Of a stretch of DNA of 64,000 nt, positions 1 to 64,000 are shown piece by piece. A program made the position numbers and the translations under genes. The notes below the pieces were generated by a model. It was given only the letters and a program-made list of their open reading frames with translations, did not search any database and had not been told where the DNA came from. Source of the DNA: Algibacter marinivivus (GTDB lineage Bacteria > Bacteroidota > Bacteroidia > Flavobacteriales > Flavobacteriaceae); the NCBI RefSeq assembly GCF_003143755.1, contig NZ_QFRI01000001.1:434001-498000 (forward strand), written 5' to 3'. Each line of letters starts with the position of its first letter. Within the stretch, counting starts at the first letter, position 1.

Positions 1-2
1 CC

Positions 3-1049
3 AATTATACTGAGCATGATATTCAACAAGCAGCCAAAGTCTTCTCAGGATTTAAAAGACGTGCAGACAGAAGTGATATTGACCCTGATACTGGTATCCC
101 CAGTGGTTATAACAATTATAATAGGCATGATAAAACCAATAAAACTTTTAGTGCTGCCTTTGGAAATCAAGTTATAACAGCTGCTACAAATGCCATTGAT
201 ATGACCAGGGAACTTCATGATTTTGTAGATATGGTTTTTGCACAACAGGAAACGGCAAAAGCCTATTGTAGAAAGTTATATCGTTACTTTGTAAAGAGTG
301 AATGGAATGCCACTGTTGAAACAGACATTATCACACCATTATCTCAAATTTTAATTGATAACGATTTTGAGATTTTACCAGTAGTAACCACATTACTTTC
401 TTCTGAACATTTCTATGATGCTGATGATAGTGATGCTACTGATAATATCATAGGGGCCATTATAAAAAGTCCGTTTCAGCAATTAACGGAAGTATGCTCT
501 ATGTTTGAGTTAGACTATCCTGATCCAACAACAGATACATATAGATATTACATAAACTTCTTTTTAAGGTTTGTACACAACACCTATACAAAAACTGCAG
601 GTATGGAATTGTACAATCCAGACTCTGTAGCAGGTTATCCAGCCTACTACCAAGAACCAAGCTTTGATAGAATTTGGTTTTCTTCTAATACCTTAATTGG
701 AAGATATAAACTTATAGAGAGCCTTATTATTGGACGAAATACAATAACTCCAAATGCAAGGATTTATGCTGAATTAGGCACCATTAATTTTGCAAAAAAC
801 AAACTTGCTAACCCTGAAAACCCTATACTTTTAATAACAGAAGTTGCCAACTTACTATATCCTGAAGCTATTGATTCTGATAGAATTAATTATTTCAAAA
901 CATTTTTAGTAGATGAAGGCTTCCCAGATTATTACTGGACAGATATTTGGGTACAATATTTAAATGATAATGATGACACATCAGTTAAAACACGATTAAA
1001 TGCTTTAGTTACTGCCATGGTAAACGCAGCAGAATTTCAATTAATGTAA
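3..1049 (+). CDS. DUF1800 family protein, 3' part (5' end outside window)
   Basis: The open frame runs from the first bases of the window to a TAA at 1047-1049, giving the last 348 residues of a longer protein. It opens with NYTEHDIQQAAKVFSGF, typical of the DUF1800 family, followed by the family's helical C-terminal region (for example TAKAYCRKLYRYFV). DUF1800 proteins are uncharacterised, usually exported, and usually encoded next to a DUF1501 protein, as here (8 bp gap to the next gene). A Met at 201 would give a 282-residue product, but the family-like sequence upstream of it is in frame, so it is not the start. The two genes probably form one operon. The molecular function is unknown. 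Confidence 0.85.
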   Translation, partial: NYTEHDIQQAAKVFSGFKRRADRSDIDPDTGIPSGYNNYNRHDKTNKTFSAAFGNQVITAATNAIDMTRELHDFVDMVFAQQETAKAYCRKLYRYFVKSEWNATVETDIITPLSQILIDNDFEILPVVTTLLSSEHFYDADDSDATDNIIGAIIKSPFQQLTEVCSMFELDYPDPTTDTYRYYINFFLRFVHNTYTKTAGMELYNPDSVAGYPAYYQEPSFDRIWFSSNTLIGRYKLIESLIIGRNTITPNARIYAELGTINFAKNKLANPENPILLITEVANLLYPEAIDSDRINYFKTFLVDEGFPDYYWTDIWVQYLNDNDDTSVKTRLNALVTAMVNAAEFQLM

Positions 1050-1057
1050 AGGACAAC

Positions 1058-2692
1058 ATGAAAAGAAGAAACTTTATAAAACTTTCAGCTTCTGCTTCTG
1101 TTATTGGGTTAACACCTATAGAATTACAAGCAGCCTTAAAAGCATTTATGCCTTATATGGCGTGTCCTGATATTTCAAATAGAAAATTAGTACTAGTAAA
1201 CTTAGCTGGTGCAAACGATGGATTAAACACCATTATTCCAACAAATCAATATGACACATATAGTAATTTAAGACCCACAATTAAAGTTCCTAATTCTGGA
1301 GCTAATCAATATATTACTTTAGATGCAACACTCCCAGATAATCAACAAGTAGGTTTACACCCAACATTAACAGGTTTTAAATCTCTTTATGATAAAGGTT
1401 GGTTACGTATTCTACAATCTGTAGGTTATCCATCTCAAAACAAAAGCCATTTTAAGTCTACTGACCTGTATTTAACTGGAAATGACGGAAACAGCCTTCT
1501 TAATGGTGCTGACACAGGTTGGATTGGTAGATTTATGGAACTCTATTATGCTGATTTGGTTGTTGAAACTTATCCTTTAGCAGTAGAAATTGGATCGAAC
1601 AAAACCTCACTCGGTTTTCATGCAGAAGAAGCACACGGATTAGCACTAAATATTACAGGGCAAGATCCTTCTGGTTTTTATTCAATTTTGAATGGATTAG
1701 GTGGCACGCCACCAACGAATATTCCTAATTCCGATTATGGGAAGCAATTAGAATTTATTAATAATACAGATTCATTATCAAACACCTATGCTGAATCAAT
1801 CTCAAGTGCCTTCAACTCTGGGCAAAATGATGTCACGTATCCAGATACCGATTTAGCAGACCAATTAAAAACAGTAGCACGCTTAATTAGCGGAGATTTA
1901 GGCTCAAAAGTTTATATGGTTCGTATTTCGGGATTCGATACTCACAACGCGCAAGTTCAAGGTGTTGGTGATATTCTAGGAAGACATCATGTTTTACTGA
2001 CTGAATTATCAGGAGCAATAGATGCTTTTATGAATGATATTGACAGTCAGAATATAGCTGATGACATCGTTGGTCTTACCTTTTCTGAATTTGGAAGAAA
2101 AGCTAGAGAAAATGGAAGTTTTGGATCTGACCACGGAGAAATAGCACCTATGTTTGTTTTTGGAAAACCGGTTTCAGGTGGTGTTTCAGGTACAAACCCA
2201 GACTTAACAGAAGCTACAGACAGTAATAACTGGCAAATACAAACTGTTCAGCATGATTATAGACAAACTTTTGCAACCTTATTACAAAATTTTTTAGGTG
2301 CAGATAATACTATTATTGATGCTACTTTTTTCAATCACACATTAAATGATAGCTTTTCTAATCTTAAATTAGATGATTTGCTTAAAGCAGAATTTAAACT
2401 TGATAGCGAATGTTTTGGTAGTGCACTTTCAAACAATACTTCAGAAGAAGTTAAAAATTGGTTGGTATATCCAAATCCATTTAGAGACACTATAAATATT
2501 TCAGGAATAGAAGATATTAGCAATCTTCAATATAGAATTTACAACAGCTCAGGTGTTTTAATTATAAATAACTCGGGAAATATAACAAACGGAAAATTAA
2601 GCTTAAATTTATTGCACTTATCTAGTGGTGTATACATCGTTGAAATTGTTGCAGGAGGAAGAAAAGAAATTCACAAAATGATTAAGGTTTAA
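1058..2692 (+). CDS. DUF1501 family protein with T9SS type A sorting tail
   Basis: 544 residues. The N-terminus MKRRNFIKLSASASVIG has a twin-arginine-like RR followed by a hydrophobic stretch, suggesting export. The body has the DUF1501 pattern (LVLVNLAGANDGLNTIIP near residue 45, later SGFDTHNAQ and FSEFGRKARENGSFGSDHG), a family related to sulfatase/alkaline-phosphatase folds. The last 80 or so residues form a T9SS type A sorting domain (WLVYPNPFRDTINISG, then LSSGVYIVEI and a short basic end), which in Bacteroidota directs proteins through the type IX system to the cell surface. It follows the DUF1800 gene by 8 bp and precedes a small gene by 1 bp, so the three are probably cotranscribed. 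Role unknown; surface location is inferred from the tail. Confidence 0.88.
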   Translation: MKRRNFIKLSASASVIGLTPIELQAALKAFMPYMACPDISNRKLVLVNLAGANDGLNTIIPTNQYDTYSNLRPTIKVPNSGANQYITLDATLPDNQQVGLHPTLTGFKSLYDKGWLRILQSVGYPSQNKSHFKSTDLYLTGNDGNSLLNGADTGWIGRFMELYYADLVVETYPLAVEIGSNKTSLGFHAEEAHGLALNITGQDPSGFYSILNGLGGTPPTNIPNSDYGKQLEFINNTDSLSNTYAESISSAFNSGQNDVTYPDTDLADQLKTVARLISGDLGSKVYMVRISGFDTHNAQVQGVGDILGRHHVLLTELSGAIDAFMNDIDSQNIADDIVGLTFSEFGRKARENGSFGSDHGEIAPMFVFGKPVSGGVSGTNPDLTEATDSNNWQIQTVQHDYRQTFATLLQNFLGADNTIIDATFFNHTLNDSFSNLKLDDLLKAEFKLDSECFGSALSNNTSEEVKNWLVYPNPFRDTINISGIEDISNLQYRIYNSSGVLIINNSGNITNGKLSLNLLHLSSGVYIVEIVAGGRKEIHKMIKV

Positions 2693-2693
2693 A

Positions 2694-3077
2694 ATGAAAC
2701 CCAACATGGTTTTAAAAACTAAAATAAAACATATTACAGCTTTCATTTTACTGATGCTAACTTTAGTGTCTGTTTCTGGTTTTACAAGTGTTTCAACTCA
2801 TTATGAAAAACAAAAAATTGAGCTTGTATCAACTAAAAAACCAAACAAATCTTCTGTAGCTCAGTATCAAGTAATAACACACACCTCTCAAATAGTTGGA
2901 TATAGCTATTTTACTATTTTTAATTTCAGTAACCTTCTCAAAAAACATCAATTTGATATTTCTATAGCTTTAAAAGCGCAAAAAAATGTCAAAATTCTAT
3001 TCTTAGATTATCAGTTTTTAAAGCAAAATCTTATTGCTCAGATTAACTCTAGTAACTATAAAAACAACTTCATATAG
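2694..3077 (+). CDS. small membrane-anchored or exported protein, unknown
   Basis: 127 residues, not recognised. Residues 12-30 (HITAFILLMLTLVSVSGF) form one hydrophobic segment that could be a signal peptide or an anchor; the remainder is Lys/Ser/Gln-rich with no motif I can name. The ATG begins one base after the DUF1501 stop codon, which is the main support for it being translated as part of that operon. It may be a partner or a poorly conserved passenger of the DUF1800/DUF1501 pair. Confidence 0.55.
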   Translation: MKPNMVLKTKIKHITAFILLMLTLVSVSGFTSVSTHYEKQKIELVSTKKPNKSSVAQYQVITHTSQIVGYSYFTIFNFSNLLKKHQFDISIALKAQKNVKILFLDYQFLKQNLIAQINSSNYKNNFI

Positions 3078-3165
3078 TAATTTCTTTTGCTATCCTATAG
3101 CAAATTTCACTACATGTTTAATTTCTTAACATCATTTTTATTGATGTTATACATATTACTATATT

Positions 3166-3345
3166 ATGAAGTCAACAAAAAGAATATTAAGGCTTATAGC
3201 CTTGGTATTTATGATTGGATTAGCCACCATACTACCAGTACCTATTACATTTTACAGAAAAGACAATATGCCAAAATTTAAGATTGAGCAGATTGATAAA
3301 AAACAAGAAGACGAAAACAAAGATGATATTAAGGAGATTTCTTGA
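3166..3345 (+). CDS. 59-residue single-pass membrane protein
   Basis: ATG at 3166, TGA at 3343-3345. The protein starts MKSTKRILRLIALVFMIGLA, has a hydrophobic segment at about residues 8-29 (with LPVPITFY at its end) and finishes in a highly charged tail rich in Lys, Asp and Glu (KIEQIDKKQEDENKDD). A basic start, one membrane helix and a charged cytoplasmic or periplasmic tail look like a real small protein. A 64-residue frame at 3087-3281 overlaps it in another phase and lacks such structure. It lies 88 bp after the preceding small gene, on the same strand. Function unknown. Confidence 0.55.
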   Translation: MKSTKRILRLIALVFMIGLATILPVPITFYRKDNMPKFKIEQIDKKQEDENKDDIKEIS

Positions 3346-3445
3346 AACTTGAATTTATTGAAATCTTCAATTATTTTCGTTTGACTTTGGATATGAAAAA
3401 TTAAAACGATTTTATATCCGCAAAATGTTAAACGTTCGTCAAAAT

Positions 3446-5218
3446 CTACATCCGCTCAGGAACCTGAATTCCTAACAACCCAAAACTATTTTTAATAGTA
3501 TTTGCAACAACTTGGGATAATTGCACTCTAAATGCTTTCTCAGAGGCGTTATCAGCGCCTAAAATGGATACGTTTTGATAAAAAGAATTGAATTCCTTAA
3601 CCAAATCGTAGGTATAATTAGCAATTAGAGCAGGACTATGATTATCAGCAGCATTTTGAACCACTTCTGGGAAAAGTTGTACTTGTTTGATAAGCTCTTT
3701 CTCTTTTGGATGTAGCTCCTTAACATTAGAACTTGTATTCAAGTCTGCTTTTCGTAAAATGGACTGAATTCTAGCATACGTATATTGTATAAAAGGCCCT
3801 GTATTACCCTGAAAATCTATAGACTCTTTAGGATCAAATAAAATACGTTTTTTAGGGTCAACTTTTAAAATGTAATATTTTAATGCCCCTAAACCAATGG
3901 TTTTATAAAGCTCCTTTTTTTCTTCTTTTGAATAACCGTCTAGTTTACCAAGTTCTTCTGAAATTTCTTCGGCAGTTGCAGCCATATCTTCAATTAAATC
4001 ATCTGCATCCACAACAGTACCTTCTCTACTTTTCATTTTGCCACTAGGTAAGTCTACCATGCCGTAACTTAAATGATATAGATTTTTAGCCCAATCAAAA
4101 CCTAATTTTTTTAAAATTAAGAAAAGTACTTGAAAGTGATAATCTTGCTCATTACCAACGGTATAAACCATACCTCCTACATCTGGAAAATCTTTTATAC
4201 GTTGTATTGCAGTACCAATATCTTGAGTCATGTAAACCGCAGTTCCATCGGCACGTTGTACGATTTTTTTATCCAGTCCATCTTCAGTTAAATCACACCA
4301 AACTGAACCATCTTCTTCTTTCTGAAACACGCCAGATTTTAAACCTTCAGCAACAAATTCTTTTCCTAATAAATAAGTATTACTTTCATAATATAAAGTA
4401 TCAAAATCAACACCTAAATTCTTGTAAGTTTCAGCAAATCCATCATAAACCCAACCATTCATTTTTTTCCAAAGTGCTACGGTTTCATCATCTCCTGCTT
4501 CCCAATTTAAAAGCATGTTTTGAGCTTCAATTAAAAGTGGTGCATTCTTTTTTGCATCTTCTTCAGAACTTCCTTTTGAAATTAAATCTTGGATTTCTTT
4601 TTTATACTCTTGGTCGAATTTCACATAATAATTACCAACCAATTTATCTCCTTTTAAACCCGTAGATTCTGGAGTTTCACCATTACCAAAACGTTCCCAA
4701 GCCAACATACTTTTACAAATATGAATTCCTCTGTCATTTATAATTTGAGTTTTATAAACCTTTTTTCCTGAAGCCTTTAAAATTTCAGAAACACTAAACC
4801 CTAAAAGGTTATTTCTAACATGCCCTAAATGTAAAGGCTTATTGGTATTTGGCGAAGAATACTCAACCATGATAGATTTATCTTTAGCCTTTTGCGAAAC
4901 AAAACCAAAATTATTATTATCCTTTATAGAATTAAAGAAATTGATGTAATAACTATCATCAATTTCAATATTTAAAAAACCTTTTACAACATTAAATGCT
5001 TTTACTTCAGCTACGTTTTCAACCAAATAATTCCCAATTGTTTCTCCAATTTGTACCGGATTTCCTTTAACAAAACGAAGCATTGGAAAAATAACCACTG
5101 TAATATCTCCAGCAAACTCTTTTCTTGTAGCTTGAAATTCAACATTTTCTAACGCAATACTAAAGTTAGTTTTTACAGCTTGTTTTACGTAATTTGATAA
5201 GGTTTCTTGAAGACTCAT
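3446..5218 (-). CDS. argS: arginyl-tRNA synthetase
   Basis: 590 residues, normal length. It charges tRNA-Arg with arginine in the cytoplasm (class Ia synthetase). Visible: an N-terminal additional domain (about 1-95), the signature VEYSSPNTNKPLHLGHVRN with the HLGH nucleotide-binding motif at residues 130-133, GMVDLPSGKMKSREGTVVDA in the KMSK-loop position (ArgS often lacks a canonical KMSKS), and a C-terminal DALR anticodon-binding domain beginning near QYTYARIQSILRK. The ATG at 5216-5218 sits about 20 bp downstream of a promoter-like TATATTTG. Convergent with the small genes at 2694-3345 and divergent from the kinase gene at 5639. Confident. Confidence 0.98.
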   Translation of the reverse strand: MSLQETLSNYVKQAVKTNFSIALENVEFQATRKEFAGDITVVIFPMLRFVKGNPVQIGETIGNYLVENVAEVKAFNVVKGFLNIEIDDSYYINFFNSIKDNNNFGFVSQKAKDKSIMVEYSSPNTNKPLHLGHVRNNLLGFSVSEILKASGKKVYKTQIINDRGIHICKSMLAWERFGNGETPESTGLKGDKLVGNYYVKFDQEYKKEIQDLISKGSSEEDAKKNAPLLIEAQNMLLNWEAGDDETVALWKKMNGWVYDGFAETYKNLGVDFDTLYYESNTYLLGKEFVAEGLKSGVFQKEEDGSVWCDLTEDGLDKKIVQRADGTAVYMTQDIGTAIQRIKDFPDVGGMVYTVGNEQDYHFQVLFLILKKLGFDWAKNLYHLSYGMVDLPSGKMKSREGTVVDADDLIEDMAATAEEISEELGKLDGYSKEEKKELYKTIGLGALKYYILKVDPKKRILFDPKESIDFQGNTGPFIQYTYARIQSILRKADLNTSSNVKELHPKEKELIKQVQLFPEVVQNAADNHSPALIANYTYDLVKEFNSFYQNVSILGADNASEKAFRVQLSQVVANTIKNSFGLLGIQVPERM

Positions 5219-5638
5219 TTAGATGATATTATAGGCTTGCAAATATAGAAAGTTTTTCATGTTATTTCTAGCAATAACTTAAAAGGTAAATAACTCAAAT
5301 TCTTACACTTAAACAAAACACAATTAGTTTATCAAAATCAAGATGCATTTCATCGACAAAAGTGCTCTTTTTCTATGATTTTTACCGTTTATCTATTCGT
5401 CGATTTTTTGGCTTTTTTTTTGGCGTCCTTTCATCTAATTTATTGGTATTAAAACGCAGAAATTAGATTTTAAATAACCTTTTTTCAACTTTTGCGTGGT
5501 AATGCTATTAATCCAATTATTTTGGACGAAAAAATAAACCCTAACTAATAGTTACAGCTAAATAAAGTAATCTTATTTTCCCTCAAATTTAAGACCCCTT
5601 TACGTTACTTTATTCACAGATGTAATTTAAATGTTATA
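5219..5638. promoter_or_regulatory. 420-bp divergent intergenic region, structured
   Basis: Non-coding region between argS (minus) and the sensor kinase gene (plus). Contents I can see: the argS -7 box at 5240-5247; an inverted pair ATCGAC (5352-5357) and GTCGAT (5399-5404) spaced by 41 bp; two adjacent T-runs each ending in TTTGGC (5404-5412 and 5413-5424); and a weak promoter-like TTGG-N17-TAGATTTT at 5443-5471. The stretch from 5350 to 5430 has more structure than ordinary spacer and may be a control region for the kinase gene, whose start lies about 200 bp further on. No ORF or RNA gene was recognised. Confidence 0.4.
5240..5247 (-). promoter_or_regulatory. candidate -7 box for argS
   Basis: On the minus strand this reads TATATTTG, a perfect match to the Bacteroidota -7 consensus TAnnTTTG, 21 bp upstream of the argS ATG. 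I find no TTTG -33 box at the usual 17-21 bp spacing, so only half of the promoter is supported. Confidence 0.35.
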
Positions 5639-7708
5639 ATGAGGAGAATAATTACTTTATTACTTATGTTGTCTATATCAATTAGTTTCTCGCAAACTGA
5701 TGACATAGAAAAACTTGCCTTAGAATTAGCATTTCAAGAACAAGACTCCTTAAAAGTAGAAACTTCGCTTAAACTTATTAAAGCACTTTATAACATAAAT
5801 GATTATGAAAGAGCTTTAGAGTATATTTTAAAAAGTGAAAAACTTTCCAATAATCTTAATTACAAAAGAGGTATTGCAGAAGTTACGTATTACAAATCTC
5901 TTATTTATGCGCAAAAAGATGATTATATAAATGCAATTAGTGGTTATAACAAATCTAAAACACTATTCCATTCTTTAAACGATACTTTAAACGTTGCTAA
6001 GATTAATAATAGCATTGGTTTAATAGAAATTAAAAGAGGTAATTATAATAAAGGGTTGCAGTTTTCTTTAGCTGCCATAAAAGAGCTTGAAAAAAGAAAC
6101 CTAGTTAAAGAGTTAAATTTGGCTTACAGTAATTTGGCTAAAGCTTACTACAACATAAATTTATATGAAAAAGCCATAGAATTTTATTTGAAAGCACTAG
6201 ATGTTCAAATGAAGCTTAATGACACCAAAGGCATTAATGAATCACATAGTAAATTAGCAGAACTTTATTCAAATAAAAAAGAGCACAGAAAAGCTATAGA
6301 ATATTTTGAAAAAGTCATAGAAAGTAGTGAATCTGATAATGATTCTATTCGAGGACATGTATTCCCAAAATTAGGTGCCGAATATTTAAAATTTAACGAT
6401 TTCGATAAAGCAACAAGATATTTAATACAAGGCTATAATATTAATACTAGAACAAATAATCAAGCTGGCTTACTGCTAGCTTTAAATAATTTAGGAGATT
6501 TAAATCTTAAACAAGGTCGATTAAAAACTGCCGAAAAACAACTACTTGATGCTGGCACCATTGCTAAAAACTTAAATAATAAAACAGAATTACTCAAGCA
6601 TTACAAACTCATGAAGTCTTTAGACTCTACAAGAAGACGTTTTGATAGAGCTTTTGTATGGCAACGCGAATATTACGAATTAAACAATAGCCTTAAAAAA
6701 GCTGAAATTAAGCCTGTTATTAATTCTGAAAAACCAGCTGATGTTGATTTAAATTCAAATGTAATCAATCAACCTATTGATAATAATCCAGTAAATACAA
6801 TTTCTTCAGTTGATAAAACTGAAATGAATAAAAAACTAGACAAGTACAAACTTCTATTATACGCTTTACTTGCGGCACTTATTGTAGTTTCTGCGCTATT
6901 AGTATTAGTTTACTTAAAAAGAAATAGCAATATTAAATACATGCAGGAGCTTGAGGAAAAGAATCTTAAAATTGAGTTACAAAATGATGCATTCTCAGAA
7001 CAAACCAAACATCTTGAGAATGTAAACAATGTAAAAGATAAGTTATTCTCTATTGTATCTCACGATTTAAAAGATTCGCTTTCATCAATTAATGGCTTTA
7101 TAGATTTATTAAAAGATGGCTCCTTATCAAGAGAGGAATTTGATAATTTAATTCCGGAATTAAGTGAAAATGCTAATAATGCCTCGTTATTACTTTTCAA
7201 CTTACTTAACTGGTCTAAATCCCAAATGCAATCTTTAGAGCCAAAACCAAGTCTGTTTGATATTCAAGAGGTTTTTGAAAGTAAAGTAAAACTTATCGAG
7301 CAACGTATGGAAAATAAGGGTATCGATTTAATTGACCATTCCTTACGTGATTTTGCTTACGCAGACAGAAGTATGTTTGAAATTGTTGTACAAAACTTAC
7401 TTGCAAATGCACTAAAGTTTTGTAAAAATGGAGATACTATTACGGTTTCAAACCATATCAGCAACGGAAGTTGTATTATAAGTATTGCAGATACTGGCAT
7501 TGGTATTTCAAAAGAAAATCTTAGCAAATTATTCAAAAGTAGCTCATTTACAACCATGGGTACCGATAACGAAAAAGGTACAGGTTTAGGGCTTTCTATT
7601 TGTAAAGAATTAGTAGAATTAAATAATGGTAAAATTTGGGTAGAAAGCACCCAAGGTATTGGTAGCACATTCTATGTGCAATTGCCGAAATCTAGACCTA
7701 CTTCTTAA
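5639..7708 (+). CDS. TPR-repeat sensor histidine kinase
   Basis: 689 residues. Signal peptide at about 1-19 (ending SISISFSQ), a tetratricopeptide-repeat region at about 50-330 (repeats such as AKAYYNINLYEKAIEFYLKA), a membrane helix at about 405-426 and a cytoplasmic kinase. HisKA box SIVSHDLKDSLSSINGF puts the phospho-accepting His at residue 475; HATPase_c has the N box QNLLANALKF (about 583), G1 IADTGIGIS (about 616) and G2 GTGLGLSICKEL (about 646). The usual Pro after SHDL is missing (KDSL). There is no receiver domain and no response regulator nearby, so it is an orphan kinase whose periplasmic TPRs probably sense a protein or peptide ligand. Its stop is 19 bp from an intergenic repeat copy. 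Confidence 0.93.
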   Translation: MRRIITLLLMLSISISFSQTDDIEKLALELAFQEQDSLKVETSLKLIKALYNINDYERALEYILKSEKLSNNLNYKRGIAEVTYYKSLIYAQKDDYINAISGYNKSKTLFHSLNDTLNVAKINNSIGLIEIKRGNYNKGLQFSLAAIKELEKRNLVKELNLAYSNLAKAYYNINLYEKAIEFYLKALDVQMKLNDTKGINESHSKLAELYSNKKEHRKAIEYFEKVIESSESDNDSIRGHVFPKLGAEYLKFNDFDKATRYLIQGYNINTRTNNQAGLLLALNNLGDLNLKQGRLKTAEKQLLDAGTIAKNLNNKTELLKHYKLMKSLDSTRRRFDRAFVWQREYYELNNSLKKAEIKPVINSEKPADVDLNSNVINQPIDNNPVNTISSVDKTEMNKKLDKYKLLLYALLAALIVVSALLVLVYLKRNSNIKYMQELEEKNLKIELQNDAFSEQTKHLENVNNVKDKLFSIVSHDLKDSLSSINGFIDLLKDGSLSREEFDNLIPELSENANNASLLLFNLLNWSKSQMQSLEPKPSLFDIQEVFESKVKLIEQRMENKGIDLIDHSLRDFAYADRSMFEIVVQNLLANALKFCKNGDTITVSNHISNGSCIISIADTGIGISKENLSKLFKSSSFTTMGTDNEKGTGLGLSICKELVELNNGKIWVESTQGIGSTFYVQLPKSRPTS

Positions 7709-7726
7709 AATTTTAATATTTTGTTA

Positions 7727-7797
7727 GGCGTTACCATAAGGGTCGGGCTTTATTCGTTGATTTTTATTTTTAAATTAATGAGTAATCCCTAACGCAA
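7727..7797 (-). repeat. intergenic repeat family, copy A (short centre)
   Basis: Read on the minus strand it begins TTGCGTTAGGGATTA and ends GCCCGACCCTTATGGTAACGC, the same two ends as the copies near 44.3 kb, 50.7 kb and 61.8 kb. The centre is AT-rich and unlike the others, so this looks like a decayed or internally replaced copy. It fills the gap between two convergent genes (kinase and ctlX). Confidence 0.8.
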
Positions 7798-7810
7798 CAT
7801 ATTTGCCAAA

Positions 7811-8746
7811 TTAGTTTTTAGGCAAAAACACCTCAGCCATCATGCAACGTGCACTACCACCTCCGCAAGTTTCAATAGTATCTAAAGAGCTTGACAATAT
7901 TTTAGTGTGCTTTTCAAGTATTTCTATTTGAGACTTTGTTAAAGAATCAAAAGCAGCTTGACTCATAATTAAATAACGTTCATCATTAGCGCCTTTAACT
8001 TGCAGCATATTTCCAGCAAAATTATTCACTTGTTTTTCTGTGATATCAATAATGTCTTTACCATCCGCTTTTAGATGTTTAATTACATTTTTACGTTCTT
8101 TTTTATCATCAATACTACTCAAACAAATTATAGCAAAGGTTTCTCCAATACACATCATAACGTTGGTATGATAAATGGCTTTTCGTTCACCATCAACGGT
8201 TTGATTTGAAGTAAAAATTACTGGAGTATATTCAAAATCTTCACAAAACTCTATAAATAAATCTTCATCAGCTCTAGGAGACAACGCACAATATGCTTTT
8301 CTATTTACACGATCTAATATAACACTACCAGTCCCTTCCAAAAACACATGTTCTTCTTCTGCGCTGGTATAATCAACAATATTATTAATTTTAAAACCCT
8401 TTTCTTCTAAAGTCTCAAGAATATCTTCTCGCCTTTCTAATCGCCTATTTTCAGCAAACATCGGATAAAGCCCAACATCTCCATTTGAATGAAACGACAC
8501 CCAATTATTAGGGAAAATAGAATCAGGTGTGTCAAATTCTTTTCTATCACTAACAACAATTACGTCAACGCCTATACTCCTTAGTTTATCAACGTAAGCA
8601 TCAAACTCTTTTTGAGCTTTTGCATTAATAGTCTCAGGCAAAACACCATCAATAGGTTCTTGATAGTAATTATTAACAGCTGTTTGCTCGTTCATCCTAA
8701 AATTTACAGGACGAACCATTAAAATAGTATTTGTGGTTTGTTGCAT
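7811..8746 (-). CDS. ctlX: citrulline utilization hydrolase-type amidinotransferase-fold protein
   Basis: 311 residues, resembling the CtlX family (arginine-deiminase-related, guanidine-modifying fold). Start MQQTTNTILMVRPVNFRMNE is typical. Probable catalytic elements: Glu in EHVFLEGTGSVILD, His in the YHTNVMMCIGE segment, and the C-terminal Cys in GGGSARCM (residue 301), matching the GGGxxxCM pattern of arginine deiminase. The expected reaction is hydrolysis of citrulline or a related ureido/guanidino compound in the cytoplasm. It is near argS and a second amidinotransferase-fold gene (10178-11092), suggesting a local arginine/citrulline theme. A -7 box (TAGCTTTG) lies 20 bp upstream. The fold is certain; the substrate is an inference from the family. 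Confidence 0.85.
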   Translation of the reverse strand: MQQTTNTILMVRPVNFRMNEQTAVNNYYQEPIDGVLPETINAKAQKEFDAYVDKLRSIGVDVIVVSDRKEFDTPDSIFPNNWVSFHSNGDVGLYPMFAENRRLERREDILETLEEKGFKINNIVDYTSAEEEHVFLEGTGSVILDRVNRKAYCALSPRADEDLFIEFCEDFEYTPVIFTSNQTVDGERKAIYHTNVMMCIGETFAIICLSSIDDKKERKNVIKHLKADGKDIIDITEKQVNNFAGNMLQVKGANDERYLIMSQAAFDSLTKSQIEILEKHTKILSSSLDTIETCGGGSARCMMAEVFLPKN

Positions 8747-8765
8747 TATTAACTAATTTATAATA

Positions 8766-8773
8766 CAAAGCTA
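8766..8773 (-). promoter_or_regulatory. candidate -7 box for ctlX
   Basis: Minus strand reads TAGCTTTG, matching TAnnTTTG, 19 bp upstream of the ctlX ATG. No TTTG -33 box is present at the expected distance, so support is partial. Confidence 0.3.
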
Positions 8774-8830
8774 CTTCTTTTTAAAATGAAATATCTTAAC
8801 TTTAAATAAAATAATTGGATCATTTTAAGC

Positions 8831-10192
8831 ATGAGATATTTTTTAATTCTTCTTTTATTACCATATTTATTGTTAGGGCAAAATATAAAGGGCAAAGTTA
8901 TAGATTCAGAAACTAAAATTCCTGTTGAAAATGTATCTGTTTACTTTAAAAACTTATCAAAAGGCGCAACAACTAATAGAAAAGGGAATTTTAGTTTAAA
9001 AACAGATTCCAATAATAAAATTTCTAACTCCATAGTATTCTCAAGAATTGGTTATTTTTCAAAAAGCTTAACACTTCCAGAACTTAAAAAAAACAACTTC
9101 ATTATTAACCTTTCTAAAAAAACTGAGCAACTTAAAAAAGTAACTATTCATTCAAACAAAAAATTAAAAAAAGAAATTTCATTCCGAAAACTGTCTCGCT
9201 TAAAAAAAGGTATCCACTCTTTTGGCTCTGTTTTAGTAGATGATAAAATATATGTGATTGGTGGAGATGCATCTTATATTGAAGACACTGGAAAAAAGGC
9301 TATGGTGCAAATTAGAGATTTACCAGATGCATCCTTTTCTGATTTAATGAGAAGAATTACAATAAATCCAACTTGGATAGGCTATAAAGATGATTTACAA
9401 GTATACAACATAACTAATGATGAATGGACTAAACCTAGTTTAAATTTCAGAAAACGTGCTTATCATAATATAAATAACATTGATGATAATTTGTATGTTT
9501 TAGGAGGCAAAAGAGTAGCTTTAAATAATAAGAAAGAATATTTAGATGAAACACTTGAAGTATACAACTTGAAAACAGATAGTATTTTTATAGACAAAAC
9601 CAATCCGCATCAAGCTGTAAACTTTGCTTCTTTTAATTTCAACAACAACATTATTGTAATGGGTGGTTCTATATCTCAAAAGAAAAACGGAAGTAAAACC
9701 TTTACTAATAAGTCTCATATTTATAACATAGATTCTGGTTATTGGTATGAGCTAAAGAATATGACACAGCCTAAAGAAGTAAACGGCGTTTTAATAGACA
9801 ATACCATCTATCTTGTTGGCGGTTATAACGGTAAAGCTTTAAAAGAAATAGAAGCTTATAATATAACAACTGGAACTTGGAAGAAAGAAACTGACTTATT
9901 TGAAGCAATAGCCAAACCTTCTTTAACACATTCTGGAAATGTAATTTATATTTTTGGGGATTCAAAAATCATGACTTACAATACAAAAACAAAAGTATTA
10001 AATGTTTATAATATCAAATTAAAATTAGAAGCTCCTAAAATTCATTTTTATAATGATAAACTATATATAATAGGTGGTTATATCGAAGACGAATTTTCAA
10101 AAACACCATCAGCAGATGTATTTATAATAGATTTATTTGAATTAGAAATTACTCAGATAATTCAGTCTAAAACAGAATTAGTCTCTAATTAA
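8831..10192 (+). CDS. exported Kelch-repeat protein with carboxypeptidase-like regulatory domain
   Basis: 453 residues. Signal peptide at 1-16 (MRYFLILLLLPYLLLG), then a CarboxypepD_reg-like beta-sandwich at about 18-100 (IKGKVIDSETKIPVENVSV, then KGATTNRKGNFSL), a Lys-rich linker, and six Kelch blades recognisable by their GG cores: IYVIGGD, LYVLGGKR, IIVMGGS, IYLVGGYNG, IYIFGDS and LYIIGGYIED. Six blades imply a complete beta-propeller facing the periplasm or cell surface, probably a binding module. No enzyme motif was seen and there is no T9SS tail. The last 15 bp overlap the convergent gene at 10178-11092. Partner unknown. Confidence 0.85.
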   Translation: MRYFLILLLLPYLLLGQNIKGKVIDSETKIPVENVSVYFKNLSKGATTNRKGNFSLKTDSNNKISNSIVFSRIGYFSKSLTLPELKKNNFIINLSKKTEQLKKVTIHSNKKLKKEISFRKLSRLKKGIHSFGSVLVDDKIYVIGGDASYIEDTGKKAMVQIRDLPDASFSDLMRRITINPTWIGYKDDLQVYNITNDEWTKPSLNFRKRAYHNINNIDDNLYVLGGKRVALNNKKEYLDETLEVYNLKTDSIFIDKTNPHQAVNFASFNFNNNIIVMGGSISQKKNGSKTFTNKSHIYNIDSGYWYELKNMTQPKEVNGVLIDNTIYLVGGYNGKALKEIEAYNITTGTWKKETDLFEAIAKPSLTHSGNVIYIFGDSKIMTYNTKTKVLNVYNIKLKLEAPKIHFYNDKLYIIGGYIEDEFSKTPSADVFIIDLFELEITQIIQSKTELVSN

Positions 10193-11092
10193 AGGCATAG
10201 TTGTGCACCTTAATAAGCCTTCTTGCTTACCAATTTCAGCATAAGGAACCTCTTCAACAATAAAACCTTGATCTCTTAACCAGTTATTTAACCTGGTGAA
10301 ATTTTGCTCAGAAATAATGACATCTTCAGAAATAGAAAACACATTGCTACACATTTGATACATTTCTTCTTTTGTGATTTCAAAAACGTTTTCTTTTCCA
10401 AAGAAATTGACTAACCATTCATATTCTTTTTCAATTAAAAAGCCATTTTTATGAATAATAGCTTTCCCTTTACCTATAGGGTTAAAACAGCAATCTAAAT
10501 GCAATGCGTTCTCTTTTGCATTTGTATTAGACTTTCTAAGTTCAAAAGATTTTACAGTCTTATTTGGGAATAATTCCTGAATCGCTAAAACAGCTTCTTT
10601 ATTAGTTCTAGCCGTAATCAAATCTGGGTAATCATCTCCTGTATAGGTTCCCATGAAAATATAATCATTCCATGGCATAACATCTCCGCCTTCAACGTGG
10701 CATGCTTCTGGCAAAACAACACGCTTATTTTCAGCAACCTGATTCCATATATAATCTATTGCCTGAACCTCTTTTTCTCTATGAGGAAGAATATTAGCTT
10801 CTATTATAATATCATCAATTACAAAAGCAATATCTCTAGCAAATATTTGATTACAGTCCTTTATTACTTCTGGCCTGTAAACTTTTACATTATATTTTTC
10901 GAAAACCTTAGCAACAGCATCTAATTCTCTAACCATATCCTCTTCTGTTGGATATGTTCCTGCTACTATATGCTCTACACTTTTTGGATCGTAGCTATCT
11001 TCAACTTTAGGAATTGACCCATTATCTTCAGCGGTTCCTAATACAACAGCCCTTAATCGGGAAGTTTCATTTTGCACATTTAATTTTATCAT
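10178..11092 (-). CDS. amidinotransferase / dimethylarginine dimethylaminohydrolase-like protein
   Basis: 304 residues of the guanidine-modifying superfamily (arginine deiminase, DDAH, glycine amidinotransferase). Motifs: NQIFARDIAFVIDD near residue 88, HVEGGDVMPW (acidic and His region), HLDCCFNPIGKGKAI with the catalytic-type His, and a C-terminal nucleophile Cys in LLRCTTMPLIRD (residue 296). It probably hydrolyses or transfers the guanidino group of arginine or a methylated arginine, yielding citrulline that the CtlX protein two genes away could use; that coupling is inferred. It overlaps the convergent Kelch gene by 15 bp. Family sure, substrate unsure. Confidence 0.82.
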   Translation of the reverse strand: MIKLNVQNETSRLRAVVLGTAEDNGSIPKVEDSYDPKSVEHIVAGTYPTEEDMVRELDAVAKVFEKYNVKVYRPEVIKDCNQIFARDIAFVIDDIIIEANILPHREKEVQAIDYIWNQVAENKRVVLPEACHVEGGDVMPWNDYIFMGTYTGDDYPDLITARTNKEAVLAIQELFPNKTVKSFELRKSNTNAKENALHLDCCFNPIGKGKAIIHKNGFLIEKEYEWLVNFFGKENVFEITKEEMYQMCSNVFSISEDVIISEQNFTRLNNWLRDQGFIVEEVPYAEIGKQEGLLRCTTMPLIRD

Positions 11093-11177
11093 CTTTCTAA
11101 TTAAATAATATCTTAAAATTTACATTTCAAAACTAAGGATAATTAGAGACATTTTACATTATTCTCAAAAATAAAGC

Positions 11178-11217
11178 ACAAAAAAAAGAAAAGCTTCATG
11201 AAAAAATCATGAAGCTT
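11178..11217 (-). terminator. Rho-independent terminator after gltA
   Basis: Inverted repeat AAGCTTCATGA (11191-11201) and TCATGAAGCTT (11207-11217), an 11-bp perfect stem with a 5-nt loop. On the minus strand it is followed by a T-rich run (A-run at 11178-11190 on the plus strand). It lies 25 bp after the gltA stop codon. Confidence 0.88.
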
Positions 11218-11241
11218 ATTAATATTATAATAAATATTTAA

Positions 11242-12531
11242 CTATCTTTTTTCTATAGACTTGAAAGATCTCTCATTCTCTCCTATATATAATTGTCTTG
11301 GACGACCTATAGGCTCTTTATTTAAACGCATTTCACGCCATTGTGCAATCCAACCTGGTAAACGCCCCAAAGCAAACATTACAGTAAACATTTCCGTTGG
11401 AATTCCCATTGCTCTATAAATAATTCCTGAATAGAAATCTACATTAGGATATAATTTACGATCAACAAAATATTGATCTTCTAAAGCTTCTTTTTCTAAA
11501 CCTTTTGCTATATCTAATATTGGGTCCTCAACACCTAAATCTCCTAAAACTTCGTCGGCAGCTACTTTTATAATTTTAGCACGAGGGTCAAAGTTTTTGT
11601 AAACTCTATGACCAAATCCCATCAAACGGAAAGGATCGCTTTTATCTTTGGCCTTTGCCATATACTTTTTCGTGTCTCCTCCATCTTCTTTTATAGCTTC
11701 AAGCATTTCAAGTACTGCTTGGTTTGCACCACCATGCAATGGCCCCCATAAAGCTGAAATTCCAGCAGCTATAGACACAAATAATCCTGCGTGAGAAGAA
11801 CCTGTAATTCTTACTGTTGATGTTGAACAGTTTTGCTCATGGTCTGCATGCAAAATCAATAATTTATCTAAAGCATCTACTAAAATAGGATTCTGTTCAT
11901 AAACTTCCTCATTTGGTTGTTTAAACATCATTTTCAAAAGATTCTCTACATATCCCAATGAAGAATCTCCATAATGTAATGGTAGTCCTTTTTTCTTACG
12001 CATAGACCACGCCACCAAAATAGGTAGTTTACCCATTAAACGCACAATAGCATTATACATATCTTCTTCAGAATCAACATTTACTGATTCTGGATTAAAT
12101 GCGGTAAGTGCACTTGTTAGAGAAGACAACACTCCCATTGGGTGTGCAGACTTTGGGAAAGCGTCTATAATCTTCTTGACATCATCATCAACAACTGAAT
12201 GTTTTTTTATATCTGAATGAAATTTATCTAATTCCTCTTTATTAGGTAGATCTCCAAAAATTAATAAATAGGCAACTTCTAAAAAATCTGCTTTTTCAGC
12301 CAACTCCTCAATAGTATAACCTCTATATCTTAAAATTCCTTTCTCACCATCTAAAAATGTAATAGCACTTTTACAAGACCCTGTGTTTTTATAGCCAGAA
12401 TCTAACGTAATAACTCCTTTAGTTGTGCCTCTTAATGTTTTTATATCTATTGCAACTTCATTTTCTGTTCCCTTCATTATTGGGAACTCATGTTTTTCAC
12501 CGTTTATTTCTAGAATAGCTTTATCTGACAT
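11242..12531 (-). CDS. gltA: citrate synthase
   Basis: 429 residues, the length of the hexameric type II enzymes. It condenses oxaloacetate with acetyl-CoA to citrate, the entry step of the TCA cycle. Visible signatures: an N-terminal small domain (GDKAILEINGEKHEFP-like start MSDKAILEINGEKHEF), the His-containing active-site stretch GPLHGGANQAVLEM, GFGHRVYKNFDPRAKI with the second catalytic His, and the Asp region NVDFYSGIIYRAMGIP. It lies downstream of eno on the same strand with a terminator between, so it probably has its own promoter in the 170-bp gap; a poor -7 match (TAATTTAG) occurs about 45 bp upstream. Confident. Confidence 0.98.
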   Translation of the reverse strand: MSDKAILEINGEKHEFPIMKGTENEVAIDIKTLRGTTKGVITLDSGYKNTGSCKSAITFLDGEKGILRYRGYTIEELAEKADFLEVAYLLIFGDLPNKEELDKFHSDIKKHSVVDDDVKKIIDAFPKSAHPMGVLSSLTSALTAFNPESVNVDSEEDMYNAIVRLMGKLPILVAWSMRKKKGLPLHYGDSSLGYVENLLKMMFKQPNEEVYEQNPILVDALDKLLILHADHEQNCSTSTVRITGSSHAGLFVSIAAGISALWGPLHGGANQAVLEMLEAIKEDGGDTKKYMAKAKDKSDPFRLMGFGHRVYKNFDPRAKIIKVAADEVLGDLGVEDPILDIAKGLEKEALEDQYFVDRKLYPNVDFYSGIIYRAMGIPTEMFTVMFALGRLPGWIAQWREMRLNKEPIGRPRQLYIGENERSFKSIEKR

Positions 12532-12644
12532 ATTTTTTTGTAAATATTTTTATTTGTGAGGATTGCTAAATTACGAAATATCTCTTTATTTTTTATGATA
12601 ATCTATAACGTTTTCGTTATATTAAGAAATATTAAAATTGACGA

Positions 12645-12684
12645 CAAAAAAAAAGCGATTATTCAAAATAATAATCGCTTTTTT
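12645..12684 (-). terminator. terminator after eno (bidirectional form)
   Basis: Stem GCGATTATT (12655-12663) with AATAATCGC (12670-12678), 6-nt loop, flanked by an A-run on the left and a T-run on the right. On the minus strand it ends in a long T-run, placed 21 bp after the eno stop codon. Confidence 0.85.
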
Positions 12685-12704
12685 AAATAATATAAAATAT
12701 ATCC

Positions 12705-14015
<1,311 letters not shown>

Positions 14016-14028
14016 CTATTAATTACTT

Positions 14029-14036
14029 CAAATTTA
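14029..14036 (-). promoter_or_regulatory. candidate -7 box for eno
   Basis: Minus strand reads TAAATTTG (TAnnTTTG consensus), 31 bp upstream of the eno ATG. No clear TTTG -33 element is found at 17-21 bp further upstream. Confidence 0.35.
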
Positions 14037-14104
14037 CGGTTAAATCTTATTTGTTTTTAGATGTTTTTGAAGAAATTCACGAAAACACATCTATAACGTT
14101 TTAG

Positions 14105-14146
14105 TAAAAATAAACCTCAAAATAGATATCTATTATTGAGGTTTAT
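14105..14146 (-). terminator. terminator after carA
   Basis: Stem TAAACCTCAA (14111-14120) with TTGAGGTTTA (14136-14145), extended by an inner AATA/TATT pair and one bulge. The minus strand continues into ATTTTTACT. It lies 8 bp past the carA stop codon. Confidence 0.75.
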
Positions 14147-14153
14147 ATAAATT

Positions 14154-15257
14154 TTATTTCTTTAAATTTTCAATAAATTGATCGAAAAGATATATAGAAT
14201 CGTTAGGCCCTGGACTAGCTTCAGGGTGATATTGAACAGAAAATACATTCTTATTTTTCATTGCTAAACCTGCAACTGTGTTATCATTTAGATGTACATG
14301 TGTAATCTCTAAATCTGGATTAGATTCAGCTTCTTCTCTATTGACAGCAAAACCATGATTTTGAGATGTAATTTCACCTTTACCTGTAATCAAGTTTTTC
14401 ACAGGATGATTTATACCTCTATGCCCATTGTGCATCTTATAAGTTGAAACACCATTGGCTTGAGCAATTACTTGATGTCCTAAACAAATACCAAACAATG
14501 GTAAATCTCTTTTTATAATTTCTTTTGCAACTTCTTGTGCTTCTACTAAAGGTTCTGGGTCTCCAGGTCCGTTAGACAAAAAGTAACCATCTGGTTTAAA
14601 AGCTTCTAAATCTTCAAATTTAGAGTTATATGGAAACACTTTAATATAAGCATCTCTGCTAGCAATATTTCTTAATATATTTTTTTTAATTCCGATATCT
14701 AAAGCCGCCACTTTGTAAGTAGCATTTTCATCACCAAAATAATAAGGCTCTTTAGTAGATACTTTTGAAGCTAACTCCAAACCTTCCATATTAGGTACTT
14801 CTGCTAATTGCTTTTTCAAGCCTTCAATATTACCAACCTCAGTTGAAATAACAGCATTCATCGCTCCATGATCTCTAATATAACTTACTAAAGCTCTTGT
14901 ATCAACATCTGATATGGCTAATAAGTTATTCTTATCAAGAAAATCTTCTAAAGATCCATCAGCTGCATCTCTTGAATATTCATAACTGAAGTTTTTTACA
15001 ATTAAACCTGCTATTTTAATAGAATCAGATTCAACTTCATCATTATTAACACCATAATTACCAATATGTGCATTGGTAGCCACCATAAGTTGCCCATAAT
15101 AAGAAGGGTCTGTAAAAATTTCTTGATAACCAGTCATACCTGTATTAAAGCATACTTCACCAAATGAAGTTCCTTGTTTACCACCAACCGCTTTACCGTA
15201 AAAAATAGTACCATCAGCTAGAAGAATGATGGCTTTTTGTCTTTTTTGATATTTCAT
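14154..15257 (-). CDS. carA: carbamoyl-phosphate synthase small (glutaminase) subunit
   Basis: 367 residues when started at the ATG at 15255-15257 (MKYQKRQKAIILLADGTIFYG), which fits the family; an upstream in-frame Met at 15311 would add 18 unlike residues and place the start inside the rplQ terminator, so I rejected it. CarA hydrolyses glutamine and passes ammonia to CarB for carbamoyl phosphate, feeding pyrimidine and arginine synthesis. Class I amidotransferase triad: Cys in PLFGICLGHQ, His and Glu in VQYHPEASPGP; N-terminal CPSase domain includes GMTGYQEIFTDPSY. carB is not in the window. Its position after rplQ and before eno is a gene order I associate with flavobacteria. Confidence 0.96.
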   Translation of the reverse strand: MKYQKRQKAIILLADGTIFYGKAVGGKQGTSFGEVCFNTGMTGYQEIFTDPSYYGQLMVATNAHIGNYGVNNDEVESDSIKIAGLIVKNFSYEYSRDAADGSLEDFLDKNNLLAISDVDTRALVSYIRDHGAMNAVISTEVGNIEGLKKQLAEVPNMEGLELASKVSTKEPYYFGDENATYKVAALDIGIKKNILRNIASRDAYIKVFPYNSKFEDLEAFKPDGYFLSNGPGDPEPLVEAQEVAKEIIKRDLPLFGICLGHQVIAQANGVSTYKMHNGHRGINHPVKNLITGKGEITSQNHGFAVNREEAESNPDLEITHVHLNDNTVAGLAMKNKNVFSVQYHPEASPGPNDSIYLFDQFIENLKK

Positions 15258-15270
15258 TCTAAGTTTTATG

Positions 15271-15291
15271 AGATTCCTGCCTTTACAGGAA
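15271..15291 (-). repeat. short palindrome in the carA leader
   Basis: TTCCTG (15274-15279) and CAGGAA (15286-15291) form a 6-bp stem around CCTTTA, preceded by GA. I recall near-identical GATTCCTGCCT..CAGGAA hairpins scattered in flavobacterial intergenic DNA, so this may be a dispersed element rather than a carA-specific control. It lies 17 bp upstream of the chosen start. Confidence 0.45.
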
Positions 15292-15310
15292 AAAGTTTTA
15301 CAAAATTGCA

Positions 15311-15344
15311 CAAAAAAAAGGATAAACTAAAATAGTTTATCCTT
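15311..15344 (-). terminator. terminator of the ribosomal protein block
   Basis: Stem AAGGATAAACTA (15318-15329) with TAGTTTATCCTT (15333-15344), 12 bp perfect, 3-nt loop. On the minus strand it runs straight into a T8 tract. It lies 25 bp after the rplQ stop codon and closes the long translation operon. Confidence 0.9.
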
Positions 15345-15368
15345 AATATATTAAATGATTATTAACAT

Positions 15369-15839
15369 TTATTCTTCTTCGTTTAATGCTTTAGTTTCAA
15401 CTGGAGGAGTAACAGGTTTAGATCCGCCTCTTCTACTTCTTCTTGTTGTTTTCTTCTTAGCTTTATCAGCATTATAGATTTCGTTGTAATCAACAAGTTC
15501 TATCATTGCCATATCAGCGTTATCACCTAAACGATTTCCTAATTTAATAATCCTAGTATAACCACCAGGTCTGTCAGCTACTTTAGCAGCAACATCTCTA
15601 AACAATTCAATAACAGCATCTTTTTGTCTAAGTTTAGCCATTACTAAACGTCTGTTATGTGTTGTATCAGCCTTAGATTTTGTAATCATTGGTTCTACAA
15701 ATTGTTTTAAAGCTTTTGCTTTTGCAACTGTAGTATTAATACGCTTGTGTTCAATTAAAGAACAAGCCATATTAGCCAACATTGCCTTTCTGTGTGCTGT
15801 TTGTCTACCTAAATGGTTTACTTTTTTTCCGTGTCTCAT
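15369..15839 (-). CDS. rplQ: 50S ribosomal protein L17
   Basis: 156 residues. Starts [20 protein letters not shown], the family signature, and binds domain III/VI of 23S rRNA near the exit tunnel. The conserved core ends near residue 120 ([12 protein letters not shown]); the remaining 35 residues form a basic then acidic extension ([14 protein letters not shown], ending ALNEEE), as commonly seen in Bacteroidota. Last gene of the alpha cluster, 59 bp after rpoA, followed by a strong terminator. Confidence 0.98.
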
Positions 15840-15898
15840 GACGTTTGTTTTATCATCTTGCTACCAAACTCGTTATTCGAGGAGCAAAATATGATTAA

Positions 15899-16891
15899 TT
15901 AATCTTTATCTAATTTATATTTACTTAAATCCATTCCGAAATTTAATCCCTTAACATTTACAAGCTCTTCAAGCTCAGTTAAAGACTTCTTACCGAAGTT
16001 TCTGAATTTCATTAAATCATTTTTATTGAACGATACTAAGTCTCCTAAAGTATCTACTTCTGCAGCTTTTAAACAATTAAGTGCACGAACAGATAAATCC
16101 ATGTCTATTAACTTCGTTTTAAGCAACTGACGCATATGAAGAGATTCTTCATCATAAGTTTCAGTTTGTGCAATTTCATCTGCTTCTAAAGTTATACGCT
16201 CATCAGAGAATAACATAAAGTGATGAATTAATGTTTTAGCACCTTCAGTTAAAGCATCTTGTGGTGTAATTGATCCATCTGTTATGATTTCAAAAACTAA
16301 TTTTTCATAATCCGTTTTTTGCTCAACACGATAGTTTTCAATACTATACTTAACGTTTTTTATAGGTGTATATACGGAATCAGTAAAAATAGTTCCTATT
16401 GGTGCTGAAGCCTTTTTGTTTTCTTCAGCAGGAACGTATCCTCTACCTTTTTCAATAGTGATTTCCATATTGATGTTCACTTTAGGGTCTAAATTACAGA
16501 TTACTAATTCTGTATTTAAAACTTGAAATCCTGAAATGAATTTTTGAAAGTCTCCAGCTGTAATTCTATCTTGTCCTGAAATTGAAATTGAAATTGATTC
16601 GTTATCAATATCTTCAATTTGTCTTTTAAAACGAACTTGTTTTAAGTTTAAGATAATTTCTGTTACATCTTCTACAACACCAGCTATAGATGAAAACTCA
16701 TGATCTACACCCTCAATTCTAACTGAAGTAATTGCAAATCCTTCTAAAGAAGATAATAAAACTCTTCTTAAAGCATTTCCTACTGTTAGTCCGTAACCTG
16801 GTTCTAGTGGTCTGAATTCGAATTTACCTTCGAAATCAGTAGAATCAATCATGATTACTTTGTCGGGTTTCTGAAAATTAAATACTGCCAT
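15899..16891 (-). CDS. rpoA: DNA-directed RNA polymerase alpha subunit
   Basis: 330 residues from the ATG at 16889-16891 ([17 protein letters not shown]), the standard length; an in-frame Met at 16966 would add 25 residues with no family match and nearly abut rpsD, so it is not used. The N-terminal domain carries the assembly motif [18 protein letters not shown]; the C-terminal domain ([20 protein letters not shown], then [16 protein letters not shown]) is the helix-hairpin-helix unit that binds promoter UP elements and activators. It sits in the usual rpsD-rpoA-rplQ order. Confidence 0.97.
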
Positions 16892-16986
16892 TTTTTTCTT
16901 CGTTTTAATTGTTACTTGGTTGCGCGATTTTAAAGCTTGAAGAAGGCTAATAAATCCTTTGGCCAAATACCAATATGATTAATATA

Positions 16987-17592
16987 TTATTTAGAGTATA
17001 ATTCTACGATGAATTGTTCGTTTATGTTTTCTGGGATTTGAATTCTAGCAGGAACAGAAACATAAGTTCCTTGTTTCGTATCAGAATTCCATGTAATCCA
17101 CTCATAAACGTTACTTGAATTTGAAAGTGATCTTTCAATTGCTTCAAGTGATTTAGATTTTTCTCTTACAGCTACAACATCTCCTGCTTTTAAAGAGTAA
17201 GAAGGAATATTTACTAATTCCCCATTAACAGTAATATGTCTGTGAGAGACTAATTGTCTTGCGCCACTTCTTGTTGGGGCAATTCCCATTCTGAATACTA
17301 CATTATCTAATCTAGATTCACATAATTGTAACAAAACCTCACCAGTAATTCCTTGTGCAGCTCTTGCTTTTTTAAATAACCCTCTAAATTGACGCTCCAA
17401 TATACCGTAAGTATACTTCGCTTTTTGCTTTTCCATTAACTGGATAGCATATTCAGATTTTTTACCACGTCTTCTGTTATTTCCATGTTGACCTGGAGGG
17501 TAATTTCTTTTTTCGAATGATTTATCTTCACCGAATATAGCTTCGCCAAATTTACGAGCTATTTTAGTTTTAGGACCAGTATATCTTGCCAT
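16987..17592 (-). CDS. rpsD: 30S ribosomal protein S4
   Basis: 201 residues. A primary 16S rRNA binder and, in many bacteria, an autogenous repressor of its operon. The S4 RNA-binding fold is at about 90-155 ([23 protein letters not shown] region). The N-terminus ([20 protein letters not shown]) lacks the zinc-binding cysteines, so it is the zinc-free form. A 191-bp gap holding a terminator-like hairpin separates it from rpsK, unusually long for this cluster, so rpsD-rpoA-rplQ may also be transcribed on their own. Confidence 0.98.
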
Positions 17593-17703
17593 TTTAAATT
17601 TGTTTTGAGAGTGATTATGAATTAAGGTCTTAATCTTATCCTTCGATAATCGTTGATCTCTCGTTAATACTTGTTAATTATTTTTCAGTTTGCAAATTTA
17701 TAC

Positions 17704-17740
17704 AAAAAATTAACACCATCTGATATTCAGATGGTATTAA
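17704..17740 (-). terminator. hairpin with T-run between rpsK and rpsD
   Basis: Stem ACCATCTGA (17715-17723) with TCAGATGGT (17727-17735), extended by TTAA pairs on the outside. On the minus strand it is followed by TTAATTTTTTG, the form of an intrinsic terminator or attenuator. It is followed within about 15 bp by a -7-like TAAATTTG, which might restart transcription toward rpsD. Confidence 0.6.
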
Positions 17741-17783
17741 TTTTCACTTTGCTTTATTCTAATTCGCGTTAGTAAAAACGTGA

Positions 17784-18167
17784 TTAAACTCTTCTTCTTT
17801 TTGGAGGACGACATCCATTATGTGGTAATGGTGTAACATCTATAATTTCTGTTACTTCAATACCTGCATTGTGGATTGAACGAATAGCAGATTCTCTACC
17901 ATTTCCAGGACCTTTCACATATACTTTTACTTTTTTTAATCCTGCTTCTGATGCAACACCTGCAGCATCTTCAGCGGCTAATTGAGCAGCATAAGGTGTG
18001 TTTTTCTTTGATCCTCTAAATCCCATCTTACCAGCAGAAGACCATGAAATTACGTCTCCTTTTTTGTTGGTAAGTGAAATAATGATGTTGTTAAAAGAAG
18101 CTGTTATATGAGCTTCTCCTACAGCATCAATGATTACTTTACGTTTTTTTGTGCTTGTTTTTGCCAT
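17784..18167 (-). CDS. rpsK: 30S ribosomal protein S11
   Basis: 127 residues. Forms part of the 30S platform near the E site. The family features are [22 protein letters not shown] and the C-terminal [11 protein letters not shown] end. Normal length. It lies 104 bp after rpsM and is followed by the hairpin at 17704-17740. Confidence 0.98.
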
Positions 18168-18271
18168 CTTTTCTAGTGCTTAGTTTTAGTGATAGTCGCT
18201 AGAATCCTAAACCGTATAATTTCAAACAGATTCCTTCCAACGTCTAAATACTAAAGACTATTTTTTAATTA

Positions 18272-18640
18272 TTATGCTTTCTTCTTGTTAGCAACAGTTT
18301 TTCTTCTACCTTTTCTGGTTCTAGAATTGTTTTTTGTACGTTGTCCTCTTAATGGAAGACCAGCTCTATGACGAATACCTCTGTAACATCCAATATCCAT
18401 TAATCGCTTAATGTTTAATTGTGTTTCAGAACGTAATTCACCTTCAATAGTGAATGTACCAACAGATTCACGAATACCAGCAATTTGGTCATCCGTCCAA
18501 TCTTGAACTTTAATACTTTCATCTACTTTAGCTGCTGCTAAAATTTCTTTTGCTCTACTTCTACCTATTCCATAGATATAAGTTAAAGAGATAACTCCTC
18601 TCTTATTTTTTGGTATGTCTACACCTGCAATTCTTGCCAT
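18272..18640 (-). CDS. rpsM: 30S ribosomal protein S13
   Basis: 122 residues. Contacts the A-site finger of 23S rRNA and P-site tRNA in the 30S head. Start [20 protein letters not shown] and the basic C-terminus [18 protein letters not shown] are diagnostic. It begins 4 bp after the rpmJ stop codon. Confidence 0.98.
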
Positions 18641-18643
18641 AGC

Positions 18644-18760
18644 TTATCCTTGTCTTTGTTTGAATCTAGGATTCTTTTTGTTAATGACGTAAAGTCTTCC
18701 TTTTCTACGCACAATCTTACAATCTGCGCTTCTTTTTTTAACTGATGCTCTTACTTTCAT
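18644..18760 (-). CDS. rpmJ: 50S ribosomal protein L36
   Basis: 38 residues, too short for ordinary ORF cut-offs: begins [20 protein letters not shown] and ends [12 protein letters not shown]. The zinc-binding form has three Cys and one His; only one Cys (residue 14) remains here, so this is the zinc-independent type. The ATG is at 18758-18760 and the TAA at 18644-18646. It lies between infA and rpsM, its usual place. Confidence 0.95.
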
Positions 18761-18764
18761 CTTG

Positions 18765-18980
18765 TTAGTATCTATAAGTTATACGAGCCTTAGTTAAATC
18801 ATAAGGACTCATTTCTAATTTTACTTTATCTCCTGGTAATAATTTAATGTAATGCATACGCATTTTACCAGAAATATGTGCTGTCACAATGTGACCATTC
18901 TCTAATTCAACACGAAACATAGCATTTGATAATGCTTCTATAATTGTTCCGTCTTGCTCTATTGCTGCTTGTTTTGCCAT
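18765..18980 (-). CDS. infA: translation initiation factor IF-1
   Basis: 71 residues, a single S1-type OB fold. It binds the ribosomal A site and assists IF-2 and IF-3 in starting translation. Diagnostic stretches are [20 protein letters not shown] and [22 protein letters not shown]. Positioned 10 bp after secY and 4 bp before rpmJ, matching the spc-alpha junction. Confidence 0.98.
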
Positions 18981-18990
18981 AGTATAATAA

Positions 18991-20346
18991 TTAAGCTACT
19001 GCTTTTCTATTTTTACCTGTCTTCATCAAACCATCATAATGTCTATTTAACAAATAAGAATTTATTTGTTGCATAGTATCAATTGCAACTCCAACCATAA
19101 TTAATAATGAGGTTCCTCCAAAAAATAAAGCCCATCCTTGTTGTACACCCATTAGTTTAACAATAACCGCTGGGAACACAGCAATAAGTGCTAAAAAGAT
19201 TGAACCTGGTAATGTTATTTGAGACATTATCTTATCTAAGTATTCCGATGTTTCAGAACCTGGACGAATACCAGGAATAAAACCACCACTACGCTTTAAG
19301 TCGTCTGCCATTTTATTGGTAGGTACTGTAATTGCTGTATAGAAGTATGTGAATACTATAATTAATAATGCAAATGTAATATTATAAACTAATCCAAAAA
19401 TATCTGAATAGTTAGTTTGTAACCATGCTCCAAATGCCGTTTCTTTTAAAAAAGAAGACCCCCCAATCAAACTAGGAACAAACATAATTGCTTGTGCAAA
19501 TATGATTGGCATTACTCCAGAAGCATTAAGCTTTAATGGAATATATTGTCTTGATCCAGCCATAGCGCTTTTCTCATAACCACCAGAAGCAGTTCTTCTT
19601 GCGTATTGTACAGCAATCCTTCTAACTCCCATGACTAACATGATAGATGCTAATATGATAACAAACCAGATAACTAGTTCTATTAAAATCATCATTAAAC
19701 CACCATTACCACCACCTGTCAATCTAGTATCAGCATTTTGGATGAATGATTGTGGCAAAGTTGCTATAATACCTACCATAATTAATAATGAAATACCGTT
19801 ACCAATACCTTTGTCTGTAATTTTTTCTCCTAACCACATCGCAAATATACAGCCTGTTACTAATATTGTAACTGATGAGAAATAAAACAATGGACCTGTT
19901 CCCAACAAAAATGCTGTTGATGGAATTCCTAATGCAGGTAAACTTGCTAAATATCCTGGGGCTTGTAATAAACAAATAGCTATGGTTAACCAACGCGTAA
20001 TTTGTGTAATTTTCTTTTGCCCACTAGCACCTTCTTTCTGAAGCTTTTGTAGGTAAGGAATAGCAATACCCATTAACTGTACAACAATAGAAGCAGAAAT
20101 GTAAGGCATAATACCCAAAGCAAAAACCGAAGCGTTTGCAAAAGCTCCACCAGTAAAAGCATTAAGTAAACCTAATAACCCACCATCAGCACTATCTGCT
20201 AAACCACCTAACTGAGATGCATCAATACCTGGTAAAACTACTTGGGCACCAAAACGATAAACTAATAACAGACTCAAAGTAACAATGATTCTGTTTCTTA
20301 GTTCTTCAATTTTCCAAACATTCTTTATTGATTCTATAAATTTCAT
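18991..20346 (-). CDS. secY: protein translocase subunit SecY
   Basis: 451 residues with about ten membrane helices. It is the channel of the Sec translocon in the inner membrane. Recognisable segments are the N-terminal [20 protein letters not shown] helix, the plug region, [14 protein letters not shown], and the cytoplasmic loop around [20 protein letters not shown] and GFIPGIRPG. It follows rplO by 14 bp, so membrane insertion capacity is coupled to ribosomal protein synthesis. Confidence 0.98.
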
Positions 20347-20360
20347 ACTTGTAATACGTC

Positions 20361-20813
20361 TTATATAGTTACAGCTTCTCCACCAGCAGCTTCAATAGCA
20401 GCTTTTGCTGAAGCAGTAAATTTATGTGCAGATACTTTTAACTTTGCTTTTAACTCACCTCTACCTAAAATCTTAACTAGATCATTTTTTCCAGCTAAAC
20501 GGTTAGAAAATAACGTTTCAAAATCTACTGTATCTTTAATTTTCTTATCATCAACCAATTGTTGTAAAGTATCTAAGTTGATTCCTTGATACTCAACACG
20601 GTTAATATTAGTAAAACCAAACTTTGGAACACGTCTTTGTAATGGCATTTGACCACCTTCAAATCCTAGTTTCTTAGAATAACCTGAACGAGATTTAGCT
20701 CCTTTGTGACCACGAGTTGCCGTACCACCTTTACCAGAACCTTGTCCTCTACCTATTCTTTTCCCTTGGTTTTTATTTGAACCTTCTGCAGGTTTTAAAT
20801 TACTTAAATCCAT
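20361..20813 (-). CDS. rplO: 50S ribosomal protein L15
   Basis: 150 residues. Binds 23S rRNA late in 50S assembly. The Gly/Arg-rich N-terminus (GKRIGRGQGSGKGGTATRGH) and KSRSGYSKKLGFEGGQMPLQ are diagnostic. Normal length, 14 bp from rpmD and from secY. Confidence 0.98.
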   Translation of the reverse strand: MDLSNLKPAEGSNKNQGKRIGRGQGSGKGGTATRGHKGAKSRSGYSKKLGFEGGQMPLQRRVPKFGFTNINRVEYQGINLDTLQQLVDDKKIKDTVDFETLFSNRLAGKNDLVKILGRGELKAKLKVSAHKFTASAKAAIEAAGGEAVTI

Positions 20814-20827
20814 TTTCAGTTTATATT

Positions 20828-21007
20828 TTAAGCTTCTTCAACAGAAACTAAATGTGAAACTTTAGCAACCATACCAAGTATATTTGGTGTAGCTTCGTGC
20901 TCTTTTACTTGACCAATCTTTTTAAGACCAAGAGCTTCTAAAGTTCTTTTTTGTCTTTGCGTACGATTGATTGCGCTTTTAACTTTTTTTACTTTAATCT
21001 TTGCCAT
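20828..21007 (-). CDS. rpmD: 50S ribosomal protein L30
   Basis: 59 residues, starting MAKIKVKKVKSAINRTQRQK with the family stretch RTLEALGLKKIGQV and ending HLVSVEEA. ATG at 21005-21007 and TAA at 20828-20830. It falls just under common length cut-offs. It lies 11 bp after rpsE and 14 bp before rplO, as in other spc operons. Confidence 0.95.
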   Translation of the reverse strand: MAKIKVKKVKSAINRTQRQKRTLEALGLKKIGQVKEHEATPNILGMVAKVSHLVSVEEA

Positions 21008-21018
21008 CTCTGTCTGTA

Positions 21019-21543
21019 TTAAGCGTTAAAAACTTGTTCAAGTGAAATACCTCTATCTCTAGCAATAGCATTCGCATCTCTTAATTGTAATAAAGCATCA
21101 AAAGTTGCTTTTACTACATTATGAGGGTTTGAAGATCCTTGAGATTTTGATAATACATCATGTACACCAACTGCCTCAAGCACTGTTCTTACAGCACCAC
21201 CAGCAATTACACCTGTACCAGGAGCAGCAGGAATAATATTTACTCTAGCGCCACCGTATTTACCTTTTTGCTCATGTGGTAATGTTCCTTTTATAATAGG
21301 AATACGTACAAGATTTTTCTTAGCATCTTCAACAGCTTTTGCAATTGCACTAGCAACGTCTTTAGATTTTCCTAAACCTTGTCCTACAACACCAGCCTCA
21401 TCACCAACTACAACAATTGCTGAAAAACCAAATGCTCTACCACCTTTAGTTACTTTTGTAACTCTTTGTACTCCAACTAAACGATCTTTAAGATCTAATC
21501 CACCTGGTTTTACTAATTCTGCACTTTTATATTTTTTAAACAT
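21019..21543 (-). CDS. rpsE: 30S ribosomal protein S5
   Basis: 174 residues. Takes part in translational accuracy at the decoding site and in mRNA unwinding. Double-stranded-RNA-binding-like N-domain ([20 protein letters not shown]) and the C-domain with [20 protein letters not shown] and the GSSNPHNVV region are visible. Follows rplR by 6 bp. Confidence 0.98.
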
Positions 21544-21549
21544 AATTTC

Positions 21550-21906
21550 TTAGAATTTTAGTCCTGCTTCTCTAGCTCCTTCAGCTAATTGTTTAACTCT
21601 TCCGTGATACAAATAACCACCTCTATCAAAAGCAATAGTTTCTACACCTGCTTTTAAAGCTTTTTCAGCAAGTGCTTTACCTACTAATTTAGCTACTTCT
21701 GATTTAGTCGCTTTCGCAGAACTAATATCTTTATCTCTTGAAGATGCTGCACTGATTGTGTTACCAGTAACATCATCTACTATTTGAGCATAAATTTCTT
21801 TATTACTTCTATAAACAGCTAACCTTGGTCTTGCTTCTGTACCAGAAACAACCTTACGGATTCTGTTTTTTATTCTTAGTCTTCTTTCGTTCTTTGTCAA
21901 TGCCAT
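21550..21906 (-). CDS. rplR: 50S ribosomal protein L18
   Basis: 118 residues. Binds 5S rRNA with L5 and L25 in the central protuberance. Start [20 protein letters not shown] and end [20 protein letters not shown] are typical. Normal length, 10 bp after rplF. Confidence 0.98.
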
Positions 21907-21916
21907 AACTTAATTA

Positions 21917-22459
21917 TTAAGCTGATTTACCTGCTTTTCTTCTTATTTCTTCACCAACAAACTTGACTCCTTTTCCTTTGTAAGGTTCAGGTTTTCTAAA
22001 TCCGCGGATTTTCGCAGCTACTTGACCAACAAGTTGTTTATCGAATGATGTTAGTTTCACTATTGGATTTTTTCCTTTTTCTGATATTGTTTCAACTTTT
22101 ACTTCTGGAGCAATGTTTAAAACAATATTATGAGAAAATCCTAAGGCCAAATCTAATTTTTGTCCTTGGTTTGATGCTCTATAACCTACACCTACCAATT
22201 CTAATTCTTTAGTCCATCCTTTAGATACACCTTCTATCATATTATGCATTAATGATCTATATAAACCATGTTTTGCTTTCTGATCTTTAGTATCAGAAGA
22301 ACGTGTTACCATAACATTTCCTTCTTCTACTTTAATTTCAATAGAGTCGTAATTTTGTGTTAACTCTCCTAATTTTCCTTTTACAGTTACTACGTTATCT
22401 TTAACATCAACTGTTACACCTTCTGGAATGGCTACTGGATTATTTCCTATTCTTGACAT
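21917..22459 (-). CDS. rplF: 50S ribosomal protein L6
   Basis: 180 residues in two similar domains. Located near the factor-binding stalk base. SRIGNNPVAIPEGVTVDV at the start and the RNA-binding motif AAKIRGFRKPEPYKGKGVKF near the end are diagnostic. Lies 18 bp after rpsH. Confidence 0.98.
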   Translation of the reverse strand: MSRIGNNPVAIPEGVTVDVKDNVVTVKGKLGELTQNYDSIEIKVEEGNVMVTRSSDTKDQKAKHGLYRSLMHNMIEGVSKGWTKELELVGVGYRASNQGQKLDLALGFSHNIVLNIAPEVKVETISEKGKNPIVKLTSFDKQLVGQVAAKIRGFRKPEPYKGKGVKFVGEEIRRKAGKSA

Positions 22460-22477
22460 TTCTTTCTGGCTTTAAAA

Positions 22478-22876
22478 TTAGTAAACGTAACATAAAACTT
22501 CACCTCCAACATTATCTCTTTTGGCTTGTTTACCTGTCATAACTCCGTGAGAAGTTGAAACAATAGCAATACCTAAACCGTTTAAGATACGTGGTAGCTC
22601 ATTAGCACCAGCATACTTACGTAAACCTGGTGTACTAATACGTTGAAGTTTTTTGATTACTGGTTCTTTTGTTTCTTTGTTGTACTTAAGAGCTATTTTA
22701 ATAGTTCCTTGTACAGAAGAATCATCAAACTTGTAACTTAAAATATATCCTTGTTCGAATAATATTTTAGTAATGTCTTTTTTAAGATTAGAAGCAGGAA
22801 TCTCTACCACTCTGTGGTTAGCACGCACTGCGTTTCTAATTCTTGTCAAAAAATCCGCAATTGGATCTGAGTACAT
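22478..22876 (-). CDS. rpsH: 30S ribosomal protein S8
   Basis: 132 residues. A primary 16S rRNA binder that represses the spc operon in E. coli; whether it does so here is unknown. Start MYSDPIADFLTRIRNAVRAN and the C-terminal STSHGVMTGKQAKRDNVGGE are diagnostic. The gap to rpsN is 68 bp, longer than most in the cluster. Confidence 0.98.
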   Translation of the reverse strand: MYSDPIADFLTRIRNAVRANHRVVEIPASNLKKDITKILFEQGYILSYKFDDSSVQGTIKIALKYNKETKEPVIKKLQRISTPGLRKYAGANELPRILNGLGIAIVSTSHGVMTGKQAKRDNVGGEVLCYVY

Positions 22877-22944
22877 AATGAATTGATTTTGCGGTCTTGG
22901 TTTTCGAACTATTTCGAACCTTAAACCTGATTATTTAAATAATA

Positions 22945-23214
22945 TTACCAACTAGCTTTTTTAACTCCAGGGATAAGACCTTGATTAGCCATTTCTCTGA
23001 AAGTTACACGAGAAATTCCAAAAGTTCTCATGTATCCTTTTGGTCTTCCTGTTAATTTACATCTATTATGCTGACGAATAGGAGATGCATTTTTTGGTAA
23101 CTTTTGTAATGCTTCATAATCTCCAGCTTCTTTTAAAGCTTTACGTTTTTCAGCATACTTAGCTACTGTTTTTGCTCTTTTTACCTCACGGGCTTTCATT
23201 GATTCTTTAGCCAT
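22945..23214 (-). CDS. rpsN: 30S ribosomal protein S14, zinc-free form
   Basis: 89 residues. Assembles in the 30S head. The long form with [20 protein letters not shown] and [20 protein letters not shown] lacks the CxxC pairs of the short zinc form, so it is zinc-independent. Sits between rplE and rpsH, the usual place, with a 3-bp gap after rplE. Confidence 0.98.
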
Positions 23215-23217
23215 ATC

Positions 23218-23769
23218 TTAGTTCTTTTGAAAAGGTAATCCTAATTCGTTTAATAATGATTTTGCTTCTTTATCAGTATCTGCAGTAGTTACAAATGTAA
23301 TATCCATACCAGAAATTTTATTCACTTTATCAATGTTTATTTCTGGGAAGATAATTTGCTCAGTAATTCCTAAATTGTAATTACCTCTACCGTCAAATCC
23401 TGTAGCTTTTATGCCGTTAAAATCTCTAACACGTGGAAGTGCTGAAGTTACTAAACGATCTAAAAATTCATACATTCTTTCTCCACGTAAAGTTACTTTT
23501 GCCCCAATTGGCATTCCTTTACGTAATTTGAATGATGCAACATCCTTTTTTGATAATGTAGATATCGCTTTTTGTCCAGATATAGTAGTTAACTCTTCTA
23601 CTGCGTAGTCAATTAACTTTTTGTCTGCAACTGCTGCTCCAACACCTTTAGATATTACTATCTTAGTAAGTTTAGGAACTTGCATTACATTTTTATATCC
23701 AAATTCATCTGTAAGAGCTGCAATTACTTTGCTTTTATACTCTTCTTTAAGTCTTGGTGAATATGCCAT
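23218..23769 (-). CDS. rplE: 50S ribosomal protein L5
   Basis: 183 residues. Binds 5S rRNA and contacts P-site t[21 protein letters not shown], the [20 protein letters not shown] motif and the C-terminal [16 protein letters not shown] are diagnostic. Starts 2 bp after rplX. Confidence 0.98.
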
Positions 23770-23771
23770 AA

Positions 23772-24083
23772 CTATATTACTTCATTAGATTTTGTTGAAA
23801 ATCTTACTTTTTTATCGCCTTCCATTCTATATCCAACTCTAGTTGTTTCTCCTTTTGAAGTTAACAATGATAAATTAGAAATATGAATAGCGGCTTCTTT
23901 CTCTACGATTCCACCTTGAGGATTTTGTGCACTTGGTTTAGTATGTTTCTTAACCATGTTTACGCCCTCTACAATCGCTTTGTTCTTATCTATTAATACC
24001 TTTTGTACTTTACCTTCAGATCCTTTATGATCTCCAGCAATTACTTTTACAGTATCTCCAGTTTTTATTTTAAGCTTTGTCAT
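23772..24083 (-). CDS. rplX: 50S ribosomal protein L24
   Basis: 103 residues. Initiates 50S assembly at the 5' end of 23S rRNA. Contains the KOW motif [20 protein letters not shown] and the [20 protein letters not shown] stretch. Normal length, 13 bp after rplN. Confidence 0.98.
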
Positions 24084-24096
24084 CTTATATAATGTA

Positions 24097-24465
24097 TTAA
24101 AGCACCTCTGGTGCTAATGATACAATCTTCATGAATTGCTTATCACGAAGTTCTCTAGCAACAGGACCAAATACACGTGTACCTCTCATCTCACCCGTTG
24201 GGTTTAATAAAACACAAGCATTATCATCAAATCTTATATAAGATCCGTCTGGTCTTCTTACTTCTTTCTTTGTACGAACAACAACTGCTGTAGAAACTGC
24301 TTTTTTCTTAATGTTTCCATTAGGAGTTGCATCTTTAACAGAAACAACTATCTTATCTCCTACAGAAGCGTATCTTCTTTTAGTACCTCCTAAAACACGG
24401 ATTACTAAAACCTCTTTTGCTCCAGTATTGTCTGCTACCTTTATTCTTGATTCTTGCTGTAACAT
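24097..24465 (-). CDS. rplN: 50S ribosomal protein L14
   Basis: 122 residues. Lies at the 50S-30S bridge B8. The start [20 protein letters not shown] and the end [20 protein letters not shown] are diagnostic of the highly conserved family. Starts 2 bp after rpsQ. Confidence 0.98.
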
Positions 24466-24467
24466 AA

Positions 24468-24725
24468 TTATTTAGCTCTTTCTAGGATTTCTACTAATCT
24501 CCAACATTTAGATTTACTTAAAGGTCTTGTTTCCATGATCTTTACAGTATCACCAATATTGCAATCGTTCGTTTCATCGTGTGCAACGTATTTTTTCGTT
24601 TTTAACACGAACTTACCATACATAGGGTGTTTTACTTTTTTAACCTCTGCAACAACTATTGATTTTTGCATTTTGTTACTAGTAACAACTCCTATACGTT
24701 CTTTTCTTAAATTTCTTGTTTCCAT
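24468..24725 (-). CDS. rpsQ: 30S ribosomal protein S17
   Basis: 85 residues, an OB-fold primary 16S binder. [20 protein letters not shown] and [19 protein letters not shown] with [20 protein letters not shown] are diagnostic. Lies 12 bp after rpmC. Confidence 0.98.
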
Positions 24726-24737
24726 CTTTCAGCAGAA

Positions 24738-24929
24738 TTATTGTAATTCTCTTTTAGTTAATTCAGTCGCAATTCTAGCTACGGTTCTTCTTATAGAACG
24801 TAATTGAATTGGATTTTCTAAAGGAGATATTGCATGAGCCAATTTTAGGTCTGAATAACTCTTTTTTGTTTCACCAAGTTTTTCTTGTAACTCAGCTACA
24901 GATAATTCTTTAATTTCTGATTGTTTCAT
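24738..24929 (-). CDS. rpmC: 50S ribosomal protein L29
   Basis: 63 residues of a helical hairpin located at the tunnel exit beside L23. Two ATGs are adjacent (24930-24932 and 24927-24929); I use the second, giving MKQSEIKELSVAELQEKLGE, the usual family start, but the one-residue-longer form cannot be excluded. 12 bp after rplP. Confidence 0.96.
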   Translation of the reverse strand: MKQSEIKELSVAELQEKLGETKKSYSDLKLAHAISPLENPIQLRSIRRTVARIATELTKRELQ

Positions 24930-24941
24930 CATCTTAAATTA

Positions 24942-25361
24942 TTATGCTTCGTAATCTCGAGCGATTATAAACTTAGTTTTTACTGGTAATTTTTGTGCTG
25001 CTAAACGTAATGCTTCTCTTGCAACGTCTAATGGCACACCACCAATTTCAAATAAAACACGACCTGGTCTACATACAGCTACCCATAATTCAACGGCACC
25101 TTTACCTTTACCCATACGTACTTCAAGAGGCTTTTTTGTAATAGGCTTGTCTGGAAATATTTTAATCCAAAGTTGACCTTCTCTTTTCATGTAACGTGTA
25201 GCGGCAATACGAGCTGCTTCAATTTGACGTGCAGTAATAAACGTAGCGTCTAATGCTTTTATTCCAAAAGTTCCGTTAGAAAGTTGATGCCCTCTTCCTG
25301 AGAGACCTTTCATACGTCCTTTTTGTTGTTTACGAAATTTTGTTCTTTTAGGCTGTAACAT
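24942..25361 (-). CDS. rplP: 50S ribosomal protein L16
   Basis: 139 residues. Organises the A-site tRNA elbow region. [20 protein letters not shown], the conserved [20 protein letters not shown] and [19 protein letters not shown] are diagnostic. 21 bp after rpsC. Confidence 0.98.
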
Positions 25362-25382
25362 TTTTCTTTACTTTATAAAAAA

Positions 25383-26099
25383 TTACTTTCTACGACGAGG
25401 TCCTTTATTGCCTCCTCTTGCTCCACCTTTTCCTTGCTTCTTAGATAATCCAACAAGCGGAGAAAGCTCTCTTTTACCATATACTTCACCTTTCATGATC
25501 CATACTTTAACACCCAGTCTACCATAAGTAGTGTGTGCCTCAACTAAAGCATAATCAATATCGGCTCTAAAAGTTGATAAAGGAATACGTCCTTCTTTGT
25601 AGTGTTCAGAACGTGCCATTTCAGCTCCATTTAAACGACCACTAATTTGGATTTTAATTCCTTCAGCGTTCATACGCATTGTAGCAGCAATAGCCATCTT
25701 AATTGCACGTCTGTATGAAATTCTGTTTTCAATTTGACGAGCGATGCTTGATCCTACCAAAAATGCATCAAGTTCAGGTCTTTTAATCTCAAAGATGTTA
25801 ATCTGAACTTCTTTTCCAGTAATTTTCTTAAGCTCTTCTTTTAACTTGTCTACCTCTTGACCGCCTTTACCAATAATGATACCTGGACGAGCCGTAGTGA
25901 TAGTAACGGTTACAAGTTTTAAAGTTCTTTCGATAATTACTCTACTAACACTAGCTTTAGATAAACGCGCGTGAACGTATTTTCTAATCTTATCGTCTTC
26001 GGCAAGTTTATCACCATAATCGTTTCCTCCGTACCAGTTAGATTCCCATCCTCTGATAATTCCTAAGCGATTTCCGATTGGATTTGTCTTTTGTCCCAT
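25383..26099 (-). CDS. rpsC: 30S ribosomal protein S3
   Basis: 238 residues from the ATG at 26097-26099 ([17 protein letters not shown]), the universal family start; an upstream Met at 26135 would overlap rplV and adds 12 unrelated residues. S3 lines the mRNA entry tunnel and has helicase activity with S4 and S5. A type II KH domain with GXXG motif ([18 protein letters not shown]) and the C-terminal [11 protein letters not shown] region are present. The extreme C-terminus is Gly/Arg/Lys-rich. Confidence 0.98.
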
Positions 26100-26106
26100 A
26101 CTCTTA

Positions 26107-26514
26107 TTAAGCTTGTGTGTTATTGTTAGCTCCAACCACTAATGTTACATGGTTTGAACGTTTTCTAATTCTGTGTGCACGACCTTGAGGTGCTGGACGT
26201 AATCTCTTTAACATAGATCCGCTATCCACTTTAATCTCTTTTACAAATAATTCTGCAGTTTCAACATCAGCATCTTCATTCTTTGCTTGCCAGTTAGCGA
26301 TAGCTGATAATAACAACTTCTCTAAACGACCAGATGCTTCCTTTTGATTAAACTTCAAAATATTCAGTGCATTCTCTACCTTTTCGCCTCTTACTAAATC
26401 AGCTACTAAGCGCATTTTTCTTGGTGATGTAGGACAATTATTAAGTTTTGCAAAAGCAACTTGCTTTTTAGCTTCCTTAATAGCGTCTGCCATTTGTTTT
26501 TTACGACTTCCCAT
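26107..26514 (-). CDS. rplV: 50S ribosomal protein L22
   Basis: 135 residues. Its beta-hairpin lines the exit tunnel near macrolide sites. [20 protein letters not shown] and [22 protein letters not shown] are diagnostic. Ends 7 bp before the S3 start and begins 6 bp after rpsS. Confidence 0.98.
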
Positions 26515-26520
26515 AGCTTA

Positions 26521-26799
26521 CTACTTTTTACCTTTATTTTTAGCACCTGCATGTCCACGGAATGAACGTGTTGGTGAAAATTCTCCTAACTTATGACCTA
26601 CCATGTTTTCAGTTACATAAACTGGTACAAATTGACGGCCATTGTGTACTGCTATAGTTTGCCCAACAAAATCCGGAGTAATCATACTGGCTCTTGACCA
26701 AGTTTTGATTACCGTTTTTTTGTTAGCTTCCACATTTGCAGCAACTTTCTTCTCTAATTTATAATGAACGTAAGGTCCTTTTTTTAATGATCTTGCCAT
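26521..26799 (-). CDS. rpsS: 30S ribosomal protein S19
   Basis: 92 residues. Forms a complex with S13 in the 30S head. [19 protein letters not shown] and [18 protein letters not shown] are diagnostic. 3 bp after rplB. Confidence 0.98.
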
Positions 26800-26802
26800 G
26801 TC

Positions 26803-27630
26803 TTATTTCTTTCTACGTTCTACAATATATTTATTACTTGCTTTAGTCTTAGAACGGGTTCTGTAACCTTTAGCTGGAATACCGTTTCTAGAACGAGGAT
26901 GCCCACCTGAAGACTTACCTTCACCACCACCCATTGGGTGATCAACTGGATTCATAACTACTGGTCTAGTACGTGGTCTTCTTCCTAACCATCTTGTTCT
27001 ACCTGCTTTACCTCCAACCATTAATTGATGATCTGAGTTAGACACAACACCTATAGTAGCCATACAGTTAGCAAGAATTAATCTTGTTTCTCCTGAAGGT
27101 AATTTTATAGTAGCAAACTTACCATCTCTTGCCATTAATTGAGCAAATGCACCAGCACTACGGGCCATAACAGCTCCTTGTCCTGGACGTAACTCTACGC
27201 AAGAAATAATTGTTCCTAATGGAATTTCACTTAATGGCATTGAATTTCCAATTTCTGGAGCAATACCCTCTTTACCAGATACTACATTTTGCCCAACCTG
27301 AAGTCCATTTTGTGCAATAATGTACCTTTTCTCTCCATCTTGATAGTTCAATAATGCGATAAAAGCTGTTCTGTTTGGATCGTACTCAATAGATTTAACT
27401 TCACCAGGAATCCCAGCTTTGTCTCTTTTAAAATCGATAATACGATACTTTTTCTTATGACCTCCACCAATATAGCGCATGGTCATTTTTCCTCGATTGT
27501 TTCTACCACCAGACCTTTTGTTCGGAACGAGTAAACTCTTTTCCGGCTTATCAGTAGTAATGGCATCGTAACCGTTTACTACTCTAAATCGCTGTCCTGG
27601 TGTGATTGGTTTTAATTTTCTTACTGACAT
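26803..27630 (-). CDS. rplB: 50S ribosomal protein L2
   Basis: 275 residues. Needed for subunit association and peptidyl-transferase function. [20 protein letters not shown] in the N-domain and [20 protein letters not shown] in the C-terminal loop reaching the peptidyl-transferase centre are intact. 10 bp after rplW. Confidence 0.98.
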
Positions 27631-27640
27631 TAGTCTTTAA

Positions 27641-27931
27641 TTACATGTTACTGTATAAATCAATCATTTCACCTTCCGCCAGTTGTACAATTGCTTTTTT
27701 AACAGCATTTGTTTTACCATGTTGAATACCAGTTTTTGTAAACTTAGTACTTCTATCTGGACGGACATTTATAGTACGAACTTTTTCAACAGAAACTCCG
27801 TAAGTGGCTTCCACCGCTTTCTTGATTTCTACCTTGTTCGCCTTTGTATTCACCGCGAAAGTATAGCAGTTTCTCAACTCGCTATCTGCAGTCGCTTTTT
27901 CTGTGATTATAGGTTTAATTAAGATACTCAT
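27641..27931 (-). CDS. rplW: 50S ribosomal protein L23
   Basis: 96 residues. Docking site for trigger factor and SRP at the tunnel exit. LIKPIITEKATADSE and NKVEIKKAVEATYGVSVEKV are diagnostic. 7 bp after rplD. Confidence 0.98.
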   Translation of the reverse strand: MSILIKPIITEKATADSELRNCYTFAVNTKANKVEIKKAVEATYGVSVEKVRTINVRPDRSTKFTKTGIQHGKTNAVKKAIVQLAEGEMIDLYSNM

Positions 27932-27938
27932 CTGTTTC

Positions 27939-28568
27939 TTATTTACTTAAGTTTGTTTCAATTCCTTCTAAAGCTCCTTCTAAAAGCACTACTTGATTTG
28001 CATTTAAAATCTTGTAAGTACTTAATTCTGAAGATGTTATAACTTCTGAGCTTTTCAAATTGCGCGATGACAAATATACGTTATTATTTGACCCACCCAA
28101 CACAAAGAGTGTTTTTTTGTTTTCTAGTTCTAAAGCCTTTAAAACTGCAGTAAAATTCTTAGTCTTTACAGTATCAAAACTAAAGTCTTCTAAAACTGTA
28201 ATTGACTTCTCTCCTGCTTTGATACTTAAGGCAGATTTACGTGCTAAACGCTTTAAGTTTTTATTAAGTTTGAAGCTGTAATTTCTTGGTCTTGGACCGA
28301 ACATACGACCACCACCTTTAAATACACCAGACTTAATACTACCTGCTCTTGCCGTACCAGTTCCTTTTTGCTTTTTAATCTTACGTGTACTACCAGCAAT
28401 CTCAGCCCTTTCTTTCGATTTGTGAGTTCCCTGACGTTGGTTTGCTAAATATTGTTTAACATCCAAGTATACTGCGTGATTATTAGGCTCAATAGCAAAC
28501 ACATCTTTAGAAAGGTCTGCCTTTCTACCTGTGTCTTTTCCGTTTATATCTAAAACTGCTACTTTCAT
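27939..28568 (-). CDS. rplD: 50S ribosomal protein L4
   Basis: 209 residues. Lines the exit tunnel and, in E. coli, represses the S10 operon. QRQGTHKSKERAEIAGSTRK and the tunnel loop KKQKGTGTARAGSIKSGVFK with GGGRMFGPRPRNY are present. Its ATG overlaps the rplC stop by one base (TAATG), indicating translational coupling. Confidence 0.98.
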   Translation of the reverse strand: MKVAVLDINGKDTGRKADLSKDVFAIEPNNHAVYLDVKQYLANQRQGTHKSKERAEIAGSTRKIKKQKGTGTARAGSIKSGVFKGGGRMFGPRPRNYSFKLNKNLKRLARKSALSIKAGEKSITVLEDFSFDTVKTKNFTAVLKALELENKKTLFVLGGSNNNVYLSSRNLKSSEVITSSELSTYKILNANQVVLLEGALEGIETNLSK

Positions 28569-29185
28569 TATTTTCTAATAATTACATAAGCGTTTTTGTG
28601 ACCAGGAACACATCCTTTAACCACAAGTAAGTTCTTTTCAGCAACTACTTTTAAAACTCTTAAATTTTGAACTTTAACTGTGTCTCCACCCATTCTTCCT
28701 GCCATTTTCATTCCTTTGAAAACTCTTGCAGGGTAAGATGCAGCTCCAATAGATCCTGGTGCTCTTAAACGGTTATGTTGACCGTGAGTAGCTTGACCTA
28801 CACCACCGAAACCATGACGTTTTACAACACCTTGAAATCCTTTACCTTTAGATGTTCCTGCTACATCAACAAATTCACCTTCAGTGAAATGTTCAACAGT
28901 GATTGCATCTCCTAATTTGTACTCCTCATCAAAACCTTTGAATTCAACAACTTTGCGTTTTACAGAAGTACCCGCTTTTTTAGCATGACCTAAGTCTGCT
29001 TTAGTAGCGCTTTTTTCTGTCGCGTCATCGAAACCAAGTTGAACAGCTGAATAGCCGTCAACATCTTCAGTTCTGACTTGGGTAACGATACATGGTCCAG
29101 CTTCGATTACTGTACAAGGAATATTCTTCCCATTTTCATCAAAGATGCTGGTCATACCGATTTTTTTTCCAATTAACCCAGACAT
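28568..29185 (-). CDS. rplC: 50S ribosomal protein L3
   Basis: 205 residues. One of the two proteins that initiate 50S assembly; its loop reaches the peptidyl-transferase centre. [19 protein letters not shown] at the start and [20 protein letters not shown] in the central loop are diagnostic. A 196-bp gap with a strong terminator-like hairpin separates it from rpsJ, an unusual break inside the S10 cluster. Confidence 0.98.
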
Positions 29186-29242
29186 ATTTATTATTTATTA
29201 ATTATTACTATTTAGTTGAAACCTAATCCAACATATATTATT

Positions 29243-29279
29243 AAAAAAATTCAGGGACAAAATACGTTTCGTCCCTGAA
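29243..29279 (-). terminator. strong terminator or attenuator between rpsJ and rplC
   Basis: Arms 29250-29262 and 29267-29279 pair over 13 positions (TTCAGGGAC core, one G-T wobble) around a 4-nt loop. On the minus strand the stem is followed directly by TTTTTTTAAT. This is a textbook intrinsic terminator, 100 bp past rpsJ and 65 bp ahead of rplC. It may end the str transcript or act as an attenuator in an rplC leader. Confidence 0.8.
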
Positions 29280-29340
29280 ATGTATTTATCCGTTTTTCCC
29301 GCGACCGCATCGGTGGGACATTTTAATTTCTCTTAACGAG

Positions 29341-29361
29341 ATCCCGAAACAATTTCGGGAT
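29341..29361. repeat. 21-bp palindrome after rpsJ
   Basis: ATCCCGAAA, CAA, TTTCGGGAT: a perfect 9-bp stem with 3-nt loop and no T-run on either side, so it is not a standard terminator. I recall this palindrome as a frequent dispersed element in flavobacterial intergenic DNA. It starts 20 bp after the rpsJ stop codon. A GC-rich imperfect hairpin (CCCGCGACCGCATCGGTGGG) follows at 29298-29317. Confidence 0.55.
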
Positions 29362-29381
29362 GTAAATCAAAGTTTATGTAC

Positions 29382-29687
29382 TTAAACTTTAATTTCCACT
29401 TCTACACCACTTGGTAATTCAAGTTTCATTAACGCATCAATTGTTTTTGATGACGAAGAGTATATATCTAATAATCTTTTATAAGAAGATAATTGAAATT
29501 GCTCTCTTGATTTCTTGTTTACGTGAGGAGAACGTAATACAGTGAAAATTTTCTTGTGCGTTGGTAATGGAATTGGTCCAGTTACAACAGCACCAGTACT
29601 TTTTACTGTTTTTACAATCTTATCAGCAGACTTATCTACTAAGTTATGATCGTAAGATTTTAATTTTATTCTGATTTTTTGACTCAT
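29382..29687 (-). CDS. rpsJ: 30S ribosomal protein S10
   Basis: 101 residues. 30S head protein, also NusE in antitermination complexes. [20 protein letters not shown] and [20 protein letters not shown] are diagnostic. It is 11 bp after fusA; there is no tuf gene between them, an arrangement I regard as usual for this phylum. Confidence 0.98.
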
Positions 29688-29698
29688 TTTCTTAGATT

Positions 29699-31825
29699 TT
29701 AAGCTTCAACACCTTTTGCTGCTTTAATAACCTCTTCAGAAATATTTGAAGGTGTTTCAGCATAATGTGAAAATTCCATTGTTGACGTTGCACGACCCGA
29801 TGACAATGTTCTTAATGTAGTTACATATCCGAACATTTCTGATAATGGCACAGTAGCTTTTACAGTTTTTGCACCAGCTCTATCACCCATATCGCTTACT
29901 TGCCCTCTTCTTCTATTTAAATCTCCAACAATGTCACCCATGTTCTCTTCAGGTGTAATTACCTCAAGTTTCATGATTGGTTCCATGATTACCGCTTTTG
30001 CAGCTTTTGCAGAATTTTTAAATCCAAGTTTTGCAGCTAATTCAAATGATAATTGATCCGAATCCACATCGTGATATGAACCGTCAGTTAATGTTACTTT
30101 CATAGCATCAACTTCGTATCCTGCCAATGGTCCATTAACCATTGCCATTTTAAATCCTTTTTCAATTGAAGGGATAAATTCTTTAGGAACATTACCTCCT
30201 TTAATTTCAGAAACAAACTCTAATCCTACTTTTCCTTCTTCAGCAGGCTCTAATGTAAACACTATGTCTGCGAATTTACCACGTCCACCAGATTGTTTCT
30301 TATAAACCTCTCTATGTTGTGCACGTTGTGTAATTGCTTCTTTGTACTCTACTTGTGGTTGTCCTTGGTTTACTTCAACCTTAAACTCACGTTTTAAACG
30401 GTCAACAATAATATCTAAGTGAAGTTCTCCCATTCCAGAAATAATAGTCTGACCTGAAGCTTCATCAGTTCTTGCTGTAAATGTTGGATCTTCCTCTGCT
30501 AATTTAGCTAAAGACATACCTAATTTATCAACATCAGCTTTAGTTTTAGGTTCAACCGCAATACCAATTACTGGGTCTGGGAAGTCCATAGATTCTAGAA
30601 CAATAGGATGTTTTTCATCAGACATAGTATCACCAGTCTTGATATCTTTAAATCCTACTGCTGCTCCAATATCACCGGCTTCAATATAATCGATAGCATT
30701 TTGTTTATTAGAGTGCATTTGGTAAATTCGAGAGATACGCTCTTTCTTACCTGAACGATTGTTCAAGATATAAGAACCTGCATCTAATCGACCAGAATAG
30801 GCGCGGAAAAATGCTAAACGACCTACAAAAGGGTCAGTAGCAATTTTAAATGCTAATGCAGCAAACGGATCTTTTGCATCCGGCTTACGGATAGCTTCTG
30901 CTCCTGTATCTGGATTTGTACCTACTATATTATCTCTATCTAACGGAGAAGGTAAGTAACGACAAACAGCATCTAATAAGAATTGTACACCTTTATTTTT
31001 AAAAGCAGAACCACAAATCATTGGAATGATAGCCATATCCATAACAGCAGCTCTAAGTGCAGCATGCACTTCATCTTCCGTTATAGAATCCTCATCTTCC
31101 ATGAATTTCTCTAAAAGATTTTCATCATAAGTAGCTACTTCTTCAATTAAAAGTGCACGATACTTACGAGCTTCTTCTTTCATCTCTTCTGGAATATCAA
31201 TCACATCAAAAGTTGCCCCTTGCGTTTCATCATGCCATACAATAGCTCTATTTTTTACTAAATCTATAATACCTTTAAAATCCATTTCGTCACCAATGTT
31301 TAAAACAATTGGTACCGCATTAGACTTTAACATATCTTTTACTTGTTGACAAACACCTAAAAAGTTTGATCCTTGGCGGTCCATTTTATTAACGAAACCA
31401 ATTCTAGGAACTTTATAGTTATCTGCTAATCTCCAGTTAGTTTCAGATTGAGGCTCAACACCATCAACTGCACTAAATAAAAATACTAAACCATCAAGTA
31501 CACGTAAAGAACGATTTACCTCTACAGTAAAATCAACGTGACCTGGAGTATCTATAATATTAAAATGATATCCTTTTGTATCTGGTGTTGGTTGCCCGTT
31601 TTCAATTGGAAACTTCCACTCACAAGTTGTAGCAGCAGAAGTAATCGTAATACCCCTTTCTTGCTCTTGCTCCATCCAGTCCATTGTAGCAGCACCATCA
31701 TGCACTTCTCCAATTTTATGCGAAACACCTGTGTAATAAAGAATACGCTCTGTGGTAGTAGTTTTTCCTGCATCAATATGTGCAGCAATACCTATATTTC
31801 TAGTGAATTTTAAATCTCTTGCCAT
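29699..31825 (-). CDS. fusA: translation elongation factor G
   Basis: 708 residues, full length. GTPase that drives tRNA-mRNA translocation and, with RRF, ribosome recycling. G1 [18 protein letters not shown], switch [15 protein letters not shown]4 [10 protein letters not shown], and domains II-V ([20 protein letters not shown] in domain [22 protein letters not shown] in domain V) are all visible. Between rpsG (3 bp) and rpsJ. Confidence 0.98.
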
Positions 31826-31828
31826 GTC

Positions 31829-32305
31829 TTAAAATCTAAAGTGAGAGAATGCTTTATTAGCTTCTGCCATTTTGTGAGTATCTACTCTTTTCTTAACAGC
31901 CGCTCCTTCTTCTTTAGCTGCTGCTAAAATTTCAGATGCTAAACGTAATGCCATAGATTTTTCGTTACGCTTTCTTGCATAACCAATCAACCATTTCATT
32001 GCTGTTGATACTTTACGGTCTGGACGAATTTGCATTGGAATTTGGAATGTTGCACCACCAACACGACGACTACGTACTTCTACGTGAGGCATCACATTTG
32101 ATAAAGCATCTTTCCAGATTTCTAATGCTGTTTTTTCATCGTCAGTTTTTTTTGAGTCTACAATATCAATTGCATCGTAGAATACTTTAAAAGCGACAGA
32201 CTTTTTTCCATCCCACATCATCATGTTAACGAAACGCGTTACTAACTGATCGTTAAACTTTGGGTCTGGTAAAAGCGGTCTCTTTTTTGCTGCTCTTTTT
32301 CTCAT
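31829..32305 (-). CDS. rpsG: 30S ribosomal protein S7
   Basis: 158 residues. Organises the 3' major domain of 16S rRNA and contacts E-site t[23 protein letters not shown] and [20 protein letters not shown] are diagnostic. 21 bp after rpsL, 3 bp before fusA. Confidence 0.98.
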
Positions 32306-32326
32306 GTCTTCTTCTTAAAGTTTTAA

Positions 32327-32701
32327 TTACTTTTTAGGGCGTTTAGCACCATACTTAGATCTACGTTGCGTTCTACCTGAAACACCTGCTGTGTCTAAAG
32401 CACCACGTACAATGTGATATCTAACTCCTGGCAAATCTTTTACCCTTCCACCTCTAACCAATACTATCGAATGCTCTTGTAGATTATGTCCTTCACCACC
32501 GATGTATGCATTAACCTCGTTACCGTTTGTTAAACGAACCCTTGCTACCTTACGCATTGCTGAGTTAGGTTTTTTAGGAGTTGTTGTGTAAACACGAGTA
32601 CACACACCACGTCTTTGCGGACAAGAATCTAAAGCAGCCGATTTACTCTTCTTGGTTATTTTGGCTCTTCCTTTTCTTACTAATTGCGAAATTGTTGGCA
32701 T
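32327..32701 (-). CDS. rpsL: 30S ribosomal protein S12
   Basis: 124 residues. Decoding-centre protein that monitors codon-anticodon pairing. [20 protein letters not shown] keeps the Lys pair at 43-44, and [20 protein letters not shown] keeps the loop Lys; changes at these positions are known to confer streptomycin resistance elsewhere, so the sequence looks wild-type. First gene of the translation block, read from the promoter at 32746-32776. Confidence 0.98.
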
Positions 32702-32726
32702 ATATATTATATATAAATTTTATTAT

Positions 32727-32741
32727 CCTCTTTTTAAGAGG
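32727..32741 (-). promoter_or_regulatory. hairpin at the start of the rpsL transcript
   Basis: CCTCTT (32727-32732) and AAGAGG (32736-32741) form a 6-bp stem with a 3-nt loop, beginning within a few bases of the predicted transcription start. It may stabilise the 5' end of the long ribosomal mRNA; that is an inference. Confidence 0.4.
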
Positions 32742-32745
32742 GGTG

Positions 32746-32776
32746 CAAATGTAGAAATTAAAATTCAAAATTCAAA
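32746..32776 (-). promoter_or_regulatory. promoter of the str/S10/spc/alpha block
   Basis: On the minus strand: TTTG (32773-32776), 19 bp spacer, TACATTTG (32746-32753). Both boxes match the Bacteroidota primary-sigma consensus (TTTG, about 19 bp, TAnnTTTG) exactly. It lies 45 bp upstream of rpsL and is the clearest promoter in the window. Confidence 0.85.
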
Positions 32777-32879
32777 TCCTAATCGGTTAATTTTTAAGAG
32801 TTTTCAAAAATAATAACATTAGCTATATTATAAGCTTAGATTTTCCGTTAGATTTACAGAAAAATTAGCAAGCAAAAAC

Positions 32880-34577
32880 GTGCAAAAAACTTCTTATTTA
32901 CTCCTTATTATATATGTGCTTTTTTCTTCGAATGGATTTTGCCAACAATTAACATTAGATATTGAAGCAGAAAACGATGTAAAAACTAAAATTATAGACT
33001 CATTAGGGTATTTAAAAATTCATAAAGACTATGCTTCAATCAAAACAGAAATTAACATTGTTCAAAATAAACTGTTTCGTTTAGGTTATGTTGAAAATGA
33101 AGTTAAGCGAATTAAAAAAAAGAGTGACACTTCTTTTTATTCAAAAATTCATTTAAAAACTAAATTAGACTCCTTATATACATATTACAATAAAAATAGT
33201 ATTGATAAATCTATTTTAAAATTAGTATCAAAGAATGTTTTTGATGATTATTTTATTTTGAATTTTTCAGAAGTTGAAAATGCTCTAAAAATTATAAATT
33301 CTGAAATTTCTAAAAAAGGTCTTCCTTTTAATAAAGTACAACTATCAGAAATAAAAATTAAAGACAATTCTAATTTGCAAGCTTATTTAACAATTGATTT
33401 TTCTGAAAGACAAAGAAATATAGATAATATTGTAATTAAAGGCTATGAAAAATTCCCTCGTTCTTTTTTAAAGCATTTTTTAAAAATAAAGAAAGAACAA
33501 CTTTTCGATTTAAAAAAAATTAAATCAAAAACCGAACAGTTGAACAATTTGAATTTTGCGAATGAAATCAAACCTCCTGAAGTTTTGTTTTCAAAAGATT
33601 CAACTTCCTTATATATATACCTTGAAAAAGCAAATAGCAATACTTTTGATGGCTTTTTAGGATTTGGAACAAATGAAGAAACCAACAAATTAGACTTTGA
33701 TGGGTATTTAAATCTCAAGCTAATTAATAATTTAAATTATGGAGAGTCGTTTAGACTATTCTATAAGAGTGATGAGAACGACCAACAAACATTTGAGACA
33801 GACATTTCTCTTCCTTATATATTCAATACACCTATAGGTATTGATCTACTTTTAAGAATTTTCAAAAAAGATTCATCATTTACAACAGTCAACCAATCTG
33901 CACGATTACATTATCAAATTAATTCAAAACACAAAATTTATGGAGGTATTGTTTCTACAGAATCAAATAATCTACTTTCAGATAACAACACCAACGCATC
34001 CATTTTAGATTACAAAACTCAATATTACACATTAGCCTATCAGTTTTTACAACCGCAGTATAACAATTTACTATTCCCTTTAAAATCAAAATTGTATATA
34101 GAAACAGGTTTTGGAAATAGAAAAACTGATTTAAACAAACAAAGCCAATCACAATTCAGCATCGATGCATTAAAAATTTTTCAACTAAATATAAAAAACA
34201 GTGTTTTTATGAGAATTAATGGTTCTAATTTAATCTCTGATACATTTTTTGAAAATGAATTACTAAGATTTGGTGGCATAAACTCAATTAGAGGATTTGA
34301 AGAGAATAGTTTGTTTGCTTCTTTATTTGGAATCATCAATACAGAATACAGGTTTCAACTAAACAACAATATTTATATTCATTCCATATTTGATGCAGGT
34401 TATTTTGAAAACAAAACATTAAACACTAAAGAGAAACTATATGGCTATGGGTTTGGATTTGGAATTCTTACCAAATCAGGATTATTACGATTTAACTATG
34501 CAAATGGAAAAAATGAGAATACTTCATTTAAACTGTCTAATTCTAAAATACACCTCAGTTTGACGGCAAATTTCTAG
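32880..34577 (+). CDS. TamA/BamA-type outer-membrane protein
   Basis: 565 residues. Start is GTG at 32880 (no nearby ATG), giving signal peptide MQKTSYLLLIIYVLFSSNGF. An Ile/Lys-rich N-terminal region ends in one recognisable POTRA-like unit (about residues 180-240: NIDNIVIKGYEKFPRSFLK), followed by a 16-strand-like beta-barrel with the loop-6 signature LRFGGINSIRGFEENSL (RGF motif of the Omp85/FhaC superfamily) and a C-terminal strand ending in Phe. Probably helps insert or export an outer-membrane partner. It is divergent from rpsL and 117 bp upstream of the susC gene, on the same strand. Family assignment good, client unknown. Confidence 0.82.
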   Translation: MQKTSYLLLIIYVLFSSNGFCQQLTLDIEAENDVKTKIIDSLGYLKIHKDYASIKTEINIVQNKLFRLGYVENEVKRIKKKSDTSFYSKIHLKTKLDSLYTYYNKNSIDKSILKLVSKNVFDDYFILNFSEVENALKIINSEISKKGLPFNKVQLSEIKIKDNSNLQAYLTIDFSERQRNIDNIVIKGYEKFPRSFLKHFLKIKKEQLFDLKKIKSKTEQLNNLNFANEIKPPEVLFSKDSTSLYIYLEKANSNTFDGFLGFGTNEETNKLDFDGYLNLKLINNLNYGESFRLFYKSDENDQQTFETDISLPYIFNTPIGIDLLLRIFKKDSSFTTVNQSARLHYQINSKHKIYGGIVSTESNNLLSDNNTNASILDYKTQYYTLAYQFLQPQYNNLLFPLKSKLYIETGFGNRKTDLNKQSQSQFSIDALKIFQLNIKNSVFMRINGSNLISDTFFENELLRFGGINSIRGFEENSLFASLFGIINTEYRFQLNNNIYIHSIFDAGYFENKTLNTKEKLYGYGFGFGILTKSGLLRFNYANGKNENTSFKLSNSKIHLSLTANF

Positions 34578-34694
34578 TTTCAAATTATCGATTTCTTAAA
34601 AAAATATCCTTTTTATCAAATTTTAACCATTATTTATTGTTTTATTAAGATAATTTTATGATTTTTGGCATTGACTAATTCAAATAATTATAAA

Positions 34695-37600
34695 ATGAAA
34701 ACAAAGTTTAGTGGAATTCTAACGCTATTACTAGCGTTTGTTGTGCAACTAACGTTCGCACAAGAAAAGACAATTTCAGGTACAGTATCAGATGGTTCTG
34801 GTCTACCTTTACCTGGAGCAACTGTCTTAGTTAAAGGTACTTCTTCTGGTACATCTTCAGATTTTGACGGTAAGTATTCAATAAAAGCGAATCAAGGAAG
34901 TACTCTTGTATTTAGTTTTGTTGGTTACACTACCAAAGAAGTTTCAGTAGGAGCCTCAAACACAATCAATGTTACATTACAAGAAGATGCAGAATCTTTA
35001 GAAGAGGTAGTTGTAACAGCCTTCGGTATTAAAAGAGAGAAACGAGAGATTACTTATCAAACCGAGAAAGTAGACGAACAATTACTAAACCAAGCACAAT
35101 CTACCAGAGCAGCAAGTGCTTTAGCTGGTAAAGTTGCAGGTTTACAGATTAATGTTCAAAATAATGGTGTAAATCCTTCATCTCAAATTCTTTTACGTGG
35201 TGTTAGATCTATTGGACAAAACAACCAAGCTTTAATAGTAATTGATGGTGCTATCTCAAGTACTGGAGCTTTTGATGATTTGAACCCTAATGATATAGAA
35301 AGTTTAAACGTACTTAAAGGTGCTACTGCTGCTGCATTGTATGGAGCTCAAGCGAGTAATGGTGTTCTTATTGTTACAACAAAAAAAGGTTCAAGAGGAG
35401 AAAATATTACAATAGGAGTTAATACTGCTGTTACATTTGAGGATGTAGCTTACATGCCAGATTTCCAAAGTGAATATGGTACTGGATGGCAAGGTGCTTA
35501 TGACCCTATTGAAAATACTAACTGGGGACCTCGTTTTGATGGAACAGTCAGACAAGTAGGACCAACTTTTGCGGATGGTACTTTTCAAACTTTACCTTAT
35601 GCTCCTGTAAAAGACAACGCTAGAAATTTCTTTGAAACTGGTAATACAGTACAAAACACTTTTTATCTAAGTGGTGGTAATGATACTGGAAGCATGTATC
35701 TTTCTGTTGGTAATCAAAGAACTGATGGGATTACACCTAACGACACTTATAGAAGAACAACTGTTAGAGCTAATGCATCAAAAAAACTTGGTGATGTAAC
35801 TATTTCTTTAAACTCTTCATTTTTTAGAGACAACACAAATGATATAGGTAACACATTAGGTGCTCAAGACAGAGGTTTATATTGGTTTGTTTTAAATCAA
35901 TCAGCTAATATTCCAATTGAAAATTATAAAGATTGGAGAAATGATTTATTTTCTTCTCCTGATGGGTATTATAATGGGTATTATCAAAACCCTTATCATA
36001 TGGTAGATACTAGTAGAGATACTGACAAAACAAATCGTTTAACAGGAAACGTTAGTGCTTCTTGGGAAGCAACAGATTGGTTAAATGTTACTGCCAGATT
36101 AGGTGGAAACTTCTTTACGGGTCAAGGAAAAGAATGGAGAGATGCTCAAGTTTTTACTAACGCATACACTAGACCTACAGGAAATACATCTTTTCTGAGA
36201 GATTCTAATTTCCAACGTACAGATTACACAGTTGATTTATTAGCAACTGCTAATTTTAACTTAACTGAAGATATTACCTTAAAAACTATACTTGGTGCCA
36301 ACAGTTTAACAAATCAATTCTCTTCTAGATCTGTAAGAGGTGATAACTTAGCTGTTCCAGGTTTATATGACTTAAGTAATGCAGGTAGTGTACAAACTCC
36401 TGTTAGTAATGATTTTGAGAGAAGAATATATGGTGTTTTTGGAGATGTAACTTTTGGATATAAAAACTTTTTATTCTTAAATGCATCTGGTAGATACGAT
36501 TCAACATCTACTCTTAACCCAGATGATAATAGTTATTTCTACCCTGCAATCGGTTTATCTGCTGTATTAACAGATGCCATTCCTGACATGAAAAGTGATG
36601 TTCTAAACTACGCTAAAATTACTGCAAGTAATTCTACCGTATATAATGATTTAGGAGCTGAACAAATTATAGAATCTTTTACTGCTCCTCTTGGTTTCCC
36701 ATTCCCTGGAGCTTCAGGTTTTGAACAACAAGATAGTTTTATAGATGCTGGTATCAAGAAAGAAAAAGTGAACACAACTGAGTTTGGTTTAAATCTTGGA
36801 CTTTTTAATAATAGAGTTACTATTGACGGTTCTTACTTTAAAACATTCATCACTGATAATATTGTAACAAGAACTGCTCCAACATCTTCTGGTGGTAATG
36901 GTTTATTAACAAATATTGGTGAAATTGAAAGTACTGGTTTTGAACTAAGTATTGGTGCTACAGTTTTAAAAACTGAAGATTTTTCATGGGATGTAAATAT
37001 CAATTATACTACCAACGAAGCCATCGTTAATGAAATTGGAGACGCTTCAGTTAGTGGTGAAGAAATTGCTCTTGCAACAACTGGAGAATTTGGTGTTTTT
37101 GCAATTGAAGGACAACAATGGCCAGCTCTAAAAGCATCAGCTTATTATAGAGATCCAAGTGGTAATGTAGTTATTGACCCAGCTAATGGTAACCCAATTA
37201 GTACAACTCAATTAAGTGGAGATAACCCACAGTCTGGATTAAAGAATTTAGGTTCTACGGTTCCAGATTATATCATAGGTTTAAACTCGTCTATAAATTA
37301 TAAAGACTTTAGATTATCAGCAACTTTTGATTATAGAACAGGTCATGTGTATTATGCACAAGGTTCTGACAGAATGGAATTTACAGGAAGATCTCAAGAG
37401 AGTGTATCTGCTAACAGACAAGATTTTGTTTGGCCAAATTCAGTTGTTGAAACTAGTCCTGGTGTTTTTGCTGAAAATACTAATATTCCAATTACAGATG
37501 GTTTACAAGATTTCTGGACGAATACTTACAATGAAATTAAAGAAAACTATGTAAGAGATGCTACAGCTGTAAAACTTAGAGAAATTTCTTTAAGCTACAA

Positions 37601-37817
37601 TTTACCTCAAAAATTCTTAGATAAAATTGCTGTAAGAAAATTAACTGTGGGTATAATAGGACGTAATTTATTTACGTGGTTACCTAAAGAAAATAGATTC
37701 TCTGATCCTGAGTTTAGTAATAACAATGGACCAGCTGGTAATGGTATTGGTATTGGTGGTTATTTCCAAGGACCTCCAACACAGTCTTATGGTTTCAACA
37801 TTAATATAGAATTTTAA
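34695..37817 (+). CDS. SusC/RagA-family TonB-dependent receptor
   Basis: 1040 residues from ATG 34695 (MKTKFSGILTLLLAFVVQLT signal peptide); an in-frame TTG at 34665 would add ten polar residues and is not used. Order: signal peptide (about 1-22), CarboxypepD_reg-like domain (about 25-105), TonB-box-like LEEVVVTAFGIKR, plug (LAGKVAGLQINVQ, then ILLRGVRSIG and ASNGVLIVTTKKG), and a long beta-barrel ending in an aromatic residue (NINIEF). It imports a glycan, peptide or other large nutrient across the outer membrane with its SusD partner 14 bp downstream. The substrate cannot be read from the sequence; no glycosidase is nearby. Confidence 0.96.
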   Translation: MKTKFSGILTLLLAFVVQLTFAQEKTISGTVSDGSGLPLPGATVLVKGTSSGTSSDFDGKYSIKANQGSTLVFSFVGYTTKEVSVGASNTINVTLQEDAESLEEVVVTAFGIKREKREITYQTEKVDEQLLNQAQSTRAASALAGKVAGLQINVQNNGVNPSSQILLRGVRSIGQNNQALIVIDGAISSTGAFDDLNPNDIESLNVLKGATAAALYGAQASNGVLIVTTKKGSRGENITIGVNTAVTFEDVAYMPDFQSEYGTGWQGAYDPIENTNWGPRFDGTVRQVGPTFADGTFQTLPYAPVKDNARNFFETGNTVQNTFYLSGGNDTGSMYLSVGNQRTDGITPNDTYRRTTVRANASKKLGDVTISLNSSFFRDNTNDIGNTLGAQDRGLYWFVLNQSANIPIENYKDWRNDLFSSPDGYYNGYYQNPYHMVDTSRDTDKTNRLTGNVSASWEATDWLNVTARLGGNFFTGQGKEWRDAQVFTNAYTRPTGNTSFLRDSNFQRTDYTVDLLATANFNLTEDITLKTILGANSLTNQFSSRSVRGDNLAVPGLYDLSNAGSVQTPVSNDFERRIYGVFGDVTFGYKNFLFLNASGRYDSTSTLNPDDNSYFYPAIGLSAVLTDAIPDMKSDVLNYAKITASNSTVYNDLGAEQIIESFTAPLGFPFPGASGFEQQDSFIDAGIKKEKVNTTEFGLNLGLFNNRVTIDGSYFKTFITDNIVTRTAPTSSGGNGLLTNIGEIESTGFELSIGATVLKTEDFSWDVNINYTTNEAIVNEIGDASVSGEEIALATTGEFGVFAIEGQQWPALKASAYYRDPSGNVVIDPANGNPISTTQLSGDNPQSGLKNLGSTVPDYIIGLNSSINYKDFRLSATFDYRTGHVYYAQGSDRMEFTGRSQESVSANRQDFVWPNSVVETSPGVFAENTNIPITDGLQDFWTNTYNEIKENYVRDATAVKLREISLSYNLPQKFLDKIAVRKLTVGIIGRNLFTWLPKENRFSDPEFSNNNGPAGNGIGIGGYFQGPPTQSYGFNINIEF

Positions 37818-37831
37818 AAAATAAAAGAAAA

Positions 37832-39280
37832 ATGAAAAAAAGTTTAAAGTATATAGGTATACTGTTTGCTACAATATTTATAGTATCATGTAGTGAAAGT
37901 TACCTAGACGTTAATACGGATAAAAACAGTCCAACTGGTGATGTTTTAGGTCCAGAACTTGTATTACCAATAGCACAATATTGGAGTGGAGAAATAGTTC
38001 AAAGAAACAGATATACCAACAATTTAGGTAATATGATGGTGTATAACTGGAGTCAATCTGATGGTTTCTCTTGGTATAATGACGAATTTTTATACAACGT
38101 TACTTCATCATTTTACCAAATAATTTGGACTAGATCTTATAGAGATGCTCTAAAACAATATAGAGTATTACAGAGCTATGGAGATCAATACGACAATTAT
38201 AAAGCTATTGGTAAAATTATGGAATCTTATCATTTCCAAATTTTAGTAGATTTATATGGTGATATTCCTTATTCTGAAGCACTTCAAAGAGGTGGTAATC
38301 CAACTCCTGCTTATGATGATGCTGAAGCAGTTTACCAAGGAATTGTTAGTGAATTAGATATGGCCATGGCGTTAATAGATGGCGCTGATGGAAGTGATTT
38401 AGTACCTGGTAGTGATGACATTATGTTTGGTGGTGATATGGCTACATGGAAAAAATTTGCCAACACCGTTAAATTAAGAGTATTAGTTAGACAAGGAAGT
38501 GGGGATTTTACTGGAATGGCTTCAGTTGGTTTTATAGATCAAGAAGTAACAGTGCAACCAGGTTATGCTGTGGTTGAAAATCAACAAAACCCTTTTTGGA
38601 ATGCTTTTGGTGCTGATTCTGGTGGAACCATAACAAATAACAATAATGCTACTTGTGCTACTCAATTTGTTTTAGATTATTTAGATGGTACTAGTGACTC
38701 AAGAATTAGTTACATATACGAAGAGCCAGCTACAGGTCATTTAGGTGTTGTTCAAGGTTTACAAGACTACGATGTTCCTATTGTTGATCAATTTGATCCT
38801 CAGTTTGTTTCTAACATAGGCCCTGGTATCTTAAAAGGCGCTACAATGCCTGCTGTAATATTCACATTAGCTGATGCTTACTTCTTACAGGCTGAAGCTA
38901 TCTTAAATGGAGATTTAACTGGAGATGCTAAAGCTGCTTATGAAAGTGGTATTCAATCTTCTTTCTCTTACTTAGGTGACCCAGGTTTTTCAGATTACAT
39001 CAGTCAACCAAGAGCTTTAGTTGCTTGGGATTCTTCGCCAAATAAATTGGAAGCAATTATTACACAAAAATGGATTGCTACTAATGGAATCGACGCGGTT
39101 CAATCATGGTTTGATTACACAAGAACTGGTTATCCTTCAGGTTTACCAATATCTTTATTAGCAACTACACCAGAAAGACCAGTGCGTTTATTCTATCCTG
39201 CTAGTGAATTAACAGCTAACGCAGCCAATGTTCCTCCACAGCCTAATGCATTTAATGATAAAATATTTTGGGCAAATTAA
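37832..39280 (+). CDS. SusD/RagB-family nutrient-binding lipoprotein
   Basis: 482 residues. Lipoprotein signal with lipobox FIVSC (Cys at about residue 20). The text YLDVNTDKNSPT and later TPAYDDAEAVYQGIVSELDM and LADAYFLQAEAIL (TPR-like helices) fit the SusD-like_2 branch. It is the surface lid that passes substrate to the SusC-type receptor encoded 14 bp upstream. A short 11-bp gap leads to the next lipoprotein gene, so the operon continues. Confidence 0.94.
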   Translation: MKKSLKYIGILFATIFIVSCSESYLDVNTDKNSPTGDVLGPELVLPIAQYWSGEIVQRNRYTNNLGNMMVYNWSQSDGFSWYNDEFLYNVTSSFYQIIWTRSYRDALKQYRVLQSYGDQYDNYKAIGKIMESYHFQILVDLYGDIPYSEALQRGGNPTPAYDDAEAVYQGIVSELDMAMALIDGADGSDLVPGSDDIMFGGDMATWKKFANTVKLRVLVRQGSGDFTGMASVGFIDQEVTVQPGYAVVENQQNPFWNAFGADSGGTITNNNNATCATQFVLDYLDGTSDSRISYIYEEPATGHLGVVQGLQDYDVPIVDQFDPQFVSNIGPGILKGATMPAVIFTLADAYFLQAEAILNGDLTGDAKAAYESGIQSSFSYLGDPGFSDYISQPRALVAWDSSPNKLEAIITQKWIATNGIDAVQSWFDYTRTGYPSGLPISLLATTPERPVRLFYPASELTANAANVPPQPNAFNDKIFWAN

Positions 39281-39291
39281 AAAAAAAGATT

Positions 39292-40146
39292 ATGAAAAAT
39301 TATATTAAACACATTACAATTTTACTTGTTTCGTTGATGTTTACTTCTTGTTTAGTAGATGATTCAGCGCCAAGTGATAACAACGACCAAGGACCAAACT
39401 TTGTTGGGTTCTCAACGGGATCATTTAATGCTACCGCTACTGCAGATGGTAGTACTTATGATTTTGTACTACCAATTGAAGTAAATGGACCAACATTTGA
39501 AGATGTAACAGGTGAATTTACAGCATCAATTTCTATTGATCCTTCATCAACAGCTGTTGAAGGTGTTCATTACCAATTACCAAACAAAACCGTAACAGTT
39601 TCTTCTGCAAATAACCTAATAAGCAATTTAGGGTTTACAGTTTTAACAGATGGTATAGAACCTCCTTTAGCTGAAACTCCTGTGTTAACTTTGAATATTA
39701 GTGAAGTTTCAAGTGGTCAAGTTGTTCCAAATGGTAGAACTGGCTCTATTGATATCAATTTATTATATTTATGTTCTTCTGAATTAGAGGGAGCGTATAG
39801 TGTATCTGTAAGATATGTAAGATCTTCATCAGGTATAGATCAAACTTACACTGGTTCAGACATTATCGACAAAACTGGTGATGGACAATATAGAACACGT
39901 GCTGCTGGTCACTGGGAAATCACTGGTGGACCTGGTGCAATTGGAGGAACTCCTGGTTTTGATTTTGTAGATGTTTGTGATCAAATTACTATACCAGCAC
40001 AAAACTTAGTTAACCTTTACTCAAATATAGTTGAAGGTGTAAGTGGGTCAAGTAGTGTCAATCCTGATACTGGAGTAATAACATTTACTTACACGGTTTG
40101 TGCAAGTGATTGTAGAGAATATTTCGCTACATACACTCCACTATAA
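39292..40146 (+). CDS. lipoprotein with Calx-beta-like region in sus operon
   Basis: 284 residues from ATG 39292 (MKNYIKHITILLVSLMFTSC); an in-frame TTG at 39268 overlapping susD is not used. Lipobox FTSC. An acidic linker is followed by a beta-sandwich-like region (GSFNATATADGSTYDFVLPI, EGVHYQLPNKTVTVSS) that resembles Calx-beta-type domains, then a second unknown part with paired Cys. Position 11 bp after susD suggests a surface accessory lipoprotein that helps bind the imported substrate, as SusE/F-like proteins do; that is inferred from place, not homology. Confidence 0.8.
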   Translation: MKNYIKHITILLVSLMFTSCLVDDSAPSDNNDQGPNFVGFSTGSFNATATADGSTYDFVLPIEVNGPTFEDVTGEFTASISIDPSSTAVEGVHYQLPNKTVTVSSANNLISNLGFTVLTDGIEPPLAETPVLTLNISEVSSGQVVPNGRTGSIDINLLYLCSSELEGAYSVSVRYVRSSSGIDQTYTGSDIIDKTGDGQYRTRAAGHWEITGGPGAIGGTPGFDFVDVCDQITIPAQNLVNLYSNIVEGVSGSSSVNPDTGVITFTYTVCASDCREYFATYTPL

Positions 40147-40174
40147 TATTTTGTAAAACTATAAACGATTAAAG

Positions 40175-41095
40175 ATGAAAAAAATTAAATATATATTAAA
40201 CCTAGCTATTGTAGCACTTCTGATTGTTGGTTGTGATGCGGAAAAAGCTAGTGTAGATCCAGCTGATATAGGTAGTACAAGTAGATATCCTACTCCTACC
40301 TTTACTCTTACTGGTGGTAATACTACAGTAAACGAAAACAATCAAACCGTTTTTACTTATAACATTGTTTTGGATAAGCCAATCTCTGAAGCAATAGATT
40401 TTTCTATTGTTCAAACTGGTGGAAACGCTACGTTACATGAGGATTTTGAAGTAGAAAACGGTACTATTGCAGCTTATACAACTTCAACTCAAGTAATGGT
40501 AATGATACTTGATGATGAAGAGATTGAAGGTACTGAGACTGCTGAATTGACTATTGAAAGTGGACCATCTTTGGCAAATAAGTTTTTAGTTAACCCTAAC
40601 ACTTCTTTTCCATCAACAACTTTTACTATTCAAAATTCAGAAACTGATGATTTCAAAGTTCAATTAGATTGGGATGCTATTTATTTAGATTCAGATGGGG
40701 ATGAGCATCATCTTTGTGATATGGATTTAGACTTAGAAATCTACACTGCAGATTTCTCAGGAATAGTAGCAACTAGTTACAGTAGCTGTCCAGAAGGAAT
40801 TAGAATTCCTGCAGGAGCTTTAGCAGATGGTAATTACTGGTTAGTACCAAGTTTTTGGTCTACTGCTGGTGCTGTACCACCTGCAACAAATATAGATATC
40901 CCTGCTATGATTACATTTGCACAAGTTGGAGTTACAGATTCAACTGATGATTTAACTGGTGTTTGGGATACAGATACAGGAGGAGATCGTCAAGGTAATG
41001 CAGATGCATATTTAGTAAGATATGTATTAAATATTTCAGGTACTAGTTACACAGTTACTAATGTTGACTCTGGAGCTGTAGTTTTCCAAAACTAA
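40175..41095 (+). CDS. Calx-beta-domain lipoprotein, last gene of sus operon
   Basis: 306 residues. Lipobox LLIVGC (Cys at about 20). Residues about 45-135 read as a Calx-beta domain (TTVNENNQTVFTYNIVLDKP, LHEDFEVENGTIA, DDEEIEGTETAELTIESGP). The C-terminal half is Asp-rich (DLDLEIYTADFSG) and unknown. 28 bp after the previous lipoprotein gene; a terminator follows within 62 bp. Probably another surface accessory of the SusCD importer. It and its neighbour look like related lipoproteins. Confidence 0.82.
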   Translation: MKKIKYILNLAIVALLIVGCDAEKASVDPADIGSTSRYPTPTFTLTGGNTTVNENNQTVFTYNIVLDKPISEAIDFSIVQTGGNATLHEDFEVENGTIAAYTTSTQVMVMILDDEEIEGTETAELTIESGPSLANKFLVNPNTSFPSTTFTIQNSETDDFKVQLDWDAIYLDSDGDEHHLCDMDLDLEIYTADFSGIVATSYSSCPEGIRIPAGALADGNYWLVPSFWSTAGAVPPATNIDIPAMITFAQVGVTDSTDDLTGVWDTDTGGDRQGNADAYLVRYVLNISGTSYTVTNVDSGAVVFQN

Positions 41096-41123
41096 GTTAT
41101 CACAAATAAATATATTTAAATGA

Positions 41124-41157
41124 TAAAAAAACCACTCTTTTTAAGAGTGGTTTTTTT
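41124..41157 (+). terminator. terminator of the sus operon
   Basis: ACCACTCTT (41131-41139) and AAGAGTGGT (41143-41151) make a 9-bp stem with a 3-nt loop, preceded by A6 and followed by T7 on the plus strand. It ends the operon just before rlmB. Confidence 0.9.
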
Positions 41158-41171
41158 ATACCTTTACCCCA

Positions 41172-41912
41172 ATGGAAAACCAAACACAAATATTCGGTAT
41201 TAGAGCTATTATAGAAGCTATTAATGCTGGTGAAACTATAGATAAAGTATTTCTACAAAAAGGTGAAAGAGGTGAATTATTTAGCGAGTTAGAATCTCTT
41301 TTAAACAAGAAATCTATCAACAAATCTTATGTACCTATTGAGAAGTTAAATAGATTAACCAAGAAAAACCATCAAGGTGCTGTTGCTCAGATTTCTCCTA
41401 TTGAGTTCCATGATATGGAAACCCTAGTTATGAATGTTATGGAATCTGGTAAAACACCACTTTTTCTTCTGTTAGATCAATTAAGTGATGTTAGAAATTT
41501 TGGAGCTATAATTAGAACTGCAGAATGTACTGGTGTAGATGGGATTATAATCCAAAAAAAAGGTGGCGCCCCTGTAAATGGTGATACCATTAAAACAAGT
41601 GCTGGTGCGGTGTTTAAAATTCCGATTTGTAAAGTAGACCATATTAAAGATGCCGTATTTTACATGCAGGCTTCTGGTGTAAAAGTTATTGCTGCTACTG
41701 AAAAAACAAATGATACACTTTATGATGTATCGTTTACTGATCCTTGTGCCATTATTATGGGGTCTGAAGGTAGGGGTATTAATCCGTCAACATTAAAAGT
41801 AGTAGATGCTAAAGCTAAACTCCCTTTGCTTGGTGATATTGAATCTTTAAATGTTTCTGTAGCTTGTGGTGCTTTTTTATATGAAGTGGTAAGACAGCGA
41901 AGAATTAAGTAA
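41172..41912 (+). CDS. rlmB: 23S rRNA (guanosine-2'-O-)-methyltransferase, TrmH/SpoU family
   Basis: 246 residues. N-terminal substrate-binding domain (TQIFGIRAIIEAINAGETID) and SPOUT methyltransferase with the three knot motifs LSDVRNFGAIIRTAECTGVD, IIMGSEGRGINPSTL and LPLLGDIESLNVSVACGAFL. RlmB in E. coli methylates G2251 of 23S rRNA; other TrmH-type targets cannot be excluded. Starts 15 bp after the sus terminator, so it likely has its own promoter within or before that hairpin. Confidence 0.92.
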   Translation: MENQTQIFGIRAIIEAINAGETIDKVFLQKGERGELFSELESLLNKKSINKSYVPIEKLNRLTKKNHQGAVAQISPIEFHDMETLVMNVMESGKTPLFLLLDQLSDVRNFGAIIRTAECTGVDGIIIQKKGGAPVNGDTIKTSAGAVFKIPICKVDHIKDAVFYMQASGVKVIAATEKTNDTLYDVSFTDPCAIIMGSEGRGINPSTLKVVDAKAKLPLLGDIESLNVSVACGAFLYEVVRQRRIK

Positions 41913-41968
41913 ACAGTCGCAGTCATTCTCATCTAAATTTCAACAAAGTATCTTAAATATATTTTATA

Positions 41969-42703
41969 CTAATCTTTTTCAGGATTTTCTTTTGTGAAAT
42001 GATAATTGATATTGAGTTGCTCCTCCTCTATTTCAGGTTCAACAGTTTCTATAAAATTTCCGTTTTCGTCAAAATGTTTTAAAAAGGGATCATCGTCTTC
42101 ATTATAATTTTCTTGTTCCCAAACATATTTTTTTGGTTTTGCAATTTCTTTCCTGAATAATAACGCGAATAATAAACCTGTAACTAATCCTGCCAGATGT
42201 CCTTCCCAAGAAATCCCTTTTTCAATAGGCAAAGTATACCAAATCATACTTCCGTATAGAAATATTACCATTAAAGATAAGGCTATAAGCCTGTAATGTT
42301 TAGCAAAAACACCTTTAAAAAATGTGAAGCTTACAAGGACATAGATAAGTCCGCTTACACCAATATGATAAGATGGCCTACCAATACACCAAGTAAGAAA
42401 CCCTGATAGTAGTATACCGTAGATAATTACTTTCCAAGCAATATGCCTGTAGAAATAAAACAACGCCGTAGAAAGGACAAATAACGGTACTGTATTATGG
42501 TAAATGTGTTTGATATCACCATGAATAAAAGGGCTCAGTAAAACACCTCTTAATCCTTTAAGTGTTTGTGGATAAACTCCATATTTGCTAAAGTTGTAAC
42601 CAAAGCGTACTTCGAACCAGAATACTAACCAAATAGTTAGCACAAAAAATATAGGATAAGCAACTACGCCAGTTGAGAATTGAAAATGTTCTCTGTTTTT
42701 CAT
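41969..42703 (-). CDS. rhomboid-family intramembrane serine protease
   Basis: 244 residues, six or more membrane helices. Catalytic Ser lies in HIGVSGLIYVLVSF (GxSG) and the catalytic His in WEGHLAGLVTGLLFAL; the N-terminal HIYHNTVPLFVLS supplies the conserved His/Asn of helix 2. It cleaves membrane proteins within the bilayer; substrates unknown. The last 55 residues form a charged cytoplasmic tail. Convergent with rlmB (56-bp gap) and divergent from rarA across a 280-bp region carrying repeat copy B. Confidence 0.9.
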   Translation of the reverse strand: MKNREHFQFSTGVVAYPIFFVLTIWLVFWFEVRFGYNFSKYGVYPQTLKGLRGVLLSPFIHGDIKHIYHNTVPLFVLSTALFYFYRHIAWKVIIYGILLSGFLTWCIGRPSYHIGVSGLIYVLVSFTFFKGVFAKHYRLIALSLMVIFLYGSMIWYTLPIEKGISWEGHLAGLVTGLLFALLFRKEIAKPKKYVWEQENYNEDDDPFLKHFDENGNFIETVEPEIEEEQLNINYHFTKENPEKD

Positions 42704-42760
42704 AAAAATAAAGTTAGCAAATAGTTATCCAAGTTTGGATAATGTGCTAAATTGTCAGAT

Positions 42761-42865
42761 GCGCCCGCGTGAGGGATTGCAGTGGAAAGCCCACAGCGAG
42801 GTACGAGCGAGGACTTGTAACAAAAAGCCCGACCCCCGATTTTTATTCGGGGGACACGCCAAAAA
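42761..42865 (+). repeat. intergenic repeat family, copy B (with inserted hairpin)
   Basis: Left end GAGGGATTGCAGTGGAAAGC, central GAGGTACGAG, then GGACTTGTAAC and AGCCCGACCC, all shared with copy E. The usual right end TTGTGGTAACGCC is replaced by a hairpin, CCCCCGA (42834-42840) with TCGGGGG (42847-42853), then ACACGCC. The copy lies between divergent rhomboid and rarA genes. Confidence 0.75.
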
Positions 42866-42947
42866 CTTAAATAATTTTAAGTATTTATTTCTATTATTTT
42901 TCAAAGGACACACGTAGCATCCATTTAATTATTCTATTAGTTACTAA

Positions 42948-42979
42948 CTTGTTCGTTATGGAAGTTTCATGTAATTTTG
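42948..42979 (+). promoter_or_regulatory. promoter candidate for rarA
   Basis: CTTG (42948-42951), 20-bp spacer, TAATTTTG (42972-42979). The -7 box matches TAnnTTTG; the -33 box has one mismatch. The rarA ATG begins only 5 bp after the -7 box, so the transcript would start at or very near the start codon. Confidence 0.45.
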
Positions 42980-42983
42980 TTTT

Positions 42984-44267
42984 ATGAATGTGAATGCCCC
43001 ATTAGCGGAACGATTGCGGCCAAAAACCTTGAAAGACTACGTAAGTCAAGCACATTTGGTAGGAGAAGGTGGTGCACTATCACAGCATATAAAGCAGGGA
43101 TTGATACCTTCGATGATTTTTTGGGGACCTCCAGGAACAGGGAAAACCACCCTTGCAAACATTATTGCCACAGAATCTGGCAGACCGTTTTATACTTTAA
43201 GCGCCATAAATTCTGGTGTAAAAGATATCAGAGAGGTTATTGATAAGGCGAAACAAAGTGGTGGATTGTTTACCACAAAAAACCCGATTTTGTTTATTGA
43301 TGAGATTCATAGGTTTAGTAAATCTCAGCAAGACTCCCTTTTACAAGCCGTTGAAAAAGGCTGGATAACACTTATTGGAGCCACTACTGAGAACCCTAGT
43401 TTTGAGGTTATTTCTGCTCTTTTATCCCGTTGCCAAGTCTATATTTTAAATGCTTTTGATAAAGTTGATTTAGAAACCCTTTTAAAACGTGCCATTGAAA
43501 CCGACGAGTATATTTCTAAAAAGAACATTACACTAAAAGAAACCAATGCTTTGTTAAGACTATCTGGTGGAGATGCTAGAAAACTGCTTAATATTTTTGA
43601 GCTTTTGGTAAACTCATACAACACAGATACTATAGAAATTACAGACGAAGCCGTTTTAGAAAAAATTCAAAATAACACCGTACGCTATGATAAAACAGGC
43701 GAACAACATTATGATATAATTTCGGCGTTTATAAAATCTATAAGAGGCAGCGACCCTAATGGCGCTGTTTATTGGTTGGCTCGTATGATTGAAGGAGGCG
43801 AAGACGTTAAGTTTATCGCGCGTCGTTTACTTATTTCCGCAAGCGAAGATATCGGAAATGCCAACCCCACGGCACTCGTAATTGCCAACAATACATTTCA
43901 GGCGGTAACCACCATTGGTTACCCAGAATCACGCATTGTTTTAAGCCAGTGCGCCACGTATTTAGCCTGTTCCCCCAAGAGTAACGCAGCATATATGGCT
44001 ATTGGCAAAGCACAACAATTGGTAAAACAAACTGGTGATTTAAGTGTGCCTTTGGCTATCAGAAACGCCCCTACAAAACTCATGAAGGAGCTTGGTTATG
44101 GCGATAATTACAAGTACGCACACAACTACGAAAATAATTTTGCTAAAGAAGAGTTTTTACCAGAAGAAATTAAAAACGAAACCTTTTACGAACCTGGAAA
44201 CAACACTCGCGAAAATGCACAACGCGAATTTTTAAAACAACGTTGGAAAGATAAGTACAACTACTAA
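42984..44267 (+). CDS. rarA: replication-associated recombination protein A (MgsA/RarA AAA+ ATPase)
   Basis: 427 residues. Clamp-loader-like AAA+ ATPase acting at stalled replication forks. Walker A IFWGPPGTGKTTLANII (about 50), Walker B PILFIDEIHRFSKSQQD, sensor 1 LIGATTENPSFEV, arginine finger region ALLSRCQVY, and the tetramerisation domain (IKSIRGSDPNGAVYWLARMI, then ARRLLISASEDIG) are intact. Repeat copy B lies upstream and copy C directly downstream, in opposite orientation. Confident. Confidence 0.96.
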   Translation: MNVNAPLAERLRPKTLKDYVSQAHLVGEGGALSQHIKQGLIPSMIFWGPPGTGKTTLANIIATESGRPFYTLSAINSGVKDIREVIDKAKQSGGLFTTKNPILFIDEIHRFSKSQQDSLLQAVEKGWITLIGATTENPSFEVISALLSRCQVYILNAFDKVDLETLLKRAIETDEYISKKNITLKETNALLRLSGGDARKLLNIFELLVNSYNTDTIEITDEAVLEKIQNNTVRYDKTGEQHYDIISAFIKSIRGSDPNGAVYWLARMIEGGEDVKFIARRLLISASEDIGNANPTALVIANNTFQAVTTIGYPESRIVLSQCATYLACSPKSNAAYMAIGKAQQLVKQTGDLSVPLAIRNAPTKLMKELGYGDNYKYAHNYENNFAKEEFLPEEIKNETFYEPGNNTRENAQREFLKQRWKDKYNY

Positions 44268-44278
44268 TTTTATTTATT

Positions 44279-44363
44279 GAGCGTTACCACAAGGGTCGGG
44301 CTTTTCAATACAATCTTTTTCTCGTGCCTCTAAAAAGGATTTCCATTACAATCCCTAACGCAA
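44279..44363 (-). repeat. intergenic repeat family, copy C
   Basis: On the minus strand: TTGCGTTAGGGATTGTAATG, central GAGGCACGAG, then AAAAAGATTGTATTG and AGCCCGACCCTTGTGGTAACGC. It is nearly identical over its length to copy D at 50661-50749 but in the other orientation. It fills the gap between the 3' ends of rarA and the convergent gene at 44387. Confidence 0.88.
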
Positions 44364-44386
44364 AGTTACGTTTTCAAAACAAACTT

Positions 44387-45259
44387 CTAGAACTTAATAT
44401 TTAAAGTTTCCTGCTCCAAAGTGTTACCAGAATAATATTCAATAACCCAATCGTTCCCTTTCTTATAAATTACAGCACTATTTCCTTCAACAAGAAAAAC
44501 ATCCTTTAAATTAGTATGTTTGATTCTGTAAATCACCTTTGGAGAGCTATCTACCAACTGAAAACCGTTACCTATAGCCTGTGCATACAATACATTAGAT
44601 ACTCCTTGAATTACAGGAGTTTCACTTACCTTACTTTGTACTACAGTTTTAGCCTTCGGTTTTGCTACTTTTGGAGTACCCACTTTAGGTTTAGTAACTT
44701 CATTAACAACCTCTTTTTCTTTCTTTAAATTTTGTATTTCTTTTTTTAACTGCTTTATTTCTTCAGAAACCTCAGCATTAGCTTGAGACTTACTTGTTGT
44801 ATTAAGAGATGTTATATTTTCATTGGGCTCATACTTATAATTCAAAGCTTCAATAGATCTAAATGCATCACGAATGGCTAAATTATAAGCAACTTTAAAT
44901 TCCTTTTCTCTACTCTCACCAATTTTAGAAGTAAAAACAATTTTATCATTACAATCCCTAAGTTCAATTTTTAATTTCGTTTTAAACACACCAGATTCTT
45001 TGGTAACATCAGAGTTTAATGCTAGACATCTATTACCAATCAAATCTTCAGGATAATCAGAACCTTGTATCACAGCTTCAAATCCATATTTATTAAATAA
45101 AAATTGGGTCAAAGAATTAATCTGATATTGATCTTTCTCCTTTAAAAAATCAAATCTCTCAGGAACAATAATATATTTATAACTATTAATACTGCTTTGA
45201 GAAAATACAGAAGAAATTACAAAGCATGTGAGAATAATGGAAAAAAACTTAGTCTTCAT
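44387..45259 (-). CDS. exported coiled-coil protein of unknown function
   Basis: 290 residues, not recognised. Signal peptide at about 1-20 (MKTKFFSIILTCFVISSVFS), a globular N-terminal region with YIIVPERFDFLKEKDQYQIN and a repeated IRDAFRSIEAL helix, a coiled coil at about 165-190 (EEIKQLKKEIQNLKKEKEVV), a Lys/Pro/Val-rich linker (KPKVGTPKVAKPKAK) and a C-terminal small domain (YRIKHTNLKDVFLVEGNSAV). Probably periplasmic or outer-membrane-facing. The YIIVPERFDF pattern recurs in other flavobacterial proteins as far as I recall, so it is likely a lineage-specific family. Adjacent to repeat copy C. Confidence 0.7.
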   Translation of the reverse strand: MKTKFFSIILTCFVISSVFSQSSINSYKYIIVPERFDFLKEKDQYQINSLTQFLFNKYGFEAVIQGSDYPEDLIGNRCLALNSDVTKESGVFKTKLKIELRDCNDKIVFTSKIGESREKEFKVAYNLAIRDAFRSIEALNYKYEPNENITSLNTTSKSQANAEVSEEIKQLKKEIQNLKKEKEVVNEVTKPKVGTPKVAKPKAKTVVQSKVSETPVIQGVSNVLYAQAIGNGFQLVDSSPKVIYRIKHTNLKDVFLVEGNSAVIYKKGNDWVIEYYSGNTLEQETLNIKF

Positions 45260-45320
45260 ATTATAAATTATTTATTCTATTTGTAAATATAGAGTTTGCT
45301 TTTAAGCTTAATAATAAAAC

Positions 45321-46010
45321 TTAAAGATATTTTTTTAATTGTATTAAATTATTTATTTGTCTAATATTACTATCAATAGTTGTATTGTAGATATCAAAAT
45401 AAACAACATCCATACCAATGTTTATTGCTCCTAAAACATCAGCCTCATAACTATCGCCAATCATAACACTGCTACTTGCATTAGTATTTGCAAGATCCAA
45501 AGCATAATTAAATATTACAGGGTTTGGTTTTTTTACGCCTGCATTTTCAGAGTTAGTAATCGTATCAAAATAATGTTCAATTTTTGAATGACTCATTTTT
45601 TTATACTGTACCTCATCAAACCCATTGGTTATAATATGTAATTTATAATTTTCACTTAAATAATCTAAAATTTCAAATGTGTTTTCAAAAAGATGGTTAA
45701 ATGTGCTTAAATATGTAATATAATCTTCTGATAATTTATATACTAAATCATCATTTGCTTCAAAATTAATAACCTTAAAAGTTTCATTTAATCTCGTAAA
45801 ACGTAAATCTTCCTTTGCAATTTTATCTTCTCTATAAAGCCTCCAATATTTTAAATTAATTGGTACATACTGAGTTAAAAAATCATCAATATTGACATCT
45901 ACACGATTAATTTTGAATATTTTCTCAAATGTTAATGCAGAGTTTTTATCAAAATCCCAAAGCGTGTGGTCTAAATCAAAAAACACATCTGTAATACCTT
46001 TAAACTTCAT
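45321..46010 (-). CDS. HAD-superfamily hydrolase, YjjG-type pyrimidine nucleotidase
   Basis: 229 residues. HAD motif I DVFFDLDHTLWDFDKN (nucleophile and acid Asp residues), motif II HIITNGFDEVQ, motif III Lys in GVKKPNPVIFN and motif IV MIGDSYEADVLGA are all present, with a helical cap domain in between. The pattern fits the YjjG branch, which dephosphorylates non-canonical pyrimidine nucleotides. It overlaps the following upstream gene by 11 bp (46000-46010), so the two are probably cotranscribed. Confidence 0.85.
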   Translation of the reverse strand: MKFKGITDVFFDLDHTLWDFDKNSALTFEKIFKINRVDVNIDDFLTQYVPINLKYWRLYREDKIAKEDLRFTRLNETFKVINFEANDDLVYKLSEDYITYLSTFNHLFENTFEILDYLSENYKLHIITNGFDEVQYKKMSHSKIEHYFDTITNSENAGVKKPNPVIFNYALDLANTNASSSVMIGDSYEADVLGAINIGMDVVYFDIYNTTIDSNIRQINNLIQLKKYL

Positions 46011-47301
46011 TAGGAGATTCTAATATTAGGTTAAACAATTCTTTAAAGCCTTTCCATTGCTTTTCATCACCAAACGTATAATTATGAAAAACAGGAACAA
46101 ACTCACCATCAACCTCTTTAATTTCGGATATCATTTCGTTTAAAACCTTTTTCTTGTCAAGTAAAGATTTATGCTTTAATAAAGCATGGTCCATAAAATG
46201 GTATGGAGTTATTTTTAACGGTGTTTGAACCTCATAATCTAAATCGTAAAATAAGAAAGATGTACAAGAACCTGCTCTAAATCCAATATGATTTACATAA
46301 CCCATAGTGTAATCCTCTTTTATTTCTAATGCAATTAAATTTCTGTAAGTCTCAGGTAAATTTAATTTAGAAAAAGATTGTCTGGAAGCTTCTAAATTGG
46401 TATTTAAAATTTCTTCTATTCTTTTCTTCTCTTTTTTAAGAAGCGTATCATTATCAAGAGCAAAATAAGATATTTTCAAACCTATTTTACAATAGTCACC
46501 TACGTGTTTAATAAGTGATACAAACTTCTTTTTATTCGGGTTAATTCCTTTATCATACGTAGAATAATCACCAATTAAAAAAAAGAATAGAAATTTAAAC
46601 TGAGAGGTTTTTTGTCTATTAATCAAATATTTAAACGTATCAAAAGGATCATGTCTAAAACCAAGAAGCACGGTAAATCTGGTATATAAGCTTTTAAGTC
46701 TTAATCTTGAAAAATCCTTTAAAGCACCTCCAAATGTTCGCATAATACCTTTCAACTTATAGTTATAAGCACTTGGTACATCTATTACTGGTTTTATTTT
46801 ATAAGTCCGTTTTGGGAATTTAAATTCTGGAAACTGCTTTTGTAATGCGTCTCTAAATTTATATGCCCAAATATCTACAACGGGTTGTTTCAAAAAGCCT
46901 TCTTTAAAAGCTAAACTTTCTTTAGCTGTAAAACGTCCATACTCGTCTTTTACGTGCGGTAAATATTCTTCATATCTGGATAGCAAATAAAATGATGCAG
47001 AAAAAATATCAAAAGGGATAGCGCTCTTCTCTCCAAGTGAAAAAAAACATTTAGTGTTTTCCCATTGATGGATATTAATATCAATATCACTTAAACCTTG
47101 CTCAAATAAAATCTCATGACTTTTAATAAAAAACTCATTACCCAATTGTTGTTTTGTGTAAGACATTTTTAAACTATCATGAGCAATAAAGGCTTCTATT
47201 TTAGTAGTAAACCCAACTTTAACACCTAAAATTCTGGTACAAATATGTTTGAATACATAATTTAATCTGGGCGATATTTTATGAGTATAAACTAAAAGCA
47301 T
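46000..47301 (-). CDS. polysaccharide-deacetylase-like protein, active-site residues altered
   Basis: 433 residues. Matches the flavobacterial polysaccharide deacetylase family (N-terminal DUF7033-like part, then a NodB-like barrel: LNLPETYRNLIALEIKEDYT, MGYVNHIGFRAGSCTSFLFY, FMDHALLKHK). From memory of the family, the metal-site stretch is normally DxDNAYAYK, here VIDVPSAYNYK, and the barrel normally has GLHPSYxS, here GLKISYFAL. A metal ligand and a His are therefore missing, suggesting loss of deacetylase activity. It overlaps the HAD gene by 11 bp and radC by 1 bp. Role unknown; perhaps a cell-envelope binding protein. Confidence 0.75.
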   Translation of the reverse strand: MLLVYTHKISPRLNYVFKHICTRILGVKVGFTTKIEAFIAHDSLKMSYTKQQLGNEFFIKSHEILFEQGLSDIDINIHQWENTKCFFSLGEKSAIPFDIFSASFYLLSRYEEYLPHVKDEYGRFTAKESLAFKEGFLKQPVVDIWAYKFRDALQKQFPEFKFPKRTYKIKPVIDVPSAYNYKLKGIMRTFGGALKDFSRLRLKSLYTRFTVLLGFRHDPFDTFKYLINRQKTSQFKFLFFFLIGDYSTYDKGINPNKKKFVSLIKHVGDYCKIGLKISYFALDNDTLLKKEKKRIEEILNTNLEASRQSFSKLNLPETYRNLIALEIKEDYTMGYVNHIGFRAGSCTSFLFYDLDYEVQTPLKITPYHFMDHALLKHKSLLDKKKVLNEMISEIKEVDGEFVPVFHNYTFGDEKQWKGFKELFNLILESPNEV

Positions 47302-47999
47302 TAAAGTAGAGTTTCATCAGCAAAACTAAAGTATGCTTTTTCTGTTATAATCAAGTGGTCTAAAACTTTTATATCTAAACTTTGTGCCGCAGTTTTTAAT
47401 TTTTGGGTAATTTGCTTATCTGCTTCACTAGGTTTTAATGTTCCAGATGGATGATTATGAGCTAGAACAAGTCCCGTAGCTCCAACTTCCAAAGCATTTT
47501 TAAGCACTAATCTTACATCTACTAAAGTACCAGTAATGCCTCCTTTACTTAATTGGTTTTTATGAATCACTTTATTGGAGTTATTTAGGTAAATAATCCA
47601 AAACTCTTCGTGTTCTAATTCACCAATAATAGGTTGCATCAATTCAAAAACCGATGCACTAGATGCAATCTTCTTTTTCTCTAGAGCTTCTTCTCCCCTA
47701 CGTCGTCTCCCTAATTCTAGTGCTGCAATAATACTTATGGCTTTAGCTTCACCAATACCTTTAAACTCCATAAGTTGTTTAATAGAAAGCTTTCCTAGTT
47801 CGCTTAAATTATTATTGGTACTTGACAAAATACGTTTGCATAAATCTACAGCGCTTTCTTCACGGTTTCCAGAACCTATTAAGATGGCAACAAGTTCCGC
47901 ATCACTTAAAGCGGATTTACCTTTGTAAAGTAATTTTTCACGTGGTTGATCGTCTTGACTCCAGTTTTTTATTGAAAATGACGATGGTTTTTCTTGCAT
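47301..47999 (-). CDS. radC: RadC-family JAB-domain protein
   Basis: 232 residues. N-terminal helix-hairpin-helix (LMEFKGIGEAKAISIIAALE) and a C-terminal JAB/MPN metalloprotease-like domain with the HxHP(S)xD signature LAHNHPSGTLKPSEAD and an upstream Glu in EHEEFWIIYLN. RadC was named for DNA repair but its real role is uncertain. The stop codon overlaps the next ATG by one base (TAATG), so it is coupled to the deacetylase-like gene. Confidence 0.93.
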   Translation of the reverse strand: MQEKPSSFSIKNWSQDDQPREKLLYKGKSALSDAELVAILIGSGNREESAVDLCKRILSSTNNNLSELGKLSIKQLMEFKGIGEAKAISIIAALELGRRRRGEEALEKKKIASSASVFELMQPIIGELEHEEFWIIYLNNSNKVIHKNQLSKGGITGTLVDVRLVLKNALEVGATGLVLAHNHPSGTLKPSEADKQITQKLKTAAQSLDIKVLDHLIITEKAYFSFADETLL

Positions 48000-48085
48000 T
48001 GGTTAAAGATAAATATTGTAAATTTCAGAAGCAATAGAATTATTAACTAAAATAAATTCACGCTTTCGCTGAAAGAACAAACACT

Positions 48086-48685
48086 TTGAAATATCCACCA
48101 AAACATCATCAAGACAACGATATTAATCACATGATTGAAGTGATTAAAACCTATCCTTTAGCAACAATTATTTCAGTTAAGGATAATAAACCACTAATAA
48201 CACACTTACCGTTAATTTACAATGAAGCTGGCAAACTCATTGGGCATATTGATATTTACAATCCGCAGGCAGAACTCATGAAAGACGATAATGATCTCAC
48301 AATCATTTTTTCTGGCCCGCAATGTTATATTTCCCCAAGTGTTTATGCTTCAAAACAATTACCAACATGGAATTATATTAAAGTACATCTAAAAGGAAAA
48401 GTAAAAGCCATTGAAAGTAAAGAGGCGCTAAAACAATCTTTAATTACCATGACTGAGTTTTTGGAAGCTCCAGACCATAAATACGTTTTAGAGCCTGATA
48501 ATCGAGCCATGAAAGGCTATCTAGATTATATAAAGATGTTTGAAATTACAATTGAGTCTTGGGAAGGAAAATTTAAACTCTCTCAGGATAAAAAACCACA
48601 AGATGTTGAAAATGCTAGAACAGAATTAGTGAGGGCTAACCAAGAGAGTGTTGAGGCTTTTTTGGAGAAGTGTTTTAAGATTTAA
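48086..48685 (+). CDS. PaiB-family FMN-binding protein
   Basis: 199 residues. The start is TTG at 48086 (MKYPPKHHQDNDIN), where the family's usual Met-Tyr-x-Pro-x-His start falls; no suitable ATG is upstream. The body has LATIISVKDNKPLITHLPLI, FSGPQCYISPSVYASKQLPTWNYIKVHLKG and GKFKLSQDKKPQDVENA, all typical of FMN-binding negative regulators (PaiB) with a split-barrel flavin fold. It may be a heme/flavin-related regulator; function in this group is unclear. Divergent from radC, 10 bp before the next gene. Confidence 0.88.
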   Translation: MKYPPKHHQDNDINHMIEVIKTYPLATIISVKDNKPLITHLPLIYNEAGKLIGHIDIYNPQAELMKDDNDLTIIFSGPQCYISPSVYASKQLPTWNYIKVHLKGKVKAIESKEALKQSLITMTEFLEAPDHKYVLEPDNRAMKGYLDYIKMFEITIESWEGKFKLSQDKKPQDVENARTELVRANQESVEAFLEKCFKI

Positions 48686-48695
48686 TTTTTTTTAA

Positions 48696-49160
48696 ATGAT
48701 GAATAAAAGAAAAATAATATTGATCCATTTATCATTATTTATAGCACTTACTATTGGATTATTGTTGTCATCTGAGGTTATTCTAAACTATTTTGCAGCA
48801 GGAATTCACAATGTCAACATGTGGATTGATTTAATGACTTTTGGAACATTAGGAATTCTATTTTTTACAGTAGTGTCATGTTTAATTTTTTTAAAAAAAA
48901 TTAAACTAATTGGAGTTATAATTGCTTTGATAAATTTATTTTGGATTTGGTTTAGCTTAAGACTACTATATAAATATCATTTCACTAAATTTTACCCAAC
49001 ATATTATATTCCAAATTGGATTCTAATGATGAATTCGATTTTTTCAATAATTGGGATTATAATTGGAGTGAAAGTTATAAGTAAAAAAATAAGTTTAAAA
49101 AAAGCTTTACTAAGCTCTGCTTTTTTAATAATAGCAGGAGTGATAACTCAATTAGCTTAG
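48696..49160 (+). CDS. small four-helix membrane protein, unknown
   Basis: 154 residues, about four hydrophobic helices (IILIHLSLFIALTIGLLLSS; LMTFGTLGILFFTVVSCLIF; LIGVIIALINLFWIWFSLRL; ILMMNSIFSIIGIIIGVKVI). No family recognised. It sits 10 bp behind the PaiB-like gene and may be cotranscribed with it. Convergent with mpl. Confidence 0.6.
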   Translation: MMNKRKIILIHLSLFIALTIGLLLSSEVILNYFAAGIHNVNMWIDLMTFGTLGILFFTVVSCLIFLKKIKLIGVIIALINLFWIWFSLRLLYKYHFTKFYPTYYIPNWILMMNSIFSIIGIIIGVKVISKKISLKKALLSSAFLIIAGVITQLA

Positions 49161-49188
49161 AAGTTATAACAAATTGAAGATAATAAAC

Positions 49189-50544
49189 CTAACCTATTAA
49201 GTTTTTAACCTCATCAAAATCCAAACCACCATAATTACCAGAACTCATCAATAACAAGGCTTTATCATCAAATTTTTGTGAGAAGAGAAAATCTTTAAAA
49301 TCGTTTGGGTTAGTGTAGATAATTAAATCGTCTCGCTGAAACGCATTAGCAATTTGCTCGTGAGTAACTTCTTCAAGTTTTTTAATTTCTACGGCATGTG
49401 GCGAATAAAAAACCACAGCAACATCTGCAGCATCAAGTGCGCCTTTATATTCTTTTAAAAACTCTGCATTTAAACTACTGTAGGTATGTAATTCTAAACA
49501 AGCTACTAGAGTTCTGTTTTCATACTGCTCTTTTACAGCGTTTGTGGTAGCCTCTACTTTACTGGGCGAGTGTGCAAAATCTTTGTAGGCTACACTGGTT
49601 TTACTTTCGGCTATTTTTTCTAAACGTTTACTAGCACCTTTGAAGGTTGAAATGGCTTCGTAGAAATCGTCTTCATCAACTCCCATATGTTGGCAGATCC
49701 ATTTGGCGCCTGCTAAATTGTTTAAGTTGTGTTTCCCGAAAACCTCGATTGGCAATTCGCCTTCTGGAGTTTCAAGAAGTGTTTGTCCGTTTTCAACACT
49801 GTATTCTGGTGTTTTGTATGCTATTTTACGAATAGTGTTCTCGCTTGCTTCTACTAGACGTTTTACTTCTGGATCTTCTTCGTTGTAATTAATGCTTCCT
49901 CCTTTTACAATTGAGTCTACGAAAATGCTAAACTGATCTACATAATTTTCGTAGGTTGGAAAAACGTTAATATGATCCCATGCTATACCACTCAATAGCG
50001 CAATGTTGGGTTTATATAAATGAAATTTTGGACGTCTGTCAATTGGAGAGCTTAAATACTCATCACCTTCTAGAACAATAAAATCGTTAGTTTCGGTAAG
50101 TTTTACCATCACATCAAAACCTTCAAGTTGCGCACCAACCATATAATCTACTTCTCTATCATGATAATGCATAACATGCAAAATCATAGAGGTTATGGTT
50201 GTTTTTCCATGGCTTCCACCAATAACTACACGAGTTTTATGTTTAGATTGCTCGTACAAAAATTCTGGGTAGCTGTATATTTTAAGTCCGAGTTCTTGAG
50301 CTTTTAATAATTCTGGATTATCTTCTTTGGCATGCATTCCTAAAACAATAGCATCAAGATTTGATGTTATTTTCTCTGAGTACCAACCAAATGTTTCTGG
50401 CAATAAACCTTTTGCATCTAATCTGGATTTTGAGGGCTCAAAAATAGTATCGTCACTCCCAGTTACTTTGTATCCTTTGTTATGTAATGCTAATGCTAGA
50501 TTGTGCATTGCTGCTCCACCGATGGCTATAAAATGTACGTTCAT
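49189..50544 (-). CDS. mpl: murein peptide ligase (UDP-MurNAc:L-Ala-gamma-D-Glu-m-DAP ligase)
   Basis: 451 residues of the Mur ligase family. It reattaches recycled murein tripeptide to UDP-MurNAc in the cytoplasm. Start MNVHFIAIGGAAMHNLALAL (Mur N-domain), ATP-binding P-loop VVIGGSHGKTTITSMIL (about 110), the acidic stretch FIVLEGDEYLSSPIDRRPKF typical of Mpl, ALLSGIAWDHINVFPTYENY and the C-domain DFAHSPSKVEATTNAV. These distinguish it from MurC. Repeat copy D begins about 117 bp upstream of its start. Confidence 0.93.
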   Translation of the reverse strand: MNVHFIAIGGAAMHNLALALHNKGYKVTGSDDTIFEPSKSRLDAKGLLPETFGWYSEKITSNLDAIVLGMHAKEDNPELLKAQELGLKIYSYPEFLYEQSKHKTRVVIGGSHGKTTITSMILHVMHYHDREVDYMVGAQLEGFDVMVKLTETNDFIVLEGDEYLSSPIDRRPKFHLYKPNIALLSGIAWDHINVFPTYENYVDQFSIFVDSIVKGGSINYNEEDPEVKRLVEASENTIRKIAYKTPEYSVENGQTLLETPEGELPIEVFGKHNLNNLAGAKWICQHMGVDEDDFYEAISTFKGASKRLEKIAESKTSVAYKDFAHSPSKVEATTNAVKEQYENRTLVACLELHTYSSLNAEFLKEYKGALDAADVAVVFYSPHAVEIKKLEEVTHEQIANAFQRDDLIIYTNPNDFKDFLFSQKFDDKALLLMSSGNYGGLDFDEVKNLIG

Positions 50545-50660
50545 GATTTGGTTTTGAATTCAAAAAATATCATTTCAAATAATTCCGATAGATTGAAACT
50601 AAATGATGAAGTAAATATATGAATTGAAGTTGGAAGGATAAAGACGGAAGACGGAAGTTT

Positions 50661-50749
50661 TTTGCGTTAGGGATTGTAATGGAAATCCTTTTTTGATGCA
50701 CGAGAAAAAGATTGTATTGGAAAGCCCGACCCTTGTGGTAACGCCCAAA
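50661..50749 (+). repeat. intergenic repeat family, copy D
   Basis: TTGCGTTAGGGATTGTAATG at the left, GATGCACGAG centrally, GATTGTATTGGAAAGCCCGA then CCCTTGTGGTAACGCCCAAA at the right. Nearly identical to the reverse complement of copy C. It ends 3 bp from the stop codon of the TPR gene and lies upstream of mpl. Confidence 0.88.
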
Positions 50750-50751
50750 TT

Positions 50752-51702
50752 TTAAAGATTCAAAATTTTTTGCTTTTGCGTTTTAAATGGCTTGATTTTG
50801 GGTAGCTGTGCGATTGCCAAATTGATATGTTTTAATGCTTGAGTTTTGTTGTTTTTAAGCGTGTGAATTTGTGCTAAACGGTAATGCGCCCAGGCCTTAG
50901 GAACGCCATCTGCAGCTGAATAATTTTTGAGGTAGGTTTGTAGACATTGCTCCCCTTTACTGAGTTGAATATTGTACTCTGCCGCCACCTTACCAATTTG
51001 ATAGTGCAACGCATTGCGCTGATGCTTTTTTTGAGCTTGCTCTATGGTAGAAATGGCTTTTTCTGGTTGTTTTTTGTTTTCGTAAAAGGTTGCAAGCTTA
51101 TTAAAACACGTGAGCGACCCCCCTTCTTCAATAGCCATTTTATAATACTTCTCCGCTAATTCTGGTTCGTTATCATATTCGTAGACGTAACCTTTTGCTA
51201 AATAACCATCTACTTTTGAGAGCGCCTCTAACTCATTAGCATATTTTAACGATTTATTTTTACTACCGCCAAAAATACCCGGAAGTTGCATGTATAATTC
51301 TACCAACGCCCAACGTGCATCAATGTGGTTTTCATCTAACTCTGCAGCTTTAGTAAACGCATTTTTTATATCTCCAATTATACCCAGAGCTTTGAGTTTA
51401 TTTTGGAGTGCTTTCATACCCAAAACGCCACCATATTTATAGTGATAATTGGCTATATTAGGATTAGTTTTAACCAATTTCTTGTACTCTACAATAGCAT
51501 CATCCCATTTTTTTTGATGCCCATAAGCATCGCCTAAAAGCTCTGTAGCCTTTAAATGATTTGGGTGTTCTTTTAAAAAATTTGTAATTTGAGTTTCTGC
51601 CTTTTTAAATTGCTTTTGTTGAAAGAGCATCTCTACCCCATCAAGAGTTACTTGAGAGAATCCCATAAGCGGAAATAATAGAAGGAGCACTATTTTTTTC
51701 AT
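50752..51702 (-). CDS. exported TPR-repeat protein
   Basis: 316 residues. Signal peptide (MKKIVLLLLFPLMGFSQ), then tetratricopeptide repeats across most of the protein (AETQITNFLKEHPNHLKATE, DDAIVEYKKLVKTNPNIANY, AKGYVYEYDNEPELAEKYYK, AHYRLAQIHTLKNNKTQALK). Likely a periplasmic scaffold; partner unknown. The stop lies 3 bp from repeat copy D. It is divergent from the large macroglobulin-like gene, 218 bp away. Confidence 0.85.
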   Translation of the reverse strand: MKKIVLLLLFPLMGFSQVTLDGVEMLFQQKQFKKAETQITNFLKEHPNHLKATELLGDAYGHQKKWDDAIVEYKKLVKTNPNIANYHYKYGGVLGMKALQNKLKALGIIGDIKNAFTKAAELDENHIDARWALVELYMQLPGIFGGSKNKSLKYANELEALSKVDGYLAKGYVYEYDNEPELAEKYYKMAIEEGGSLTCFNKLATFYENKKQPEKAISTIEQAQKKHQRNALHYQIGKVAAEYNIQLSKGEQCLQTYLKNYSAADGVPKAWAHYRLAQIHTLKNNKTQALKHINLAIAQLPKIKPFKTQKQKILNL

Positions 51703-51920
51703 ATCAACTTAAGTCGAAAACACAAAAATAAACTTTCTTAGGCAGTTTATTTTCTGATTAAGATAATCTTAAGAATTTACCATTTTAGTCATATAGATAA
51801 AGTCTATTTTACCATGAAAATGATTAACTTCACTCACCCAACGTCTCCATTTACTAATTTATTGTTTTTTTGGAATGGCTTTTGAAGATACATTAGAGAC
51901 AAAATTAAACATATACTGAA

Positions 51921-54900
51921 ATGAATTCAGCACAAGTGAAGCAATCACTATTTTTATTTATGATTATACTATTTTCAACGATTTCTCAAGCCCAAAATCC
52001 TAACTATCAAGATTTATGGACTAATGTTGATAAATTTGAAGTTGACGGTTTACCAAAGTCTGCACTAAAACTTGTTAATGATATTGAGAAACAAGCTTTT
52101 AAAGATGATAACCATCCGCAACTTATAAAAACCATGCTTTTTAAAAGTAAGTATGCGTTGGTTTTAGAAGAAGATGCGCAACTTAGTATTATAAATGATT
52201 TTAAGGCTAAAATTGCTAAAAGCGAATTTCCAACTAAAAATATTCTAGAAAACTTATTGGCTAATTTATACTGGCAGTATTTTAACCAACATAGATGGCA
52301 GTTTTATAACCGTACCAAAACATCTGAGAAAGTAGATACTGAAGATTTTAGAACTTGGGATTTACAAACGCTTTTTAGTGAAATTCATGTGCATTACCAA
52401 AATTCGTTAGAGAATGGTTTAATGCTACAACAGGAGTCTTTAAAAACCTATAATGTTTTGTTAAATGAACAGAAAGGGTCTAAAATATATCGCCCTTCCC
52501 TTTTTGATTTTTTAAGCCATAACGCCTTAGCGTTTTATAAGACGAACGAAACACAAATTACCAAACCTGCTTATAAATTTGAGATTGATAATCCTGGTTT
52601 TTTAGCTGATGCTGAAACGTTTTCTACTTTAAACATAGAATCAAAAGACTCGACCTCGTTACAACTAAACACTTTAAAAATTTACAAAGAACTGATTCGT
52701 TTTCATCTGAAAGATGAATCGCCTTTTGCATTAGCTGATGTTAATATTGAACGTTTAAAATTTGTTAACCAACATGCAACATTTTCTGATAAACAAGATA
52801 TTCTTTTAAAAGCATTGACTGCTGAAAGCAAAAAGAATAAAGCACATGAAATTTCTAGTTTGTATGATTTTGAAATAGCTTCTATTTACTATCAGCAGAG
52901 TCAATCTTATCAGCCAAAAACTAATGAAGAACAGCGATGGAAAGCAAAAGAAGCTTTAGACATATGTAATCAAGTTATTTCTAAATTTCCAAAAAGTAAA
53001 GGTGCTGAAAAATGCACCATATTAAAGTCGCAAATTGAACAACTAACGCTTCAAATTACTACCGAAGACTTTTTACCTATTCAGCATCATGCTAAATTAT
53101 TATTGAGGTACAAGAATTTAGACGACTTAAAATTCAATATTTATAAAATCTCTGAAAATCAATATAAAAAGTTTATAAAGACATACAGAAAAGATGAGCA
53201 ACTGCAGTTTATTAAAAATTTAGATGCCCATGTAACTTGGAATTCTAAATTAAAAAATGAAAAAGACTACCAAATGCATTCCACTGAAGTTTTATTACCA
53301 AAGCTTAATAATGGCAGGTATTTAGCAGTCGCATTTGTAGATAATAAACAAGACACTTTTGCTTTTTCAAACCTACAAGTTACAAACATGGCTTTGGTTG
53401 AAACCAATACTCCTAACCATAAAATTTTTCAAATTATAGATAGAAATAATGGAACTCCTATTACTAATGCAAAAATTGAAGTTTCTTATGATTCTAGAAA
53501 TGTAAAAAAGAGATCTTCAAAAAGTTATTCCACAAATCAATTAGGTGAAATTAAAATTGAAAAAGACAAGAATTGGTATAACGACATTAACCTTAAAGTA
53601 GAATACAATAATGACATCGCCTATTTTGGCAACTTCTACATCAATCAAAAACGCAATCAACCTGAAGAAAGTATTAGTTACAAATCCTTTTTATTTACTG
53701 ACAGAAGTATTTACAGGCCAGGACAAACTGTTTATTTTAAAGCGATTGCTATGAAAACTCTTGATGGAAAATCAGAAGTTTTAGTAAACGAAAATGTATA
53801 TGCTGTTTTATATAATGTGAATGGTGAAGAGGTAAAAGAATTAAATTTTAAAACTAACGATTTTGGTTCTATTTCGGGAGAATTTATTTTACCAAATAAT
53901 GGATTGAATGGGCAATATCATATTGAATTTGATACTGAATCTGGTTTTAATATGGATAGCTATACCTATTTCTCAGTAGAAGAATACAAACGTCCAAAAT
54001 TTGAAACCAAGTTTAAACCTATTACTGAAACTTTTAAAATTAACGACTCGGTTACTGTTAAAGGAAACGCATTAGCTTATGCAGGTAGTAATATTACAGA
54101 CGCTAAAGTAGTATATCGTGTAAAAAGAAACGTGCAATATCCACGTTGGTATTTTTGGTATAGACCTTGGGTAAATAGTGAACCTCAAGAAATCTCTCAT
54201 GGTGAAACTACAACCAATAATAAAGGCGAATTTGAAATTACGTTTAAAGCCATTCCTGACCAAAGTGTAGACAAAAGTAGCTTGCCTATTTTTAATTACG
54301 AAGTGACAGCAGATGTTACCGATTTAAATGGTGAAACCAGAAGCGCTACAACTATTGTAAATGTGGGTTATCATGCATTAATAGCTAATATGAGTATTGA
54401 TAGTGCTTTGGATAAAACCAAAAAGAATCATAATATTTCTATTGACACTAAAAATCTTAATGGCGAATTTGTTCCAGCAAAAGGAACGGTGAAAATATAC
54501 AAACTTAAAGCGCCAAATACTGTTTTAAGACCACGACCATGGGCAGCTCCAGATTATAAAGGGTTTTCTGAAGAAGATTTCAAAAAACTATTTCCGCATG
54601 AAGCTTATGATAACGAACAGCATTCTAATAATTGGGAAAAGGGTAAACTCGTTTTTGTTTCCTCTTTTAACACAGGAAATGAAACAACACTTAATCTTGG
54701 TAAAATAAAGAAATGGCAATCTGGTGAATACGTTATTATTCTAGAAAGCAAGGACAAATTTGGGCAATTAGTAAAAGATGAAATTAAAACGATGCTTTAT
54801 AGTGAAGATGATAAAACGCCTGCGGATAGCCAATTGTTTACAATTTCGAATGATAAATCGTCTTATAATATTGGAGATACCGCAAACATATCCATAGGTT

Positions 54901-57900
54901 CTGCGGCTAATAATGTATCGGTTACGGTTACTATTGAAAAGGATAAAAACATCATCAAAACAGAGATTATTAAGCTAAATGCTAATAAAAAAACAATCTC
55001 TATTCCTGTTAATGAAAATGATTTAGGTGGTTTTGTGGTACATTATAGTTTTGCTGTTTTTAATAGTTTTAAATCTGGTTCACTAGCTATTTCAGTGCCA
55101 TATCCTAAAACTAACTTAGAAATTGAAACGCTTACCTTTAGAGACAAATTACAACCAGGAACTGACGAAACTTGGCAATTTAAAATTAAAGGCCCTTATG
55201 GCGACAAAGTAAGTGCAGAATTGTTAGCAAGTATGTATGATGCTTCTTTAGATCAGTTTAAACCACACGCTTGGAATTTTAACCCTATCAATAATCCTGT
55301 TTATTATTCTAGAAGCAGCAGAAACGCTAATCGTAGTTTTGGAACACAAAGTTTTAGAGTGTATAATAATAAGTCGCGAATAAGTTACCCACAACAATAT
55401 TATGACCAGTTGAATTGGTTTGGGTTTAGTTTTAATAATAATCGCTGGGTTTACAATAACTATATAAATCAACTTAAAAGAAAGTATGAAGTCAAAAACA
55501 TACTCAGTTATGACGATTCATTAAAAAAAGGAATAGTTACAGGGATTGTTTATGACTATACGGGCTCTCCAATGCCGGCTGCTAATGTTATAATTAAAGG
55601 AACATCAATTGGAGTAACAGCAGATTTCGATGGAGAATTTTCAATAAACGCTAAAGAAAATGACATATTAGAAATAAGCTATGTCGGATACATAAATAAT
55701 GAAATCAAATTAGACAAAAATAACCGCTTATTGATTTATATGATTGAAGATACTCAAGGACTCGATGAAGTTGTTATTTCCGCTATGGGTGTTAAAAGAG
55801 AAAGCAAAAGTGTCGGATACGCTGTTAATGCTGCCAAAGTTGAATCTTATAATGAAGCAGAAAATGATGTTTCACTAGATTTAATTGGTAAGATACCCGG
55901 AGTACAAATTAATAGTGACTCCTTATCTAATGAGAAAACCAACAAGCAACAAACCTTCGACAACATCAAAATCCGTAAAAACCTTCAAGAAACCGCCTTT
56001 TTCTTTCCACAGTTAAAAACAGATGAAGCAGGAAATATAAGTTTCAGTTTTACAACACCTGAAGCTTTAACCCAATGGAAATTACGATTATTAGCAAACA
56101 CTAAAACTTTGGAAAGTGCTACTAAAACATTAACCACAGTCACTCAAAAAGAGTTGATGGTAATTCCAAATGCACCACGTTTTTTACGTGAAGGTGATGA
56201 CATTACAATAAGTACCAAAATTGCTAATCTTACAGAAAAAACACTTTCAGGCGAAGCTAAATTAATTTTAACAGATGCTATTTCAGGGAAAGATATCACT
56301 TCAAAGCTTGTCAGGTCAAGCGCAGTCGAGACCTTTTCAGTAGAAAAGGAAAATAACACTCAAGTTTCATGGATGCTAAGCATTCCTGATAACGTGCAAG
56401 CAGTACAATACAAAATTGTTGCTAAATCTGAAGATTTTAGCGATGGGGAGCAAAATGCATTACCAGTACTTTCTAACAGAATATTGGTTACCGAAACATT
56501 ACCTATGTGGGTAAGAAGTAACCAAAGCAAAACATTCTCTTTAGATAAATTAAAGACAAACACGTCTTTAACTTTAAAGCATCATAAATTGACTTTGGAG
56601 ATGACCTCTAACCCTGCGTGGTATGCAGTTCAAGCACTTCCTTATTTAATGGAATACCCTTATGATTGTAATGAGCAAACATTTTCGAGATATTATGCTA
56701 ATGCGTTAGCAAGTCATATTGCAAACTCTAATCCTAGAATTCAAGAGGTATTCAACCAATGGAGAAATACCGATGCACTACTTTCAAATCTAGAAAAAAA
56801 TGAAGAGCTCAAATCTATTTTAATTCAAGAAACGCCTTGGTTACGTGATGCACAAAGTGAAACTGAGCAGAAAAAACGTATTGCGTTATTATTCGATTTG
56901 AATAAAATGAATAATGAATTACAATCTGCTTTAAATAAACTGAAAGCAAATCAAAAGCCATCTGGAGCTTGGGCTTGGTTTAAAGGTGGTAGAGAAAATC
57001 GATACATTACGCAACATATTATTACTGGTTTTGGTCATCTTAATAAACTAAATGTCACCCTGAGCGCAGTCGAAGGGTCTCAAATGCTTCAAAAAGCCAT
57101 CAATTATTTGGATAATGAATTTGTAAAAGAGTATAAAGACATTAGAAAATACGACTCAAAAATCGATTTAAGTAAAGACCACTTAAGTTATACACAACTA
57201 CATTATTTATATATGCGAAGCTTCTTCCCAGATATTAAAAAATCAAAAGAAGTTGAAAATATATCCGAGTATTACCAAACGCAAATTCAAAAGTATTGGC
57301 TATCCCGTTCGTTATACTCTAAAGGGTTAATGGCTTTAGTGTCTCATAGAAATAAAGATTCGAAAACAACTTCGAAAATTTTAAAATCTTTAAAAGAAAC
57401 GAGTATTACATCTGAAGAATTAGGCATGTATTGGAAAGCAAATACTAATTCGTGGTATTGGTATCAAGCGCCTATTGAAACGCAAGCCTTACTTATTGAA
57501 GCTTTTAGTGAGATTGAAAATGATACCGAAACTATTGATAATCTAAAAATATGGTTGCTTAAAAACAAGCAAACCAATCGATGGAAAACAACAAAAGCAA
57601 CTACAGATGTTGTTTATGCTTTATTGCTTCAAGGTAGTGATTGGCTATCTGTTACTGAAATGGTTGACGTGGTTATTGGCGGACAACAAATTGAACCTTC
57701 AAAACTTGAAGCCGTAAAAATTGAAGCTGGAACAGGCTATTACAAAACATCTTGGAATACTTCTGAAGTTAAACCAGAAATGGCAGATGTAACCATATCT
57801 AAAAAAGGAAAAGGTGTTGCTTGGGGCGGTTTACATTGGCAATATTTTGAAGATTTAGACAAAATAACCTCAGCAGAAACACCGCTTAAGCTAAAGAAAA

Positions 57901-58301
57901 AGTTATTCTTAAAAACCAATACTGATACTAGTGAAGAAATCTCAGAAATCGCTTCCGAAACTGATTTAAATGTTGGTGATTTAGTTAGAGTGAGGATTGA
58001 ATTACGAAGTGACAGAAATATGGAATTTGTTCACATGAAAGATATGCGCGCTTCTGGATTAGAACCTGTAAATGTATTAAGCCAATATAAATGGCAAGAT
58101 GGTTTAGGGTATTATGAAAGTACAAAAGATGCCTCAACAAATTTCTTTTTTGATTATTTACCAAAAGGCGTATATGTATTTGAATATGATTTAAGAGTGA
58201 ATAACGCTGGAATTATGAGCAATGGCTTTACTACAATTCAAAGTATGTATGCCCCTGAATTTAGCAGTCATAGTGAAGGCACACGAATTCAGATTAAATA
58301 A
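51921..58301 (+). CDS. alpha-2-macroglobulin-like protein with SusC-like insert
   Basis: 2126 residues, exported (signal peptide about 1-24, ending SQA). The N-terminal two thirds hold TPR-like and MG/MG2-type beta domains (SYKSFLFTDRSIYRPGQTVY at about 590, SVEEYKRPKFETKFKPI). Residues about 1204-1331 are a CarboxypepD_reg-like domain, a TonB-box-like GLDEVVISAMGVKRE (about 1280) and LIGKIPGVQIN, all matching the SusC N-terminus. The A2M domain starts at IRKNLQETAFFFPQLKTDEA (about 1347). The thioester motif CNEQ is at 1583-1586, inside YPYDCNEQTFSRYY, so covalent trapping of proteases is possible. Two palindromic elements lie in frame (residues 1465-1471 and 1713-1719). Its closest neighbours do not explain its job. 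Confidence 0.9.
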   Translation: MNSAQVKQSLFLFMIILFSTISQAQNPNYQDLWTNVDKFEVDGLPKSALKLVNDIEKQAFKDDNHPQLIKTMLFKSKYALVLEEDAQLSIINDFKAKIAKSEFPTKNILENLLANLYWQYFNQHRWQFYNRTKTSEKVDTEDFRTWDLQTLFSEIHVHYQNSLENGLMLQQESLKTYNVLLNEQKGSKIYRPSLFDFLSHNALAFYKTNETQITKPAYKFEIDNPGFLADAETFSTLNIESKDSTSLQLNTLKIYKELIRFHLKDESPFALADVNIERLKFVNQHATFSDKQDILLKALTAESKKNKAHEISSLYDFEIASIYYQQSQSYQPKTNEEQRWKAKEALDICNQVISKFPKSKGAEKCTILKSQIEQLTLQITTEDFLPIQHHAKLLLRYKNLDDLKFNIYKISENQYKKFIKTYRKDEQLQFIKNLDAHVTWNSKLKNEKDYQMHSTEVLLPKLNNGRYLAVAFVDNKQDTFAFSNLQVTNMALVETNTPNHKIFQIIDRNNGTPITNAKIEVSYDSRNVKKRSSKSYSTNQLGEIKIEKDKNWYNDINLKVEYNNDIAYFGNFYINQKRNQPEESISYKSFLFTDRSIYRPGQTVYFKAIAMKTLDGKSEVLVNENVYAVLYNVNGEEVKELNFKTNDFGSISGEFILPNNGLNGQYHIEFDTESGFNMDSYTYFSVEEYKRPKFETKFKPITETFKINDSVTVKGNALAYAGSNITDAKVVYRVKRNVQYPRWYFWYRPWVNSEPQEISHGETTTNNKGEFEITFKAIPDQSVDKSSLPIFNYEVTADVTDLNGETRSATTIVNVGYHALIANMSIDSALDKTKKNHNISIDTKNLNGEFVPAKGTVKIYKLKAPNTVLRPRPWAAPDYKGFSEEDFKKLFPHEAYDNEQHSNNWEKGKLVFVSSFNTGNETTLNLGKIKKWQSGEYVIILESKDKFGQLVKDEIKTMLYSEDDKTPADSQLFTISNDKSSYNIGDTANISIGSAANNVSVTVTIEKDKNIIKTEIIKLNANKKTISIPVNENDLGGFVVHYSFAVFNSFKSGSLAISVPYPKTNLEIETLTFRDKLQPGTDETWQFKIKGPYGDKVSAELLASMYDASLDQFKPHAWNFNPINNPVYYSRSSRNANRSFGTQSFRVYNNKSRISYPQQYYDQLNWFGFSFNNNRWVYNNYINQLKRKYEVKNILSYDDSLKKGIVTGIVYDYTGSPMPAANVIIKGTSIGVTADFDGEFSINAKENDILEISYVGYINNEIKLDKNNRLLIYMIEDTQGLDEVVISAMGVKRESKSVGYAVNAAKVESYNEAENDVSLDLIGKIPGVQINSDSLSNEKTNKQQTFDNIKIRKNLQETAFFFPQLKTDEAGNISFSFTTPEALTQWKLRLLANTKTLESATKTLTTVTQKELMVIPNAPRFLREGDDITISTKIANLTEKTLSGEAKLILTDAISGKDITSKLVRSSAVETFSVEKENNTQVSWMLSIPDNVQAVQYKIVAKSEDFSDGEQNALPVLSNRILVTETLPMWVRSNQSKTFSLDKLKTNTSLTLKHHKLTLEMTSNPAWYAVQALPYLMEYPYDCNEQTFSRYYANALASHIANSNPRIQEVFNQWRNTDALLSNLEKNEELKSILIQETPWLRDAQSETEQKKRIALLFDLNKMNNELQSALNKLKANQKPSGAWAWFKGGRENRYITQHIITGFGHLNKLNVTLSAVEGSQMLQKAINYLDNEFVKEYKDIRKYDSKIDLSKDHLSYTQLHYLYMRSFFPDIKKSKEVENISEYYQTQIQKYWLSRSLYSKGLMALVSHRNKDSKTTSKILKSLKETSITSEELGMYWKANTNSWYWYQAPIETQALLIEAFSEIENDTETIDNLKIWLLKNKQTNRWKTTKATTDVVYALLLQGSDWLSVTEMVDVVIGGQQIEPSKLEAVKIEAGTGYYKTSWNTSEVKPEMADVTISKKGKGVAWGGLHWQYFEDLDKITSAETPLKLKKKLFLKTNTDTSEEISEIASETDLNVGDLVRVRIELRSDRNMEFVHMKDMRASGLEPVNVLSQYKWQDGLGYYESTKDASTNFFFDYLPKGVYVFEYDLRVNNAGIMSNGFTTIQSMYAPEFSSHSEGTRIQIK
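56313..56334 (+). repeat. 22-bp palindromic element inside the macroglobulin gene, copy 1
   Basis: Arms AGGTC (56313-56317) and GACCT (56330-56334) enclose AAGCGCAGTCGA. It is read in frame as RSSAVET. Preceded by TGTC, as in copy 2. The codons AGC GCA GTC GAG are unlike the AT-rich local usage. Confidence 0.75.
57057..57078 (+). repeat. 22-bp palindromic element inside the macroglobulin gene, copy 2
   Basis: Arms ACCCT (57057-57061) and AGGGT (57074-57078) enclose GAGCGCAGTCGA. It is read in frame as TLSAVEGS. The 11-nt core AGCGCAGTCGA is identical to copy 1 but the stem differs, and both give SAVE in the same frame. Confidence 0.8.
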
Positions 58302-58320
58302 GAGTTTTGTTGGTTTAAAC

Positions 58321-58338
58321 ACTTTGTTTCGACAAAGT
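58321..58338 (+). terminator. hairpin after the macroglobulin gene
   Basis: ACTTTGT (58321-58327), loop TTCG, ACAAAGT (58332-58338): a 7-bp perfect stem with a stable tetraloop, 20 bp after the stop codon. It is followed by only TTTGAG, a weak T-tract, so it may be a weak terminator, a dispersed palindrome or an mRNA 3'-end structure. Confidence 0.45.
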
Positions 58339-58399
58339 TTGAGATGGTTTTGTTTACAATTTACTATCTTTCAGATTACTAACTAATATATATAGCATT

Positions 58400-58771
58400 A
58401 TGAATTCAAAAGTTTTTATGGTTCTAAGAATACTTCTGGGACTATTTGTTTTAGTTTTCGGACTAAACAAATTTCTACATTTTATTCCAATGGGAGAGAT
58501 GTCTGCTGATGCAGGTGCCTATTTTGGTGCATTGGTAAACACTAAAACATTAACACTAGTTGCTATTGTTGAAATTGTTGCAGGTTTAGCCTTAATTTTC
58601 AATAAATTTGGAGCTTTATTGGCTTTAATTTTAATGAGTATATCGGTAAACGCAGTATTATTTCATGCAACTTTAGCACCAGGAGATATAGCTGGGGCTC
58701 TAGTTTTACTTATTTTAAATGTTGTTGTACTTTACGGTTATAAAGACAAGTATAAAGATTTACTCAGTTAA
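58400..58771 (+). CDS. DoxX-family membrane protein
   Basis: 123 residues, four hydrophobic helices. Fits the DoxX family (small membrane proteins linked to quinone or thiosulfate metabolism in some bacteria): N-terminal VLRILLGLFVLVFGLNKFLH, ALVNTKTLTLVAIVEIVAGL, then two helices ending DKYKDLLS. Function here unknown. Terminator immediately after, so probably transcribed alone. Confidence 0.85.
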   Translation: MNSKVFMVLRILLGLFVLVFGLNKFLHFIPMGEMSADAGAYFGALVNTKTLTLVAIVEIVAGLALIFNKFGALLALILMSISVNAVLFHATLAPGDIAGALVLLILNVVVLYGYKDKYKDLLS

Positions 58772-58782
58772 TATAATTTGAT

Positions 58783-58813
58783 AAAAAAAGAGGCTTTTAC
58801 AGCCTCTTTTTTT
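58783..58813 (+). terminator. terminator after doxX-like gene
   Basis: AAAAGAGGCT (58785-58794 region) and AGCCTCTTTT (58801-58810) flank TTTAC; an A-run precedes and a T-run follows. A good intrinsic terminator, 12 bp after the stop codon. Confidence 0.9.
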
Positions 58814-58860
58814 ATGCTTAACTTTATACATATTAATCCCAAATTATTACGTTTATTGGT

Positions 58861-59346
58861 TTGAATTATTATTATCTACATAGAATAACACTACTAATCC
58901 TACTATCGCTTTTGTTTTGTTGTAAAAGCACAAAAAACAACTCTAGTAATCCTTCACAAATTGAAAATGAACCTAAAATTCTATTTTTAAATTATTCCAT
59001 AAAGAAGACAAGCACTGGTAAAAGAGAAATTACATTTATCAATAAAAAAATAGCAACAGGAAAAGTTAAGCAAAACCCTTTTGAAACTATTGAAAATGGA
59101 ATACCAAATGATTTAGTTTTTACTGAACTAAACAAGAAACAAAAGATCATAAACCAGCTATTAATTAAAAACCCTTTGGTTAAAAAAGTGGAATATGTAG
59201 ATGAATCAAAACGTTTTAAAACTAAAATTATTGATTTCGATGAAATGCAGTTCTCTATAAGGTTACAGCTTAAAAATGAGACTAAATATATAACAATTAG
59301 TAACTTTGCTGAAAATGAACCCCTCATTAAAACCCAAATCTGGTAA
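58861..59346 (+). CDS. small lipoprotein paired with M64 peptidase
   Basis: 161 residues. The only plausible start is TTG at 58861, giving MNYYYLHRITLLILLSLLFCC with lipobox LLFCC (Cys at about 20-21); a missing upstream ATG makes the start uncertain. The rest is Lys-rich with no recognised domain (KTSTGKREITFINKKIATGK). The stop lies 2 bp before the ATG of the metallopeptidase, indicating a two-gene operon. Possibly an anchor, inhibitor or chaperone of that peptidase; inference only. Confidence 0.65.
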   Translation: MNYYYLHRITLLILLSLLFCCKSTKNNSSNPSQIENEPKILFLNYSIKKTSTGKREITFINKKIATGKVKQNPFETIENGIPNDLVFTELNKKQKIINQLLIKNPLVKKVEYVDESKRFKTKIIDFDEMQFSIRLQLKNETKYITISNFAENEPLIKTQIW

Positions 59347-59348
59347 CT

Positions 59349-60743
59349 ATGAAACCTGTTTTATGCTTTCTCATATTCTTTTTTAATATCTCAATTTTAG
59401 TTGGACAAACCTTTGATGTGGAGGCTATAAAAGTTTCAGGAGATAATGATAAACGTATTAACCTTGTTTTTATGGGAGATGGTTACACCTTATTTGAATT
59501 AGATAAGTTTGTGACTGATGCTACCAATTTTTCTAATAGTTTATTTAGCCAAAGCCCATTTTCCGAATACGCAGATTATTTTAATGTTTACGCCATAAAA
59601 GTACCATCTAATGATAGTGGAACAGACCATCCAGGAACTGCTACAGACGTCACAGAACCTCACAACATCCCAATAAGTAACGTAGACACTTATTTTAACA
59701 CCTCATTTGATACAGCCAATATTCACAGGTTACTTTACACATATAGCTCATCTATAGTTTATGATGTTTTGGCTGATAATTTTCCGCAATATGACCAACC
59801 CATTATTATTGTTAACACTTCAGAATATGGAGGTGCTGGTGGCCCCTACGCTACTTCCTCTACAGGTAACAATGCCAATGAAATTGTTATACATGAAATA
59901 GGGCATTCGCTCTTTGATTTAAAGGATGAATATTATCCTGGAGATGGACTTGCTTCTGAAGCTATAAATATGACTCAAGAAACAGACCCTACTGTAGTAA
60001 GTTGGAAAAATTGGGTAGGCACAGATGGAGTTGGTATTTATCAACATAGTGGATCTGGTAATGCTACGAGTTGGTATAGGCCACATCAAAATTGTAAAAT
60101 GCGATATTTAGGTGTTCCATTTTGCTCTGTTTGTAAAGAAGGTATTATTGAAAAAATACATAGTTTAATTTCTCCTATTGATAATTATACACCAAATAAC
60201 AACACAGTTGACAACCCAACATTTCCACTTGATTTTCAACTTGATTTGATTAAGCCAAATCCGAATACGTTGGAAAGTGATTGGACTCTGAATAGCTCAA
60301 ACTTTGCAACAAACGTTGAAGATGTTTCCATAGAAGCAACTAATTTAATAGATGGTGCAAATACATTAACAGTTGTAGTGCATGATGGCACATCGTTTTT
60401 AAGAGTAGATAATCATGATAGTTTTCACGTCTATACAGTCACTTGGACAATAAATTATTCTTCGCTGAGTGTAGATGATATTGAAAGTGAAGTTAATAGT
60501 TATAATATTTCAATGTTTCCAAATCCAACTACTAATGTTTTGAATTTAAAGTTTGAAAGCAATACTGTTTCTGACTTAAATGTTGAAATAATGAGTATTG
60601 ACGGAAAAACTATTAATACTTCTAAGCTTTCTAATTATGAAAGCCAACAAGTTGACATTAGTAATTTAAGCCAAGGGGTGTATATTACTAATTTCTATTC
60701 TGGGAATGTTTTAATTGCAAGTAAGAGATTGGTTAAGAATTAA
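59349..60743 (+). CDS. M64-family metallopeptidase with T9SS sorting tail
   Basis: 464 residues. Signal peptide about 1-19 (ending SILVGQ). The zinc motif HEIGHSLFDLKDEYY places metal ligands at His182 and His186 with catalytic Glu183; the DEY and the later CKMRYLGVPFCSVCKEGI pair are typical of the M64 (IgA-peptidase-like) family, known from gut Clostridium and Bacteroidota. A C-terminal T9SS type A sorting domain (MFPNPTTNVLNLKFESN, then LSQGVYITNFYSGNVLI) predicts release or surface attachment. The actual substrate is unknown; in the family some cleave immunoglobulin A. Confidence 0.93.
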   Translation: MKPVLCFLIFFFNISILVGQTFDVEAIKVSGDNDKRINLVFMGDGYTLFELDKFVTDATNFSNSLFSQSPFSEYADYFNVYAIKVPSNDSGTDHPGTATDVTEPHNIPISNVDTYFNTSFDTANIHRLLYTYSSSIVYDVLADNFPQYDQPIIIVNTSEYGGAGGPYATSSTGNNANEIVIHEIGHSLFDLKDEYYPGDGLASEAINMTQETDPTVVSWKNWVGTDGVGIYQHSGSGNATSWYRPHQNCKMRYLGVPFCSVCKEGIIEKIHSLISPIDNYTPNNNTVDNPTFPLDFQLDLIKPNPNTLESDWTLNSSNFATNVEDVSIEATNLIDGANTLTVVVHDGTSFLRVDNHDSFHVYTVTWTINYSSLSVDDIESEVNSYNISMFPNPTTNVLNLKFESNTVSDLNVEIMSIDGKTINTSKLSNYESQQVDISNLSQGVYITNFYSGNVLIASKRLVKN

Positions 60744-60745
60744 TT

Positions 60746-61159
60746 TTATTCTAACTTTTCAAATGACAGAACCATTTTTCGACTATTTATATCTAATATT
60801 TTGAATTTTTTAAAACCCATTATAATTGGAATTGAAGTTTTCAAAATTTTATTTTCTGAATCTAAACTCCATTTACATTTTGATATTGATTTTCGATAAT
60901 CATTTCCGCATTTCCGCTGCATGTTTGTATGCTTTAAATTAATGACACCATTATTAGATATCTCCATTTTAAAACTATTCCTGTCTTTTTGATTACCTAT
61001 TTCCCTCTTAAAAACTAAATATCCATCAACGTTTCTAGATTCTTGTATCCAAGTTCCAACCAAATAATATCTGTACTTTTTTGAAAAATCATTCGGTTGA
61101 GAATAGCCATTCATAAAAAATAAAAAAAGCAATGGTATTATTACTAGTTTTAACTTCAT
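60746..61159 (-). CDS. small exported lipocalin-like protein
   Basis: 137 residues from ATG 61157-61159 (MKLKLVIIPLLFLFFMNGYS signal peptide); an in-frame Met at 61198 would overlap the upstream gene and adds 13 unrelated residues. After the signal come YYLVGTWIQESRNVDGYLVF and NSFKMEISNNGVINLKHTN, a beta-barrel pattern like lipocalin-type domains; four Cys and a short SKCKWSLDSENKI. Function unknown. Starts 1 bp after the stop of the DUF4136 gene, so the two form an operon. Convergent with the M64 gene, 2 bp apart. Confidence 0.7.
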   Translation of the reverse strand: MKLKLVIIPLLFLFFMNGYSQPNDFSKKYRYYLVGTWIQESRNVDGYLVFKREIGNQKDRNSFKMEISNNGVINLKHTNMQRKCGNDYRKSISKCKWSLDSENKILKTSIPIIMGFKKFKILDINSRKMVLSFEKLE

Positions 61160-61160
61160 T

Positions 61161-61682
61161 CTATTTTTCTGGAGGATATTTAGACAACACTTTTTCAACT
61201 ATAGCATTTAATCGTTCTTCTCTTTTTTCTGGAGTAGCTTTTGGGTTAAAACTAGATTCACTTATGGCTTGCCAAAAGAGTTGATTTTTATTTTCGTCAA
61301 CAAAATCAATGGTTATTTGTCGGTTTGTATTGGCTTGACCAATGGGTAACCCTATGGATATTCCTCCGCCAACATTTCTACCGCCTCCACCTACTCCAAC
61401 ACCAACCGTTTGCCTTTGTTGGCCTTGATATTCTGCACTTTTAATATCAATAAAAAAATCTGGGTTTTCTGAGATATTATACCCTCTTGATTCCATTTTT
61501 GCATCTATAGCATTTAGTAAACGTTTAGTATCTAATTCGCTTAAACCTGTTTCCATATTAGCATAATACTGGTAGGTTTTATAGCTATCAAAATTTGTGG
61601 TTTTATCATAATCATAATTTACATGAATTGGAGCACAGGATACTATAATTAAGGCTAGAATACTAATTTTTAGAAATCGCAT
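61161..61682 (-). CDS. DUF4136 lipoprotein
   Basis: 173 residues. Lipobox IIVSC (Cys at about 16). NYDYDKTTNFDSYKTYQYY and FFIDIKSAEYQGQQ with a Gly-rich stretch (GVGVGGGGRNVGGGISIGLP) are typical of DUF4136, a domain of unknown function in envelope lipoproteins, often involved with outer-membrane lipid transport in related groups. Located upstream of the lipocalin-like gene and next to repeat copy E. Confidence 0.88.
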   Translation of the reverse strand: MRFLKISILALIIVSCAPIHVNYDYDKTTNFDSYKTYQYYANMETGLSELDTKRLLNAIDAKMESRGYNISENPDFFIDIKSAEYQGQQRQTVGVGVGGGGRNVGGGISIGLPIGQANTNRQITIDFVDENKNQLFWQAISESSFNPKATPEKREERLNAIVEKVLSKYPPEK

Positions 61683-61743
61683 AGGTTTAATTTTATCTAA
61701 ATTTAATCAAAAATTATTCCAATGTTTCTTTTTAGTTCAGAAG

Positions 61744-61860
61744 TTGCGTTAGGGATAGCAGTGGAAAGCCCACAGCCTGATCCCGACCCCGATAGCTATC
61801 GGGGTTGGGATCAGTGCGAGGACTTGTAACGGATAGCCCGACCCTTGTGGTAACGCCCAA
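61744..61860 (+). repeat. intergenic repeat family, copy E (with nested palindrome)
   Basis: TTGCGTTAGGGATAGCAGTG at the left, GCGAGGACTTGTAACGGATA and GCCCGACCCTTGTGGTAACG at the right. Compared with copy B the central part is replaced by a 36-bp near-perfect palindrome at 61778-61813 (arms TGATCCCGACCCCGATAG and its partner, one G-T pair, no loop). It lies between divergent DUF4136 and sdpR-like genes. Confidence 0.88.
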
Positions 61861-61903
61861 AGAGCAAATCATTTTAACCTAAATATTTGCTAAATTAAAA
61901 TAA

Positions 61904-61925
61904 TATTTAGATATTTGTCTAAATA
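61904..61925. promoter_or_regulatory. operator-like inverted repeat upstream of sdpR
   Basis: TATTTAGA (61904-61911) and TCTAAATA (61918-61925) are 8-bp perfect arms around TATTTG, ending 8 bp before the start codon. The site fits an ArsR-type regulator repressing its own promoter; SdpR-family proteins are autorepressors. Confidence 0.65.
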
Positions 61926-61933
61926 CCTAATTA

Positions 61934-62188
61934 ATGAATTACTTATTTAAGGCATTAAATGATGAAACGAGGCGCGAAATTCTGGAATTGCTTAAGGATA
62001 AGGACATGACTGCGGGTGATATTGCTGATGCATTTAATATTTCGAAACCTAGTATCTCACATCATTTGGATATTTTGAAGCGTGCTGATTTGGTGACGAG
62101 TGAAAAGAGCGGACAGTTTATTACATACTCAATAAACACAACAATTCTGGAAGATGTATTGCAATGGATTTTAACCTTAAAAAAATAA
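61934..62188 (+). CDS. sdpR: ArsR-family autorepressor (SdpR-like)
   Basis: 84 residues, a single winged helix: EILELLKDKDMTAGDIADAF, then NISKPSISHHLDILKRADLV (recognition helix) and a beta-wing SEKSGQFITYSINTTILEDV. No metal-binding Cys, which fits the SdpR branch. SdpR represses its own operon with the SdpI membrane protein; the gene 4 bp downstream encodes an SdpI-like protein, and an inverted repeat lies 8 bp upstream of this start. Confidence 0.88.
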   Translation: MNYLFKALNDETRREILELLKDKDMTAGDIADAFNISKPSISHHLDILKRADLVTSEKSGQFITYSINTTILEDVLQWILTLKK

Positions 62189-62192
62189 AATA

Positions 62193-62834
62193 ATGAATTT
62201 TAAAAGAGAAATACCATTGATAATTATTGTTTTAATTCCGTTTATTTATTTGGCCTATATCTGGAGTTCGCTACCAGAAACGGTGCCAACACACTGGAAT
62301 TACAAAGGTGAAATTGATGATTGGGGTAGTAAAAATTCGCTGATACTTATTACTTTTTTACTATCGGCAGTTACTTATATTTTATTTACAATTATTCCAT
62401 TAATAGACCCGAAAAAACGCATACAAACCATGGGCAATAAATACCATAACTTAAAGTTTTTGATGGTGTTATTTATGTCTGCTTTAGCTATATTTATAAT
62501 TTACAGTGTAAAAGAACAATCTATAACCAACCCATCACTTGTAATTTTTGCTATTGGTATTTTATTTATGCTTTTAGGGAATTACATGAAAACCATAAAG
62601 GCGAATTATTTTATTGGGATAAGAACACCTTGGACTTTAGAAAACGAAAGTGTTTGGAAGCGTACTCATAAACTAGCTGGCAAATTGTGGTTTGTTGGTG
62701 GATTAGCTATTGCAATATCTAGCCTTACAGCTAGTAAGAAGTTTAATAGTATATTCTTTATTAGTGTTACACTATTAATTACTTTAATACCTTTTGTGTA
62801 TTCGTATTTAGAGTATAAAAAAATTAGGAAGTAA
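62193..62834 (+). CDS. SdpI-family membrane protein
   Basis: 213 residues, six hydrophobic helices. The N-terminal DUF1648 part (LPETVPTHWNYKGEIDDWGS) and the C-terminal SdpI signature GIRTPWTLENESVWKRTHKL with LAGKLWFVGGL are complete. In Bacillus, SdpI gives immunity to the SdpC toxin and relays toxin presence to SdpR by sequestering it at the membrane. There is no sdpC-like gene in the window, so a stress- or toxin-sensing role is inferred. Overlaps no other gene; convergent with obg. Confidence 0.9.
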   Translation: MNFKREIPLIIIVLIPFIYLAYIWSSLPETVPTHWNYKGEIDDWGSKNSLILITFLLSAVTYILFTIIPLIDPKKRIQTMGNKYHNLKFLMVLFMSALAIFIIYSVKEQSITNPSLVIFAIGILFMLLGNYMKTIKANYFIGIRTPWTLENESVWKRTHKLAGKLWFVGGLAIAISSLTASKKFNSIFFISVTLLITLIPFVYSYLEYKKIRK

Positions 62835-62864
62835 TTATTTTGTTTAAAACAGATAAGATATATC

Positions 62865-63863
62865 TTAATTGTTTAGCATCTTCCAGAGCATATCTTTTAA
62901 CTCAGTAATACCTTTTTGAGCAACAGATGAGATGAATATATATGGAATTGGTAGCTCATTATCTAGTTCAGTTTTTAATTCTGCTTGAAGTTCATCATCC
63001 AGCATATCGCTTTTTGAAATGGCAATGATACGCTCTTTATCAAGCATTTCTGGGTTATATCGCCTAAGTTCATCAAGTAAAATATCATACTGTTTTTTAA
63101 TATCTTGAGCATCGGCTGGAATTAGAAATAACAATATGGAGTTACGCTCAATATGTCGTAAAAAATAATGACCTAAACCTTTACCCTCTGCAGCACCCTC
63201 TATAATTCCAGGGATATCTGCCATAACAAAAGTTTGAAAATCTCGATATTTTACAATACCTAAATTAGGTTTAAGCGTGGTAAACTCGTAATCTGCAATT
63301 TTTGGTTTTGCAGATGTTACAACCGATAATAAAGTTGATTTCCCTGCATTAGGAAAGCCCACCAAACCAACATCTGCTAGCACTTTAAGTTCCATGGTTA
63401 CATACTTTTCTTCCATAGGAATACCAGGTTGCGCGTAACGTGGTGTTTGGTTTGTAGAACTCTTGAAATGCCAGTTTCCAAGACCGCCTTTACCCCCTTC
63501 AGCTAAGATTTGCTCTTCACCATCTTCGGTAATTTCAAAAAGGACATTATTAGTTTCGGTATCTCGGATAACAGTTCCTAAAGGCACATCTATGTATACA
63601 TCTTCTCCATCTGCACCAAAACTTCTTCCACTACTACCATGCTCTCCATGGCCAGCTCTCGAATGCTTTTTGAATTTTAAGTGCAATAAGGTCCAAAGAT
63701 TTGCTTTTCCTCTAACTATAACATGACCTCCACGACCACCATCTCCGCCATCTGGACCACCTTTTGTGATATATTTTTCGCGATGTAAATGAACAGAGCC
63801 TTTTCCTCCATTTCCGGAAGACACAAACATTTTTACGTAGTCTACAAAATTACCTTCAGTCAT
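62865..63863 (-). CDS. obgE: Obg-family GTPase
   Basis: 332 residues. Gly-rich Obg fold at about 1-158 ([40 protein letters not shown]) and G domain with G1 [15 protein letters not shown] (about 165), G3 [20 protein letters not shown] and G4-like AISKSD. It acts in 50S assembly and stress signalling. The C-terminal OCT domain of longer homologues is absent, as I expect for this phylum. Starts 106 bp after the end of adk, on the same strand. Confidence 0.97.
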
Positions 63864-63969
63864 TTTAATGTTTATTTGTTAATCCGTGGATTCGTTTATT
63901 CGATTCTAAATCATTAACCTTTTAACTTTTTTATTAAAAGATAGACGAATAAACAAATAAACGTCTCTA

Positions 63970-64000
63970 TTATAATTTATCAATAACTGCGTTTAAACGT
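63970..64000 (-). CDS. adk: adenylate kinase, last residues only (rest outside window)
   Basis: On the minus strand the window edge reads CGT TTA AAC GCA GTT ATT GAT AAA TTA TAA, coding RLNAVIDKL and stop. Flavobacterial adenylate kinases, as I recall them, end ERLSxVIDxL, and adk commonly precedes obg in these genomes. Only nine residues are visible, so the call leans on position as much as sequence. Confidence 0.65.
   Translation of the reverse strand, partial: RLNAVIDKL

Follow-up and report, generated by a model that had tools for sequence, protein, structure and literature searches.

Unrelated Short Palindromes Re-use the Same Loops of an Alpha-2-Macroglobulin-Like Gene among Flavobacteriaceae

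Introduction

How two palindromes with a common core and different arms come to lie in the same frame of a single gene is the question raised by a stretch of 64,000 nucleotides from the genome of Algibacter marinivivus (hereafter the window; assembly GCF_003143755.1, contig NZ_QFRI01000001.1, positions 434,001 to 498,000 of the forward strand). According to Pfam, the gene carries bMG10, MG2, A2M and A2M_BRD domains; a CarboxypepD_reg-like domain is also found at residues 1206-1286, between the bait-region and A2M domains. A preliminary description had reported the two elements, took palindromes of this type to be common between flavobacterial genes, and read the pair as mobile hairpins tolerated or domesticated within a coding sequence. 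Direct reading confirms two TGTC-tagged palindromes with 5-bp arms, a common 11-nt core and a shared frame. Palindrome 1 consists of AGGTC (56313-56317), the core AAGCGCAGTCGA (56318-56329) and GACCT (56330-56334), and palindrome 2 of ACCCT (57057-57061), the core GAGCGCAGTCGA (57062-57073) and AGGGT (57074-57078); in the 51921-58301 open reading frame (ORF) they are translated as ..RSSAVET.. and ..LSAVEGS.., respectively. The 11-mer AGCGCAGTCGA occurs in the window at these two places only, even when one mismatch is allowed, against an expected number of 0.13. The features of the locus, all on the forward strand, are as follows.

51921..58301, +, gene for a bacterial alpha-2-macroglobulin-like protein (A2M), 2126 aa, with both palindromes inside (ORF list; Pfam)
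56309..56312, +, TGTC tag ahead of palindrome 1 (read from the sequence)
56313..56334, +, palindrome 1 (site 1, residue ~1466), reads SSAVET (sequence; arm covariation; relatives with other families)
56553..56588, +, site 4 (from residue 1545), without a palindrome in the window; palindrome-like DNA in the relatives L057, L070 and L120
57053..57056, +, TGTC tag ahead of palindrome 2 (read from the sequence)
57057..57078, +, palindrome 2 (site 2, residue ~1714), reads TLSAVEG (sequence; relatives with other families and arms)
57495..57539, +, site 3 (residues 1859-1873), without a palindrome in the window; relatives have GTCATTCAGAGCG.., SAVE or other palindromes

The Core as a Dispersed Repeat

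A genome-wide search for the core, proposed in the preliminary description, bears out its view of the palindrome as a dispersed repeat. The source genome (G000; 3.34 Mb, 99.89% complete) contains 24 exact copies of the 11-mer and none of the reversed pattern, and TGAGCGCAGTCGA gives 36 matches at no more than one mismatch. The core is present in nine of ten genomes of the genus, in 24, 4, 4, 16, 3, 1, 36, 14, 0 and 32 copies (controls, 0 or 1). Across the phylum its distribution is patchy: TGAGCGNAGTCGAA was found in 51 of 148 Bacteroidota genomes, with at least five copies in 22 of them and a maximum of 192, and the reversed control occurs once in 10 of the 148 genomes and never twice in one, so that single matches to the core in a genome may be due to chance. 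The view of it as an intergenic palindrome is also supported: ORFs of at least 150 aa contain 11 of the 24 exact copies, among them both window copies, in frame, and the other 13 have no such ORF around them. Most listed copies are single, but some have a second, oppositely oriented core about 45 bases away (e.g., G000:C4:538875+ / 538920- and C1:168070+ / 168114-). The consensus is an optional (T/C)GTC tag, short variable complementary arms and the core GAGCG-N-AGTCGA.

The arms differ among copies yet stay complementary, that is, they covary. In the source genome, the 24 copies show 21 different arm pairs, with on average 4.10 of the five positions paired, against 2.33 when the right arms are re-dealt among copies (highest of 2000 deals, 3.29); the 23 A2M copies at sites 1 and 2 have 15 distinct pairs, with 4.07 positions paired against 2.42 after re-dealing. 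TGTC stands ahead of the core in 15 of the 24 genomic and 20 of the 23 A2M copies, and the copy in the adenine deaminase gene (L049) is tagged with CGTC. Hairpin energy was tried as a marker of the element and rejected. Each window element folds at -2.5 kcal/mol (single-stranded DNA, + strand), an ordinary value that 39 of 200 and 119 of 200 shuffles reach or exceed in stability, and a scan of 81 A2M genes in 34-nt steps gave 160 hairpins, with the densest bin at site 1 (12 genes) and site 2 unmarked. Because hairpin energy failed in this role, covariation is taken as the evidence for the arms.

A second repeat, about 90 bp long (GCGTTAGGGAT.. GGAAAGCCC .. GCCCGACCCTTGTGGTAACGCCC), is present in the window in several divergent copies:

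42767-42835, +, copy of the second repeat
44277-44364, -, copy of the second repeat
50661-50748, +, copy of the second repeat
61746-61861, +, copy of the second repeat, containing CCCCGATAGCTATCGGGG, which resembles the palindrome at A2M site 3 of the relative L078
7724-7751, -, fragment of the second repeat

Among the 11 exact copies borne by ORFs, those of L042, L043 and L053 are doubtful as coding. Clear cases of genes with the palindrome in frame are, by Pfam, those of a ketoacyl synthase, a sulfatase, a homocysteine methyltransferase (at the C-terminal end) and an adenine deaminase (between its two domains); a copy with one core mismatch lies in the gene of an IcmF-like mutase. In the methyltransferase gene (L044:484-1515), the palindrome supplies the last residues, VTLSAVEES, and is followed by the stop. 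A 517-aa ORF without a Pfam hit (L037:681-2231, near G000:C1:581005) has three palindromes of the family, two of them exact copies and the third a near copy; they are grouped within about 160 bp and differ in frame, with both orientations represented.

The adenine deaminase copy is a clean 24-nt insertion with an empty site in relatives. The segment measures 54 nt in the source genome and 30 nt in relatives, the insert being absent from all 16 relatives with sequence there (one further row has none). Removal of CCCTTCGACTGCGCTCAGGACGGG (24 nt) leaves FESSSNQIRV, against FESSSKQIRV in relatives, as read by hand, and no target duplication is needed. Of 19 relatives of the ketoacyl synthase, L203 has another palindrome at this position (TGTC-ATTCT..AGAAT), L204 and L205 have a further insert that is only partly palindromic, and most of the rest have none. 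The mutase copy is common to L170 and L171, and L175 has a longer insert inside it.

A Y1 transposase was considered as the enzyme that mobilises the element, and the link was rejected. The Y1_Tnp profile (PF01797) finds nothing in G000 at E 0.001, in a search whose control matched in 5 of 14 named genomes. Within the genus, 8 of 10 genomes have Y1_Tnp; copy number does not follow it, since G008 has Y1_Tnp and 0 core copies and G000 has 24 copies and no Y1_Tnp. Neither a core nor a near core lies within about 1.5 kb of Y1 at the 10 loci examined among the 13 matches in the genus, and six longer stretches around such matches contain one lone core, 2.2 kb away.

Different Palindromes at the Same Codons of A2M

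A contig scan led to 224 confirmed A2M relatives, the best 80 of which (L055-L134) were kept, so that with the window gene the set comprises 81 genes. By title, nearly all of these 80 belong to Flavobacteriaceae, and the nearest are Algibacter. In this set, sites 1 and 2 are loops re-used by different palindrome families. As read in the aligned DNA, site 1 holds one of four families, namely SAVE (AGGTCGAGCGCAGTCGAGACCT), CCCC (..TTCTTCCCC..GGGGAAGTTAGA.GGGGCTTC), GGCTC (GGTGTCTGAGGCTCTCGAAGACACC plus a second half-palindrome) and CTCCCT (TTCTCTCCCT..GGGAGAGATG..). At site 2, the SAVE family appears with the arms ACCCT, ACGTC, ACATC, ACTCT and others, next to a GTCATTC type (GTCATTCAGAGCG..AGCGAAGAATCT and kin). 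With classes assigned by hand and decayed copies placed by eye, the 81 genes divide at site 1 into 13 SAVE, 13 CCCC, 5 GGCTC, 4 CTCCCT, 13 of other lengths and 33 of 63 nt without SAVE, and at site 2 into 19 SAVE, 11 GTCATTC, 6 composite and 45 none/other. In the composites (L068, L069, L070, L078, L080 and L133), a reversed core of the same family is nested within the loop of another palindrome.

Whether each family is a repeat in the genomes that carry it was also assessed; the evidence is strong in the case of SAVE and GGCTC, and weak in that of CCCC and CTCCCT. In the genomes of its carriers (L057, L058, L070, L080 and L077, respectively), GGCTC gives 9, 5, 10, 18 and 15 matches, whose arms vary yet stay complementary; three genomes whose A2M gene has another family (L055, L061 and L124) give 0, as does the control. 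The strict CCCC pattern has 1-4 matches in seven of eight carrier genomes, several of these being just the A2M copy, and CTCCCT occurs at two places in the genome of L061, at one each in those of L117 and L095, and at none in those of L090 and four others.

The comparison with homologues proposed in the preliminary description supports its reading, with corrections. Relatives that encode the same residues do so with the same core DNA and other arms, and not with unrelated codons. As regards insertion, SAVE at site 1 has the same length (63 nt) as the 33 relatives without it; its presence does not lengthen the gene and therefore represents replacement, not pure insertion. The clean addition of an insert is documented by the adenine deaminase copy. 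A preference for one frame likewise holds within the A2M set and not beyond it: all 27 copies detected by a strict core scan lie at the four sites and 22 of the 23 forward copies are in one frame, the exception being L084, and in other genes of the source genome other frames and the opposite strand occur. Cores in the 80 A2M loci fall within A2M genes in 26 of 29 cases, an enrichment over the flanks on which little is leaned because these genes account for over half of the DNA compared and the copies are related.

On a gene tree built without the site columns, in which 27 of the 78 inner branches are starred as supported and 27 are open, several starred sister genes differ in their palindromes. 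At site 1, the families differ between the window gene (SAVE) and L124 (CCCC), between L101 (SAVE) and L125 (CCCC), and between L058 (GGCTC) and L060 (CCCC); L087 has none and L090 has CTCCCT. At site 2, the window gene (SAVE) and L124 differ, as do L106 (SAVE) and L118, the second member of each pair having the GTCATTC type, and an element stands against none/other in L069 (composite) and L067, and in L096 (SAVE) and L103. The starred pairs L109/L110, L081/L086 and L097/L108 show no difference. Nucleotide identity over the 50 codons upstream and the 50 downstream, respectively, is 95.3 and 90.7% for the window gene and L124 at site 1, 94.7 and 88.7% for L058/L060, and 97.3 and 95.3% for L067/L069 at site 2; it is lower for L106/L118 (84.0 and 83.3%) and L101/L125 (76.0 and 80.7%). 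The sisters L084 and L089 (95% support) have the site 2 core in different frames and with different arms.

When elements only are considered, family identity at sites 1 and 2 carries little phylogenetic signal. Site 1 (35 genes) requires 15 family changes on the tree against a shuffled mean of 17.5, and 38 of 500 shuffles go as low; for site 2 (36 genes) the figures are 14 changes, a mean of 14.8 and 187 of 500 shuffles. A signal is present once empty states are included, with 35 changes against 43.4 at site 1 (1 of 500 shuffles as low) and 29 against 32.7 at site 2 (11 of 500). Site 3 is clearly vertical (21 changes against 31.4; 0 of 500).

Loops, Length Change and the Third Site

Length variation in the last ~770 codons of the gene is largely confined to four palindrome loops. 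A scan of 192 windows of 12 residues, from residue 1345 to ~2110 in the 81 genes, gave a median length spread of 0, with peaks only at 1457-1476, 1853-1876 and 1705-1724 and a weaker one at 1537-1556; the next largest spread (sd 0.80) rests on 2 of the 81 genes. In this part of A2M, length thus seems to change chiefly through palindromic repeats.

A structure model covering residues 1340-2126 has low overall confidence (mean pLDDT 58.1, pTM 0.45), and only its locally confident parts were used. In model numbering, site 1 is placed in coil preceding strand 130-135 (block pLDDT 85), site 2 takes up the coil that joins helices 355-370 and 382-405 (62), and site 3 is the short coil from helix 507-526 to helix 530-544 (77); sites 1-3 are thus all predicted to be coil linking strands or helices. 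Thioester domains are matched by model residues 225-545, including the complement C5 TE domain (Z 15.9, 252 aligned) and E. coli A2M (Z 15.0). A search of solved structures by sequence with the A1 profile returned none at E 0.001.

At site 3, 41 of the 81 genes have the 45-nt form of the window, 33 a form of 66 nt, 3 a form of 87 nt with SAVE, and 4 others. The peptide VIQSE[A/T]KNL or a relative is recognisable in most 66-nt forms, and a near-intact palindrome, by a loose pattern, in 8 of the 33; palindromes found by eye are CCCGATAGCTATCGGG in L078 and CCTGATCTTCATCAGG in L084. The SAVE copies at this site in L067, L080 and L118, which are not close kin, have DNA in common beyond the element, which hints at exchange or old shared ancestry there. 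It is at this third loop (residue ~1864), where the peptide is mostly kept and the palindrome mostly lost, that the reading of the palindromes as domesticated finds its best support: the peptide outlived the palindrome.

Origin of the Loop Palindromes

The palindromes are probably REP-like non-autonomous elements that arrive repeatedly and survive in a few permissive loops. Copies would land at many places in the genome, and those surviving within genes would be the ones that keep the frame and lie where the protein, in a loop or linker, tolerates the gain or replacement of a few residues. The loops of A2M would have accepted them repeatedly, the palindrome family resident in a lineage ending up there in place of an older one, and the palindrome would then decay and leave an ordinary peptide, as at site 3. 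This implies that copies move rather than arise in place, presumably in trans by means of an HuH-type or other single-strand-DNA enzyme, and that the loops are re-used owing to tolerance and not to target choice; arm complementarity would be kept by template switching or by selection. Several observations count against repeated arrival, namely the absence of a length gain with SAVE at site 1, unlike plain insertion, the weakly repeated status of CCCC and CTCCCT, the tree signal with empty states, the vertical descent of site 3, the DNA shared there by L067, L080 and L118 beyond the SAVE element, the weak hairpins, and the 27 of 78 branches that are open.

A more directed process is unlikely: hairpin-guided single-strand insertion or conversion via the remnant of the old palindrome would swap families in frame, as site-directed cassette exchange, and would be the main engine of loop diversification. 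If this were true, cassette loops might perhaps even be useful to a surface anti-protease.

Allele exchange, in which palindromes enter rarely and short gene tracts are passed among related bacteria by homologous recombination, would produce patchiness; the families are indeed patchy on the tree, and the likeness of L067, L080 and L118 at site 3 extends beyond the element. Flank identity was compared between same-family and different-family pairs over 5, 6-20 and 21-60 codons on each side, leaving out pairs of more than 82% overall identity and non-element rows, and same-family pairs have no excess at either site (+0.007, +0.005 and +0.004 at site 1; -0.009, -0.004 and -0.005 at site 2). Values as high were obtained in 87 to 921 of 1000 shuffles overall, and over 5 codons in 264 for site 1 and 792 for site 2. 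Together with sister genes whose flanks are alike around unlike palindromes, as in the window gene and L124 at site 1, this makes such exchange an improbable source of the pattern.

In-place rewriting, by replication template switching (quasi-palindrome correction) and arm turnover without any new arrival, is very unlikely to suffice. It accords with the covariation of the arms and with a half-way form at site 2, where L109 looks chimeric, its left arm being that of L110 and its right arm that of L120, around one core and with only 1 of 5 arm positions paired, a mixture that also fits the template switching invoked above under repeated arrival. It cannot, however, convert SAVE into the unrelated CCCC or GGCTC, and it leaves unexplained both the 24-nt insert of adenine deaminase and the match of the GGCTC family of A2M with a genomic repeat family.

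That SAVE is a conserved functional peptide, its DNA alike by common descent only, would account for the single frame of 22 of the 23 forward A2M copies; it is scarcely credible given that 13 of 24 cores are not in long ORFs, that cores also occur in different frames and on the opposite strand, that arms vary yet stay complementary, and that sister genes are without the peptide. Chance likeness of two short stretches, to which the weak hairpin energy might point, can be dismissed with 2 copies found against 0.13 expected in the window and 24 against 0 genome-wide.

Relation to Known Palindromes and Significance

The closest known system is that of the CGTC-tagged REPs, short dispersed palindromes with an unpaired CGTC/TGTC (or CCTC) end tag and heterogeneous stems, which are reported from five phyla including Bacteroidetes, have intragenic copies, are without an associated transposase and are proposed to insert neutrally in linkers and loops (Di Nocera, De Gregorio and Rocco 2013, PMC3733652). 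The present element resembles them in its tag, found in most genomic and A2M copies as TGTC, in its dispersal, in its intragenic copies and in having no Y1_Tnp match in G000. On the other hand, CGTC-tagged REPs are described with a stem of 8-9 bp, a loop of 4-5 nt, complementary AT at the first two stem positions and a 3-nt tail that is mostly CCA (PMC3733652), whereas the element has 5-bp arms and a 12-nt core, its window arms begin with AG and AC (only the first pair being A-T) and its window copies are followed by TTT and CTC. Head-to-head dimers predominate among CGTC-tagged REPs (PMC3733652); for the element, opposed pairs occur besides the single copies that form the majority of those listed. 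Because of the mismatches in stem, loop, AT start and tail, the element is held to work like a CGTC REP and is not filed as one.

Two other systems are comparable in part. Rickettsia palindromic elements (RPE; Ogata et al. 2000, 2002) are the classic example of palindromes in frame, residing in unrelated protein genes and kept in the protein, according to PMC10969869, and RPE-4 and RPE-6 have been classed as CGTC REPs (PMC3733652). The likeness is that of in-frame residence, here in A2M (twice), ketoacyl synthase, IcmF-like mutase, sulfatase and adenine deaminase; the first reported RPEs measure ~150 bp and belong to a different phylum (PMC10969869). GTAG REPs with their RAYT/TnpAREP transposases are short dispersed palindromes with a foot tetranucleotide, often in head-to-head pairs (PMC6006769, PMC3733652), and share with the element a short dispersed palindrome and a tetranucleotide at one foot; unlike theirs, its tag is not GTAG/GTGG, and G000 has no RAYT/Y1 match at E 0.001.

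In the literature searched, by title or the start of the abstract, the core 12-mers led to no paper on a microbial repeat, the available part of the RepRanger paper (PMC12306157) has no match for intragenic, and no account of palindrome swapping at fixed codons was found in a search that covered sources other than subscription journals and most supplements. The nearest is PMC3733652, which in its available part describes different REPs at about one site in two Xanthomonas recB genes, the sole precedent found for swapping, and gives no account of family-wide swapping at fixed codons of one orthologue. Intragenic REPs were thus already known; what is new is that unrelated palindromes have repeatedly occupied the same fixed loops of one orthologue, and how much of its length change they account for.

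These observations bear on the question of whether intragenic REP-like palindromes are exceptional accidents or contribute steadily to changes in proteins. The 80 A2M relatives provide a natural map of the loops that accept insertions, and, through the comparison of strains, the A2M loops offer a system in which to seek the mover of tagged palindromes that have no known transposase.
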